From positions 1-42,581 of IMG/VR virus record IMGVR_UViG_3300029787_000105: a DNA stretch of 42,581 nt; one strand, written 5' to 3'. A program made the translations under genes and the position numbers. The DNA comes from a virus. Under the pieces are notes generated by a model. It was not told the DNA's origin and made no database searches. It saw only the letters and a program-made list of their open reading frames with translations. Shown here in pieces: positions 1 through 42,581 of the stretch (position 1 is its first letter; each line of letters starts with the position of its first letter).

Positions 1-262
1 TCTTTACGTATGTTCCATCTGAATCCATAAAGTCAACACGGTATACTTTGTTAATTTCCACACCGGCGTTACTGTCGCTAAGAGTATACCACTGTTGATT
101 TGCTACTGTGGTGAGTTTTGCATATTCAACCTTTGTGTTGTACTTGCCCATCTCTACCAATGACTCATTTATTAAATTTAAAATATAGGTCTCAGGCGCA
201 TCTGGAAAAGCTTGCCTTACCCTAGATATAATTTTTCTTACGGTTAAACTTATAACAGCCAT
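1..262 (-). CDS. Neck/adaptor-like virion protein, left copy (3' end cut by window)
   Basis: The 5' 87 codons of a gene whose full 102-aa version lies at 40517-40825. The proteins differ at only a few residues, although many third positions differ. The start ATG at 262 overlaps the TGA of the upstream repeat-protein gene, so the two are probably translationally coupled. The N-terminus is helical and begins MAVISLTVKKIISRVRQAF. Small proteins of this kind occur among the neck and tail genes of uncultured aquatic phages. An adaptor role is inferred from context only. The C-terminal end is missing because the window ends. Confidence 0.75.
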   Translation of the reverse strand, partial: MAVISLTVRKIISRVRQAFPDAPETYILNLINESLVEMGKYNTKVEYAKLTTVANQQWYTLSDSNAGVEINKVYRVDFMDSDGTYVK

Positions 263-531
263 CAGTCAGAGTCCTTTCCAAGCATACCTATTTGCTTCCA
301 AGTTTTAGCTTCAGATTCCCAGTTACTAGCTATACCTGCCCAAGAGCCAGATAGTACTGCACTAGGGCTTGTATTTAGAGTAACCAGAGTTGAACTAGGG
401 CTGGTATTAAGACTTACCAATGTAGAACTTGGAGATGTGTTTAAGTTAACAAGCGTAGAGCTAGGGCTAGTATTCAATGTTACCAATGTAGCAGACGGAG
501 ATGTGTTCAGATTTACCAATGTCAATGCCAT
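262..531 (-). CDS. LNTSPS undecapeptide-repeat virion protein, left copy
   Basis: An 89-aa protein. Residues 4-58 are five near-perfect 11-residue units of the type TLVxLNTSPSS, each with one LNTSPS core (residues 8, 19, 30, 41, 52). A non-repeated C-terminus with Trp-rich SGSWAG..SNWESEAKTW follows. The regular period suggests a beta-solenoid or extended fibrous element. No transmembrane segment is seen. The start abuts the stop of the 419-aa neck/tail gene, and the stop overlaps the next ATG. The copy at 40825-41094 differs at two residues. The family is not recognised; a small structural or needle-like tail component is inferred from position. Confidence 0.8.
   Translation of the reverse strand: MALTLVNLNTSPSATLVTLNTSPSSTLVNLNTSPSSTLVSLNTSPSSTLVTLNTSPSAVLSGSWAGIASNWESEAKTWKQIGMLGKDSD
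358..522. repeat. Five tandem 33-bp coding repeats
   Basis: Each 33-bp unit encodes the undecapeptide of the LNTSPS protein. Neighbouring units alternate between two nucleotide spellings of LNTSPSS (forms containing gagctagggctagt and gaacttggagatgt on the plus strand). This fits past duplication of a 66-bp pair. The same array is at 40921-41085. Confidence 0.85.
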
Positions 532-1790
532 TATGCGCTCCTCAGTAGCTGTATACCTTTGTCGTAGTCTGTTTGTAGCTTTGCTTGCTGTAGCTGTGCG
601 TTTTGAAACTTCTGAGCGTTGTTTTGAAAGTTCTGTACGTAGGTTTGTACCTCAGTATTTACTAGGGCAGTGTACCTATTCATCTCAGCTAAAAACTTTT
701 GTATGATGTCGTCATTGTTTTGTATTGTAGCCTGTAGAGTTTGGGCTGCATTTTGCAGTGCTAACACTTGGTCTTGTGATTTGTTAAACTTATCAATATC
801 TGTAGCTTGAGCTGCTTCTTGTTGTGCATCAGCTGCGTCTACCTGAGCCTGTCTTAATGCTTTTTGTAAATCACTATTGTGCTTTGCTAACTCTGCCTGT
901 ACATTTGCTTGATATCTCGTGTTTTCTTTATTGAACTCGTTTAGTTCGTTTTGTATATCAATTTGATGCGCTCTTAATAATTCTTGTTGTTTTTGTAAAC
1001 TTATTGCCGCCATCTCAGGGTCTTCACTGGCAATAAAATCATCAAACCCTAAACTAGCTTCTGTTCCCGCTGAAGAATCGCTACTAGATAAAGTTCCAAA
1101 ATCTACAGTTGTAGATGGTTTAGTGTAAGCTGGAACGTCTCCACTGATATCTGCCTTAGAAACCGTAGCTACTGTTATCGCACCTACAGCTGTACTAGAA
1201 GCATCTGCATTTGTTGCTGCTGAATAACTTACAGTTCCTATACTCGGAGCGCTAGGCGCAGACGCTGATATGCTTAAATCAGATTCTACCAATCCACTCA
1301 TGTTTTGTTGCAATGCTTTTATAGCTGCATAGGTAGTAACTAGATATTCGTATTCGTCAGGAAAATTTGTTATCGTAGATATAGCACTAGCATCTAACGG
1401 TGAGCCTTGATTGTAAGTAGGAACAGAAACCATCAAACCGTTGCCATTTGGAAATATGTTTATTTTTCCATCTTGTATGTAATATACAGGGTCTGTATTG
1501 GTAGCAAACTCCATGTCAGATGAATCCTGAACCCTCCCTCTTTTGTAAGCAGGTATCTGTCTACAAGGCTGGTCTATTGTTCCATCGTTTTTCAGTACAT
1601 ACAAAATCTTATGCCCTTCTGAAGTGGTAGTGCCGTCCGTAACAGTTGTTTCTTCTGCTATTCTTTCAAGCAAAGGTCGAGGCATAGCGTCAATCACTTG
1701 ATTAGCGCCTTCTGTTATGAAGGTATCTAACGCTGTCTCATCGCTAAAAGTACCAATCAAGTCAACAACTTGTGCGCTAAATGTTGCCAC
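531..1790 (-). CDS. Neck/tail structural protein, left allele
   Basis: A 419-aa protein. Residues 1 to about 150 are a globular domain with IPAYKRGRVQDSSDMEF and YYIQDGKINIFPNGNGL, shared almost unchanged with the partial protein at 41094-42581. Residues ~150-250 are Ser/Ala/Thr-rich. Residues ~265-400 are a Gln/Asn/Ala-rich coiled coil. The last ~20 residues (QQAKLQTDYDKGIQLLRSA) are shared again with the right allele. Only the middle is exchanged, as in a domain swap between fixed ends. The start overlaps the end of the zinc-ribbon gene by 14 bp. A neck or tail adaptor carrying a fibre-like stalk is inferred from position; the family is not firmly recognised. Confidence 0.75.
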   Translation of the reverse strand: MATFSAQVVDLIGTFSDETALDTFITEGANQVIDAMPRPLLERIAEETTVTDGTTTSEGHKILYVLKNDGTIDQPCRQIPAYKRGRVQDSSDMEFATNTDPVYYIQDGKINIFPNGNGLMVSVPTYNQGSPLDASAISTITNFPDEYEYLVTTYAAIKALQQNMSGLVESDLSISASAPSAPSIGTVSYSAATNADASSTAVGAITVATVSKADISGDVPAYTKPSTTVDFGTLSSSDSSAGTEASLGFDDFIASEDPEMAAISLQKQQELLRAHQIDIQNELNEFNKENTRYQANVQAELAKHNSDLQKALRQAQVDAADAQQEAAQATDIDKFNKSQDQVLALQNAAQTLQATIQNNDDIIQKFLAEMNRYTALVNTEVQTYVQNFQNNAQKFQNAQLQQAKLQTDYDKGIQLLRSA

Positions 1791-1992
1791 TTATCTGTCC
1801 TCCCTTTGATTCTATGTCCTCTGCCATAGACATGGTTTTAAAGTTAATATGGTCTTTGCGAATAGCAGTTGCAAAACGGCTATCCCTTATAATTGTAGCT
1901 GTACTGTACCTAGGAGGATGCGCTCTTTTACCGCACTCCCTACAATAAAACCATCCACCTTCATTTTCAGCTTCACAATGCTGACAGTTCAT
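1777..1992 (-). CDS. Small zinc-ribbon protein
   Basis: A 71-aa protein with an N-terminal zinc ribbon: C3-x2-C6 followed by C17-x2-C20, with the signature YCRECGK. The rest is short, basic and unassigned. The start touches the stop of the 67-aa gene, and the end overlaps the neck/tail gene by 14 bp. It therefore sits in a tightly packed late operon between capsid and neck genes. A minor virion or assembly factor is possible; the function is unknown. Confidence 0.7.
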   Translation of the reverse strand: MNCQHCEAENEGGWFYCRECGKRAHPPRYSTATIIRDSRFATAIRKDHINFKTMSMAEDIESKGGQISGNI

Positions 1993-2195
1993 TAAGTTCC
2001 TCCGACAATTAATGTCATAATTCTATCACCATTTAATTGTGTGTGTGTGATAGATAAAACTTCATTATTGGTAGAATCTAAAGTAGCTACATAATCCTTG
2101 ATATCCCTTGCCATAGTTCCTACTGCGCCATCTTCTTCTCCGGGATTACCGGGATGTATCATAACTTTTACTTTTAAATTACCATAAGCAGCCAT
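1992..2195 (-). CDS. Hypothetical 67-aa head/neck-region protein
   Basis: A short predicted alpha/beta protein, MAAYGNLKVKVMIHPGN at the N-terminus, with no recognised domain. It lies between the decoration-type and zinc-ribbon genes, and its stop overlaps the ATG of the latter. An AGGAG-type site lies just upstream (CAGGAGTAATT before ATG). Confidence 0.65.
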   Translation of the reverse strand: MAAYGNLKVKVMIHPGNPGEEDGAVGTMARDIKDYVATLDSTNNEVLSITHTQLNGDRIMTLIVGGT

Positions 2196-2227
2196 AATTA
2201 CTCCTGTTTTAAATGTTTAGGATATTC

Positions 2228-2254
2228 GGGGGCTACTCTTTTTCAGTAACCCCC
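2228..2254. other. GGGGG/CCCCC intergenic hairpin
   Basis: GGGGG and TACT pair with AGTA and CCCCC, with one C/A mismatch and a 7-nt loop. It lies in the 94-bp gap between the 143-aa and 67-aa late genes. There is no T-run on either side, so it is more likely an mRNA processing or stability element than a strong intrinsic terminator. Similar G5 hairpins occur at 14966 and 24712. Confidence 0.5.
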
Positions 2255-2289
2255 ACAGAATCCAAGTCTGTTACCCGTATTGTTTAGGG

Positions 2290-2721
2290 TTATGAAGTGG
2301 TTAATGCGTCATTGATACCTGACATCGCTTCTGCAAGATATTCACCACCAGCGTACATTATGTTAATGTAATCACCTTTTTGTGCTGAAGTACCAATTAC
2401 AATATTAGATACCTGTGTACCTGCTGTAGAATTAGAAGCGTCACCACCGGGGTCTTTCATCACTAAACTAATGATTGCGCTACCTGCAGCTATAGTAATA
2501 GCTCCTGTTGGGGTCTCTTCCTCTACAATAAATTTGTAGTGGATACCATCAACTCCGGATGAGGCAGTTGGCAATGTGACAGAGTAAGCTCCACCTGCTG
2601 AACTTAGCATGAAGACCTTACCACTATCAGCGGCTGTTAGTGTACGAGCTACGGTGATTGGTTCTATCTTTTGTAGAAATCCACCTTTACCACTATTCTT
2701 TTCTCTTGTTGCGGCTCTCAT
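2290..2721 (-). CDS. Putative head decoration or minor capsid protein
   Basis: A 143-aa protein predicted to be mostly beta. The N-terminus is basic (MRAATREKNSGKGG). A section with VARTLTAADSGKVFMLSSAG and VTLPTASSGVDG resembles small trimeric head-decoration or stabilising proteins that follow capsid genes in many phages. It starts 19 bp after the capsid stop, with a GGAGGTAATGA site upstream. Assignment rests on position and general character, not on a diagnostic motif. Confidence 0.55.
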   Translation of the reverse strand: MRAATREKNSGKGGFLQKIEPITVARTLTAADSGKVFMLSSAGGAYSVTLPTASSGVDGIHYKFIVEEETPTGAITIAAGSAIISLVMKDPGGDASNSTAGTQVSNIVIGTSAQKGDYINIMYAGGEYLAEAMSGINDALTTS

Positions 2722-2739
2722 TATTCATTACCTCCTAGA

Positions 2740-4098
2740 TTATGGTGCTGTGTAAGCAGATTCAAAGTTAAACAATGCGTGTGCTTCTGGTAAAGAAACC
2801 TCTAAACCAGCTTCAGTCAATACCATATCTTTACGTAGGTCTTCATCAGCAGACTGCACATTAGTCATAATGTGTGTGTCTCTGTTTACACCGTTACCAA
2901 CTAAAGGTCTGTAAGCAACTTGGTCCAAGTCAACCATAGCCATGAATCCAGCAGCAAAACCTCTAAATAAAGGTTCTTTTACTAGGGTTAGGTCACCATG
3001 AATAGTTTCTACTTTGACCACCTTATGTCCAAAAGAACCTTTCTCTTGTGACATTAAAGGATTAGCAGCAGAATGTACTGAAGATAAGAAAGTACCTGAA
3101 CTTGCCATCTTATTAAAGAATGTGATTACAGGTAATGAGCATAACGCAAGCTTTGCGCCAGCTCCACCACGTGCAGGGTCAAAGACAACTTCTAAGTCAG
3201 CTAGTAACGCATCGTAAGTGAACTGTGCGTCTGAGCGGGTTGAGAAGTATGCTTTATCCTGTGTGTAATCTAACTGAGCATTATCTTTAATTTGTGACTG
3301 TGAATTTTTCACAATACTTCCAATGATACCATCAGAGTAAGATATACCGTTTACGAGACCACCTTGACCGAAAAGCATAGCTCTTTCGATATCAACTTTG
3401 TGCTCACGTAATTTTAGGTTCCAGATTCTATCAAACTCACTAGCATATCCACGATATACAGTAGCTCTTGCAGTATTGGTTAGCTCACAAGAGGTTTTAA
3501 AGATTTGACAGTATCCGACACCGTTGTCTAAATGCTTTGAGAAAGAGTCTGGAGAACCAGTTCCTTCTTCAAATGCACTACCAATTACGGTACATAGTGT
3601 TTGGTCAGCAGCTCCGGTGGTTGAACCTGTTGCAGCAGACACAGTACGACCAGTAAATGTGGTTGTATCACCAGTGTCTACTGGAGAACTTTCTATTCTG
3701 ACGATTGCGGTTTCTGGTTCGTTGGTTGAAGCATTAGTTTCACCAACAGCGAAGACCATTCCTTTTATAAGAAAGTCTACTGAACCTTGTGAAGTTCCAG
3801 CAGTTTCAACAGTATAAGTTAATGTACTGCCTGCAGCTGGTACAGTGTGAGCGGCTGCTAGACGAAAACTTCTATCTGTCATATCAATCTTGTTTCTGTC
3901 TTTCAACCATCTAAACTGTGGGTCATCCGTAGGGACTTTGGCTACCTTGGATAAGTATACAAAAAACGGCGATTCTTCTGGAGCGAGGTCTGCTACTCTA
4001 TCACTAAAGTTAAACAGTCGTCTCGAAGGAATCGTGCTGTCTATAACTGCACCGGGGTCTCCAACCTTGAGTGGATGTGGATTATTAAATGTTGACAT
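2740..4098 (-). CDS. Major capsid protein
   Basis: A 452-aa protein following the scaffold gene, the usual head-gene order. The N-terminus has RRLFNFSDRVADLAPEESPF and FFVYLSKVAKVPTDDPQF, seen in capsid proteins of uncultured aquatic phages related to the SU10 type. The central part is acidic and beta-rich; the C-terminal half has LREHKVDIERAMLFGQGG. An HK97 fold is expected from the family, not shown here. AAGGAATGACAA precedes the ATG. Confidence 0.85.
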   Translation of the reverse strand: MSTFNNPHPLKVGDPGAVIDSTIPSRRLFNFSDRVADLAPEESPFFVYLSKVAKVPTDDPQFRWLKDRNKIDMTDRSFRLAAAHTVPAAGSTLTYTVETAGTSQGSVDFLIKGMVFAVGETNASTNEPETAIVRIESSPVDTGDTTTFTGRTVSAATGSTTGAADQTLCTVIGSAFEEGTGSPDSFSKHLDNGVGYCQIFKTSCELTNTARATVYRGYASEFDRIWNLKLREHKVDIERAMLFGQGGLVNGISYSDGIIGSIVKNSQSQIKDNAQLDYTQDKAYFSTRSDAQFTYDALLADLEVVFDPARGGAGAKLALCSLPVITFFNKMASSGTFLSSVHSAANPLMSQEKGSFGHKVVKVETIHGDLTLVKEPLFRGFAAGFMAMVDLDQVAYRPLVGNGVNRDTHIMTNVQSADEDLRKDMVLTEAGLEVSLPEAHALFNFESAYTAP

Positions 4099-4125
4099 TT
4101 GTCATTCCTTCCATTATGTGATTAA

Positions 4126-4968
4126 TTAAAGGACGCTATTTCGACTCCCAGCATTTACTATATTATCCCACATTTGATTCTCTGTACTCTTTGGTGAGCT
4201 TTGTGCACCACCTTGTAGTACTCCGGCTGTTCTAGGTTGTTGTTGGGCATTCTGTACTGCTTGGGCTGTCTCTGGAGCGTTACCTTTGTTTTTTACATCT
4301 CTGAATAGCTTGACAAGATTAGATAACCCTACAGATTCTTTGGGCTGAGTAACAAACCCCATAAACTCTTGAACGTCTCCATCCGAAAACTTATAAGTGT
4401 TTCTAAGCTCATTGACTGTATTGTTGTAGGTTATTTCTTCTTGCATCTGTCTCTTTTGTTGCGCCATCGCATTATCAACGACATCTTTGGCAAGCTGCAT
4501 CTCTTGATTCAGCCTGAACTTAAAAGAAGGTGATTCTGCATTATAATACGCATCCCAAGGGTTAAAGTCTTCCGGTTTCAGACCCGGTTGACCTTGTTGT
4601 TGCTGTTGTTGTGGTTGTTGTGTTTGTTGTGGTGCATTGATATTTTCTTGAAGCATATTTACCAAATCAGGTCTTTGCTCTAATAATTGTCCAAGAGGCT
4701 CAAACTTACGTAGTTTATCATTCTCTGCTGTTGATTTATCATACATAGATTGAAATTTACGTGCTTCTACCTCCCATTCATTTACTGGAGTTGTTTCGCT
4801 TTCTACATTGACCTCTGGAGCATTGTAGTCTACAGCTTGCTCTACAGGTTGTTCAGCTTGTTGCTCATACTGAGCGTCTGTTTGTTCTCTTACTTCTTGT
4901 ACTATATCAGCGCCACCATCTACCAAACCATCAGCGGTTGGTGTAGCCTCTACTTGTTGATTATCCAT
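4126..4968 (-). CDS. Scaffolding protein
   Basis: A 280-aa acidic, low-complexity protein directly between portal and capsid genes, the standard place for a scaffold. It is Glu/Gln-rich at the N-terminus, has a helical KFQSMYDKSTAENDKLRKFE segment and a polyglutamine tract near residues 115-128. The C-terminus is helical (NQMWDNIVNAGSRNSVL). Scaffolds vary greatly in sequence, so composition and position carry the call. GAAAGGAATATA precedes the ATG. Confidence 0.8.
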   Translation of the reverse strand: MDNQQVEATPTADGLVDGGADIVQEVREQTDAQYEQQAEQPVEQAVDYNAPEVNVESETTPVNEWEVEARKFQSMYDKSTAENDKLRKFEPLGQLLEQRPDLVNMLQENINAPQQTQQPQQQQQQGQPGLKPEDFNPWDAYYNAESPSFKFRLNQEMQLAKDVVDNAMAQQKRQMQEEITYNNTVNELRNTYKFSDGDVQEFMGFVTQPKESVGLSNLVKLFRDVKNKGNAPETAQAVQNAQQQPRTAGVLQGGAQSSPKSTENQMWDNIVNAGSRNSVL

Positions 4969-4988
4969 TATATTCCTTTCAGATGTCT

Positions 4989-7007
4989 CTAAGCTTCAGG
5001 AGCAGAACTAGCGTCTTTTCTAACATTCGCTAATTTCTCCGCTTCGAGCTTCACCTTTGATTGTAGGTTGTTTAGTTGAACTCGTCTATCAGCTTTGGCG
5101 TCCGAAGAGATATCTTTCAATCTAGTCTTGAATTTCTCGACTTCGACTTTCTTTCTATCACTTATGGACTCCCTTTGGGCAGTCTGGAGGTCGCCCTCCA
5201 AATTCTTAATTTGCTCGGTCATTGCAGCAATCTGTTGTTGTAATAACTGTCTTTCTTCTGTTCTTCTCATTACACCTTCCTTGTCAAATATCTCAGGATT
5301 CTTTTTGAGAACCTCTGTTCTATCTACGATGCCCATTCTAAATGCTTCCATGTATACACCAAGCTCTGCATACTTATTGGTTGGTAGCGTAGAACCGGGC
5401 TCAATTCTAACGTCATGCTGTTGTAAATTATGTTTTTCTTTTTTGATATCTAGTATTGCTCCTACCTTTTTATCATACATATTAATAGTTGCTTCTGTAA
5501 TATCATTATTGGCTTCATTAAGCCTAAAAATCTTTTTATATGTGTAGTGACCTTTGGATAAGTTGTACAACACCTGTCCTAGTCTGTTGATACTAAACTC
5601 TATGTCTCTTAGTTTTGACTTTGGTCTTTCTGAACCTAGGGATATCATCCTTTCCGTAGCTCTTACTGTCTCTGGTGCCTTTTCTGCAAAACCGTGCATC
5701 ATCTCAGGTAATCCAAATGTAAAGTCAATATAGAACTCACACTGTTGTATTAGTCTATAGAACTCAGAAGACAATGGCTGCGGAGCTGGAAAGTGTGGCT
5801 CACCCTGTGTACTATCTACTTCTATGACTGCGTTTGGATTTGCCCAATCTCTTTCTAGTTGACCAAGGTCTTCTACACTTCCTAATGGGACTAATAGCTT
5901 TAACCCTCCAGATGCTTGTGCGTGTGACAGTGCCAATGACCATAACTTATTTAAAAGCCTTTGCATGGGTCTTGCCCTTGATACATCTGACTTTGGATAA
6001 GGGGTTTCTGTAAACACATTTGGAAAGGGAACTATAGGATAGTGGTCAGTATTCAATATAGTCTCATACAAAACCACTTGACCAATACTAGCACAGACCT
6101 TTACTCTAGTCTGTCTTACTGGTATAACTTCATATTGACCTGCTTCTATCTGTTCTCTATTATTTTCAATAAACTCTGAATACTCAGGTTCACTTAAAAT
6201 TACTTCTTCACCGTTCTGCATATCTATGATACGGTAAAAATTAACTTTAACCTTGTAGAATCTTTCTAGTATCTGATACTTTTGTCTTTCATAATAATCT
6301 AAATCCTTGACCTCAGAAGGAGTAAATATCTTTTTATTATTAGCATTCATTGCATCAGGATAATCTTCTTCAAGATAAGTTTCTAAATCCTGTATAATGC
6401 CAACTTGCATCTCTCCAGTCTCTGGGTCTTCTTGTTCTCCTAATTCAGGGTAGAGGTTGACGACCTGTTCACCGGTTAGTATCGTGGAAAGAATAATACT
6501 TTCAGCATCATCAAACCAACGATTTCGGGTGTTAGGAGAGGCATATACTCGAAAGGGATTTACATAAGTGAACTTGACATCACCTCTACCAAAATCTGAT
6601 TCAGGGTCTACATACGAATACAAATAACCTAATCCGGTCGTTGCGTAATCGTGTATTGCGTGCTTTAACTGATAATCACCATTTGAGTTACCCCAGATAT
6701 AACCCATGATAACTCTCCATATAGAAGCAATCTTTACATCGGAGTCTTCTCTGGGTGTCATGGTAAATGCTGGAGAACGTGAAGTTAAAACAGCTTTAAA
6801 TTTTTCAATAGCTGGTCCAATCCTATCCATTGGTACATCAGCTTGGTTTCTTGATTGTAACTCATCTACTTCTTCTGTAGAGTAGTGGTTACCATGAAAA
6901 AAATCTATATCAAAACGAGCTTCGGTATCCCAGCTTTTTCTAGCATCTCTATATCTGCGATATAGTTCTTGGTTATAATCTGCTCTTTTATCTTTTTCTA
7001 ATACCAT
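4989..7007 (-). CDS. Portal protein (P22-like)
   Basis: A 672-aa protein of the length and pattern of P22-type portals. The N-terminus has WDTEARFDIDFFHGNHYST, then DRIGPAIEKFKAVLTSRSPAF, and later HDYATTGLGYLYSYVDPES. The core includes the wing/stem region LNKLWSLALSHAQASGGLK. The last ~80 residues are a long charged coiled coil (RRTEERQLLQQQIAAMTEQI), as expected for a barrel helix. It forms the dodecameric DNA gate at the head vertex and docks the terminase. The start overlaps the stop of the upstream 567-aa gene by one base. Confidence 0.9.
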   Translation of the reverse strand: MVLEKDKRADYNQELYRRYRDARKSWDTEARFDIDFFHGNHYSTEEVDELQSRNQADVPMDRIGPAIEKFKAVLTSRSPAFTMTPREDSDVKIASIWRVIMGYIWGNSNGDYQLKHAIHDYATTGLGYLYSYVDPESDFGRGDVKFTYVNPFRVYASPNTRNRWFDDAESIILSTILTGEQVVNLYPELGEQEDPETGEMQVGIIQDLETYLEEDYPDAMNANNKKIFTPSEVKDLDYYERQKYQILERFYKVKVNFYRIIDMQNGEEVILSEPEYSEFIENNREQIEAGQYEVIPVRQTRVKVCASIGQVVLYETILNTDHYPIVPFPNVFTETPYPKSDVSRARPMQRLLNKLWSLALSHAQASGGLKLLVPLGSVEDLGQLERDWANPNAVIEVDSTQGEPHFPAPQPLSSEFYRLIQQCEFYIDFTFGLPEMMHGFAEKAPETVRATERMISLGSERPKSKLRDIEFSINRLGQVLYNLSKGHYTYKKIFRLNEANNDITEATINMYDKKVGAILDIKKEKHNLQQHDVRIEPGSTLPTNKYAELGVYMEAFRMGIVDRTEVLKKNPEIFDKEGVMRRTEERQLLQQQIAAMTEQIKNLEGDLQTAQRESISDRKKVEVEKFKTRLKDISSDAKADRRVQLNNLQSKVKLEAEKLANVRKDASSAPEA

Positions 7008-8710
7008 TAAGTAGTCTCGTTTGCTAATCTTTGTACTAACAATCTATTTACTAGCCCTTTTACATTAGGATTCAAAGCACTTGGGCTAACTGCATTTTTC
7101 TTTAGCATAGAACTTTGTCTTCTAGACAGAGGAGTCTCAATCCCATACACAGGTAGTACTGCTTCTGCTAATTTTGGCACCATCATTTTTTGCTCAACTG
7201 TCATTCCATTTTCCATCTTAGAAGAATAAACATCTGGTTGTAACGCTGCCACTCTCCTGTCATTAGCCATGGCTCCCATCAAATTGTTATCAGAAATCAT
7301 ACCACCCTCTTGGGCTTTTGATAAATTTTTTGGAAAGTATTTGTCAAGTTCCTCTAATAAAGCATTGTAATTTATTGCGTTTTTGAAACCCTTACTTCTA
7401 TTGATATCTCCAACTTCTTTTTTTACTTTACCTGTATCAATAAGCAATCTCATCGGTGTTTCGCTTATGTTTGGCTCATTGAAACCGCTAATATCAGGAG
7501 GAGAGCTAGGGGTTAAATCTGGAAAGAGAATGTTTAATTCTGGAGTTTTTGACCTTTTCATTTCAGCTTGTTTTCTAAGTTGTACCTGCCCACCCATTTG
7601 CATTGATTTTCTAGACTTAGGAACAGCGTCTATACTTTCTAGCATCTTAAAAAAGTTCTCTATGTTTTCGTTATCTTTAGGGCTGCTAACTTCAAAGGCT
7701 GGTCTAACAGTCGTCAAGTATCTAACTAAATCATTTGGTGTTTGTATATCAGAGCTAGAACCTATCCGTCTAGCAAGATTATCTTGCACTATTTGAGACT
7801 GGTCTCTTCCTTTCCTGCTGGGTTTAGCTTCTTGCATCATGCTTTGTAAGTTAATATTACTTAACAGTTCGTCAATACCTCTAGGTTTTGGGCTATCATC
7901 TAGCTTGTATCTACCCATCATGCTTTTAAATCTACCACCATCTCTTGTAGCTCTTTGCGTAGTCAAAGCTTCTAATAGTGCTCTCATTGGATTTACTCTA
8001 CCCGGCATATCTTTCATATCAGGGTCAGTTTGAAATAATAACTCTCTAGTAAAAGGATTTTCTACATCGCTGTACAAAGAATCAACCATTCTTAAAACAT
8101 CTTCTTGAGACACTTTACCACCCTCTTGATACATCATTGGTGGCATATTATTACCCATTCTTTGCATAGGGCTAAGATTCATAGCTGGATTCATAGGTCT
8201 TTGCATCATAGGTTGTTGCATACCAATCATACCACCCATCTGCATTTGATTCTTCATTGACTTAGCAATAGCCATCCCTCTTTTCTTTTCATACTCAGAT
8301 ATCTTACCATCGTTATCTAGGTCAGACTTCTTCTTGTCAAAACCAGTACCTTGATTAAACATTCTACGACTATGAAGAGGACCTCCTTCTTGGTACATTG
8401 GGGTCTTAGGTGCGACCATACCTCCTCCGGGCATCATCTGGGTGCTGGCACTGGCAATAAGTGCATCTATAGCACTATGAGCGTTTTGAGCGTTATCAGT
8501 GTTATTCATCTGTTCCATCCTTCCGATATCGTTGATTTGCTTGATGAGAGGCAAGAAGTCCTCAGTAGCCTCTTTATTGATGATAAACTCTCCGCCTTCT
8601 AGTTCTACATCGGGACCGCTAGCAACAGAAGCGTAAACTCCTCCGTCACTATGGGATGGTCCGACTACTAAGCCTGAGTCTGGAAACATCATTCTGCTTC
8701 TATTTGCCAT
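7007..8710 (-). CDS. QEGG/MGG-motif virion-associated protein with EF-hand loop
   Basis: A 567-aa protein between large terminase and portal. The N-terminus has HSDGGVYASVASGPDVELEGG followed by EFIINKEAT, a motif found in phage structural proteins. Several MYQEGG, MQMGG and AQEGG tags recur along the chain, often before basic segments. Residues 130-141 form a canonical EF-hand loop, DLDNDGKISEYE, with D130, D132, D134, S138 and E141 at calcium-ligand positions. A Met/Pro/Gln-rich stretch spans ~150-200. Function unknown; a head or ejected protein is possible. A TATAAT promoter candidate lies just upstream. Confidence 0.75.
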   Translation of the reverse strand: MANRSRMMFPDSGLVVGPSHSDGGVYASVASGPDVELEGGEFIINKEATEDFLPLIKQINDIGRMEQMNNTDNAQNAHSAIDALIASASTQMMPGGGMVAPKTPMYQEGGPLHSRRMFNQGTGFDKKKSDLDNDGKISEYEKKRGMAIAKSMKNQMQMGGMIGMQQPMMQRPMNPAMNLSPMQRMGNNMPPMMYQEGGKVSQEDVLRMVDSLYSDVENPFTRELLFQTDPDMKDMPGRVNPMRALLEALTTQRATRDGGRFKSMMGRYKLDDSPKPRGIDELLSNINLQSMMQEAKPSRKGRDQSQIVQDNLARRIGSSSDIQTPNDLVRYLTTVRPAFEVSSPKDNENIENFFKMLESIDAVPKSRKSMQMGGQVQLRKQAEMKRSKTPELNILFPDLTPSSPPDISGFNEPNISETPMRLLIDTGKVKKEVGDINRSKGFKNAINYNALLEELDKYFPKNLSKAQEGGMISDNNLMGAMANDRRVAALQPDVYSSKMENGMTVEQKMMVPKLAEAVLPVYGIETPLSRRQSSMLKKNAVSPSALNPNVKGLVNRLLVQRLANETT

Positions 8711-8736
8711 TTGGTATGTGGTCCTATAGCTTAATT

Positions 8737-8742
8737 ATTATA
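8737..8742 (-). promoter_or_regulatory. Candidate late promoter with extended -10
   Basis: On the minus strand this reads TGTTATAAT, that is TATAAT with the TGn extension, in the 91-bp gap between the terminase and 567-aa genes. No good -35 is seen, as is common for extended -10 promoters. The start codon of the downstream gene is about 20 nt after the expected transcription start. Confidence 0.45.
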
Positions 8743-8777
8743 ACAGAAATCTTCTATCGGGAGAATATAAAAAGAAA

Positions 8778-8794
8778 TATTGTAACTAACAATA
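8778..8794. promoter_or_regulatory. Operator-like inverted repeat
   Basis: TATTGT-AACTA-ACAATA is a perfect 6-bp dyad with a 5-bp spacer, about 36 bp upstream of the candidate TATAAT promoter. It is a possible binding site for a dimeric regulator; none is identified in the window. Confidence 0.35.
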
Positions 8795-8801
8795 GCTTAT
8801 T

Positions 8802-10418
8802 TTATGTTCTTGCCCCTGTCATCCAATTATACTTTTTTAATTTTGGGAATAGACTTTCTTTTCTCTTATCCCCTTTGAATCCTTCTTTTGGTGTAGCGGC
8901 TGACTTAGGCGCTCTTGCAAAGTAATCCGCATAGTAAAGAGCATCCATGATATCGTCGTTCCTAGGTTTGGGGTGTTCAAAGAACTCATCTACTATCTCT
9001 GTCATCTCTCTGCGTATATACAACTTCTTTGAATTGACTATGGGTCCTAGCGTTGTTTCCAATCTATCTGCCTTTTTAATCCTATTGGGAGGTTTAACAC
9101 CTTTGAAGATACCGGGCATTAAGCGTTTTTCTTGTGCGCTCATACGGGTTACCATATCTCTTACCATCTCTTGTGCTGCTACCGTTTCTATCGTTACCCT
9201 TTTGACTGGATTGTATTTCTTGGCTAGGTCTATAATCTTTTGTGGCACATCAAAGGTAGGGATACGTTCTCTAAAATATTCTAAGACATAGCGATTAGAG
9301 CGTGAATCTATACCCATGACCAATATTACTTGATAGTCAGAGGTCTCACTAGCTGTCGCTGCAAGGTCTACACCTATGTAAAGATTAATGGGTATCATCT
9401 CATCATGCTCTGCTATGTAATTGAATCCATTGATATACTTCCTCTCACCAGCAAAGTACTGTATCCTATCTATCTTAAATGACGCATTGGATATATCTCT
9501 AGCATCATTCATGTACTCCTGAGCAAACTTATTTACGAGTCCCGCTTCTATAAACTCCCTTTTCTTTGCATTTAGCTTAGAAAGTGGAAATTGTTCTTTC
9601 CAGATAGGCTGACCATCTTCCACAGCTCGCTTAAAGAATACCTGCCAAGGATAGCTACGGTTATCCTCCATTGCTTTGTTGTATCCATCGTATGTCATTT
9701 GCAGGAAGCTATCAAAGTGCACAATCGTGCCAGAAAGCCATATCCAGCCTTCCTTACCCGGGGATTCTTCCAAAGCCGGATAAATCGTTGATACCACCCA
9801 CCTCTTGATGTCTGCACGTCTTTCGGGTGTCCTTGTGTTTAGTTCTGATTCAAAGTCATCAAGAATGATGCCAGTATATCGGACATCCACTTCAGCCCTA
9901 CCACGAAGTCTTTGGCTGGTACCTTTGGCTATAATCCTGTCACCCTTGGGGGTAACTAAATCCTTTTCAGTCCATCTTTTCCCTGCTGAACCTCCGTCCA
10001 TGTTACCAAAGTAATATTTGATTGTCTTGTTTGTCTCTAAGTGGTGTCTAATATATTTTAGGTGGTCAATGGATTGTCCCTGTTCTTCCGATACCCATGC
10101 TATAAAGTTCTGTGTATCTTCTCCTGAAAAACAAAGTTTATGAAGAATAGCAGATTTAGAAAGAATAGATTTACCAAAACCCCTTGGAAGTATAATACAG
10201 ATACGCTCACCGGGTTTGGTTGATATTAATTTTTTAGATACATCGTAGTGATATGAGGGAGATGTGCTTTTATTTAAGAAGTCATTAGGTAAAAAAGCTC
10301 TACCAAAGTAAACGAGGTCATTGTATGCTTTGTGCAATACCTCGTCTTTTCTTGCCATTTCTTCTGGCGAAGGGTTGATGTTAAAACTATTTTTTTGCTT
10401 TAGCTCTTCTATACCCAC
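8802..10418 (-). CDS. Terminase large subunit
   Basis: A 538-aa DNA-packaging motor. The ATPase has Walker A PRGFGKS at residues 78-84 and Walker B GIILDDFE at 183-190. The RNase H-like nuclease shows D351 in YIGVDLA, E411 in TIET and the Asp pair in NDDIMDAL near 488-492. The start is GTG at 10418, inside the last codons of the upstream small gene (32-bp overlap). The protein cuts concatemeric DNA and pumps it through the portal. All key residues appear intact and the length is normal. Confidence 0.95.
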   Translation of the reverse strand: MGIEELKQKNSFNINPSPEEMARKDEVLHKAYNDLVYFGRAFLPNDFLNKSTSPSYHYDVSKKLISTKPGERICIILPRGFGKSILSKSAILHKLCFSGEDTQNFIAWVSEEQGQSIDHLKYIRHHLETNKTIKYYFGNMDGGSAGKRWTEKDLVTPKGDRIIAKGTSQRLRGRAEVDVRYTGIILDDFESELNTRTPERRADIKRWVVSTIYPALEESPGKEGWIWLSGTIVHFDSFLQMTYDGYNKAMEDNRSYPWQVFFKRAVEDGQPIWKEQFPLSKLNAKKREFIEAGLVNKFAQEYMNDARDISNASFKIDRIQYFAGERKYINGFNYIAEHDEMIPINLYIGVDLAATASETSDYQVILVMGIDSRSNRYVLEYFRERIPTFDVPQKIIDLAKKYNPVKRVTIETVAAQEMVRDMVTRMSAQEKRLMPGIFKGVKPPNRIKKADRLETTLGPIVNSKKLYIRREMTEIVDEFFEHPKPRNDDIMDALYYADYFARAPKSAATPKEGFKGDKRKESLFPKLKKYNWMTGART

Positions 10419-10545
10419 CTTTAGGTCCTAACCTTTTTTTTTCTTCCATATTTAAAGCAATAGCAACTGCTTGATACATGGGATATCCTTCGTCAACTAA
10501 TTTAGATATCTTTTTGTTTACCCTTCTATTGCGAGGTTTGGACAC
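10387..10545 (-). CDS. Small basic phage protein
   Basis: A 52-aa protein read from GTG at 10545, which overlaps the preceding TAG. It is rich in Lys/Arg, with KISKLVDEGYPMYQAVAIAL, a short helical motif seen in small basic proteins of uncultured phages, and a GPKGGYRR tail. It overlaps the terminase start by 32 bp, which suggests coupled translation. A DNA-binding virion component is a guess from charge and neighbours. Confidence 0.6.
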   Translation of the reverse strand: MSKPRNRRVNKKISKLVDEGYPMYQAVAIALNMEEKKRLGPKGGYRRAKAKK

Positions 10546-10835
10546 TACCACTTAACCTTATCTGCCCAGAATGCTGCAGACATCTTGCCCTTTGCTATGT
10601 TTTTTCTGTGACGTGCTTTAAATGACTTTCTTTTCATGGTGATAGCACGTGATTCACCTTTCTTTGGTTTACCAGCAGTAGATGCGCCTTGCTGTCCAAA
10701 GCGTATAGTTTTAATTTTTTCACCCTCTTTAGCAACTACTATGTGTGACTTGGTAGGATGACCGGGTGTTCTCTTGGGTTTATTAAACCCTGCTACCCCT
10801 GCTCTTTTGAGTCTTGGGTCTTTTTTTCCTGCCAT
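10545..10835 (-). CDS. Basic DUF6321-like protein
   Basis: A 96-aa, strongly basic protein with KDPRLKRAGVAGFNKPKRTP, then HPTKSHIVVAKEGEKIKTIR, FGQQG, and the C-terminal RKSFKARHRKNIAKGKMSA followed by AFWADKVKW. This pattern matches my memory of the DUF6321 family of aquatic phages; a profile search was not possible. The charge suggests DNA association. Start and stop overlap neighbours by one base on each side, so it belongs to a four-gene basic-protein cluster upstream of the terminase. Confidence 0.7.
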   Translation of the reverse strand: MAGKKDPRLKRAGVAGFNKPKRTPGHPTKSHIVVAKEGEKIKTIRFGQQGASTAGKPKKGESRAITMKRKSFKARHRKNIAKGKMSAAFWADKVKW

Positions 10836-11230
10836 TATGCTCTTCTTACTCTGCTTGCTATTTTTTTAGTGTACTTCGCTTTAGGCTTTCCTGCTTTAGT
10901 AGCTGCTCTTTTTCTTTTGTTAGTAGCTGCTTTTTCTGATGCGGATAAACTCGCTCTTACTTTCTTGGGCAGGTAACGTCCTCTTTTGGACTTTGGTTTC
11001 TTTTCATCACCTTTTGTTGTGTAACCCCATTCTTGTTTGGTCCACTTAGATAGTTTATTGGAACTAGACTTTGCTCCTTTATAACCTCCACCTGCTTTTT
11101 TATATCTAGCGGTAGCTAACTGAGCCTTTCGAGCTGACCACTTTCCTGCCGGTCCACCCTTGCTGCCTGCTTTTACACTGGCAACAATACGTTTCCATTT
11201 TGCAGGTTGTGTCTTTGTAGCACTAGCCAT
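10835..11230 (-). CDS. Basic DUF5872-like protein
   Basis: A 131-aa, Lys/Ala-rich protein. The central part has SNKLSKWTKQEWGYTT and RGRYLPKKVRASLSASEKAA, the pattern I associate with DUF5872, seen in phage and algal-virus proteins. Both ends are flexible and highly basic. It could condense or coat DNA, by composition only. It overlaps the next gene by one base. Confidence 0.7.
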   Translation of the reverse strand: MASATKTQPAKWKRIVASVKAGSKGGPAGKWSARKAQLATARYKKAGGGYKGAKSSSNKLSKWTKQEWGYTTKGDEKKPKSKRGRYLPKKVRASLSASEKAATNKRKRAATKAGKPKAKYTKKIASRVRRA

Positions 11231-11391
11231 TACTTTTTAGCTTTGTGTACTTTCTGTACTTCAAAAGAAGCAGTAAGGCTTGCACCTTTGTGTGCCTTGA
11301 ACTTGCCAGTATGCTTCATAAGTTTGTACTGGTTCTTCCCTTTTTTCATCCAGTGATGACCAGTGGGGGCTTTGACTCTTTTAACTGTCAT
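11230..11391 (-). CDS. Very small basic protein (53 aa)
   Basis: An ATG at 11391 opens a 53-codon frame, MTVKRVKAPTGHHWMKKG at the N-terminus and VQKVHKAKK at the end. Its stop overlaps the next ATG by one base, as between the other genes of this cluster, and AGAGGTACAAT precedes the start. It is basic and His/Lys-rich, so probably nucleic-acid-associated. No family is recognised. Confidence 0.65.
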   Translation of the reverse strand: MTVKRVKAPTGHHWMKKGKNQYKLMKHTGKFKAHKGASLTASFEVQKVHKAKK

Positions 11392-11459
11392 ATTGTACCT
11401 CTAATCTTATGTTATAGGTTATATTACCCCATTTAACCTGTTTAGGGTAATCCCAGTAT

Positions 11460-12185
11460 CTATTGAGAAGCACTTTCCTCTAATAGTCCGGTTTCAAATG
11501 CTTTGAGCTTATCCCTAGAAAAACCTTTAAACTCTTGTATCAATGCTAATGACTCTGTTTTCTTTTCTGTAGACAATAGACCTGCTATCTTCATTAGTGT
11601 TTCTAGTGCTCTTAGTTTGTCAGAATCCTTAGCATCTTTCTTATCTACTATATCTTTTGCTTGTTCTAGTAGATATGTCTTACTGATACCGAGGTCATCT
11701 AATATTTCTTCGATTTCTTTATTGACCAATGTTCTAATCCTCTTTTGTCTTAATAGTATCCTAGACCTTTCAAGTGCATATTCCTCGTTGTTAGTATCAA
11801 ACGAATGTATATATGCGTCCTTCTTGTCTATACCTTGTGCAACTAGCTTGGCAAAGTATCTTTCTTTTTCAGTTATATATTTATGTCTACCACTACCAAA
11901 ACGGTTAATATCCTTAGCAGGGTCCCCTTCTAGCTTTTGCTTACCATTTGTATATTTAAGACCTAGTAATGTTTTAACAACTGTCTGTTTGCCTTTATAA
12001 GCAGTGCTATTGATAGTACTCTTTTTAATTATACTAAGTATCTGTCCATCATCAGTAATGGTCCATTCACCTTCTTCTGCAGTGCGCCAGTCAGTATTAA
12101 TCTTTTCTTTGGGGTATTCTTTACGGAACTCTTTTTCATTATCAAATAAATGATAATCCACGCCTTTGATTGTCTTAAGATACAT
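11460..12185 (-). CDS. Putative terminase small subunit
   Basis: A 241-aa protein at the head of the late operon, upstream of the large terminase. Residues ~100-175 contain TEKERYFAKLVAQGIDKKDA and ERSRILLRQKRIRTLVNKEI, typical of small terminases that use an HTH-like region to recognise packaging sites. The C-terminus is helical and charged (DSDKLRALETLMKIAGLLS). The N-terminal ~95 residues are beta-rich and not recognised. The start ATG overlaps the stop of the preceding gene by one base. Confidence 0.75.
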   Translation of the reverse strand: MYLKTIKGVDYHLFDNEKEFRKEYPKEKINTDWRTAEEGEWTITDDGQILSIIKKSTINSTAYKGKQTVVKTLLGLKYTNGKQKLEGDPAKDINRFGSGRHKYITEKERYFAKLVAQGIDKKDAYIHSFDTNNEEYALERSRILLRQKRIRTLVNKEIEEILDDLGISKTYLLEQAKDIVDKKDAKDSDKLRALETLMKIAGLLSTEKKTESLALIQEFKGFSRDKLKAFETGLLEESASQ

Positions 12186-12418
12186 TACGCCTTAGCTTCA
12201 ATCTCAGGGTTAGGACCAGCAACAAAGTCTATTAATACCGGGGTATCCATCTCATCTATGACCATTAGTATCTCCATCATGTATTGGTGGTCACCAGTAT
12301 CAATGAACTTCTTTGATAGACTCTTTAAATAATCTATCGCAGGTCCTAAATCAAGTACTTCTATACGAGGTTCTAATTCCATGGCGGTAATATAATCATA
12401 GAATGTAGTATTCAACAA
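12185..12418 (-). CDS. First gene of the late block, hypothetical
   Basis: Up to 77 aa if read from TTG at 12418. An internal ATG at 12382 (MELEPRIEV) would give 65 aa; neither has a clear ribosome site, so the start is uncertain. The protein is acidic and helical (FIDTGDHQYMMEILMVIDEM), with no recognised family. It overlaps the small terminase start by one base. The candidate minus-strand promoter at 12441-12468 would drive it. Confidence 0.55.
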   Translation of the reverse strand: MLNTTFYDYITAMELEPRIEVLDLGPAIDYLKSLSKKFIDTGDHQYMMEILMVIDEMDTPVLIDFVAGPNPEIEAKA

Positions 12419-12434
12419 GTAATTAAAATAAGTG

Positions 12435-12462
12435 TTGACAGGTATAGTGTTTTTACTATAAA
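12435..12462 (+). promoter_or_regulatory. Strong sigma70-type promoter candidate, early direction
   Basis: TTGACA at 12435-12440, a 16-bp spacer and TATAAA at 12457-12462. This is the closest match to a bacterial housekeeping promoter in the control region and points toward the early genes. Confidence 0.6.
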
Positions 12463-12468
12463 TTTCAA
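12441..12468 (-). promoter_or_regulatory. Overlapping promoter candidate, late direction
   Basis: On the minus strand TTGAAA (12468-12463), a 16-bp spacer and TATACC (12446-12441). It covers almost the same DNA as the forward promoter, so the two could not fire together. The -10 is weak. Confidence 0.35.
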
Positions 12469-12488
12469 CTGTTGGTTGAGAGGAACAA

Positions 12489-12587
12489 TAATATATTAAT
12501 ATATTAATATTATATTATTAATATTAAATAATATTATTAATATTAGATAGATAGTTAATATTATAATATTTTAATATTTTACCGCAT
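12489..12587. other. AT-only tract rich in TTAATATT-type palindromes
   Basis: Nearly 100 bp made almost only of A and T, dominated by AATATTAA/TTAATATT words. It is a possible DNA-unwinding or protein-loading site next to divergent promoters. A similar tract lies beside the iterons at 14500-14572. Confidence 0.5.
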
Positions 12588-12794
12588 TTTACCGCCGCAG
12601 GCAATCCTACCTAAAACTTCTAAAAAAAATCCAAAAAAAATATTTTACTATGTGTGTCTTTCTTTTTTTATGCACACGCCACCCCCCGTTGCCTTTTCGT
12701 TGAAAAAAAGGTAGGTTGAGAAATCTGACTTCATTTCATAGTAGGTTAAATATTTCACAATATAAACGTAGCTACAAATAAAATAATAAAAATA

Positions 12795-12827
12795 CGGGAA
12801 CATTTGAACCCGTCAATCATATACAAT
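12795..12827 (+). promoter_or_regulatory. GGAAC-type phage promoter 1 (DUF932 gene)
   Basis: CGGGAAC at 12795, then TATACAAT at 12820-12827, with 19 bp between the -35 hexamer and -10. This is the same geometry as the copies at 14622, 15005 and 16458. The dyad ACGGG-N10-CCCGT (12794-12813) overlaps the -35 and spacer and could be an operator. Expected transcription start is near 12834. Confidence 0.55.
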
Positions 12828-12851
12828 ACAGTTATTTGAAAATGTTTTTCT

Positions 12852-12932
12852 CGCCCTTGGTGAATCTACCGCACCATTGCCTGACAGCGTGCGGAGGGCG
12901 TTAGCGGGTCTAAGTCTCTCGAATGCAACCCG
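12852..12932 (+). ncRNA. Structured 5' leader of the DUF932 gene
   Basis: CGCCCT (12852-12857) pairs with AGGGCG (12895-12900), and CCGCAC (12869-12874) with the directly adjacent GTGCGG (12889-12894). This gives a 12-bp helix with an 11-nt bulge on the 5' side. A second hairpin pairs CGGGT (12905-12909) with ACCCG (12928-12932). TGGTG (12858-12862) can instead pair with CACCA (12872-12876), which would break the inner helix. It may act as a regulatory leader. Confidence 0.5.
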
Positions 12933-12974
12933 TGATTATTCTCAACCCTTAATAATAAATAATAGGAGATTCAA

Positions 12975-14015
12975 ATGAATCAATATGATGAATATGCACA
13001 AATGATGAACGGCGCACAATCTAACGGTATTATCAACGGCGTTCCTAACTTGCAAGATAATAGTATTACAGAGGCTAATCTTATTTCAGGATTGCCAAGT
13101 GTTACTAACTACAATGACAACCTACAATCTGTAGATATTACAGAATATGAAGATATTACAGAAACTCAAGAAGAATCTGTAATACTTACTAATTCTTACA
13201 ATGTAGGCAATGGACAAACACATGAGGCATTTGCACCAGTTAAGAAAATGCAAACGCAATATGATGACAGAAGGAAATCTGTTTGTCACAATGTGAATAT
13301 GTTAGTCAATGGCAAGTGGGAAGAAGTAGGAAGTGGCGTTAGCCCTAACTACTTGGTTATTAGTAATAAAGAGCTTAATGCCTATTGTGAGCGGATTAGA
13401 CGTGGTACTGGTATGAAGTGGGTACATGACCGTATGATGTTCGATGGCAAGCGTTATAAGAACGTTTATAGGACAGAAGACAACGGCATTCATGTTCCTG
13501 AGCTAAACGATACAATGTATATCATATTTACAGAAGTGAATAGCTATGATGGTTCAGGCATGGCGGGCTTTAGAATCGATTTTATGGTATTATCTTGCCT
13601 TAATGGTATGATATCACCTAGATATGGACTAGAGCACAAGATACGCCACTCACTACAGAAAGTAAACTGGAAGGAAGATATAACCAATGCTAACAGGTTA
13701 CTTACTGGCGAACGCTGTAATAACAGACTCAAGGAGTTTTCTACAGCTTTAAAAGGATTACACAAACCAGTCGGATTAGAAGACTTGGCGATGATTAGAA
13801 ATAAATACATCAACAAGCTTAATCCACTACGTTATGGTGAAATCTTAACCAACTTCCACAAAAAGGATGGAAAGACAGCTTGGGACCTATGCCAAGCAGG
13901 TACTGATAACTTCTGGCACAGGAAGAAAAGAAACCTCAAGGTGACCAAAGCTGACTTTGACAACAATGGTGAGTTTGTAGACGGCATGATTGAATTTGCC
14001 AACGCAACTGCATAG
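12975..14015 (+). CDS. DUF932-like early protein
   Basis: A 346-aa protein, first and largest gene of the early block. The C-terminal two thirds resemble DUF932 phage/plasmid proteins: FRIDFMVLSCLNGMISPRYG followed by an HSLQKVNWKEDI-type helical region. The N-terminal ~90 residues are acidic, with repeated TEYEDITETQEESV, and look disordered. DUF932 proteins are often highly expressed early in plasmids and phages, but no biochemical role is established. AGGAG lies 8 bp before the ATG. A structured leader precedes it, and a hairpin plus a strong terminator follow. Confidence 0.7.
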   Translation: MNQYDEYAQMMNGAQSNGIINGVPNLQDNSITEANLISGLPSVTNYNDNLQSVDITEYEDITETQEESVILTNSYNVGNGQTHEAFAPVKKMQTQYDDRRKSVCHNVNMLVNGKWEEVGSGVSPNYLVISNKELNAYCERIRRGTGMKWVHDRMMFDGKRYKNVYRTEDNGIHVPELNDTMYIIFTEVNSYDGSGMAGFRIDFMVLSCLNGMISPRYGLEHKIRHSLQKVNWKEDITNANRLLTGERCNNRLKEFSTALKGLHKPVGLEDLAMIRNKYINKLNPLRYGEILTNFHKKDGKTAWDLCQAGTDNFWHRKKRNLKVTKADFDNNGEFVDGMIEFANATA

Positions 14016-14034
14016 CACAATACAACCAAACTAC

Positions 14035-14054
14035 GGGAGGGCGCAAGCCCTCCC
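14035..14054 (+). other. Perfect GNRA-capped hairpin after the DUF932 gene
   Basis: GGGAGGGC-GCAA-GCCCTCCC is an 8-bp perfect stem with a GCAA tetraloop, 19 bp after the stop codon. There is no T-run. It is a likely mRNA 3'-end stabiliser, or a device affecting the next small gene, whose ATG follows 17 bp later. Confidence 0.65.
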
Positions 14055-14071
14055 AGAAAGAAGAGAATAAA

Positions 14072-14275
14072 ATGACCTTTACTACAACAATTGAATTAAC
14101 AGATGCAGTGTATTTTATAGAGTACGCTATGTCATGTGTAACAAAAAGCTTAACAGTAGTTTATATGTCTAAAAATGGCAAGTTCCACAGAATGAACTGG
14201 ATAAAAGATAAGATTACTAAAAGAAATATAGAGTCTATGTTAGAAATGGACTACGAAAAGCAAACTAGCAAGTAA
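14072..14275 (+). CDS. Hypothetical 67-aa early protein
   Basis: An early protein with FTTTIELTDAVYFIEYAMSC near the N-terminus and a basic C-terminal half. No domain is recognised. It sits between the GNRA hairpin and the terminator at 14286, so it appears to be the last gene of the first early transcript. AAGAAGAG upstream is a weak ribosome site. Confidence 0.55.
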   Translation: MTFTTTIELTDAVYFIEYAMSCVTKSLTVVYMSKNGKFHRMNWIKDKITKRNIESMLEMDYEKQTSK

Positions 14276-14285
14276 ATAAGGACAG

Positions 14286-14316
14286 CCCCCGAGAAATCGG
14301 GGGTTTTCTTTTTTTT
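14286..14316 (+). terminator. Strong intrinsic terminator
   Basis: CCCCCGA-GAAA-TCGGGGG (7-bp stem, GAAA loop) is followed by TTTTCTTTTTTTT. It ends the transcript carrying the DUF932 and 67-aa genes and insulates the iteron region from read-through. Confidence 0.9.
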
Positions 14317-14336
14317 AATATTTTTTTATATAATCC

Positions 14337-14464
14337 ATTCACGTAGGTAATTCACGTAGATATTTTAAAATGTAACATTCACGTAAAGACTGGACGCATT
14401 GTGAAATCTATTTTTATTATAGGATATTCACGTAACTACTATTTTATTAATATAATTCACGTAG
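14337..14464 (+). repeat. Five ATTCACGTA iterons (candidate origin)
   Basis: Direct repeats ATTCACGTAG/A begin at 14337, 14350, 14377, 14426 and 14455, all in the same orientation, with spacings of 13, 27, 49 and 29 bp. They lie in a 406-bp gene-free stretch (14276-14681) after a terminator and before an AT-rich tract. This matches the layout of iteron-type replication origins. A set of regulator binding sites is the alternative. Confidence 0.6.
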
Positions 14465-14499
14465 CTAGGCAGATTGTACAATATAGGGACTCATAGGTA

Positions 14500-14572
14500 A
14501 TATATTAATATTATATCTTTTATTTATATTATATATATTAGTATTAATATTATAATATATTAATATTAGCGA
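14500..14572. other. AT-rich tract next to the iterons
   Basis: About 70 bp of almost pure A/T made of TATTAATATTATA-type words. It directly follows the iterons and could be the duplex-unwinding element of an origin. The tract at 12489 has the same composition. Confidence 0.5.
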
Positions 14573-14621
14573 AAATAAGATACCCGAATCTCCCCCCGAC
14601 AAACGAATTATTTTAATTATT

Positions 14622-14652
14622 TTGGAACTTTTTTTTATTTATCTTGTATACA
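14622..14652 (+). promoter_or_regulatory. GGAAC-type phage promoter 2
   Basis: TTGGAACTTT begins at 14622; TATACA (continuing AAT) is at 14647-14652; the spacer is 19 bp. The -10 and following bases, TATACAATACA, are identical to those of the promoter at 12795. It starts the second early transcript. Confidence 0.6.
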
Positions 14653-14681
14653 ATACAAACAAACGCAAAGGAATTTTTAAA

Positions 14682-14954
14682 ATGATTTTTAACATATCAC
14701 ACGAAAGAGAAGTAGAAGTAAGCGAAGCAAACATTCAAGCCCTTATAGAAGATATTATACAGACTGCAGAAAGTGAAGACCTCGCAGATTATCAAGGCGA
14801 ATCCTACACTTGGGATTTTTACCAAATGTATTTGAAAAAGAACATAAGAAAGAGAGTGGATTTTGAAAAAGAAGATAGAGAGCTTGATTTGCAAATTAGA
14901 ACTTTGCAAGCTAGACGGCAGAGATTAAATCAAAAGTACAATAAAAAAGATTAG
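14682..14954 (+). CDS. Hypothetical 90-aa helical protein
   Basis: An ATG at 14682, preceded by AAAGGAA, gives MIFNISHEREVEVSEANIQ and a charged helical C-terminus (DRELDLQIRTLQARRQRL) that could form a coiled coil. No family is recognised. It lies alone between promoters 2 and 3, with a hairpin after it. Confidence 0.6.
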   Translation: MIFNISHEREVEVSEANIQALIEDIIQTAESEDLADYQGESYTWDFYQMYLKKNIRKRVDFEKEDRELDLQIRTLQARRQRLNQKYNKKD

Positions 14955-14965
14955 TTAAGGGTAAA

Positions 14966-14997
14966 AGGGGGTTAGGGTTTCCTTTCCTTAGCCCCCT
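14966..14997 (+). terminator. G-rich hairpin, possible weak terminator
   Basis: AGGGGGTTAGGG pairs with CCTTAGCCCCCT (12 pairs, two G-T wobbles) around an 8-nt loop. It is followed by AAAAACTTT, not a proper T-run, so termination may be inefficient. The next promoter starts 8 bp downstream. Confidence 0.5.
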
Positions 14998-15004
14998 AAA
15001 AACT

Positions 15005-15035
15005 TTGGAACTTTTAAAATAATAAAACGTATAAA
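15005..15035 (+). promoter_or_regulatory. GGAAC-type phage promoter 3
   Basis: TTGGAACTTT at 15005, spacer 19 bp, TATAAA at 15030-15035. Immediately upstream of the third early transcript. Confidence 0.6.
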
Positions 15036-15056
15036 ATAAAAACGAGAGGAAATAAA

Positions 15057-15404
15057 ATGAAACTACACCACACCAAATATAAAAAGAACTACAAGAAGTT
15101 AATCTTAGGTTCTTTGAATGATGTTGACGGGATGAACAGAGAACAGAAAATAAAGCACTTATCAAATAGGATTGACTCAGAATACGGACACCTTGTAGAG
15201 AGATTAGGGAGGCAGAAAGCTATTTCAGAATGGCTATCGGGTTTAGCAATCAATATTCCATTCTACAATCAAGATATATTACAACTTGCTAAAGATATGG
15301 GTTCAGTGGACAATGAACTAACAGAGAGACAAGAAGAGCGTATTATAGAAAACTACTGGAATTTCATGGCGATGATGGTCTTGGAACTAGAGAAGGAAAT
15401 ATAA
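15057..15404 (+). CDS. Hypothetical 115-aa early protein
   Basis: A helical, charged protein starting MKLHHTKYKKNYKKL, with RLGRQKAISEWLSGLAINIP in the middle. It has no recognised domain. GAGAGGAAATAAA precedes the ATG, and it is the first gene after promoter 3. The widely found pattern of a helical 'binding' protein of this size does not allow a function to be named. Confidence 0.65.
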   Translation: MKLHHTKYKKNYKKLILGSLNDVDGMNREQKIKHLSNRIDSEYGHLVERLGRQKAISEWLSGLAINIPFYNQDILQLAKDMGSVDNELTERQEERIIENYWNFMAMMVLELEKEI

Positions 15405-15407
15405 AAT

Positions 15408-15695
15408 ATGAGAGTTAAAATAAAAGAGTTAGAGGATAATATTTCTACAATCAACGCTTGGCTTGGTCATAAACAAAAACCATTCTCGAAAGATAAAAAT
15501 GGAAACATAACAAGGAACGAGGGGACGTATTATCTTTATAGGGGTTTAGGTAAGTTTCGCCTTGAGCAAAACGGAGAAACAGGGGTTCGGCTTGTTTCAG
15601 ACCTTATGACTAAAAAAGAATTAGATATTTGGCTATTGGGTTTTGTTAGAGCATTAGAGCAGACAGGTAAAACGCCACAACTTAAAAGATTGTAA
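15408..15695 (+). CDS. Hypothetical 95-aa early protein
   Basis: Starts 3 bp after the previous stop, with AGAAGGAAATATAAAAT upstream. The sequence includes NAWLGHKQKPFSKDKNGN and GTYYLYRGLGKFRLEQNGE, a probable beta section, then a helical C-terminus. It is reminiscent of small phage proteins that report on or process nucleotides, but not enough for an assignment. Confidence 0.6.
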   Translation: MRVKIKELEDNISTINAWLGHKQKPFSKDKNGNITRNEGTYYLYRGLGKFRLEQNGETGVRLVSDLMTKKELDIWLLGFVRALEQTGKTPQLKRL

Positions 15696-15728
15696 AATAA
15701 AAATAAACTAGAGAAAGAGAACTGAACT

Positions 15729-15899
15729 ATGAAAGAAAGAACTAGAAGAGCCTTAATAGATTTAATGATTATAACCGATGAACACAATCTACTTAGGGAT
15801 GTAGACGAAACTCCAAAAGATTATAAGGATACAAAGAAACAAGCCTATTACGAACTGATGGCATTTATAAAAGAATATGGAGATAAGGGAACTAATTAA
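15729..15899 (+). CDS. Hypothetical 56-aa early protein
   Basis: Reads MKERTRRALIDLMIITDEHN at the start and ends KEYGDKGTN. AGAAAGAGAAC upstream is a modest ribosome site. It is collinear and closely spaced with its neighbours and of similar composition, which supports it as a real gene. No function is recognised. Confidence 0.5.
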   Translation: MKERTRRALIDLMIITDEHNLLRDVDETPKDYKDTKKQAYYELMAFIKEYGDKGTN

Positions 15900-15938
15900 C
15901 AATTAATGCGTATAAAAGAATAAACAAAGGAAAGAAAG

Positions 15939-16181
15939 ATGAACACAGAAATAAGTAAAGATTGGTTTGCATACGTACTATCAAGGTTCGTTGCTTTTGA
16001 GATGGATGAAGAAGAACGGCAGAAATTTATTGAGAGATTGATATCAAGTTGGATGTACACCAATAAAAATTGGAACCTATATGAAGTAAGTACGCACCTC
16101 AATCTACCTCACTTTGGAGAACCTATTACAAAGTTAGAGAGCAATCCATTTTGGGAAAAAGAATTGAACAACATAAAATAA
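15939..16181 (+). CDS. Hypothetical 80-aa early protein
   Basis: Helical and acidic, with FEMDEEERQKFIERLISSW and LPHFGEPITKLESNPFWEKE. GGAAAGAAAG precedes the ATG. No family is recognised; it belongs to the run of small genes after promoter 3. Confidence 0.6.
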   Translation: MNTEISKDWFAYVLSRFVAFEMDEEERQKFIERLISSWMYTNKNWNLYEVSTHLNLPHFGEPITKLESNPFWEKELNNIK

Positions 16182-16199
16182 AAGAAAGGGGCATAGATT

Positions 16200-16469
16200 A
16201 TGACAAAACTCGAAAGATATAACACAATACAGTTTGCTTTGAGGGTGGTTCAACAGTATGCTAGAAAAGAAATAAGGGATGTATTCAAGGAGATTAAGAG
16301 AGTAAAAAGCACAAACGACAACAAGACAACTAAAGAGAAAGATTTGGCAAATCTATATGACGATATAAACTGCCTACAAAAAAGAAAGAGAATTGCAGAG
16401 GTACTATTGTCAGATGAATTTGAGGTACTAAGAAAAAATTCTAAGAAGTTAAAAAGCTTGGAACTTTAA
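16200..16469 (+). CDS. Hypothetical 89-aa coiled-coil protein
   Basis: Basic and helical, with RKEIRDVFKEIKRVKSTNDN and KKRKRIAEVLLSDEFEVL. It is likely a coiled coil. GAAAGGGGCATAG precedes the ATG. Its last codons overlap promoter 4, so that promoter is embedded in the gene end. Confidence 0.6.
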   Translation: MTKLERYNTIQFALRVVQQYARKEIRDVFKEIKRVKSTNDNKTTKEKDLANLYDDINCLQKRKRIAEVLLSDEFEVLRKNSKKLKSLEL

Positions 16470-16488
16470 TTAAACTTAAGCGTATAAT
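16458..16488 (+). promoter_or_regulatory. GGAAC-type phage promoter 4
   Basis: TTGGAACTTT at 16458, spacer 19 bp, TATAAT at 16483-16488. It is the best -10 match of the family and precedes the cluster of Cys-rich and acidic small genes. Confidence 0.65.
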
Positions 16489-16509
16489 AAATAAAGAGAG
16501 GAAACAAAC

Positions 16510-16740
16510 ATGGCGATGTACACACCACAACAAGAGTACGGATGCGACGGCACGGGATGCAACGAGTCAATCAAGATTGACATGGAGATAAGATATAGAA
16601 ACTACGGGGATGATGATGGTTTCTATTGTTGGAAAGAAACAACCAAGACCTTAATCAATGATTGGGGTTGGACAGAGGACGAGCAATGCGACGAGACTCA
16701 CTACTGCGATGCTTGTTCAGAAGAAAGCGAGGTGGAGTGA
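16510..16740 (+). CDS. Cys-rich 76-aa protein, probable zinc binding
   Basis: Cysteines occur in YGCDGTGCNES near residues 11-17 and in EQCDETHYCDACSE near 59-68, arranged as two C-x4-6-C type knuckles that could bind zinc. GAGAGGAAACAAAC precedes the ATG. Its end, ESEVE, and the DNA around the stop are repeated at the end of the next gene. Function unknown. Confidence 0.6.
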   Translation: MAMYTPQQEYGCDGTGCNESIKIDMEIRYRNYGDDDGFYCWKETTKTLINDWGWTEDEQCDETHYCDACSEESEVE

Positions 16741-16925
16741 TGCAGATAGATACTATTAAAGATGAGCTATTTATTTACCTTAACGATGCAATATCGGAGT
16801 ATATAGGTAAGTACGATTTAATGTTAGGGGATATATCCAACGAGCTAGATAGCAAATATAGTAAAGGATATAACCTAATAGCAGAATCAGTATACGAACA
16901 AATAAAAGAAAGTGAGGTGGAGTGA
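16740..16925 (+). CDS. Hypothetical 61-aa acidic protein
   Basis: ATG at 16740 shares its A with the previous TGA (TGATG), and GAGGTGGAG inside the upstream gene serves as ribosome site. The protein is helical (MQIDTIKDELFIYLNDAIS) and ends ESEVE, as does its neighbour. No family is recognised. Confidence 0.6.
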   Translation: MQIDTIKDELFIYLNDAISEYIGKYDLMLGDISNELDSKYSKGYNLIAESVYEQIKESEVE

Positions 16926-17146
16926 TGGACTTTGTTTTATATTGGATTGATAGAGGGGAGTTTGAGTTTGAAAGACATAACTATCCCTACATCTACCATA
17001 CCACTTCAGTTACAGAGGAGATATGGGACAACGGAAGAAAAGCAGATAAAAAGAGAAGAGATATAACCGAGGCATGGGTTCCAATCAGTGAGTTGCCAAA
17101 AGATAAAAAACAAATATTAAATAAAATGATTAAGGAGGTGAACTAA
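16925..17146 (+). CDS. Hypothetical 73-aa early protein
   Basis: ATG at 16925 again shares a TGATG junction with the upstream stop and uses GAGGTGGAG. The sequence has ERHNYPYIYHTTSVTEEIW and a basic middle (GRKADKKRRDITEAW). It is translationally coupled on both sides. No function is assigned. Confidence 0.6.
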   Translation: MDFVLYWIDRGEFEFERHNYPYIYHTTSVTEEIWDNGRKADKKRRDITEAWVPISELPKDKKQILNKMIKEVN

Positions 17147-17526
17147 TGGGCAGATTCTACAATGGAGACGTAGAGGGTAAATGGTGGTTCGGCGTACAAT
17201 CCTCAGATACTCCACAAAAGTTCGGAGGTTATGAGACACGTATAGATTACACAATCTGTGATGATGATACATTTAAGAACAGAATGGAGTGTATAGAGAA
17301 TGACTTAGAAGATAGGCTACCGATTCTAGAAAAGTTCTTCAAGGAAGAGCCTTACTATAACAATGAGAAGTTACACAAATATATGTCTAAGCACATTGAG
17401 GGCTACGAATTAGAGTGGGTTAGTCAAGACGTTGAGGACTACGCAGACTACTGCTTTGGTAAGGAAGTTCAACGGCACTTCAAGGAGAGTGGCGAGAAAT
17501 ATTGCAATGTTAATTCGGAGTTGTAA
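17146..17526 (+). CDS. Hypothetical 126-aa early protein
   Basis: Begins MGRFYNGDVEGKWWFGVQSS, a motif also seen in other phage hypothetical proteins. The remainder is acidic and helical with aromatic residues (KYMSKHIEGYELEWVSQDVE). A strong AAGGAGGTG precedes the ATG, and the start overlaps the previous stop by one base. Function unknown. Confidence 0.65.
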   Translation: MGRFYNGDVEGKWWFGVQSSDTPQKFGGYETRIDYTICDDDTFKNRMECIENDLEDRLPILEKFFKEEPYYNNEKLHKYMSKHIEGYELEWVSQDVEDYADYCFGKEVQRHFKESGEKYCNVNSEL

Positions 17527-17584
17527 AAAAATCGGGGAACCTTCAGAGCCGTCCCGCGTTAAAGAAGAAAAGAAAGGACAACAG

Positions 17585-17992
17585 ATGAACAGAGAATTAG
17601 CACAGAAGGGGATTGATGCCTACGTTGACGCAGAGTTTCCCCTAAACATATTTAAGAGTTGGGATGTCGTGATGAACTTCTTCAGTGAGGTAGAGCAAAA
17701 GACAGATGAAGAGTCGCAAGAGATGTACGACAAACTTCCCGATGAGGTCATGCTTTACAGAGGCATACTAGCGAAGGAGAGGTTTGACACACAACTCGGT
17801 GCGTCATGGACAACCAATGAGGAGGTGGCAAAGATGTTTGCCCTACGATTCAGTAGATTAGGAGGCACGCCGTTCATTATGAAAGGCGAGATAGATAAGG
17901 AGAACATATTGTACTTCACAAACGCCAGACAAGAGTCAGAGGCTATAATCAACCCAGATTCTATGATATGGGTAGACCATGAGGAGTTGTAA
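17585..17992 (+). CDS. Probable ADP-ribosyltransferase
   Basis: A 135-aa protein with the arrangement of R-S-E class ADP-ribosyltransferases: LPDEVMLYRG with R59; LGASWTTNEEVAKMFALRF with S74-W-T76, followed by the usual helix; and ARQESEAII with the E117-S-E119 pair at the ExE catalytic position. Such enzymes move ADP-ribose from NAD+ to proteins or nucleic acids; phage examples modify host RNA polymerase and ribosomal proteins. The target is unknown here. Start ATG at 17585 has AAAGGACAAC upstream. It lies in the small-gene cluster after promoter 4, as expected for a host-takeover or anti-defence protein. Confidence 0.65.
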   Translation: MNRELAQKGIDAYVDAEFPLNIFKSWDVVMNFFSEVEQKTDEESQEMYDKLPDEVMLYRGILAKERFDTQLGASWTTNEEVAKMFALRFSRLGGTPFIMKGEIDKENILYFTNARQESEAIINPDSMIWVDHEEL

Positions 17993-18150
17993 TGATGAAA
18001 AAGTATTACCAGACGTTACGTGAGGCAAAGAAAGCATTGAAGCAAAACCCTTATGGTTACGACTTTAGAATATGGGACTTAGGTAAGCATAGAAAGAAAA
18101 GAAGATTCTTTGTGGGCACTAAGCTCGAATGGCTTAACTTTGCAAGATGA
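17992..18150 (+). CDS. Small basic 52-aa protein
   Basis: ATG at 17992 overlaps the previous TAA. The sequence starts MMKKYYQTLREAKKALKQN, then a basic beta section (GKHRKKRRFFVGTKLEWL). The junctions on both sides are overlaps, which supports a real gene. A nucleic-acid-binding role is possible from charge alone. Confidence 0.55.
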   Translation: MMKKYYQTLREAKKALKQNPYGYDFRIWDLGKHRKKRRFFVGTKLEWLNFAR

Positions 18151-18233
18151 TAACATTTAGAAGGTCATATTATTGTGTTGGACATTTTGTCATGCCACTA
18201 TTTATATTATGGTACATGATACCAGCACATTAG
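18147..18233 (+). CDS. Tiny 28-aa hydrophobic peptide
   Basis: ATG at 18147 overlaps the previous TGA (ATGA). The sequence starts MITFRRSYYCV and continues FVMPLFILWYMIPAH, a single short membrane segment after positive residues. It could be a membrane micropeptide. The small size makes this uncertain. Confidence 0.4.
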   Translation: MITFRRSYYCVGHFVMPLFILWYMIPAH

Positions 18234-18242
18234 GAAATATAA

Positions 18243-18728
18243 ATGCTACGTGAAAAGATACATCAACTACGGGGCGAGGGATATAGCTACAATGCCATTT
18301 CTAAGCTCTTAAGATGCTCTAAATCAACGATTAATTATCATTTGGTACTTGGTGCCAAAGAAAAGATTATAGCTCGAAATAAGCGATATAAATGGAAGAA
18401 GAAAGTTGATGAATTTAATCTTGGTTTGCGTGAAAGATACGAATGGAAGTATGATTATTTGCTGAACAAGCAATGCGTAGTTTGTGGCGAGAGTAATCCA
18501 TTGGCTTTGCAGTTCGACCACAAGAGCAAATATATCAAGACGGATAACATGGCAAATCTTTTTCGGAACAAAGTAACGATTGAAGAGTTAGAGAAAGAGG
18601 CAAGTAAATGCAGGGTGTTATGTGCGAATTGCCACCAAATAAAAACAGCGAAGGAGACTAACAGAATGTTTTATCAGATATGTATGGAAAGAAAAATAGA
18701 GGACTTTATAAATGAATGTGGAAGATAA
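18243..18728 (+). CDS. Free-standing HNH endonuclease with HTH domain
   Basis: A 161-aa protein. Residues 1-35 form a helix-turn-helix (GYSYNAISKLLRCSKSTI). Residues 75-140 form the HNH nuclease: C78-x2-C81, D92-H93, then C127-x2-C130-H131 with N129. This is the layout of phage homing-type endonucleases that nick or cut a specific DNA site. It lies between unrelated small genes and is not inside an interrupted gene, so it is likely a free-standing mobile gene. Its end overlaps the next ATG by 17 bp. Confidence 0.85.
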   Translation: MLREKIHQLRGEGYSYNAISKLLRCSKSTINYHLVLGAKEKIIARNKRYKWKKKVDEFNLGLRERYEWKYDYLLNKQCVVCGESNPLALQFDHKSKYIKTDNMANLFRNKVTIEELEKEASKCRVLCANCHQIKTAKETNRMFYQICMERKIEDFINECGR

Positions 18729-18972
18729 GAAAACTTTTATTGCAGAGAACTACCCAGATTGTATGGTAGCAAACGGATTTGGAGATGCTATCTTAGGAAT
18801 TGTAGAGAGGTATGGACATGAAGCAGTAGTTCTATATGACAAGAACAAATGTATTGAGATACTAATGGAAAGGGATAAGATGTCAGAGGAAGATGCGTAT
18901 GAACACTTTTACTATAATGTGATTGGTTCCTACGTTGGCAAGTACACTCCATGTTTTGCTGAGATTCTGTAA
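18712..18972 (+). CDS. Conserved phage protein of unknown function, 86 aa
   Basis: Contains GIVERYGHEAVVLYDKNKCI and MSEEDAYEHFYYNVIGSYVG, then KYTPCFAE. This pattern is familiar from many phage early regions, but no function is known to me. It overlaps the HNH gene end by 17 bp and is read in another frame. Confidence 0.7.
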   Translation: MNVEDKKTFIAENYPDCMVANGFGDAILGIVERYGHEAVVLYDKNKCIEILMERDKMSEEDAYEHFYYNVIGSYVGKYTPCFAEIL

Positions 18973-18995
18973 TATAAATAGAAAGGGTAATAAAG

Positions 18996-19232
18996 ATGAA
19001 CGTAAAAGAATCGTTAGGAGATTACGAAAAAAAGATATTCGATAGGTTCGGATATGATGTTAATAAATTAAACGATGAGCAGATAGAAATTATTCTACAG
19101 CCTCAATGGGCACCAGAAAACTTTTATCAAGATGGAGAGATAGATAGTAGAATGGCAGACAGAATATGGGTTAAAAGATTGATAACGCTCGGAGTTTATA
19201 ATAGAAACTACGTTGAGTATATTCTAGGATAA
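18996..19232 (+). CDS. Hypothetical 78-aa early protein
   Basis: Acidic, helical, with LNDEQIEIILQPQWAPENFY in the middle; resembles small phage proteins of unknown role. GAAAGGGTAATAAAG precedes the ATG. It is the last gene before promoter 5. Confidence 0.6.
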   Translation: MNVKESLGDYEKKIFDRFGYDVNKLNDEQIEIILQPQWAPENFYQDGEIDSRMADRIWVKRLITLGVYNRNYVEYILG

Positions 19233-19325
19233 GGTTTAGGATATGAACACAACTAAAATAGTATTGATTAATTGAAGTTAATTTCACAAATAACAACAAT
19301 CAGTTTGTACCCTAAAAAAAATATT

Positions 19326-19356
19326 TGGGAACTTTATTGAAACTTAATAGTTATAA
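19326..19356 (+). promoter_or_regulatory. GGAAC-type phage promoter 5
   Basis: TGGGAACTTT starts at 19326. The -10 is TTATAA at 19351-19356 (19-bp spacer) or TATAAG at 19352-19357 (20 bp). Transcription should begin at about 19363, at GGG, and so inside the reading frame that follows. Confidence 0.5.
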
Positions 19357-19360
19357 GAGT

Positions 19361-19561
19361 ATGGGTATCATTATTGAAAGTAGGACAGAAATTGTCAGGG
19401 TGTTAGAAACCTATCTTGATACCCTTTTAACGAGAGCCTCTGTATTCAGATGTGTGTTGGGCAGTCTGGACTCTTCAGAGAAAACTGAGGTCTTGCTTGA
19501 AGGTGCACTAAGGCAAGAGACCAAACAACGGAGGCTCTTAAATTTAAGGACAAAAGCATGA
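19361..19561 (+). CDS. Doubtful 66-codon frame over a structured region
   Basis: An ATG at 19361 begins MGIIIESRTEIVRVLETYL and ends with a TGA overlapping the next ATG (ATGA), which favours a gene. Against it: no ribosome site precedes the ATG, the promoter-5 start point lies at or after the ATG, and the sequence can fold extensively (see the RNA entry). It may be a leaderless gene, a gene read from upstream transcripts, or not coding. Confidence 0.35.
   Translation: MGIIIESRTEIVRVLETYLDTLLTRASVFRCVLGSLDSSEKTEVLLEGALRQETKQRRLLNLRTKA
19363..19548 (+). ncRNA. Candidate structured RNA from promoter 5
   Basis: GGGTATC (19363-19369) pairs with GATACCC (19418-19424), enclosing a GACA/TGTC hairpin (19384-19396). 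AGAGCCTC (19433-19440) pairs with GAGGCTCT (19531-19538), extended by T-G and G-C pairs. Inside this, CAGTCTG (19462-19468) pairs with CAGA and CTG across a bulge, and GGTCTTGC (19489-19496) pairs with GCAA/GACC around a 2-nt bulge. CTTAAATTTAAG (19537-19548) is a palindrome at the 3' side. Individual helices could arise by chance; the nested order starting at the predicted transcription start is what is suggestive. Confidence 0.4.
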
Positions 19562-19854
19562 ACAAGAACAGCGTTAGATACTTAGAAAGATTAATGAAAG
19601 CGGAGATGGACAAGCACAAGGTAGCTTTAAAAGATTTTAGATTTAGACAGCGTGGCATTAGGAAGATTGTAAATGACGTAATACCACAAGATGCAGACAG
19701 ATTAGTAAAGATAGGCGATAGGGCAAAATGGTTGATGAATAATGTACCAGAGAATTATAAGTACGGAGAGATGATAGAAATTAATAACGCAATTGCTAGT
19801 AACTTGTATGAGCATTTACAAAGAGTAGCAGAAAGGTATATAGGTGAATTATGA
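19558..19854 (+). CDS. Hypothetical 98-aa basic early protein
   Basis: Helical and basic, with LKDFRFRQRGIRKIVNDVI and IASNLYEHLQRVAERYIGEL. No family is recognised. The ATG overlaps the stop of the doubtful upstream frame, and its own stop overlaps the next ATG (ATGA). AAGGACAAAAGC precedes the start. Confidence 0.6.
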   Translation: MNKNSVRYLERLMKAEMDKHKVALKDFRFRQRGIRKIVNDVIPQDADRLVKIGDRAKWLMNNVPENYKYGEMIEINNAIASNLYEHLQRVAERYIGEL

Positions 19855-20045
19855 TAGGCGGAGATAAAACAGCAGTACAATGCCCAGAGTGTGATGAGAC
19901 TTTGGTTTGGTGGGAGTTTGGAGATTCTGGAGACCAATCAGATTTAGGAATGGGCTGTGAGAATGCAAAGTGCGAGGGCTTTGAGGTACAGCCAGATGAT
20001 GTTTACTCAGCTATCGTAGCAGAGGCAGAAAGATTAGTATCGTAG
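19851..20045 (+). CDS. Small zinc-ribbon protein (64 aa)
   Basis: VQCPECDETLVWWE gives the first knuckle (C11-x2-C14), and MGCENAKCEGF gives the second (C36-x4-C41), so zinc binding is likely. The remainder is acidic. Coupled to the previous gene by ATGA. Its stop codon lies in the first helix of the structured element that follows. Function unknown. Confidence 0.65.
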   Translation: MIGGDKTAVQCPECDETLVWWEFGDSGDQSDLGMGCENAKCEGFEVQPDDVYSAIVAEAERLVS

Positions 20046-20163
20046 TGCACGTTTGTATTGCCAAAGGTTTTTTTCGGGAAGTCAGTTCATCGCTTCCTCT
20101 TTATTTCCCTTTGGCACGCACTGCGATAAAGCGGGGGAGGTATTTTAACCACGCACCTCCCCC
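20044..20163 (+). ncRNA. Structured intergenic RNA element
   Basis: Three nested helices: AGTGC (20044-20048) with GCACT (20118-20122); TGCCAAAGG (20059-20067) with CCTTTGGCA (20108-20116), 9 bp perfect; GGAAG (20077-20081) with CTTCC (20093-20097). A separate hairpin follows, GGGGGAGGT (20133-20141) with ACCTCCCCC (20155-20163). The stretch has no convincing gene, and GC is higher than around it. It does not match tRNA or tmRNA. It may be a non-coding RNA, a processing site or a cis-regulator of the next gene. Confidence 0.6.
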
Positions 20164-20200
20164 CTCTCGATTTAAGATTTATAAACAAGAAAGGGATAAT

Positions 20201-20611
20201 ATGTTAGTAAAGGATTTTTTTAAGTGGGCACGTAAAGAATCTGAGGTAGAGCTAGATTTGATGGAGAAGAAGGGAATCGAGTACACAATATCAGATAAGG
20301 ACAAACTTGCTAATTTCAAGTCAATCGGACAACGGCTACGATGTCAACCGGAGTTTGTTGCTATGGTATATTTACTAAAGCACATGGATAGTGTAAGGAA
20401 TTATGTATTAGAGGGTACAGAGGCATCTGACGAACCGATAGAAGGTAGGCTCAGAGATATACGTAATTATTGTTTACTGCTAGGTGCCTTAATAAAAGAA
20501 CGCAAAGAAGAAGGTAAAGGTTTTAAGAAAGAGTCACGAGACTTTTTCAAGCTAACAGATAATTATATTAGCGACCTGCAAAAGAAAAATAAAAAGAATG
20601 ATAAATCCTAA
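20201..20611 (+). CDS. MazG/NMAD-like all-helical protein
   Basis: A 136-aa protein from ATG 20201 (AAGGGATAAT upstream). YTISDKDKLANFKSIGQRLR, VYLLKHMDSVRNYV and EPIEGRLRDIRNYCLLLGAL match the pattern of phage all-alpha proteins related to MazG-type NTP pyrophosphatases (nucleotide-modification-associated domain). The acidic E..GR..D..NY set would hold metal. In the wider superfamily these hydrolyse nucleotides; the substrate here is unknown. A longer frame upstream is unlikely because it runs through the structured element. Confidence 0.55.
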   Translation: MLVKDFFKWARKESEVELDLMEKKGIEYTISDKDKLANFKSIGQRLRCQPEFVAMVYLLKHMDSVRNYVLEGTEASDEPIEGRLRDIRNYCLLLGALIKERKEEGKGFKKESRDFFKLTDNYISDLQKKNKKNDKS

Positions 20612-20861
20612 TTTACTCCATGAGGAATTAAACATTGATGATTTTGAATTAAAAATTGAATTAAAAACCACAGAGTGTATTTGGAAAAGCTTTGAGATTT
20701 TAGATAGGACATTTTTTGATGATATGTACGAATGGTTTTACAAAGAAGAGAACGCACTTAATAGGTGCGAAGAGTTAGATGATAGTGAGTTAGAAAGAAT
20801 AAGTGATATATGCAATGCGATTCAATTAGACGCTATAATTTTTAACGACTTACAGAGATAA
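20598..20861 (+). CDS. Hypothetical 87-aa acidic protein
   Basis: Acidic and helical with FFDDMYEWFYKEENALNRCE. It overlaps the previous gene by 14 bp, with AAAAGAAAAATAAAAAG before the ATG as a poor ribosome site, so coupling is likely. No family is recognised. Confidence 0.55.
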   Translation: MINPNLLHEELNIDDFELKIELKTTECIWKSFEILDRTFFDDMYEWFYKEENALNRCEELDDSELERISDICNAIQLDAIIFNDLQR

Positions 20862-20897
20862 ATTTAAAAAAAACAAAAAAGAAGGGAACAAAATAAG

Positions 20898-21005
20898 ATG
20901 GGTATAGTTAAAGACCTATGTTTACTATTTGTGTATGAATGTAAACGTAACAAAGAATTTATTTTAGGAATGATAATAGGAATCATTATCGGTAAGATAA
21001 TATAG
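20898..21005 (+). CDS. Tiny 35-aa membrane protein
   Basis: MGIVKDLCLLFVYECKRNKE, then FILGMIIGIIIGKII, a hydrophobic Gly/Ile membrane segment with a GxxxG-like spacing. GAAGGGAAC lies upstream. It fits between two genes of the same strand and may be a small membrane effector. It is too short to classify. Confidence 0.5.
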   Translation: MGIVKDLCLLFVYECKRNKEFILGMIIGIIIGKII

Positions 21006-21016
21006 AAAGGTTAATA

Positions 21017-21247
21017 GTGTTGGCGAATTACGATAAGATTATAGAACAAATACAATCTGAGATAGTGAGGATACGGGAAGCTAATAAGAAGTTGCTACTA
21101 AAGAATAGCACATTGCAGTACGCAGAAAATACGATGTACTTAGCAGGTCTTTATAAGGGGTTAAGTATTGTTACGGACCACGTAAGAGACGAATTAAAAG
21201 AGCTAGATAAATGGGCAGACGATAAGCAAAATGACATTTCTGCTTGA
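21017..21247 (+). CDS. Hypothetical coiled-coil protein (76 aa)
   Basis: Starts at GTG 21017 after GAAAGGTTAATA. Residues 5-35 are a charged coiled coil (YDKIIEQIQSEIVRIREANK). The rest is helical and acidic. No function is recognised. Confidence 0.55.
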   Translation: MLANYDKIIEQIQSEIVRIREANKKLLLKNSTLQYAENTMYLAGLYKGLSIVTDHVRDELKELDKWADDKQNDISA

Positions 21248-21302
21248 ATATGGCAAGAAACAGTGTAAATTCCGAAAGTATCAGCAATTATTTAGGAGAG
21301 TT

Positions 21303-21530
21303 ATGTTGTTAAACAAAACTGCAATTAAAAAAATGTTTCACGATGAGGGCATACAGGTCAATGTATTAGCACTCAACATTGTAGAACGCCTTGTGCGATA
21401 CGTGGTAGATTCTATGATAATCGGAGCAAAGTTCAAGAAAGTAAAAAGGGTTAAGCCTAGCAATATAGAAAAGATATCTGATGAAGAGATAAAAACTATG
21501 CTTATACACATGGATGATAGACCTTTTTAA
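21303..21530 (+). CDS. Probable histone-fold DNA-binding protein
   Basis: ATG 21303 is chosen because AGGAG lies 5 bp before it; this gives 75 aa. The pattern matches a single histone fold: alpha1 NKTAIKKMFHDEG (4-16), loop 1 IQVN, long alpha2 VLALNIVERLVRYVVDSMII (21-40) running on to KFKK, loop 2 VKRVKPSNI (47-55), then a short alpha3. Loop 2 is very like the RKTIKAEDI of archaeal histones. Histone-like proteins are known in some phages. The C-terminus ends DDRPF, like the tail of single-strand-binding proteins. It overlaps the next gene by 17 bp. Confidence 0.5.
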   Translation: MLLNKTAIKKMFHDEGIQVNVLALNIVERLVRYVVDSMIIGAKFKKVKRVKPSNIEKISDEEIKTMLIHMDDRPF

Positions 21531-22257
21531 GATATACGATGACTATATTATGGACCTCAAGGGCGAGAACTATGACGCCCGATACGAGGGTAAGGATACA
21601 TGGTTTCACGCATCTGGCGCAGGTTTGTGTATGCGTAAACACTACTTTGCCCAGATAGAAAAGCTACCGACCGGAGACAAGGACTCTAACACGATGCGAC
21701 TCTTCAGACTTGGTGACTTGGTTCACGGAGATATGCAAGAGGCATTAGAAAGATACGCAAAAAAGAACGGGTACGAGGTTCACATTGAGACAGAGATTCT
21801 GATTCCACGATTGAATGTACGCAGCTTTGTAGATGCTATGATTCTAAAAGATGGTGCATTGTACGATATCAAAACGTGTAACGATTTCAAGTGGCAATCT
21901 CTCTTTGGCAGATACGGAAGTAAAGAGGCACCGCAAAATTATGCAATTCAGTTGGGAACTTATGGGCTTTATTATCGTGAAAACAATATAAAGATAAATA
22001 AGATGGCACTACTTTTTTATAACAAGAACAATTCACGTGTCAAAGAATTAAAGGTACCGAGAAAGTATATTGATATCGCAGAAAGATATTGGCTAAAGGT
22101 AGAAGAATTATTTAAAGACGGCTTACCACCGATAGAGAAGGGGTTCTCTCCAGTAGAGGATTGGGAGTGTAACCCTAAGTATTGTTCGTTTTACGAGCCT
22201 TGTGGTGGTGGCATAAAAGGAATACAAGAAAGGGAAAACAAATGGACCAAGAGGTAG
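21514..22257 (+). CDS. Cas4-like PD-(D/E)XK nuclease with Fe-S cysteines
   Basis: A 247-aa RecB-family nuclease. H71 lies in LVHGDMQEALE, D107 in VDAMI, D118-I-K120 in LYDIKT is the (D/E)XK motif, and Q146 to Y150 the QlgtY motif. Four cysteines (C39; C219, C224, C230) match the split Fe-S cluster of Cas4 and AddB proteins. The family cuts or resects DNA ends. Here it is next to ssDNA-binding-type genes, so recombination-dependent replication or host DNA degradation is plausible. The start at 21514 has no good ribosome site; 21550 is an alternative. Confidence 0.8.
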   Translation: MIDLFKIYDDYIMDLKGENYDARYEGKDTWFHASGAGLCMRKHYFAQIEKLPTGDKDSNTMRLFRLGDLVHGDMQEALERYAKKNGYEVHIETEILIPRLNVRSFVDAMILKDGALYDIKTCNDFKWQSLFGRYGSKEAPQNYAIQLGTYGLYYRENNIKINKMALLFYNKNNSRVKELKVPRKYIDIAERYWLKVEELFKDGLPPIEKGFSPVEDWECNPKYCSFYEPCGGGIKGIQERENKWTKR

Positions 22258-22643
22258 ATTGGGAAAAGGTAAACAGAGGCAAGGTGCGATATGGTTTTGC
22301 ACTTGAATTGTACAAGCAGGGCAAGATGTTAAAACCATCTGAGATAGGAAAGATAGAAGCGTTTGTAGGATACGTAATGAATGGCGTAGATGAGGACAGT
22401 CCTCCAGACAGACCAACTGTTAAGAAGCCATACATGGACAAAGAGCAGTGTAAAAAAGTCTTAGAAACAGAACAAAAGGGAACACAGAGATTTGTAGAGG
22501 CGATGGTTCATTTGGATATGGATGGTCTCAAGCAAGAAGATTCAGATAAGGTTTTAAAAGCTTTAGCTGACGGCAAGATTACCATGGATAACCTTCAAGC
22601 ATCACTAGATAAGATACACGAAATTAGAAAATCTTATAAGTAG
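22242..22643 (+). CDS. Hypothetical 133-aa protein of the recombination cluster
   Basis: ATG 22242 follows GAAAGGGAAAACAA and overlaps the nuclease end by 16 bp. The N-terminus, VDWEKVNRGKVRYGFALELY, recurs in phage proteins next to ssDNA-binding genes. The C-terminus is helical (EDSDKVLKALADGKITMDNL). It may be a loader or accessory factor; no biochemical role is known. The next ATG follows the stop without a gap. Confidence 0.6.
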   Translation: MDQEVDWEKVNRGKVRYGFALELYKQGKMLKPSEIGKIEAFVGYVMNGVDEDSPPDRPTVKKPYMDKEQCKKVLETEQKGTQRFVEAMVHLDMDGLKQEDSDKVLKALADGKITMDNLQASLDKIHEIRKSYK

Positions 22644-23099
22644 ATGTCAGACGACTCTTACTACATACCAAGTAGGGATAGTGCGGACTCTCGCATACCC
22701 ACTGGAGAATACAAAGCTATGATATGCGACATAGAAGTTATGAAGGATATGCGTTGCGGGGGGTTCATAGCTGATGTATTCAAGCCGGTCTATCGTATCA
22801 AGCATTCAGAATACGATGGAACAGAAATAAAAGATAGCGGGCTCTTTAGATATAAAGATGTTCAAGGCTATCAGTTCAAGCCAAACCGTAATTGGGGATT
22901 TGCTAAGTTCTGCCAAACTCTTGGCATACAAAAGAACGATAAGAATAAAATGTCTTTACCTTATTTGCAATTGAGTATGTTGACAAACATAGATATAATC
23001 ATTGACGTCACTTATAAGAGTTTTGTAAATAAAGAAGGTGTAAATGTCAGCTATCCCGTAGCGGTTTTAAAAAAGAAAATAGAGGAGGTTCCGTTTTGA
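22644..23099 (+). CDS. Putative single-stranded DNA-binding protein
   Basis: A 151-aa protein whose N-terminus (SRIPTGEYKAMICDIEVMKD) resembles phage DUF669-type ssDNA-binding proteins. It continues with a beta-rich core (GLFRYKDVQGYQFKPNRNWG) and ends KKIEEVPF, an acidic-Pro-Phe tail like the partner-binding end of SSB. It sits between the Cas4-like nuclease and two further nuclease-like genes. It begins directly after the preceding stop. Confidence 0.6.
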   Translation: MSDDSYYIPSRDSADSRIPTGEYKAMICDIEVMKDMRCGGFIADVFKPVYRIKHSEYDGTEIKDSGLFRYKDVQGYQFKPNRNWGFAKFCQTLGIQKNDKNKMSLPYLQLSMLTNIDIIIDVTYKSFVNKEGVNVSYPVAVLKKKIEEVPF

Positions 23100-23293
23100 T
23101 ATATTGGAACAAACTTAAGATACAGCCAACAGAAAAGATGACCGATGCAGATGTTAGGGATTTTGTAGTATGGGTAACGAAGAAAGCAGAGCAGTTAGGT
23201 TTTCAAGTTGAGTTGGACCTACATAAAGAATCGGGCTCCGGTTCTTCGGAAGCAGTAAGTCCAAACCCATTGGCTACCAATGAAAGCGATTAA
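23096..23293 (+). CDS. Hypothetical 65-aa protein
   Basis: TTG at 23096 overlaps the TGA of the ssDNA-binding gene (TTGA), with GAGGAGG 8 bp upstream. Residues 17-40 are helical (DADVRDFVVWVTKKAEQLGF), and the C-terminus is Ser/Gly-rich and disordered. It overlaps the next gene by 14 bp. Function unknown. Confidence 0.55.
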   Translation: MIYWNKLKIQPTEKMTDADVRDFVVWVTKKAEQLGFQVELDLHKESGSGSSEAVSPNPLATNESD

Positions 23294-23864
23294 AGTAATC
23301 TTAAATCAAGGACAGCTAAAGCATATTACTAAGCAGGTAAGAGATGAGGGAGGTGCAGATTACCGGTTTGATGTAAACCTTTTGGAGGGTAAGCTGTCCG
23401 AAAATAAATGGGCAGAGATGCTAGAGACCATTGAGTTTAAGAAAGATTATAAAGCATGGGACACGGGTAATATAGCTGTAGAGTACAGTAATAATGGAAA
23501 GCCAAGTGGTATCTCTGTTACTGAAGCCAAGTATATTGCATACGTACTTGTAGATGAAAAGCAAAACGAGAACGTAGCTATCTTTATTAAGACAGAGGTA
23601 TTCAAGAAGATGTGTCGTAAATACTTGAGGCACCCACAAAGAGATATTAAAGGTGGAGATAACTTTAGCTCTAGCCTAATCTTACTACCGGTTAAAGAAC
23701 TATTGAATCCTAAATTTATATTTGAGTCAGAGGATGATAAAAAAGAATGGGAGTATAAATGCAGAGACTGTGGTTACGTATATATTTCACAATCTAAAAC
23801 ACTTTTCAAAATCTGTCCAGATTGTATAAAAATAGATAAAAAAATTAAGTTGGAGATAATTTGA
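23280..23864 (+). CDS. PD-(D/E)XK-like protein with C-terminal zinc ribbon
   Basis: A 194-aa protein. KLSENKWAEMLE (E41/E47), WDTGNIAVEYSNNGKPSGI (D61, E68) and TEAKYIAYVLVD follow the order of endonuclease-fold proteins of phages, where a GN..(v)E stretch precedes SGI. The lysine expected two residues after E68 is replaced by Ser, so activity is uncertain. Residues 161-182 are a zinc ribbon, CRDCGY and CPDC. It is overlapped at both ends by neighbours in the recombination cluster. Confidence 0.5.
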   Translation: MKAIKVILNQGQLKHITKQVRDEGGADYRFDVNLLEGKLSENKWAEMLETIEFKKDYKAWDTGNIAVEYSNNGKPSGISVTEAKYIAYVLVDEKQNENVAIFIKTEVFKKMCRKYLRHPQRDIKGGDNFSSSLILLPVKELLNPKFIFESEDDKKEWEYKCRDCGYVYISQSKTLFKICPDCIKIDKKIKLEII

Positions 23865-24115
23865 AGAACAAAAACAAGACCAATAACAAAGACAGAGACA
23901 AGCAGATTACACACTTGTTTGAAAGGGTGTACGGCTTAGGACAAGAATTACGGATGGTAAGGACGCTTTTAGAAAACTATATAATATGGAATGGCGATGT
24001 CGAAAAATTCACAAAACACTTACAAGAAGACCAAGAAAAAAGAGAATCAAAGACGAGGAAAAAGAAACCGTCAAAGAGGAGCGGAGCTACAAAGGCAGGC
24101 AGTAAACCTAGCTAA
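23861..24115 (+). CDS. Hypothetical 84-aa basic protein
   Basis: TTG at 23861 overlaps the previous TGA and has GGAG upstream. It is basic at both ends (MKNKNKTNNKDRDKQ and TRKKKPSKRSGATKAG), with a helical middle (LFERVYGLGQELRMVRTLLE). The last 125 bp overlap the resolvase gene in another frame, an unusually long overlap for this genome. Confidence 0.5.
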   Translation: MKNKNKTNNKDRDKQITHLFERVYGLGQELRMVRTLLENYIIWNGDVEKFTKHLQEDQEKRESKTRKKKPSKRSGATKAGSKPS

Positions 24116-24353
24116 AGATTTTAAACTAGAAGCTTTTAATCGAGACAGAGGTGGGGCGCAACATGAGATGGGTGACATAGAGATTGAAGGTAATTACTAC
24201 GGTTGCAAAAGAAGAAAGTCTATTGCGACTTGGGTAAAGCCAGAGAAAGAAGAAGTGGGTGTGGTAATACGAGAAGACAGAGGTGCACCATTTATGGTAG
24301 TCCCATTGGAACATTATTTATTTTTAGTGTCGCTTTGCAAGGAAAAGATTTAG
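23991..24353 (+). CDS. Holliday-junction-resolvase-type protein
   Basis: A 120-aa protein with a very basic N-terminus, then QRGAELQRQAV with E32, GGAQHEMGDIEIEG with D62, and YYGCKRRKS with K73. The layout is that of small PD-(D/E)XK resolvases, where the expected E-x-K is here G71-C72-K73, so the usual second acidic residue is missing. Either the acid has moved, as in some lineages, or the enzyme is altered. Resolvases cut branched DNA before packaging. Starts at 23991 or 23997; no alternative start lies nearby. Confidence 0.6.
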   Translation: MAMSKNSQNTYKKTKKKENQRRGKRNRQRGAELQRQAVNLAKDFKLEAFNRDRGGAQHEMGDIEIEGNYYGCKRRKSIATWVKPEKEEVGVVIREDRGAPFMVVPLEHYLFLVSLCKEKI

Positions 24354-24435
24354 CGGGGAAACATTGGCAAAAGAAAAAGTTGGTTGGCGCTAACTGTACT
24401 TTTAACCCATTGTAGTTTAAAAATAACCCGCTAAA
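24349..24435 (+). other. Structured intergenic element
   Basis: TTTAGCGGG (24349-24357) pairs perfectly with CCCGCTAAA (24427-24435), 9 bp enclosing 69 nt. Inside, AAAAGT pairs with ACTTTT and GTTG-GCGC-TAAC forms a small hairpin. The stretch between the resolvase stop and the 74-aa gene has no convincing gene. A regulatory leader or processing element is possible. Confidence 0.45.
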
Positions 24436-24461
24436 AAATTAACAAACGAAAGGAGCCAAGA

Positions 24462-24686
24462 ATGGCATTTGAACATAAACCAAATACTGCTACAGTATTT
24501 TTTAACGGAAAGAAAAGCGGTGATAACCAGCCAGATTTCACAGGAAAGGGTAAGGTTGGAGATAGTTTGATGGAGTTCGCTATGTGGAGAAAGAAAACTC
24601 AGAAGGGTGATGAGTATTTTTACATGAGTTTTAAGGAACCATCAGAGAAATTCGGCAATAAAAAGAGTAATGACGACCCTTTTTAA
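24462..24686 (+). CDS. Small DUF736-like protein with SSB-type tail
   Basis: A 74-aa protein with PNTATVFFNGKKSGDN, PDFTGKGKVGDSLMEFAMW and EYFYMSFKEP. This matches a widespread small phage family that resembles DUF736. It ends KKSNDDPF, an acidic-Pro-Phe end like that of single-strand-binding proteins. A role with ssDNA or the replisome is inferred from the tail and the cluster. AAAGGAGCC precedes the ATG. Confidence 0.6.
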   Translation: MAFEHKPNTATVFFNGKKSGDNQPDFTGKGKVGDSLMEFAMWRKKTQKGDEYFYMSFKEPSEKFGNKKSNDDPF

Positions 24687-24711
24687 AAAAAGCTTGAATG
24701 AAGGCTGTAAC

Positions 24712-24735
24712 GGGGGTAATTTCGCATTATCCCCC
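24712..24735 (+). other. GGGGG/CCCCC hairpin after the DUF736-like gene
   Basis: GGGGGTAAT pairs with ATTA and CCCCC, with one bulged T and a 5-nt TTCGC loop. It is followed by ACAGC and no T-run. It is similar in shape and flanks (CCCCCACAG) to the hairpin at 2228. A weak terminator or processing site is possible. Confidence 0.45.
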
Positions 24736-24798
24736 ACAGCTATATATTGTATCAAAATATTATTTATATCGTTATATAAGCTAAATTAGGAGGTGTTT

Positions 24799-25101
24799 TT
24801 GTTTACAAGTTTACAAAAAAACACAGAAAGCAAGTCATTGTTTATAAAATGCCCTTTGATAGATTCTAAGTGCGCAATGTGCGGAGAATCTAGTTGGAAT
24901 CCTATGACAGACAGCTATAATTCTACAAACTATTTACATTGTGGAATGGTGACAGGTTATGAAACAAGAGTGGATGCACTAGAAAAGTGCTGGCTTAAGA
25001 TGGAGAAGAAAGAACAAGCTAAATTTAAAAAGCAAAAGAAGAATGAATACTACGCTCTGAACCCTAGCAAGATGCACAAGATGAAAGTGACCTATTACTA
25101 A
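24799..25101 (+). CDS. Cys-rich last gene of the early block
   Basis: TTG 24799 lies 5 bp after AGGAGG; GTG 24793 would overlap that site. The 100-aa product has FIKCPLIDSKCAMCGESSW and LHCGMVTGYETR, a possible zinc-binding C-x7-C-x2-C pattern. The rest is basic (EKKEQAKFKKQKKNEYYALN). Its TAA overlaps the stop of the convergent late gene by 4 bp. Confidence 0.6.
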   Translation: MFTSLQKNTESKSLFIKCPLIDSKCAMCGESSWNPMTDSYNSTNYLHCGMVTGYETRVDALEKCWLKMEKKEQAKFKKQKKNEYYALNPSKMHKMKVTYY

Positions 25102-28100
25102 AAATCCATTAGCGGGTCTTTAGTTTCTTCTTCTAACCTATTATACTTTCTCATTAAATATCTATTGATTTCTTCAGGTCCAATGTCTCCCATCGTCAAT
25201 GGTCTTTCTGGGAAAGCATTGTTCCATTCGTTTATTACTCTTTTTGCAGAGTCATCTTGGTCTGCTAACATAAAATCAAATATCTTTTTCTTGGTTACCG
25301 ACAAGAAGCTCCTCCTTCTATCTCCTCTTTGCTTTGGAGTTTCCAATCTTCTTGCCGCCCGACTAACTTGCGTTCCAAATATAGGCGCTAAGTATTTAGC
25401 TGAACGTCTTAATGTAACAGAATTAGGACCAAGCTCTATCATGTCGTTCCCAATTCTTTGCATGGCAGAGTACATCTTAAATGAATCCTGTATTATTGCT
25501 GGTTTTGCTAAAAACTCTACAGACCTCCAAGGGCTTTCAGATGACACAATATCAGACACAATACCAAATGCGCCCACAGCTCCTATTGCTTCACGAAAAT
25601 CCTTGAGCGTGTACTCCCCTTGACCATCTGCGTTTAGTCTGTAATTGTCATCGTATATATCTTCTCCTGAAAGCGCATTAGAATACGTAGCTTTTGACCA
25701 GTTTACAAACGCACCACCAAATAAGCCTGCAGCTCCTAATCTTAAAAAGAAAGTTAGGTCTTTATCTTTTATAGCCTGATTGACCCACCTTGAAAGCATT
25801 TCTGCTTGTCTGTATCCAAACCTTTTAAATAATATAAACGGTTGAAACTTGGGATTGTTAAAAAAATTAGGCTCTAAAAAAACATTTTTTTGTAATTGTG
25901 TACTTGAAGAAAATTCATACATAGCTTTCGCAACATTTTTCGGCGTAATTTTTTGCTTAAAATCTGTAATACCTAACTCTCTTAGATTTCTAATAGCAAA
26001 GTCTCTTCTACGTGCCTGTCTCAATGTCTTTGGCTTTATTTGAGCAGATTTTTGCCACGTCTTAACTGCTTCTAAAGACGTATACGCAGATACTAATTTA
26101 TTAATCCTGTTAATTCTTTGGAACTGCGTTACAGCTGTCAGCTTATCAGCCATCAACCCTAACTTAGATTGGTTCTGCGGTTGAAATCCTGCTATCATTT
26201 CATGCAACTCTAAAGTACCTGCCCCTGAATTCTTTTTAATTGCATCTCTATATTTTTTGTTTGTTATCGCATAGTATGTACCCTTGAAAAAAGGACTGTA
26301 TCCTAACTTCAGAGCGGTAGAAATAAAAGTTTGAGTTACGTTTGGAATGGTTGCAAATCCAAGACCTATTTTAGTAGCTACTTGAAAATTAACTAAGTCA
26401 TTTAACACATTTTTTGCTTTAAGATTGTAGTTATACCTTGGATTCAACTCTATCAAGCCTGTATATGTATCAAAAGCCCTCTGTAGAATATCTGCTTGCT
26501 CTCCTAGTTTTAAAGCTTGTAAACTTTTAATTTTATCAAACATAACCCTACCATCTTTGCCTGCGTTTTCAGCGTAAGCAACTCTTTTAGTGGCTTGGGC
26601 TATGTAATTCATCAAAACTAATCCAGCATCTTTTTCATATATCTGGTCACGTACCTCTTTTGGTAATTCTTTTTCTTTTCTCTTTCTTTCAAGGTTCTTG
26701 TTTAGTATTACTCTTTCACTAATAACATTATTCCTAAGCCTTTCAAAAGCCTGTGAAAAGCCTACATTGATGCTTTGCCCTCTACTAGCCCTAGACCTTT
26801 CCTGTATAATAGACTGACGCATACTCTCTAATATCTTTACGGTTTCAGGTGAAAATCCTTCTCTCATAAAGTCTCTAAGGTTTTGCTCAAATCCGGGCTT
26901 TCGTATTAAGTCAGATGACAATGTGCGAGGGTCTAGTGTTGCTATCTTATCTATGTCGGTATAGAGAGCTTTCATTATCTTTGGCTTCATAACTCTTGGA
27001 AAGTAATTTTGCACAAAAGGAGCTAGGTCTAACCCAGACTTTTCAGATATACCCCAAGTTTTATAAAGCACTTTCCTAATATTCTCTGTTCTCTTAACAG
27101 CTCCAGTATCTGTTGATTCCAAGTCTCTCCCTAACTGTTCTCTAATTTTCTTGTTCCTACCTGCTTTTAAGAAACTTCCAGTCACCTGATTTAGATTAAA
27201 CTGCTTTCCATCAGGTGTGGTAAATGGAGCATTGTTAAGTTCTGTTGCAAGTCTAGAAAATAAAGTAGCATTTCTAGAGTTCATGTTTTCAATAAGCCTA
27301 CGCCCAGTAACAGCTATGGGGTGTGTAAGTCTATACTTAGTAGGAATTATTTCTTTTTTAACTCCTAAGAAAGCCTCATAGATTGGAGTAGGTAGAACCT
27401 TTTGTACTAAAGATTTTGCTGAGACCTCTGGTACCTCTATTGAATCTTTCTTGTAACGCTTCAATATATCATTGGTCGCTTTTCTTCTGCGCAAATCTTC
27501 TAACAATCTGTATTTTCCAGCTCTACTAAGCTTTTGATAATTAGACCTAAAGCCACTTTTTTTCTCTATTAAATCAAAAGATTTAGTGCTATCTTTACCA
27601 AAGGCTGCTTTATCTATAGCTTGCTTGTAATCTAAATCAGAGAGGTCTAATTCTTTTTTTAAACCAAAACTTCTTTTTCTCATGGCAGTTGGTATATTTA
27701 CACCAAACTTGTCAGTCTCTCTGGTATAGTTTTTAAAAAAATCTTTCTTTGAAATGTTAAAGGTTTTGTTATTACTAACATCTTCAACTTTAAACATTGG
27801 CTGTTTTCTTTCTTTACCTGTCCAGTCTGTTAATATTCTCACTGTCTTCTGACCGGCACTGTCTTGCCAAGTTTCTTGCGCAACTCTATTCCTTGCAGAT
27901 GTTTTTGCTTCCTGTTCTGCTGCTACTCTTAGTTGCTCTTCTGATTTTGCTCTATTAGTGATTCTGCTAGGAACCTCTATTGTTTTCTTAACGATAGCTC
28001 TTTTCAAGGTTAAGCCACCAATGACACCAGCAGCGTGTATATAAGATTCTGCAGAGGGAAGTTCTCCTTCTAATAAAGGCGATGCAGTACCAAAGACCCC

Positions 28101-28751
28101 TGTTTCTACTGTCTTTTCTGCGCCAAAAGATTGATACTTTGTGAGCCCTTTCCTTGCTGCGGCTTGTTGAACTTTAGCACCTACACCTCCAGTCAATGCA
28201 CCAAGAGCACCACCACTTACACTGTCCTTTAGTGTTCTTACGATGTCAACATCGTCTGTAGTTACTTTCTGTCCTAGCGATGATTGCAAACCTGAATAAA
28301 AACCAAGAGCAGTACCACCTGTTAAAGATTTTGCTCTGGCTTGATTTAGGATTCTTTTACTACCTATATTAACAGCTCTTACTGCTAATTCTTTGCCAGC
28401 ACCGGATTTTACCAGCTGATTAACTGCTAATTTTTTTACAGCAGCGCCGCCTAACCCACCACCTATAGCTAAAGTTGCAAAGTCTACAGGTGTCGCAAAG
28501 CTTATAACAGTAGAGGCAATATCCTCTAACATATTAGGGTTGTAGTCACGGTCTACGTCAAAGACTTTTTTACCTCGACTAACTTCCCTAGCCATACCTT
28601 CTATACTTTGATTATAACCTTGCTTTACCCAGTCAGGAAGCCATTCACCCGGTATAAAACCGTAAAGTCTAGATTCTTTCTCTGTCTGACCGCCGGGAAG
28701 TTGACCATACAGGTTTAGAATCTCAAGTTTTCTTGATGCACGGTCTGACAT
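25098..28751 (-). CDS. Large internal-virion/DNA-ejection protein
   Basis: A 1217-aa protein, the largest and last of the late block. Residues ~80-110 (FATPVDFATLAIGGGLGG) and ~170-190 (GGALGALTGG) are Gly/Ala-rich membrane-interacting segments of the kind found in ejected core proteins. The rest is basic and helical, with many RR/KK. No lytic transglycosylase motif was found. The neighbours (two long coiled-coil/MGG proteins) support a set of three internal-core proteins as in short-tailed phages. The stop overlaps that of the early block. Confidence 0.65.
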   Translation of the reverse strand: MSDRASRKLEILNLYGQLPGGQTEKESRLYGFIPGEWLPDWVKQGYNQSIEGMAREVSRGKKVFDVDRDYNPNMLEDIASTVISFATPVDFATLAIGGGLGGAAVKKLAVNQLVKSGAGKELAVRAVNIGSKRILNQARAKSLTGGTALGFYSGLQSSLGQKVTTDDVDIVRTLKDSVSGGALGALTGGVGAKVQQAAARKGLTKYQSFGAEKTVETGVFGTASPLLEGELPSAESYIHAAGVIGGLTLKRAIVKKTIEVPSRITNRAKSEEQLRVAAEQEAKTSARNRVAQETWQDSAGQKTVRILTDWTGKERKQPMFKVEDVSNNKTFNISKKDFFKNYTRETDKFGVNIPTAMRKRSFGLKKELDLSDLDYKQAIDKAAFGKDSTKSFDLIEKKSGFRSNYQKLSRAGKYRLLEDLRRRKATNDILKRYKKDSIEVPEVSAKSLVQKVLPTPIYEAFLGVKKEIIPTKYRLTHPIAVTGRRLIENMNSRNATLFSRLATELNNAPFTTPDGKQFNLNQVTGSFLKAGRNKKIREQLGRDLESTDTGAVKRTENIRKVLYKTWGISEKSGLDLAPFVQNYFPRVMKPKIMKALYTDIDKIATLDPRTLSSDLIRKPGFEQNLRDFMREGFSPETVKILESMRQSIIQERSRASRGQSINVGFSQAFERLRNNVISERVILNKNLERKRKEKELPKEVRDQIYEKDAGLVLMNYIAQATKRVAYAENAGKDGRVMFDKIKSLQALKLGEQADILQRAFDTYTGLIELNPRYNYNLKAKNVLNDLVNFQVATKIGLGFATIPNVTQTFISTALKLGYSPFFKGTYYAITNKKYRDAIKKNSGAGTLELHEMIAGFQPQNQSKLGLMADKLTAVTQFQRINRINKLVSAYTSLEAVKTWQKSAQIKPKTLRQARRRDFAIRNLRELGITDFKQKITPKNVAKAMYEFSSSTQLQKNVFLEPNFFNNPKFQPFILFKRFGYRQAEMLSRWVNQAIKDKDLTFFLRLGAAGLFGGAFVNWSKATYSNALSGEDIYDDNYRLNADGQGEYTLKDFREAIGAVGAFGIVSDIVSSESPWRSVEFLAKPAIIQDSFKMYSAMQRIGNDMIELGPNSVTLRRSAKYLAPIFGTQVSRAARRLETPKQRGDRRRSFLSVTKKKIFDFMLADQDDSAKRVINEWNNAFPERPLTMGDIGPEEINRYLMRKYNRLEEETKDPLMDF

Positions 28752-28755
28752 ATAT

Positions 28756-30102
28756 TTATAAGTTAATTTTTTCTAAATCATTTATAAGATTAGTATCACC
28801 CTTAAATGGGTTATTTCTAGAGCGTATCGTACCTTCTTTATCATAGGCACTTTTAGCAATTTTTGTAAATTTTTCTATTTGCTTCTTTAAGCTTTTTCTT
28901 AAATTTTTACCTGCTAAAGTACTGGGGTCTATTGTTCTATAGTAATCCACACCATCTAAAATTAATTTACGTAAATTTTCTGCCGCGTTTGCATACTCAG
29001 GTGAATTTATATCCTCTGGACTTGCTCTATAACTTGCACGAACTTGCATTTGTCCAAATAACCTGTCTGTCTCTGCCTCAAAGCCTTTCATAGCTGTAAA
29101 TTGTTCTCTGCTAAGATTCTTTCTAATAGCTGGCTTTCTGTCTTCAAATCGCTCATCCATTTTAGCACTCTCAAGGGGGCTTATAGCACCGGGCACACCG
29201 GGAAGCAAGCTAAAGCGTGTCTCAAAAGAACCTAATTGACTTTCTAATCGTTTATTAGCTTCATCGTCTTTTACAAAGCTAGTGTCAACCTTTGGGCTCG
29301 GCTTATCTTCAGTTGTTCCTGCCGGTAAAGGAGTTATTTCATCGTCTATACCGTTTTCTAAATCTTCTAAGTTATCTGTATTAACACCAGTATCTCGCAA
29401 TAGACTGTCTAAATCTTTGTCTTTTATGCCTTCTATTGTTGGGTAAGAACCAAAGCTTTCTTCATATTCTTTTCTTGCGCTATCTCTGACTACGTTTAAT
29501 TGTTGTTGTATACTGCCAAGATATTGCTCTAGCGTAATATCTTTATCGGCTCGTATCTGACTGTAGGTTGCCATTGGATTCTTAAGTATAGTTTCTAATT
29601 CTATTATTTCATCTCCAAAAGATGTTTGCTTTTCCTCGTCACGAGTAAAAGTAACTTCATCCATCGTTGACTTTTCTATATTTTTTACAGTAGTGTAATT
29701 AGTTGCGCTTAAGCCTTTTTCTCTATATAAATTTTTAATAGCGTCTTGCCTAGCTGACGGCTCTAAAGAGTTTAGCTCGTAAATTCTACTTTGTAAGCTA
29801 TCTTGCTTGTCAAAGCTTTCCTGAAATGTATTTACAAGTTCTGGGTTATCTTTAACAAGGGGATGTTGTTTTATTAAAAGTCTTTTTACATCTTCAGTCG
29901 CCCCGCCATATACTTGATTAAACTCTTGTATTTGTTGATTCTTAAGAGCTCTTTCTTCGATTCCTTTTCTGTAAAGACGGTCTTCTTCAGCGCTCTGCCT
30001 TGCAACATTAAGTCTTTGTTCTTGTAAGTCAAGCTGCCTGTTTCTTAAATAACCTTGTAATAAAGTTTGAGTTGCTTCACCAAAAAAATCTCCGTTTGCC
30101 AT
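28756..30102 (-). CDS. Coiled-coil internal-virion protein
   Basis: A 448-aa protein. Residues ~15-60 are a long charged helix (QRLNVARQSAEEDRLYRKG), residues ~270-310 are acidic and disordered, and the C-terminal region is helical and basic (RKSLKKQIEKFTKIAKSAY). It lies 4 bp before the ejection-protein gene. Phages with internal cores encode a helical partner at this place; the assignment is by context. Confidence 0.55.
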   Translation of the reverse strand: MANGDFFGEATQTLLQGYLRNRQLDLQEQRLNVARQSAEEDRLYRKGIEERALKNQQIQEFNQVYGGATEDVKRLLIKQHPLVKDNPELVNTFQESFDKQDSLQSRIYELNSLEPSARQDAIKNLYREKGLSATNYTTVKNIEKSTMDEVTFTRDEEKQTSFGDEIIELETILKNPMATYSQIRADKDITLEQYLGSIQQQLNVVRDSARKEYEESFGSYPTIEGIKDKDLDSLLRDTGVNTDNLEDLENGIDDEITPLPAGTTEDKPSPKVDTSFVKDDEANKRLESQLGSFETRFSLLPGVPGAISPLESAKMDERFEDRKPAIRKNLSREQFTAMKGFEAETDRLFGQMQVRASYRASPEDINSPEYANAAENLRKLILDGVDYYRTIDPSTLAGKNLRKSLKKQIEKFTKIAKSAYDKEGTIRSRNNPFKGDTNLINDLEKINL

Positions 30103-30126
30103 TATTTCTTACCTGTTTTGTTATTG

Positions 30127-31608
30127 TTAACCATACATCCTGCGCTCATCTCTTGCACGCATTTCCTCATACTCTTCTCTAGCTTCTTCCAAAGTCTTAG
30201 TAGGGTCTGCTCTAAGAATATCTTCAGGACTCTGTACGTCTGGATTTGTAACTGAGTTTACGCCAAAATTAAATCCAGCTGTTTGCTCTATATCTCTAAT
30301 AGCGCTTAGTAAGTCACCTTGGAATCCTTCTATTACTCCTCTTCTTTGTCTTGCCACATCAGTTTGTAGAGCACCTAATGTATTAGCAAATTGCCTCTGT
30401 CCTATTCCTGTGCCAGAAAACCCGGTTTGACCAGCTTGTTGCCGCATTTGACCTCTTATATTTCCGGATGCTTGCTGTGCTCCAGTTTGTATATCACCTA
30501 ACTGTTGAGCGTATCCCATTCCAAACTGAGGCAAGTCACTTAAATACTGTTGTAGTCTTGGGTCATCGGCTATGTCAGAAAAACCTAACTGCTCAAGAGC
30601 TCTTAGTGGGTCAGTTGCTGTGCCATAAGCCAAAGGTTGTGAAGGCGCAATTGTAGGAGCAGGTGGAGGAGGTGGGGGTATTGGATTTGTCATACCAACT
30701 CCGCCCTCTTCAAAATCATCCATTCCAAATCTATCTACCATACCTCCTACTTGCATCGTTGGCGTCATCATATTTAACAATCCGCCACCTCTAAACATAA
30801 CACCCGTAGACTCAGCGGAAGTTGGCTGTAAAAATCTTGAAAAGTCCAAAAAGTCTGAACGTGGTTGGTTTTCCATTGGAAGTATTGGGTTGAAGTCAGC
30901 TAAAGTTGTTTCTGGTATATCTGAAAATTCAATGTCTCCTAATAGACCTGCCGTATCACCGATTACTGGAGCGGATAAAGGCGCAACAGAAGGAGTGTCT
31001 ACTGGTATGTCTTCGGCTGGTAGAAAATTTAACAAGCTTTCTTCAGATGGATTTATAACTTCTTCTATTGAACGCAGCGAAGGGTTGTCAGCGATACCTT
31101 TTTCAGTAACTCTTTCAGCAAAGCCCTCAGCTCCTATGCCGAAATCCCTAACTAACCTATCACCTGTAAGTTGATTTAATTTATCAAGTCCTTTTTCTCT
31201 TAAGTCTCCATAAAAATCACCCATAATATTAGCTTGAACAGCCCCTAATATAGCTCGCTCGGGTATGCCTTCTTTGTACGCATCCTCAGCCGCTTCAAGC
31301 CTTTCTACTTCTCGTCCAGCGTATTTTGTGTCACCGTAATCTTGCTTTTGATACTGAGCATCGTAAGCACCTCTTAGTATACTCCCAAGACCCGGCTTGA
31401 AAAGGTCTCCTGCAAATTGTATACCCCCACCTATAAGCCCCCTTCTTTCTTTTTTGGCTGCTGCTATTTCTGCTAGTTGCTCTAATATTCTAAGCTCACT
31501 ATCTCTTTGTCTATCCCTACTAGCCTTAGCTATTCTGCCTCCTAATTGATAATTAGTAGGTTTTCCTGTCATACCGCCACCGTATAGTTCCATTAAACTT
31601 TTTGCCAT
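30127..31608 (-). CDS. MGG/VGG-motif internal-virion protein
   Basis: A 493-aa protein. The N-terminus starts MAKSLMELYGGGMTGKP and contains RERR-type basic helices and Gly-rich turns (LIGGGIQFAGDL). Residues ~270-300 have LNMMTPTMQVGGMVDRFG and FEEGGVGM, like the tags of the 567-aa protein at 7007-8710. A Pro-rich IPPPPPPAP stretch follows. The C-terminal half is Gln/Gly-rich (QQLGDIQTGAQQASGNIRGQ). It is probably a core or ejection protein. Confidence 0.6.
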   Translation of the reverse strand: MAKSLMELYGGGMTGKPTNYQLGGRIAKASRDRQRDSELRILEQLAEIAAAKKERRGLIGGGIQFAGDLFKPGLGSILRGAYDAQYQKQDYGDTKYAGREVERLEAAEDAYKEGIPERAILGAVQANIMGDFYGDLREKGLDKLNQLTGDRLVRDFGIGAEGFAERVTEKGIADNPSLRSIEEVINPSEESLLNFLPAEDIPVDTPSVAPLSAPVIGDTAGLLGDIEFSDIPETTLADFNPILPMENQPRSDFLDFSRFLQPTSAESTGVMFRGGGLLNMMTPTMQVGGMVDRFGMDDFEEGGVGMTNPIPPPPPPAPTIAPSQPLAYGTATDPLRALEQLGFSDIADDPRLQQYLSDLPQFGMGYAQQLGDIQTGAQQASGNIRGQMRQQAGQTGFSGTGIGQRQFANTLGALQTDVARQRRGVIEGFQGDLLSAIRDIEQTAGFNFGVNSVTNPDVQSPEDILRADPTKTLEEAREEYEEMRARDERRMYG

Positions 31609-31609
31609 A

Positions 31610-31801
31610 TCAAGTCCTCGTAAATTCTAAAAAGTACCATGCTCCCAGTTGCTTTCTATACAACCTGAGTTTCCCATCGCTAGTCTTTACTATGCGCTCT
31701 TCGCCGTCATTGCCAGTATTTTTAGCTGGTACCCCTACTTGTAATTTAGTTTTAATACCTTTGGTATTATATAAATATCTTTTTTCCCTATCTATAGCCA
31801 T
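31610..31801 (-). CDS. Hypothetical 63-aa virion-region protein
   Basis: Beta-rich and basic, with KGIKTKLQVGVPAKNTGNDG and LYRKQLGAWYFLEFTRT. It fits exactly between the tail/neck and internal-virion genes, with a one-base overlap upstream and a one-base gap downstream. No family is recognised. Confidence 0.55.
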   Translation of the reverse strand: MAIDREKRYLYNTKGIKTKLQVGVPAKNTGNDGEERIVKTSDGKLRLYRKQLGAWYFLEFTRT

Positions 31802-34392
31802 TATGTTACATTCTTACTTGTTGGTCTATATTCTACTGATACATTATTAATCTTGTGGACACTACTACCATCTAAATCTAACTGCACTTGAAAGGATGAC
31901 ACTGATAACGGGCTACTAAATGTTACATTATTAACATCTAAATCATTGTCAGTATCAGATAATGTACCTCCATTTGCTACGGCTTGCTTTACCCCAGAGC
32001 TATCTGTGTGTATATACTTCAGTCCATTAGTACTGCTATTGTCACTTGCATACTCAACACTAACTCCGTATACTTTTTTTACTACACCGGGCAATCCAAA
32101 GTCATCATCTTTTAACTTGATGTCAAATGTAGTTCCAGAGTCAGGTTCGCCATCGTAGGAGATTATTTCATTTGTACTTACTGCCATTGTCATCTTATTA
32201 TAAACATCTGTTATCGGGTTTGTCTTTATGTTGCTTGCTACTAAATCTTCTACGAAAGTAAAAGATTTGCTGATAAAGCTGTATATATAAGCATCTCCAT
32301 TATCACCAGATTCTGCGTGTCCGTTAAACGTAAGTGTCCCATTAGTAACACTACCTCCAGTTGTAGATACAGAAAGCTCAAATGTAGTAGAGTTTGTAAC
32401 AGAAAGCACGCTTGCACCAGTGGGAATCCCTGTACCACTAACTGTCATGCCCGGAGCTATAGCTGCAGTACTATCCATCGTGATAGTCGGGTCATTGTTG
32501 TAATCACAAGTGCTGTCAGTAAAAGCTAGTCCAGCGTTTCTAATAATTACTAAATGTTTATGAGTAGGCTCATACCCTACCATCGTGTCTATGTCTACAA
32601 AGTCAGACCACTGGTCCTCTATAATTTTTGTCTGCAAGTTTTGTATTCCGCTTCCATCATATATGTATAAACCATTTTTATTTACCCAGCATACGCCAAA
32701 AGGTGTCTTTGTAACGGCAGCATGAAACTCTACGCCCATATTTTGATGTGAGCTTTCCAAGAACCATTGAGTATCCGCACCTCCACCAATATTGATTACG
32801 TACAATGTTCTATTCTTGTAGGCAAGCAGTCTATCCGCATAGGCTTCTAGTTTTATAAATTCTTCACCATCGTTCACACCTATATCAATAAAGCTAGTAG
32901 GTAGTATCGTGTCAAACTTGTTTATATCGCTAAACAACAGCCTATCAGGTTGATGTACAACACTACCAGTAGAATCTAATGTTTTTACATTTGCTATAAA
33001 CTTTCTCCTGTTTGTTACCACGCTTGTCTTGTAACCAGAGGCTGTACTGGAAGCTATGTGATTTGTAAAAACTGAAGAGGTATATCCATTTAAAGTTTCA
33101 AATGTATCTATATTGTTAACCGATATGTTAACAGAGCAACGCAATACCTTAGACTGAGAAAATGCTACTGTCCAACCTGTATACTCTCCTTCTAGGCTAG
33201 AGCGACAACCTTTTGACAAGTCAATATCTGCGACTAGCTGATACTCGCCTTTGGTCGTGCTATCTCTCATATATATTCTACCACCACTAATTCTCTTATT
33301 GTATCCGTTAGTAGCAATAATTCTAAGGTTTAAGTATTTGTCAGCGCCTATCGTTATAGTACCTTTCATTTCGGATGGCAAAGACTCTTGCCTTTCGTCA
33401 TATATAAATGTTTGTGCAAATTCAAACGTCCCAGCCGTCATTGTTCCAGCGCCGGGTTGTGTCACTTCTATGTTAAATCCAAATCCGGGGTCTGGGGCTA
33501 CGATATAATTGTCGTTACCAGCGCTTGTACTAACTGTGTCTGCTAATGTTAAGACACCAGAACTATTTGCACTGGATATAGCGTGCTCCGAGCTATCTTC
33601 TAGGTTTATTAAAATAAAGCCTCCAGTATCAAGAGCTCCTTCGTGAGCAGACCCTAAACCAGCTCCCGGACTTCCATCAACCGTATTGTCACTATTAGAA
33701 CCACTCTGAGTAATATCTCCAGTCATAACTAAGCCACCGTTAGTAGGGTAGCCAGTAACAGTCGCACCTGTTATAAATGGGTTTTCAAAAGGTCTATACA
33801 ATCCACTAAAAGTGCTCACATACTGAGATATAGTTTGTGTAGAACTGCCATCAACCACTAGCTGTGTTCCATCATCATCAAGCCAAAGCTTTCTCTTAAC
33901 AAACTGATATATCTTCGTAGTGTTTGTTGCTCCAAAAGCAGCATCCGATAATCTCACTGCTCCATCTGCTATATCATAAACTACTTGACCTCCTGTGAAT
34001 CCAGCAACCACACTTGTTACATTCATATCAATCTCGTCTGCATCAAAGCTACCGCTCTGAGAAAATGGGGCTTGGTCTTCGCTTATATCGATTTTTGTAG
34101 AGGAACTTGGGTCGGCAAGAAATGTAAACACACTAGGTGTATTCGTACCATCTAATTTAAAATCCATGACTGCTTGAAACAAACCGTAACCTGCCTGCAT
34201 AGCCCCACCTAAACTAGGGTTAGTATAGTTAGTACTGTTATCAATAGCTTTTCCAGCGGACTTTACCATGCCCAGCTCGTCTACAATAACATTATTAGCT
34301 TGCGCTAGTTCATTATCTTGTATAGAACGAGCATTGGTCTTTGTGTTTAGACCGCCGTCAAAACGTGTATATGTCTTAAACTGCTTTGGCAT
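31801..34392 (-). CDS. Large tail/neck structural protein
   Basis: An 863-aa protein whose N-terminus, YTRFDGGLNTKTNARSI and ELAQANNVIVDELGMVKSAG, is characteristic of phage tail-hub, stabilisation or 'tail tube B'-like proteins with a beta-propeller core. The rest is beta-rich and Thr/Ser/Gly-rich with an Ig-like stretch (TTFELSVSTTGG). The start shares bases with the endolysin stop. Gatekeeper or tail-stabilising function is inferred from the N-terminal pattern and length. Confidence 0.6.
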   Translation of the reverse strand: MPKQFKTYTRFDGGLNTKTNARSIQDNELAQANNVIVDELGMVKSAGKAIDNSTNYTNPSLGGAMQAGYGLFQAVMDFKLDGTNTPSVFTFLADPSSSTKIDISEDQAPFSQSGSFDADEIDMNVTSVVAGFTGGQVVYDIADGAVRLSDAAFGATNTTKIYQFVKRKLWLDDDGTQLVVDGSSTQTISQYVSTFSGLYRPFENPFITGATVTGYPTNGGLVMTGDITQSGSNSDNTVDGSPGAGLGSAHEGALDTGGFILINLEDSSEHAISSANSSGVLTLADTVSTSAGNDNYIVAPDPGFGFNIEVTQPGAGTMTAGTFEFAQTFIYDERQESLPSEMKGTITIGADKYLNLRIIATNGYNKRISGGRIYMRDSTTKGEYQLVADIDLSKGCRSSLEGEYTGWTVAFSQSKVLRCSVNISVNNIDTFETLNGYTSSVFTNHIASSTASGYKTSVVTNRRKFIANVKTLDSTGSVVHQPDRLLFSDINKFDTILPTSFIDIGVNDGEEFIKLEAYADRLLAYKNRTLYVINIGGGADTQWFLESSHQNMGVEFHAAVTKTPFGVCWVNKNGLYIYDGSGIQNLQTKIIEDQWSDFVDIDTMVGYEPTHKHLVIIRNAGLAFTDSTCDYNNDPTITMDSTAAIAPGMTVSGTGIPTGASVLSVTNSTTFELSVSTTGGSVTNGTLTFNGHAESGDNGDAYIYSFISKSFTFVEDLVASNIKTNPITDVYNKMTMAVSTNEIISYDGEPDSGTTFDIKLKDDDFGLPGVVKKVYGVSVEYASDNSSTNGLKYIHTDSSGVKQAVANGGTLSDTDNDLDVNNVTFSSPLSVSSFQVQLDLDGSSVHKINNVSVEYRPTSKNVT

Positions 34393-34784
34393 TATTCCTT
34401 AATCTCAAAATGTACGAGGTCATCAAATCGATTGTCTTTGGTCTTGGTATCTTGGTCCCAATCTCCACCCCAACGAATGTTCAATCCCATCTGTTGTGCA
34501 ATACCTATAACATATCCACCAAAATAGTGAAACCTATCACGGTCAGACCAGTCAATAGGATAAGGAGCAACATCGACAGCAATGCTAGGTAATTTATTGT
34601 GCTTTCCATTTGGGTACTTAAGTTTGCTGTTTCCTTTTCTGTATGCTTCGTTCTGCCTTTCCTCGCCCCTATGACCTTCAATGATGGTGCAGTCGAATCT
34701 CTTAACAACTTCTTCAAATAGTTCCTGTAATCGCTCATCACAAGTCTCCAATCTGCTTAAACTTCTTTTGCTGAACCTCGGCAT
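34392..34784 (-). CDS. Endolysin, M15-family L,D-peptidase
   Basis: A 130-aa protein. CTIIEGHRGEERQNEAYRKG carries the conserved G-R and EEQ-like motif; GKHNKLPSIAVDVAP gives zinc ligands H62 and D71; DDLVHFE gives H125 with E127 as base. This is the pattern of phage L-alanyl-D-glutamate-type peptidases, which cut peptidoglycan cross-bridges. No signal peptide is present, so a holin must release it. It lies with small membrane-protein genes, completing a lysis cassette. Confidence 0.85.
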   Translation of the reverse strand: MPRFSKRSLSRLETCDERLQELFEEVVKRFDCTIIEGHRGEERQNEAYRKGNSKLKYPNGKHNKLPSIAVDVAPYPIDWSDRDRFHYFGGYVIGIAQQMGLNIRWGGDWDQDTKTKDNRFDDLVHFEIKE

Positions 34785-35011
34785 TACTTTCCCTTAATGA
34801 TGCCTTCTAGTAAGTCAGTAACAATATCAACGCACTTTTCAAAGAATATCTGTTCTTTTTCTTCTGACACAAAAGGTATGTCAATTTTTTCATTAATCTT
34901 GGTAGCTATCTTCTGAGCCATATCATCGGAGCCAAGTTGGTCTACCATTTTATTTTTGATTGCGTCAGCTTGCAGTTCAGCAGCTTCTATTAACATTTCT
35001 TTTAAATTCAT
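34784..35011 (-). CDS. Hypothetical 75-aa protein of the lysis region
   Basis: Acidic, helical, soluble, with LIEAAELQADAIKNKMVDQL and FEKCVDIVTDLLEGIIKGK. It shares one base with the endolysin start. No family is recognised; a regulator or chaperone of lysis is only a possibility. Confidence 0.55.
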   Translation of the reverse strand: MNLKEMLIEAAELQADAIKNKMVDQLGSDDMAQKIATKINEKIDIPFVSEEKEQIFFEKCVDIVTDLLEGIIKGK

Positions 35012-35012
35012 T

Positions 35013-35150
35013 TTACTTCTTCTTTCTCATAGTTTTTTTCTTCTTGACCATTCCACCTGACATCATTTTTTTCTTTACCATGCCACCGCCCATTTTCTTT
35101 TTGACTTTACCACCGTGACCCATTTTCTTTTTCTTAGTATGATATGGCAT
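35013..35150 (-). CDS. Tiny Lys/Met/Gly-rich basic protein
   Basis: 45 aa: MPYHTKKKKMGHGGKVKKK, then MGGGMVKKKMMSGGMV and a KKKKTMRKKK end. It is nearly all Lys, Gly, Met. KKMGGG proteins of this sort occur in aquatic phage genomes. AAAGGAGCATAAA precedes the ATG. DNA- or membrane-association is likely from charge; the role is unknown. Confidence 0.6.
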   Translation of the reverse strand: MPYHTKKKKMGHGGKVKKKMGGGMVKKKMMSGGMVKKKKTMRKKK

Positions 35151-35151
35151 T

Positions 35152-35304
35152 TTATGCTCCTTTTATCTCTTTGGTTATCTTAATTATAATGTATACTAAT
35201 GTTGCTACAGATACCATCATTTGTATTATCATTGGCAGGTTTACCCACCAAACACTAACTCCTATCGTACCGTTACCTACCGCTTTTAAAGTGTCACTCA
35301 TCAT
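35152..35304 (-). CDS. Holin-like single-span membrane protein
   Basis: 50 aa from ATG 35304, which overlaps the upstream TGA. One membrane segment, PMIIQMMVSVATLVYIIIK (about residues 24-42), is flanked by a Trp-containing N-terminal turn and a basic C-terminus (KITKEIKGA). Size, topology and position beside an endolysin suggest a pinholin or holin. Confidence 0.6.
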   Translation of the reverse strand: MMSDTLKAVGNGTIGVSVWWVNLPMIIQMMVSVATLVYIIIKITKEIKGA

Positions 35305-35603
35305 CCTTTTCCGTTCATCCTTCCTTTTATATAACTTAAAGAATCTGTAACGTCATTCATTTCTTTTACCATGTCTTCTCTATGTCTTTGCGCTGACTCA
35401 TCTGAGCGTACATGACGGTCTATCAGCTTAATATTAATCGTATGCAAATTTTCAATCTTAGAAGACATCTTAGCTATGTCCTGCCTAATATCGTCTAGGT
35501 CTTCGTTCTGCGCTTTTTGGCTTGCCATAAGATTCAATACCATATAGCCAAACAAGACAATAACTACCCCTATTGCTCCGTATTCAGCATACGTTTCTAG
35601 CAT
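35301..35603 (-). CDS. Membrane-anchored coiled-coil protein, holin-like
   Basis: A 100-aa protein with N-terminal membrane segment YGAIGVVIVLFGYMVLNLMA and a charged coiled coil (DLDDIRQDIAKMSSKIENLH). This resembles BhlA-type small holin-like proteins. It overlaps the next holin-like gene by 4 bp. Two such proteins side by side may act as holin and partner. Confidence 0.6.
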   Translation of the reverse strand: MLETYAEYGAIGVVIVLFGYMVLNLMASQKAQNEDLDDIRQDIAKMSSKIENLHTINIKLIDRHVRSDESAQRHREDMVKEMNDVTDSLSYIKGRMNGKG

Positions 35604-35822
35604 TTATTTTACTTCTTTCTCTATTGATAAGGACTTCTTAAGGGCACCAACAATAGCTACTCTTCCAAACTCTAGTTGTTCTATATTGAATGACATAGTT
35701 CCTATTTTTTTTGTAATATCACTTAAATGATTGTATAATACTTTTTCTTTATCGGTCATATCTTCTACGAAGTATTCTGTGTCGTCTATTTTTAAACGGG
35801 CTTTGTTTTCTTTATTTGCCAT
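35604..35822 (-). CDS. Hypothetical 72-aa soluble protein
   Basis: RLKIDDTEYFVEDMTDKEKV is a beta-hairpin plus helix resembling a small phage family of unknown role; the rest is a coiled coil (YNHLSDITKKIGTMSFNIEQ). It abuts the next gene without a gap. No function is known. Confidence 0.6.
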   Translation of the reverse strand: MANKENKARLKIDDTEYFVEDMTDKEKVLYNHLSDITKKIGTMSFNIEQLEFGRVAIVGALKKSLSIEKEVK

Positions 35823-35831
35823 TTTATTTTC

Positions 35832-36089
35832 CTATCTATGTATTATGCTAGAATCTCCTAGCGTTATTTTAATATCCATTATCAAAGAGTCTACTTCAAA
35901 TATAGACCTCATTAATTCTTCTTCAATCTCCCTGTGACTTTTTCCGAAATAAATATCATTACAAGCCCAAGCGAATACACACACAAACAGCAAAGCAACA
36001 ATAACACCATTATAAAACTTACCAGTTCTTCTAAAAAAACCTTTAAAAGCTTCATTCATTCTTGCAACTACAACAACAACAGCATTCAC
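35832..36089 (-). CDS. Membrane protein of the lysis cassette
   Basis: Up to 85 aa from GTG 36089; an ATG ten codons later is an alternative. A membrane segment GVIVALLFVCVFAWACNDIY (28-47) is preceded by a basic amphipathic part and followed by an acidic soluble tail. This resembles spanin-type or holin-type proteins, but neither can be named. Confidence 0.5.
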   Translation of the reverse strand: MNAVVVVVARMNEAFKGFFRRTGKFYNGVIVALLFVCVFAWACNDIYFGKSHREIEEELMRSIFEVDSLIMDIKITLGDSSIIHR

Positions 36090-36098
36090 AATTATTTC

Positions 36099-36566
36099 TT
36101 ACCAAGGTACACCGTAGCCTTCTGTAGCTGCAGGTGGATTCTCTTGTGCATCTATTTGAGCTGTGATATCATCTTCTATTTGTTTTACCCTATCTTCTCC
36201 TAGTGCAGCCTTTACCCATCCAATAGCTACATCTTCTGTTAATTTATCATACTCAACAAAATCTACACTAGCCCAAGGGTCTTTGGCTTCTACTGCTTCT
36301 ACAGCTGGTGTTTTAATATCGCCTACCTTTACTGCTTTATCATCAAGTAAAGTGTCTTTATCTGTGTATAATACTGCATCCTTAGCTTCTACAGCCTCTA
36401 TTGTTTCAACATCAAAGCCTATACTTGTATTATTACTTGCAGAATACTCTTTACCTCCGACTGTTTTAGAACCTAAAACATTATATTTTACGTTATAAAC
36501 AACTTTATCTTTATTGTTTTTAGATAAATAATAATATAAATTATTTATTTTCCATGATATTGTCAT
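36099..36566 (-). CDS. Tail-fibre-adjacent protein with internal repeat
   Basis: A 155-aa protein. VETIEAVEAKDAV and PAVEAVEAKDPW are an internal duplication, and the protein ends EGYGVPW. Proteins of this kind with a short WG.PW-like end follow tail fibres in aquatic phages; a fibre-tip or assembly role is inferred. It starts one base after the tail-fibre stop. Confidence 0.6.
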   Translation of the reverse strand: MTISWKINNLYYYLSKNNKDKVVYNVKYNVLGSKTVGGKEYSASNNTSIGFDVETIEAVEAKDAVLYTDKDTLLDDKAVKVGDIKTPAVEAVEAKDPWASVDFVEYDKLTEDVAIGWVKAALGEDRVKQIEDDITAQIDAQENPPAATEGYGVPW

Positions 36567-36567
36567 T

Positions 36568-38859
36568 TTATTCTCCTAATTTCTTTTCTAATTCTTTTAC
36601 TTTTGCTGATAGCTCTTGAATTGCTTTTATCATTGGGGCTATTAATTCAGTATATTTTAAACCCATTGCATTTATATGATTACTTCCCTCATTATTAACG
36701 CTGTAAGAATATTCATTATCTGGTGAGCCATTAGTAGCTTCTGGATAAATCTTGTAAACGTCTTGTGCTATTAGACCAATTCTTTTTTGATTGCTTTCAT
36801 CATGCTTCATTTTATAACTAACACATCTTAAAGTATTTAATTTATCAGTTGCATTTTCAAGCTCAACAAGATTTTCTTTCATTCTTTCATCTGAGTTTGA
36901 TGTAAATGACGTATCATCTTGATTTATAAATACTCCATTATTGCTATCTTTATCTAATATTTGTAAAGAAAATGCACTACCTACGCTTGTTTGGTTTCTG
37001 GTCAAAAATTTCCACTTTTGATTGTCGTTATAATGTAATGATAATTGAGAACCACCATCGCCAGACCCACTATCGCCATCAATTTTTAAATGAGCTATAG
37101 AACCAGTGCCACTTGCTCTACAATGCAACAAAGCATTAGGTGAGCCAGTTCCAATGCCAACATTTCCAGAGCTGTTTATTCTCATGGCTTCTGTTATATT
37201 ATCACTAATTCTTGTTTTAAATATTAAAGCACCTTTAGTAGCACCACCATCCCTATCAGCAGAAATACTTGCTCTTGCAGTTACTCCATCACCTTGGTCA
37301 CTTTGAAAACTAATAGCTGGTACATGACTCTCAGCAGTAGACGTTGTTCCTAATGCTCTTAATTTTATTCCTACATCACTTGCCCCAAAAACTTCAAGCT
37401 CTTCATCTGGGCTTGAGCTACCGATTCCAACATTTCCAGAGCTATCTATTCTCATTCTTTCAGCAACATCGCCACTTCCATCTGATGTTGTATAAAATTC
37501 TAATCTTGTTGGATAATCATTTGAAGCCCAATCTGCATCAGCTTTAGCTTGTATAATTCCACCAGTTGCATCGTTATTATTTGAAAAAGCAATTTGCCCT
37601 ATTTGGTCGCCACTATTTAAATCTCCAACATTTCTTGCAAGTCTAAATCTAAAACCAGCATTACCACTACCATCTCCAGCAGTTGCTCCACCTTTTCTTA
37701 ATTCCATATCACATGATGCACCTACAGAGGAAGTTCCAATACCCACCTTGCCATCACTGTCTATTATTAATCTTGTCGAACCATCAGAGCCTAATTGTAA
37801 TTCATTTGCACTATGACTATACTGAACATATCCTCTATATGCATCAGCCCCACTTCCACCATCACCAAAATAAAGAGTACCAAATTCATCATTCTCAGAA
37901 AATATTGTAATTCCAGAGCCATTACTATTATTAGAACCTCTAATAACTAAATTATCAGCATAAACGCTTGCACTTGTTGAAGCATGACTTCCCCCACTAA
38001 ACATACTAACTTTTCCAGAGCTATCTATTTTCATTCGTTCAGCCATAGAGCTACCATCAACAGCAGTAAAAAAATGTAAACTACCACCGGGGCTTGCATT
38101 TGAGCCAGATATATTTGAAGAGATAAAAGCTACTGCATCATCTGTATCTCCGGGGTCAGAAAAGCTTATTTTACCAGTTTGACTGCCATCAGCACCATCG
38201 CCACCACTTAAATTTATATGAGCTGCATTTGAACCACCAGTATCAGCAATATGTAATAAAGTGCCACTTGATTCGTTTGCTGGTGAGCTGGTTCCAATGC
38301 CAACTTTTCCATCTGAAGCAATTCTCATTCTTTCAGCAACGCTACCAGCAGAGGCTGTAGCAAAAGCCATCCCTCCGTCATCTTTATTCGTTGTATCTGC
38401 ACCAGAAAATAAAGTTATTTGAGAAACTGTTGTGTCATTCCAATTTCCTTTTATAAAAGCAATATTGTCAGCAGCAGAAGAAAGGTTTGCATTGAATATT
38501 AAAGTATTAGATGCATTTCCTTTAGTTAAAGTAAGATTACCAGCTGAAGTTGTAAGTCCAGATATATCAACTGCACCGTTTATATCAATCGTAGTTGCAT
38601 TTAATTCTATTTCTGTATCAGAAACTAAGTCTAAAACTCCATCTGCTGATTGATGTATGTATGAAGCGTTATCACCAAATTCTAAACGATTGGTGCTAGT
38701 CATCATTAAAGCATCGGTAGCTATTGTAAACCCAAAAGTAGTACCATTGTCTCCATCCTTTACAGACACATGGGTAGTTCCATTACCACCACCATCCGCA
38801 TCCACATGAAGTAATTGTTCGTAACTACTTGCTATTGTTTGTCCATTTAAACTTGCCAT
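36568..38859 (-). CDS. Tail fibre with S74 intramolecular chaperone
   Basis: A 763-aa protein. The body is a beta-rich shaft with repeated AERMRIDSSGNVGIGTSSP units. Residues ~655-763 are a Peptidase_S74 domain: SDERMKENLVELENATDKL, then KRIGLIAQDVYKIYPEAT, and a C-terminal coiled coil (IQELSAKVKELEKKLGE). Such chaperones help fibres trimerise and then cleave themselves off at the Ser of SDER. It is the probable receptor-binding fibre. A small 40-aa gene lies just upstream. Confidence 0.9.
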   Translation of the reverse strand: MASLNGQTIASSYEQLLHVDADGGGNGTTHVSVKDGDNGTTFGFTIATDALMMTSTNRLEFGDNASYIHQSADGVLDLVSDTEIELNATTIDINGAVDISGLTTSAGNLTLTKGNASNTLIFNANLSSAADNIAFIKGNWNDTTVSQITLFSGADTTNKDDGGMAFATASAGSVAERMRIASDGKVGIGTSSPANESSGTLLHIADTGGSNAAHINLSGGDGADGSQTGKISFSDPGDTDDAVAFISSNISGSNASPGGSLHFFTAVDGSSMAERMKIDSSGKVSMFSGGSHASTSASVYADNLVIRGSNNSNGSGITIFSENDEFGTLYFGDGGSGADAYRGYVQYSHSANELQLGSDGSTRLIIDSDGKVGIGTSSVGASCDMELRKGGATAGDGSGNAGFRFRLARNVGDLNSGDQIGQIAFSNNNDATGGIIQAKADADWASNDYPTRLEFYTTSDGSGDVAERMRIDSSGNVGIGSSSPDEELEVFGASDVGIKLRALGTTSTAESHVPAISFQSDQGDGVTARASISADRDGGATKGALIFKTRISDNITEAMRINSSGNVGIGTGSPNALLHCRASGTGSIAHLKIDGDSGSGDGGSQLSLHYNDNQKWKFLTRNQTSVGSAFSLQILDKDSNNGVFINQDDTSFTSNSDERMKENLVELENATDKLNTLRCVSYKMKHDESNQKRIGLIAQDVYKIYPEATNGSPDNEYSYSVNNEGSNHINAMGLKYTELIAPMIKAIQELSAKVKELEKKLGE

Positions 38860-38865
38860 AATTTT

Positions 38866-38988
38866 TTATCCCGTATGTTCTTCCCACTTAACATTATCTT
38901 CTTCCCAGTTAAGTTGAGTAATATTCCAAATAACGTCATATATTGACTTTAAAAAGTTTAGTTGTGTTCTTTTCCATCCTAAAGGCAT
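38866..38988 (-). CDS. Hypothetical 40-aa tail-region protein
   Basis: ATG 38988 follows the 360-aa stop after one base and reads MPLGWKRTQLNFLKSIYDVI, ending NWEEDNVKWEEHTG. It is Trp-rich and charged. The tight fit between two tail genes supports it. Confidence 0.5.
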   Translation of the reverse strand: MPLGWKRTQLNFLKSIYDVIWNITQLNWEEDNVKWEEHTG

Positions 38989-38989
38989 A

Positions 38990-40072
38990 TTAAGCTTTCA
39001 GCGCTACGATATTAGTAGCAGTTGTTCCTGTTGCGTTTACTGTTGCGGCTCTTATAGGTAATAGTTGACCACTAGCTACATTCTTAAATACTATGTTTGA
39101 CCCACTAGACGCTAGGTCTAAGCTTATATCACCGCCTACGCCTATATAAAAAGCTTCAAAAGTAGAACCTAAACTGTGGTCAGACCCTCCACTAACAGCA
39201 GTAACCGCTAATGCAGTTCCGTATAGCATTTTTTCTAAAGCTGCTTGAGATGCTTCTGTTGCGGTTTTTATATTATCAGTATCAGAGTCAATAGTAGTAA
39301 GTAAAGCTTCGTTAGCTGCATGGTCAACATTGGCAGCTGTAAGCAATACTTCAATAGCAGCCATATCGATTTTAATTGCGTTTGTGTCCGCGTCTATACC
39401 TGTAAGCAATACTTCATTGGCTGCGTGGTCTACGTTAGCAGCGGTTAACAAAGTCTCAATAGCTGCCATATCCGTTTCTATTGCTTGTGTGTCAGTTTTT
39501 ATATTGTCTAATACTGTATCTATCTCAGTGTTCTTTACAAGAATGTTATCTAGTACAGCGTCAAATGTATCTATCTTAGAATTAGTTGACGTTATCAAAA
39601 CTTCTATTGCGGCAGCGTCAACTTTGATTGCATTAGTGTCAGCGTCAATACCAGTTAATAATGTTTCTATTGCTGCAGCATCTGTTTCTATAGCAGTGAG
39701 AGTTGTCTCTAGTGTATCTAATTTAGTATTGCTAGATGTAATTAAAGTTTCTACTCCATCTATATGACCTATAATAGTAGATTGATTAGCTGCGGTAGCT
39801 CCTCCGCTAGGAAGTGCACTTGAAACGATATCAACTTGACTATGACCATCACTGTCTACCAAAGCAACATAGCTAGTACCACTACCATCTTTAGCAGTGT
39901 TAGAGAATGCAGTAACACTGTCATTAGCTTTATCCAAGGCTACATCTATTGCAACGTCTCCGCCTTCTGTTGTCAGGGTTACGTTATCAATATCAACCTT
40001 TAGAGCGTCCTCACCAGTATTTAAAACCTTGTTGAGTACCTCATGTGTTTGAAATTTTCTGATATCTGCCAT
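38990..40072 (-). CDS. Tail protein with tandem coiled-coil repeats
   Basis: A 360-aa protein. The N-terminus (VLNTGEDALKVDIDNVTL) recurs in aquatic phage tail proteins. Residues ~110-270 repeat the pattern AAIETLLTGIDADTNAIKVD and AANVDHAANEVLLTGIDADT, predicted coiled coils. The C-terminal ~70 residues are beta-rich. Probably a trimeric stalk or fibre base, by pattern and position between neck and fibre genes. Confidence 0.65.
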   Translation of the reverse strand: MADIRKFQTHEVLNKVLNTGEDALKVDIDNVTLTTEGGDVAIDVALDKANDSVTAFSNTAKDGSGTSYVALVDSDGHSQVDIVSSALPSGGATAANQSTIIGHIDGVETLITSSNTKLDTLETTLTAIETDAAAIETLLTGIDADTNAIKVDAAAIEVLITSTNSKIDTFDAVLDNILVKNTEIDTVLDNIKTDTQAIETDMAAIETLLTAANVDHAANEVLLTGIDADTNAIKIDMAAIEVLLTAANVDHAANEALLTTIDSDTDNIKTATEASQAALEKMLYGTALAVTAVSGGSDHSLGSTFEAFYIGVGGDISLDLASSGSNIVFKNVASGQLLPIRAATVNATGTTATNIVALKA

Positions 40073-40085
40073 AATATTTTCCTTG

Positions 40086-40517
40086 TTATGTAAAGTCAGC
40101 CATCAAGACTCTGCGTGGTCCACCAGTCTTGTCTCGCTTCTGCATTCCATTTCTTTTTACTGATTCGCTAAATTTATTCTCGTGTAGTTGTGCAAGGTTT
40201 AAACTTACACTTGCAACCCCGCCATCGTTTGTCCTACCTGCTCTATCTTGATATAATCTTGCTTTTACATAATCCACAATAGCCGTATGAAACACATTAT
40301 CCACATCTGGGGTGTCAGTAATCGCTGTGACAGCATTAGGCTCTGCATAATAATGTAATAACAGTCCGTTAGTAACCGCTTCATCGATAGGTTTGTATTG
40401 CCCATACTTACTGTGATATGTTCCTTCTGAATCACCTTTCAGTGTAACTACTGCTAAATGATTGCCTTTTATAAACCATGTAATATAATCTTCTGGGTAA
40501 TTGTATGTGCTTGCCAT
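40086..40517 (-). CDS. Neck-region virion protein (143 aa)
   Basis: YNYPEDYITWFIKGNHLAVV at the N-terminus and YVKARLYQDRAGRTNDGGVA in the C-terminal half; beta then helix. Similar proteins follow the 102-aa adaptor in aquatic phage genomes. Its start shares a base with the adaptor stop. Head-tail joining role inferred. Confidence 0.6.
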   Translation of the reverse strand: MASTYNYPEDYITWFIKGNHLAVVTLKGDSEGTYHSKYGQYKPIDEAVTNGLLLHYYAEPNAVTAITDTPDVDNVFHTAIVDYVKARLYQDRAGRTNDGGVASVSLNLAQLHENKFSESVKRNGMQKRDKTGGPRRVLMADFT

Positions 40518-40825
40518 TAGTCTATATCCATTGTTGGTATTTCGTTATCTAAAAGTCTTGGTATCTTTACGTATGTTCCATCTGAATCCATAAAGTCAAC
40601 ACGGTATACTTTGTTAATTTCTACACCAGCGTTGCTGTCGCTAAGAGTATACCACTGTTGATTTGCCACTGTGGTGAGTTTTGCATATTCAACCTTTGTA
40701 TTGTACTTACCCATCTCCACTAATGCTTCGTTTATTAAGTTTAAAATATAAGTTTCAGGCGCATCTGGAAAAGCCTGTCTTACTCTAGATATAATCTTTT
40801 TTACAGTTAAACTTATAACAGCCAT
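40517..40825 (-). CDS. Neck/adaptor-like virion protein, right copy (complete)
   Basis: 102 aa: N-terminal helices (KKIISRVRQAFPDAPETYIL), then a small beta domain (NKVYRVDFMDSDGTYVKIPR). The left copy (1-262) is the same gene with scattered synonymous changes. Its ATG overlaps the stop of the LNTSPS gene. Confidence 0.75.
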   Translation of the reverse strand: MAVISLTVKKIISRVRQAFPDAPETYILNLINEALVEMGKYNTKVEYAKLTTVANQQWYTLSDSNAGVEINKVYRVDFMDSDGTYVKIPRLLDNEIPTMDID

Positions 40826-41094
40826 TAGTCAGAATCCTTTCCAAGCATACCTATCTGTTTCCAAGTTTTAGCTTCAGATTCCCAGTTACTAGCTACACCT
40901 GCCCAAGAGCCAGATAGTACTGCACTAGGGCTTGTATTTAGAGTAACCAAAGTTGAACTAGGGCTGGTATTAAGATTTACCAATGTAGAACTTGGAGATG
41001 TGTTTAAGTTAACAAGCGTAGAGCTAGGGCTAGTATTTAATGTTACCAATGTAGCAGATGGAGATGTATTCAGATTTACCAATGTCAATGCCAT
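40825..41094 (-). CDS. LNTSPS undecapeptide-repeat virion protein, right copy
   Basis: 89 aa, five 11-residue repeats, two residues different from the left copy (S40 to N, I67 to V, counted on the left sequence). Same junctions with both neighbours. Confidence 0.8.
   Translation of the reverse strand: MALTLVNLNTSPSATLVTLNTSPSSTLVNLNTSPSSTLVNLNTSPSSTLVTLNTSPSAVLSGSWAGVASNWESEAKTWKQIGMLGKDSD
40921..41085. repeat. Five tandem 33-bp coding repeats, right copy
   Basis: Same array as 358-522, encoding the LNTSPS undecapeptides. Confidence 0.85.
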
Positions 41095-42581
41095 TATGCG
41101 CTCCTTAGTAGCTGTATACCTTTATCATAGTCAGCTTGTAGCTTTGCTTGTTGCCTTTCGTACCAAGTATACTCAGTGCTATCAACATTTAACCTGACCT
41201 GTACTTCATTTGCATAAGCACTTGCTATTCCAAGCTTAGACTGTATTTCGTTTGCATAGCCTGTAGCAGCATTAATATAGCTTGCAGCTACGTTTCCTTG
41301 GGCTCCAACTTGTGCCAATCTTTGAGATACTTCATTGCCAAAAGCTTGAACTTCATTAGCGGCAGCGTTTGCTTCTGATAGATAGGAATTACCTAGCTGT
41401 ATTCTAGAATTAGATTCTTCTCTTTTAGCTTGGGCTTGAGCAAGTCTAGCTTGTATTTCGCTTGAGTATCCAGATGCTATATTAATTTTTGCTTGTATCT
41501 CATTTAGATACCCTTGAGCAGCTGATAAAAAACCACTAGCAACACCTACTTGCGCATTACTTTGGTTTACTCTGGCGGACACTTCGCCAATAAATCCTTG
41601 AGCCTCTGAAAGACTTGCTTGAGCCTCAGATATAAAGCCGCCTCCAGCGTTTATATGAGATGAGGCTAATTCTACATCTTCTGCTGTATTTGCGGTGACT
41701 GCGCTATCAAACTGCGTATTAGCTAACGCAACAGCTGTATTTACCCTGTCTACAGCCGTGTTTATTGCTGCAGTTGCTGTATCTATGTCTGAATCTACTA
41801 GAGCGGTTGCTTCTGTTAGTTCGGTTACGGCGGTATCCACCTGTGTATTAATTAAATCACAGACTGCTTGAGTTTCATCTAGTTCGGTATTTATTGCCGT
41901 CAGTGCAGTGTTTATATCTGTCTCAGTATCTGCTTCACCTAAATCCAATAAAGCATCACCCTTATCAAACTCAGCGTTAGCAAGCCCAACAGCTGTATTT
42001 ATTCTGCCAGCTGCGGTCGTCATAGCTGCTAAAGCGGTATCTACATTAGAATCTACATTGGTGACGGTTTCAGCTATTTCTACAACAGCCGCATCTACTT
42101 GGGTGTTTATCAAATCTGCAATGGTGAGTGTTTCGTCTATTTCTGTGTTAATAGCAGTTAAAGCAGTTGTGATATCAGAGTTACTATGCAAAGCAGATAG
42201 GTTTTGATTCAATGCTTTTATAGCTGCATAGGTAGTAACTAAATACTCATACTCGTCAGGAAAGTTTGTTATCGTAGATATAGCACTAGCATCCAGCGGT
42301 GAGCCTTGATTGTAGGTAGGAACTGAAACCATTAAACCATTTCCATTTGGAAATATATTTATCTTTCCATCTTGTATGTAATATACTGGGTCTGTATCGG
42401 TAGCAAACTCCATGTCAGATGAATCTTGAACCCTCCCTCTTTTATAAGCAGGTATCTGCCTGCAGGGCTGGTCTATTGTTCCATTATTTTTAAGAACATA
42501 CAAAATCTTATGCCCTTCTGAAGTGGTAGTGCCGTCCGTAACAGTTGTTTCTTCTGCTATTCTTTCAAGCAAAGGTCGAGG
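41094..42581 (-). CDS. Neck/tail structural protein, right allele (5' end cut by window)
   Basis: The open frame runs off the window; codons at the edge read PRPLLERIAEE, matching residue 38 onward of the left allele, so about 37 residues are missing. After the shared domain (to DEYEYLVTTYAAIKAL) the sequence changes to Ala/Asn/Thr-rich repeats (TDINTALTAINTELDET; LINTQVDAAV), then a coiled coil of ~11-residue units (NEIQAKINIASGYSSEIQAR). It ends with the shared QQAKLQADYDKGIQLLRSA. The central domain is unrelated to that of the left allele. Confidence 0.75.
   Translation of the reverse strand, partial: PRPLLERIAEETTVTDGTTTSEGHKILYVLKNNGTIDQPCRQIPAYKRGRVQDSSDMEFATDTDPVYYIQDGKINIFPNGNGLMVSVPTYNQGSPLDASAISTITNFPDEYEYLVTTYAAIKALNQNLSALHSNSDITTALTAINTEIDETLTIADLINTQVDAAVVEIAETVTNVDSNVDTALAAMTTAAGRINTAVGLANAEFDKGDALLDLGEADTETDINTALTAINTELDETQAVCDLINTQVDTAVTELTEATALVDSDIDTATAAINTAVDRVNTAVALANTQFDSAVTANTAEDVELASSHINAGGGFISEAQASLSEAQGFIGEVSARVNQSNAQVGVASGFLSAAQGYLNEIQAKINIASGYSSEIQARLAQAQAKREESNSRIQLGNSYLSEANAAANEVQAFGNEVSQRLAQVGAQGNVAASYINAATGYANEIQSKLGIASAYANEVQVRLNVDSTEYTWYERQQAKLQADYDKGIQLLRSA

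Follow-up and report, generated by a model that had tools for sequence, protein, structure and literature searches.

Whether tailed phages apply proteins with a true histone fold to their own DNA is a question that a small gene of a marine bacteriophage now makes directly testable. Bacteriophage histones have been known as predictions since 2024 (Schwab et al., 2024; PMC11390915), and in the literature we found no experimental test of one. The gene lies at the middle of the window, by which we mean the whole 42,581-nucleotide stretch analyzed here (IMG/VR record IMGVR_UViG_3300029787_000105), and a preliminary description made from the letters alone had read its product as a histone fold joined to a terminal tag of the kind by which single-stranded DNA-binding protein (SSB) recruits its partners. 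The locus therefore poses two questions, namely whether the fold is that of a histone and, if so, of which type, and whether the tail is a tag at all. The features on which the answers rest are collected in Table 1.

Table 1. Positions in the window of the histone-fold gene, its predicted structural elements and the other operon genes discussed in the text.
Feature	Position	Strand	Description	Basis
Probable ribosome-binding site of the histone-fold gene	21294..21298	+	AGGAG, 4 bases 5' of the ATG	Direct sequence
Histone-fold gene (P0001)	21303..21530	+	75 aa, MLLNKTAIKKMFHDEGIQVNVLALNIVERLVRYVVDSMIIGAKFKKVKRVKPSNIEKISDEEIKTMLIHMDDRPF, ends DDRPF	Translation
Predicted helix α1	21315..21344	+	Residues 5-14, lysine-rich (K5/K9/K10)	DSSP on AlphaFold model
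Predicted long central helix α2	21363..21434	+	Residues 21-44 (21-45 in the sister model)	DSSP on AlphaFold model
Loop L2 and start of short α3	21444..21467	+	K48-RVKPSN-I55; wider family [KR]R[LV][TK]P	Alignments
Predicted short helix α3	21456..21476	+	Residues 52-58	DSSP on AlphaFold models of the window and sister proteins
DDRPF tail and stop	21513..21530	+	All but the first base inside the 17-base overlap with cas4	Junction comparison, 14 loci
Cas4-type PD-(D/E)XK exonuclease	21514..22257	+	Overlapping downstream gene	phrog_1706, E 1.3e-18; phrog_1990, E 1.1e-9; PF12705, E 1.2e-5
151-aa operon protein	22644..23099	+	Ends ...EVPF	No family match
RusA-like Holliday junction resolvase	24003..24353	+	Same operon	phrog_244, E 7.3e-6
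SSB-like small protein	24462..24686	+	Same operon, ends NDDPF	phrog_18154 'single strand DNA binding protein', E 8e-4

Translation yields the 75-residue product with the terminal DDRPF that the preliminary description had assigned to these positions, and a GGAG-like motif stands near the place of its probable ribosome-binding site in most homologs as well (junction comparison). Close copies of the gene, 93–96% identical, are carried by ten IMG/VR contigs. Because third codon positions account for 33 of the 40 variable sites across 11 close copies and pN/pS is 0.057 (mean pN 0.017, mean pS 0.29), the open reading frame is a real coding gene on which purifying selection acts. Initiation at 21231 in the same frame would give 99 residues; this longer form was rejected, as a TAA interrupts the frame just 5' of the ATG in a close relative (L007).

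Direct searches with the protein recovered near-identical copies only; diverged homologs were reached through the neighboring Cas4-type gene, which marks the same place in other genomes, and more distant ones by profile-based scans of other phage contigs. Homologs were found in this way on about 30 IMG/VR contigs, where the neighboring genes mostly encode Cas4-type exonucleases, Sak/Sak4 annealing proteins, DnaB helicase/primase or SSB-like proteins, and 24 distinct members were compared. The wider homologs and the window group are homologous to each other (hhalign probability 98, E 4.5e-14) and have in common the motifs K-T/S-x-x-K-K-x-F in α1, I/V-Q-V/I/L in loop L1 and K/R-R-V/L/I-K/T-P in loop L2. 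R49 is invariant in every aligned member, K5 is invariant in the window group and K9/K10 are mostly retained. In the window protein the 58-residue core bears a net charge of +7, and a positive core charge is shared by 21 of the 22 members examined; one member (L032) is acidic, with a net charge of -3, which suggests that DNA binding may not be universal in the family. A tblastn search of 50,697 phage records with five members gave no credible match, the best one (H57) being rejected because it sits within a large unrelated gene. Pfam, PHROG and NCBIfam hold no model for the family and returned nothing credible. What emerges is a compact, unannotated family with a clear signature (K-T-x-x-K-K-x-F ... 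I/V-Q-V/I/L ... K-R-V/L-x-P).

Single-sequence searches (Pfam, PHROGs, NCBIfam and phmmer against the PDB) gave no histone match for the 75-residue protein, and PF00808 found nothing in the window at E <= 10, while it did give matches in archaeal control genomes. We attribute the lack of a histone match in single-sequence searches to the divergence of the family. A query profile built from ten members of the window group was aligned by hhalign with real histone sequences, drawn both from α3 histones (PDB fragments, observed residues only; haloarchaeal plasmids; viral contigs) and from nucleosomal archaeal histones. It aligned with them along the whole fold, over 53 columns, with a score of 25.95, which none of 300 column-shuffled profiles reached (mean 9.3, SD 1.9, maximum 16.6); the reversed profile scored 13.6, and for 13 other conserved protein families of these phages the score against the histones did not exceed 14.1. 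With the wider homologs added to the query the score became 27.0, or 27.6 against the α3 histones alone, and the wider homologs by themselves scored lower (23.7 against α3 histones, 17.8 against the mixed profile). The alignment to the α3 histone profile spans 50 columns with one single-residue gap. As judged from these profiles, the relation of the family to histones is detectable beyond chance, and the HHpred-type comparison suggested along with the preliminary description thus came out in favor of histones.

The predicted structures agree. Single-chain AlphaFold models were made with no templates from a custom alignment, and helices were assigned by DSSP. The model of the window protein (pLDDT 84.2) has helices at residues 5-14, 21-44 and 52-58 and a less certain one at 61-70; that of a sister protein which lacks DDRPF (L023; pLDDT 88.2) has helices at 5-14, 21-45 and 52-58 and no extra C-terminal helix. 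The spacing α1–loop–long α2–loop–α3 that had been read from the letters is recovered in these helices and in the far-beyond-chance profile alignment, and in place of the confident non-histone structure that was named as the contrary outcome, both models (pLDDT 84 and 88) contain an α1, a long α2 and a short α3. Foldseek searches of the PDB with either model returned almost exclusively histone folds. The window model matched HBb of Bdellovibrio bacteriovorus (probability 0.96, target-normalized TM-score (TMt) 0.74, 2.0 Å), HLp of Leptospira perolatii (0.94, 0.77, 1.9 Å) and HTkC of Thermococcus kodakarensis (0.80, 0.76, 2.0 Å), and for the sister model HLp ranked first (1.00, 0.79, 1.9 Å); overall, the three solved histones superpose on the models at about 2 Å, with target TM-scores of 0.70–0.79. 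The Foldseek E-values are weak (0.1–1.2), as is usual for a helical protein of 70 residues, and we therefore place weight on the consistency of the matches and on the profile test, which is independent of them. Among viral models, A0A516LUS5 in BFVD is the nearest (probability 1.00, TMt 0.84, 1.1 Å, 31% identity); it may itself belong to the 'phage histones' discussed below. Given the profile match with its controls, two confident models and solved α3 histones as the closest structures, the 75-residue protein almost certainly has a histone-type fold, as the preliminary description had proposed.

The type of histone differs from the one first suggested. The RxTxxxD motif with its RD clamp, which marks the nucleosomal (HMf-type) histones, is not kept, its arginine being replaced by V47, its aspartate by N54 and its threonine by the invariant R49. 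The preliminary description had likened the segment KRVKPSNI to the archaeal RKTIKAEDI; an L2-like loop is indeed present there, but the likeness to the archaeal sequence does not extend to the clamp residues or the threonine, and the protein is better matched by histones with a truncated α3. α3 histones are marked by a shortened α2 and a truncated α3 (Schwab et al., 2024; PMC11390915); the modeled α3 comprises 7 residues, against the 3-4 given for them, and in the distant members this region continues as ELLWIALG.

Within that class a minor category, the 'phage histones', is exemplified by A0A2E7QIQ9 (Schwab et al., 2024; PMC11390915). Like the window family, its members have an N-terminal α3-type fold, come from tailed-phage-like metagenomic genomes, lack RxTxxxD and show low identity to other histones, and their conserved residues (K10, K49 and a side arginine) have counterparts in K9/K10, K48 and R49 of the window family. 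A C-terminal helical tetramerization domain is described for them (PMC11390915), of which no firm counterpart was recognized here: the window model has the short, less certain helix 61-70, the sister model has none and the ends vary between members. On the strength of the α3 fold, the missing RxTxxxD, the conserved lysines in α1 and L2, the one highly conserved arginine and the encoding by tailed phages, we consider it likely that the family belongs to the 'phage histones' or is closely related or sister to them, a kinship drawn from their published description. The window protein is most likely a new member of this recently predicted kind, the phage α3 histones.

Comparison with the solved structures helps to delimit what can be carried over from them. 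HLp (PDB 9QT0) has the same helix layout and is the closest solved fold to the sister protein, but it retains an R55-D62 RD clamp and forms DNA-wrapping tetramers (PMC12701072), whereas both clamp positions are changed in the window protein. HBb (PDB 9F0E, 8FVX; probability 0.96-0.99 for 9F0E) is likewise a small single-domain protein; it is, however, chromosomal, has an RKTxxxD motif that the window protein lacks and is a demonstrated DNA-bending dimer (PMC11317129). HTkC (PDB 9F2C), an archaeal histone that lies about 1.8-2.0 Å from the models (TMt 0.74-0.77), is a cellular protein with a GRKT loop, unlike the window protein.

The Cas4-type gene adjoins the histone-fold gene in all close relatives, and the neighbors in distant relatives encode Sak4-like and Sak-like annealing proteins, DnaB helicase and primase. 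From the constrained gene, its homology to histones, the predicted fold and this operon context we infer, with good though not overwhelming probability, an α3-type histone-fold nucleoid-associated protein that acts as a handshake homodimer and binds duplex phage DNA non-specifically during replication and recombination. Two copies would pair in the 'handshake' manner, and the dimer would probably bind phage DNA, contacting the duplex irrespective of its sequence through the α1 lysines K5, K9 and K10 and through the paired L2 loops (K48, R49). Once bound it may bend or bridge the DNA as this is replicated and recombined, alongside the Cas4-type exonuclease, the SSB-like protein and the resolvase encoded by the same operon. 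In this proposed role alone it can be likened to p6 of phage phi29, an abundant nucleoid-associated protein by which the viral DNA is compacted (PMC11894785).

Two other products of the operon deserve mention in their own right. The EVPF end of the 151-residue protein is kept in 15 of 15 distinct homologs, down to 44% identity; by this comparison its SSB-Ct-like end is conserved, unlike DDRPF, and the protein is a candidate for a new ssDNA-binding protein of phages whose SSB-Ct-like tail is genuine. The SSB-like protein ends in NDDPF in the window clade, where DDRPF also occurs, and in KPAF or KPGF in its sisters.

If the terminal DDRPF of the histone-fold protein were the SSB-type partner tag of the preliminary description, the fold would coat phage DNA while the tail docked host proteins that bind SSB (RecO, PriA, Exo I, the chi subunit and others). 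In favor of such a tag, the tail is acidic with a terminal PF, the operon contains the two further ends EVPF and DDPF, the latter again setting the window clade apart from its sisters (KPAF), and the 17-base overlap with cas4 is invariant in 11 copies despite 40 variable sites among the 228 of the gene. Among the 24 distinct family members, however, a C-terminal PF is limited to the window's close clade, DDRPF being missing from every homolog beyond it (these end in ND, SD, DD, DDWLF and others), and the third residue from the end is arginine, where E. coli DDDIPF has isoleucine. The junction itself suggests how the tail arose. In most sister genes the stop is a TGA inside the cas4 start (ATG ATT GAT, read as ...GAT TGA); in the window clade cas4 starts ATG ATA GAC CTT TTT AAG (Met-Ile-Asp-Leu-Phe-Lys), which the other frame reads as GAT AGA CCT TTT TAA (D-R-P-F-stop). 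The TGA was probably removed by changes silent for Cas4, and once it is lost aspartate and arginine are forced, while proline and phenylalanine are among few options. The residues D, R, P and F are in this way largely set by the cas4 codons, which also account for the invariance of the overlap: none of its 17 sites varies, against 40 of 211 elsewhere in the gene, because it codes in two frames. From these alignments, DDRPF most likely arose in this clade alone, by reading on into the start of the overlapping cas4, and is no SSB-type recruiting tag; its conservation or selection as a tag finds no support, nor does recruitment of host proteins through it. That the fold might coat phage DNA is plausible in itself. 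We accordingly regard a DNA-coating fold with a docking tail as quite improbable. There is an equally slim chance that the loss of the stop codon in the window clade joined the histone fold to a working SSB-type tail that recruits SSB-interacting repair or replication proteins of the host; if true, this protein, together with the EVPF and DDPF tails of two other operon products, would tie phage chromatin to the SSB interactome of the host. The case shows that an apparent protein-interaction tag can originate from an overlapping reading frame.

The fold might also serve mainly as a protein–protein module or as one half of a heterodimer, perhaps assisting the Cas4-type exonuclease or an annealing protein as a cofactor, with little direct part in DNA architecture. 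Many eukaryotic histone folds (TAFs, MHF, NF-Y) act in this manner, and the overlap with cas4, which suggests translational coupling, the recombination genes that adjoin the histone-fold genes of distant relatives too, the lost RD clamp and the acidic member L032 would all suit such a role. Set against this, most members are basic, with R49 invariant in L2 and lysines in α1, and the distant members adjoin differing genes, so that no single partner is constant; we think this role unlikely. That the protein has some other small helical DNA- or protein-binding fold, resembling histones by chance, would agree with the failure of the Pfam, PHROG, NCBIfam and PDB sequence searches to find a histone, but it is made very improbable by two AlphaFold models of different homologs, near-uniform histone-fold matches in Foldseek and profile scores far above those of shuffled and real controls. 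The non-specific DNA-binding homodimer remains the reading that we prefer.

L032 (JAOMCQ010000022.1), a phage contig homologous to the window's operon, was found in a single-cell assembly of the archaeon Nitrosopelagicus. An archaeal host was considered and not adopted: among 250 genomes of that family only 1 has the close phage gene, a search of the Nitrosopelagicus single-cell genome did not find the window's terminase, and an endolysin (phrog_465, E 4.5e-35) is among the products of the window, for which reasons a bacterial host is more likely than an archaeal one. The contig in the single-cell assembly probably belongs to a phage that was sorted along with the cell.

The ends of the window (1-1682 and 40563-42581) carry the same genes at about 93–94% identity, apart from the differing middles of a coiled-coil-like protein of 419 residues at one end and 492 at the other. 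Since each sister genome has one version of these duplicated end genes, the contig probably represents a circular or permuted genome of roughly 40.5 kb, with overlapping ends that derive from two strains. The protein in question (531-1790 and 41094-42572) is present as allelic variants that keep both ends and have unrelated middles between strains; it is hypervariable and possibly structural. Near the terminase, two adjacent, very basic proteins rich in Lys, Arg and Ala (96 and 131 residues; 10545-11230, minus strand), without a Pfam match, are possible candidates for DNA-condensing proteins.
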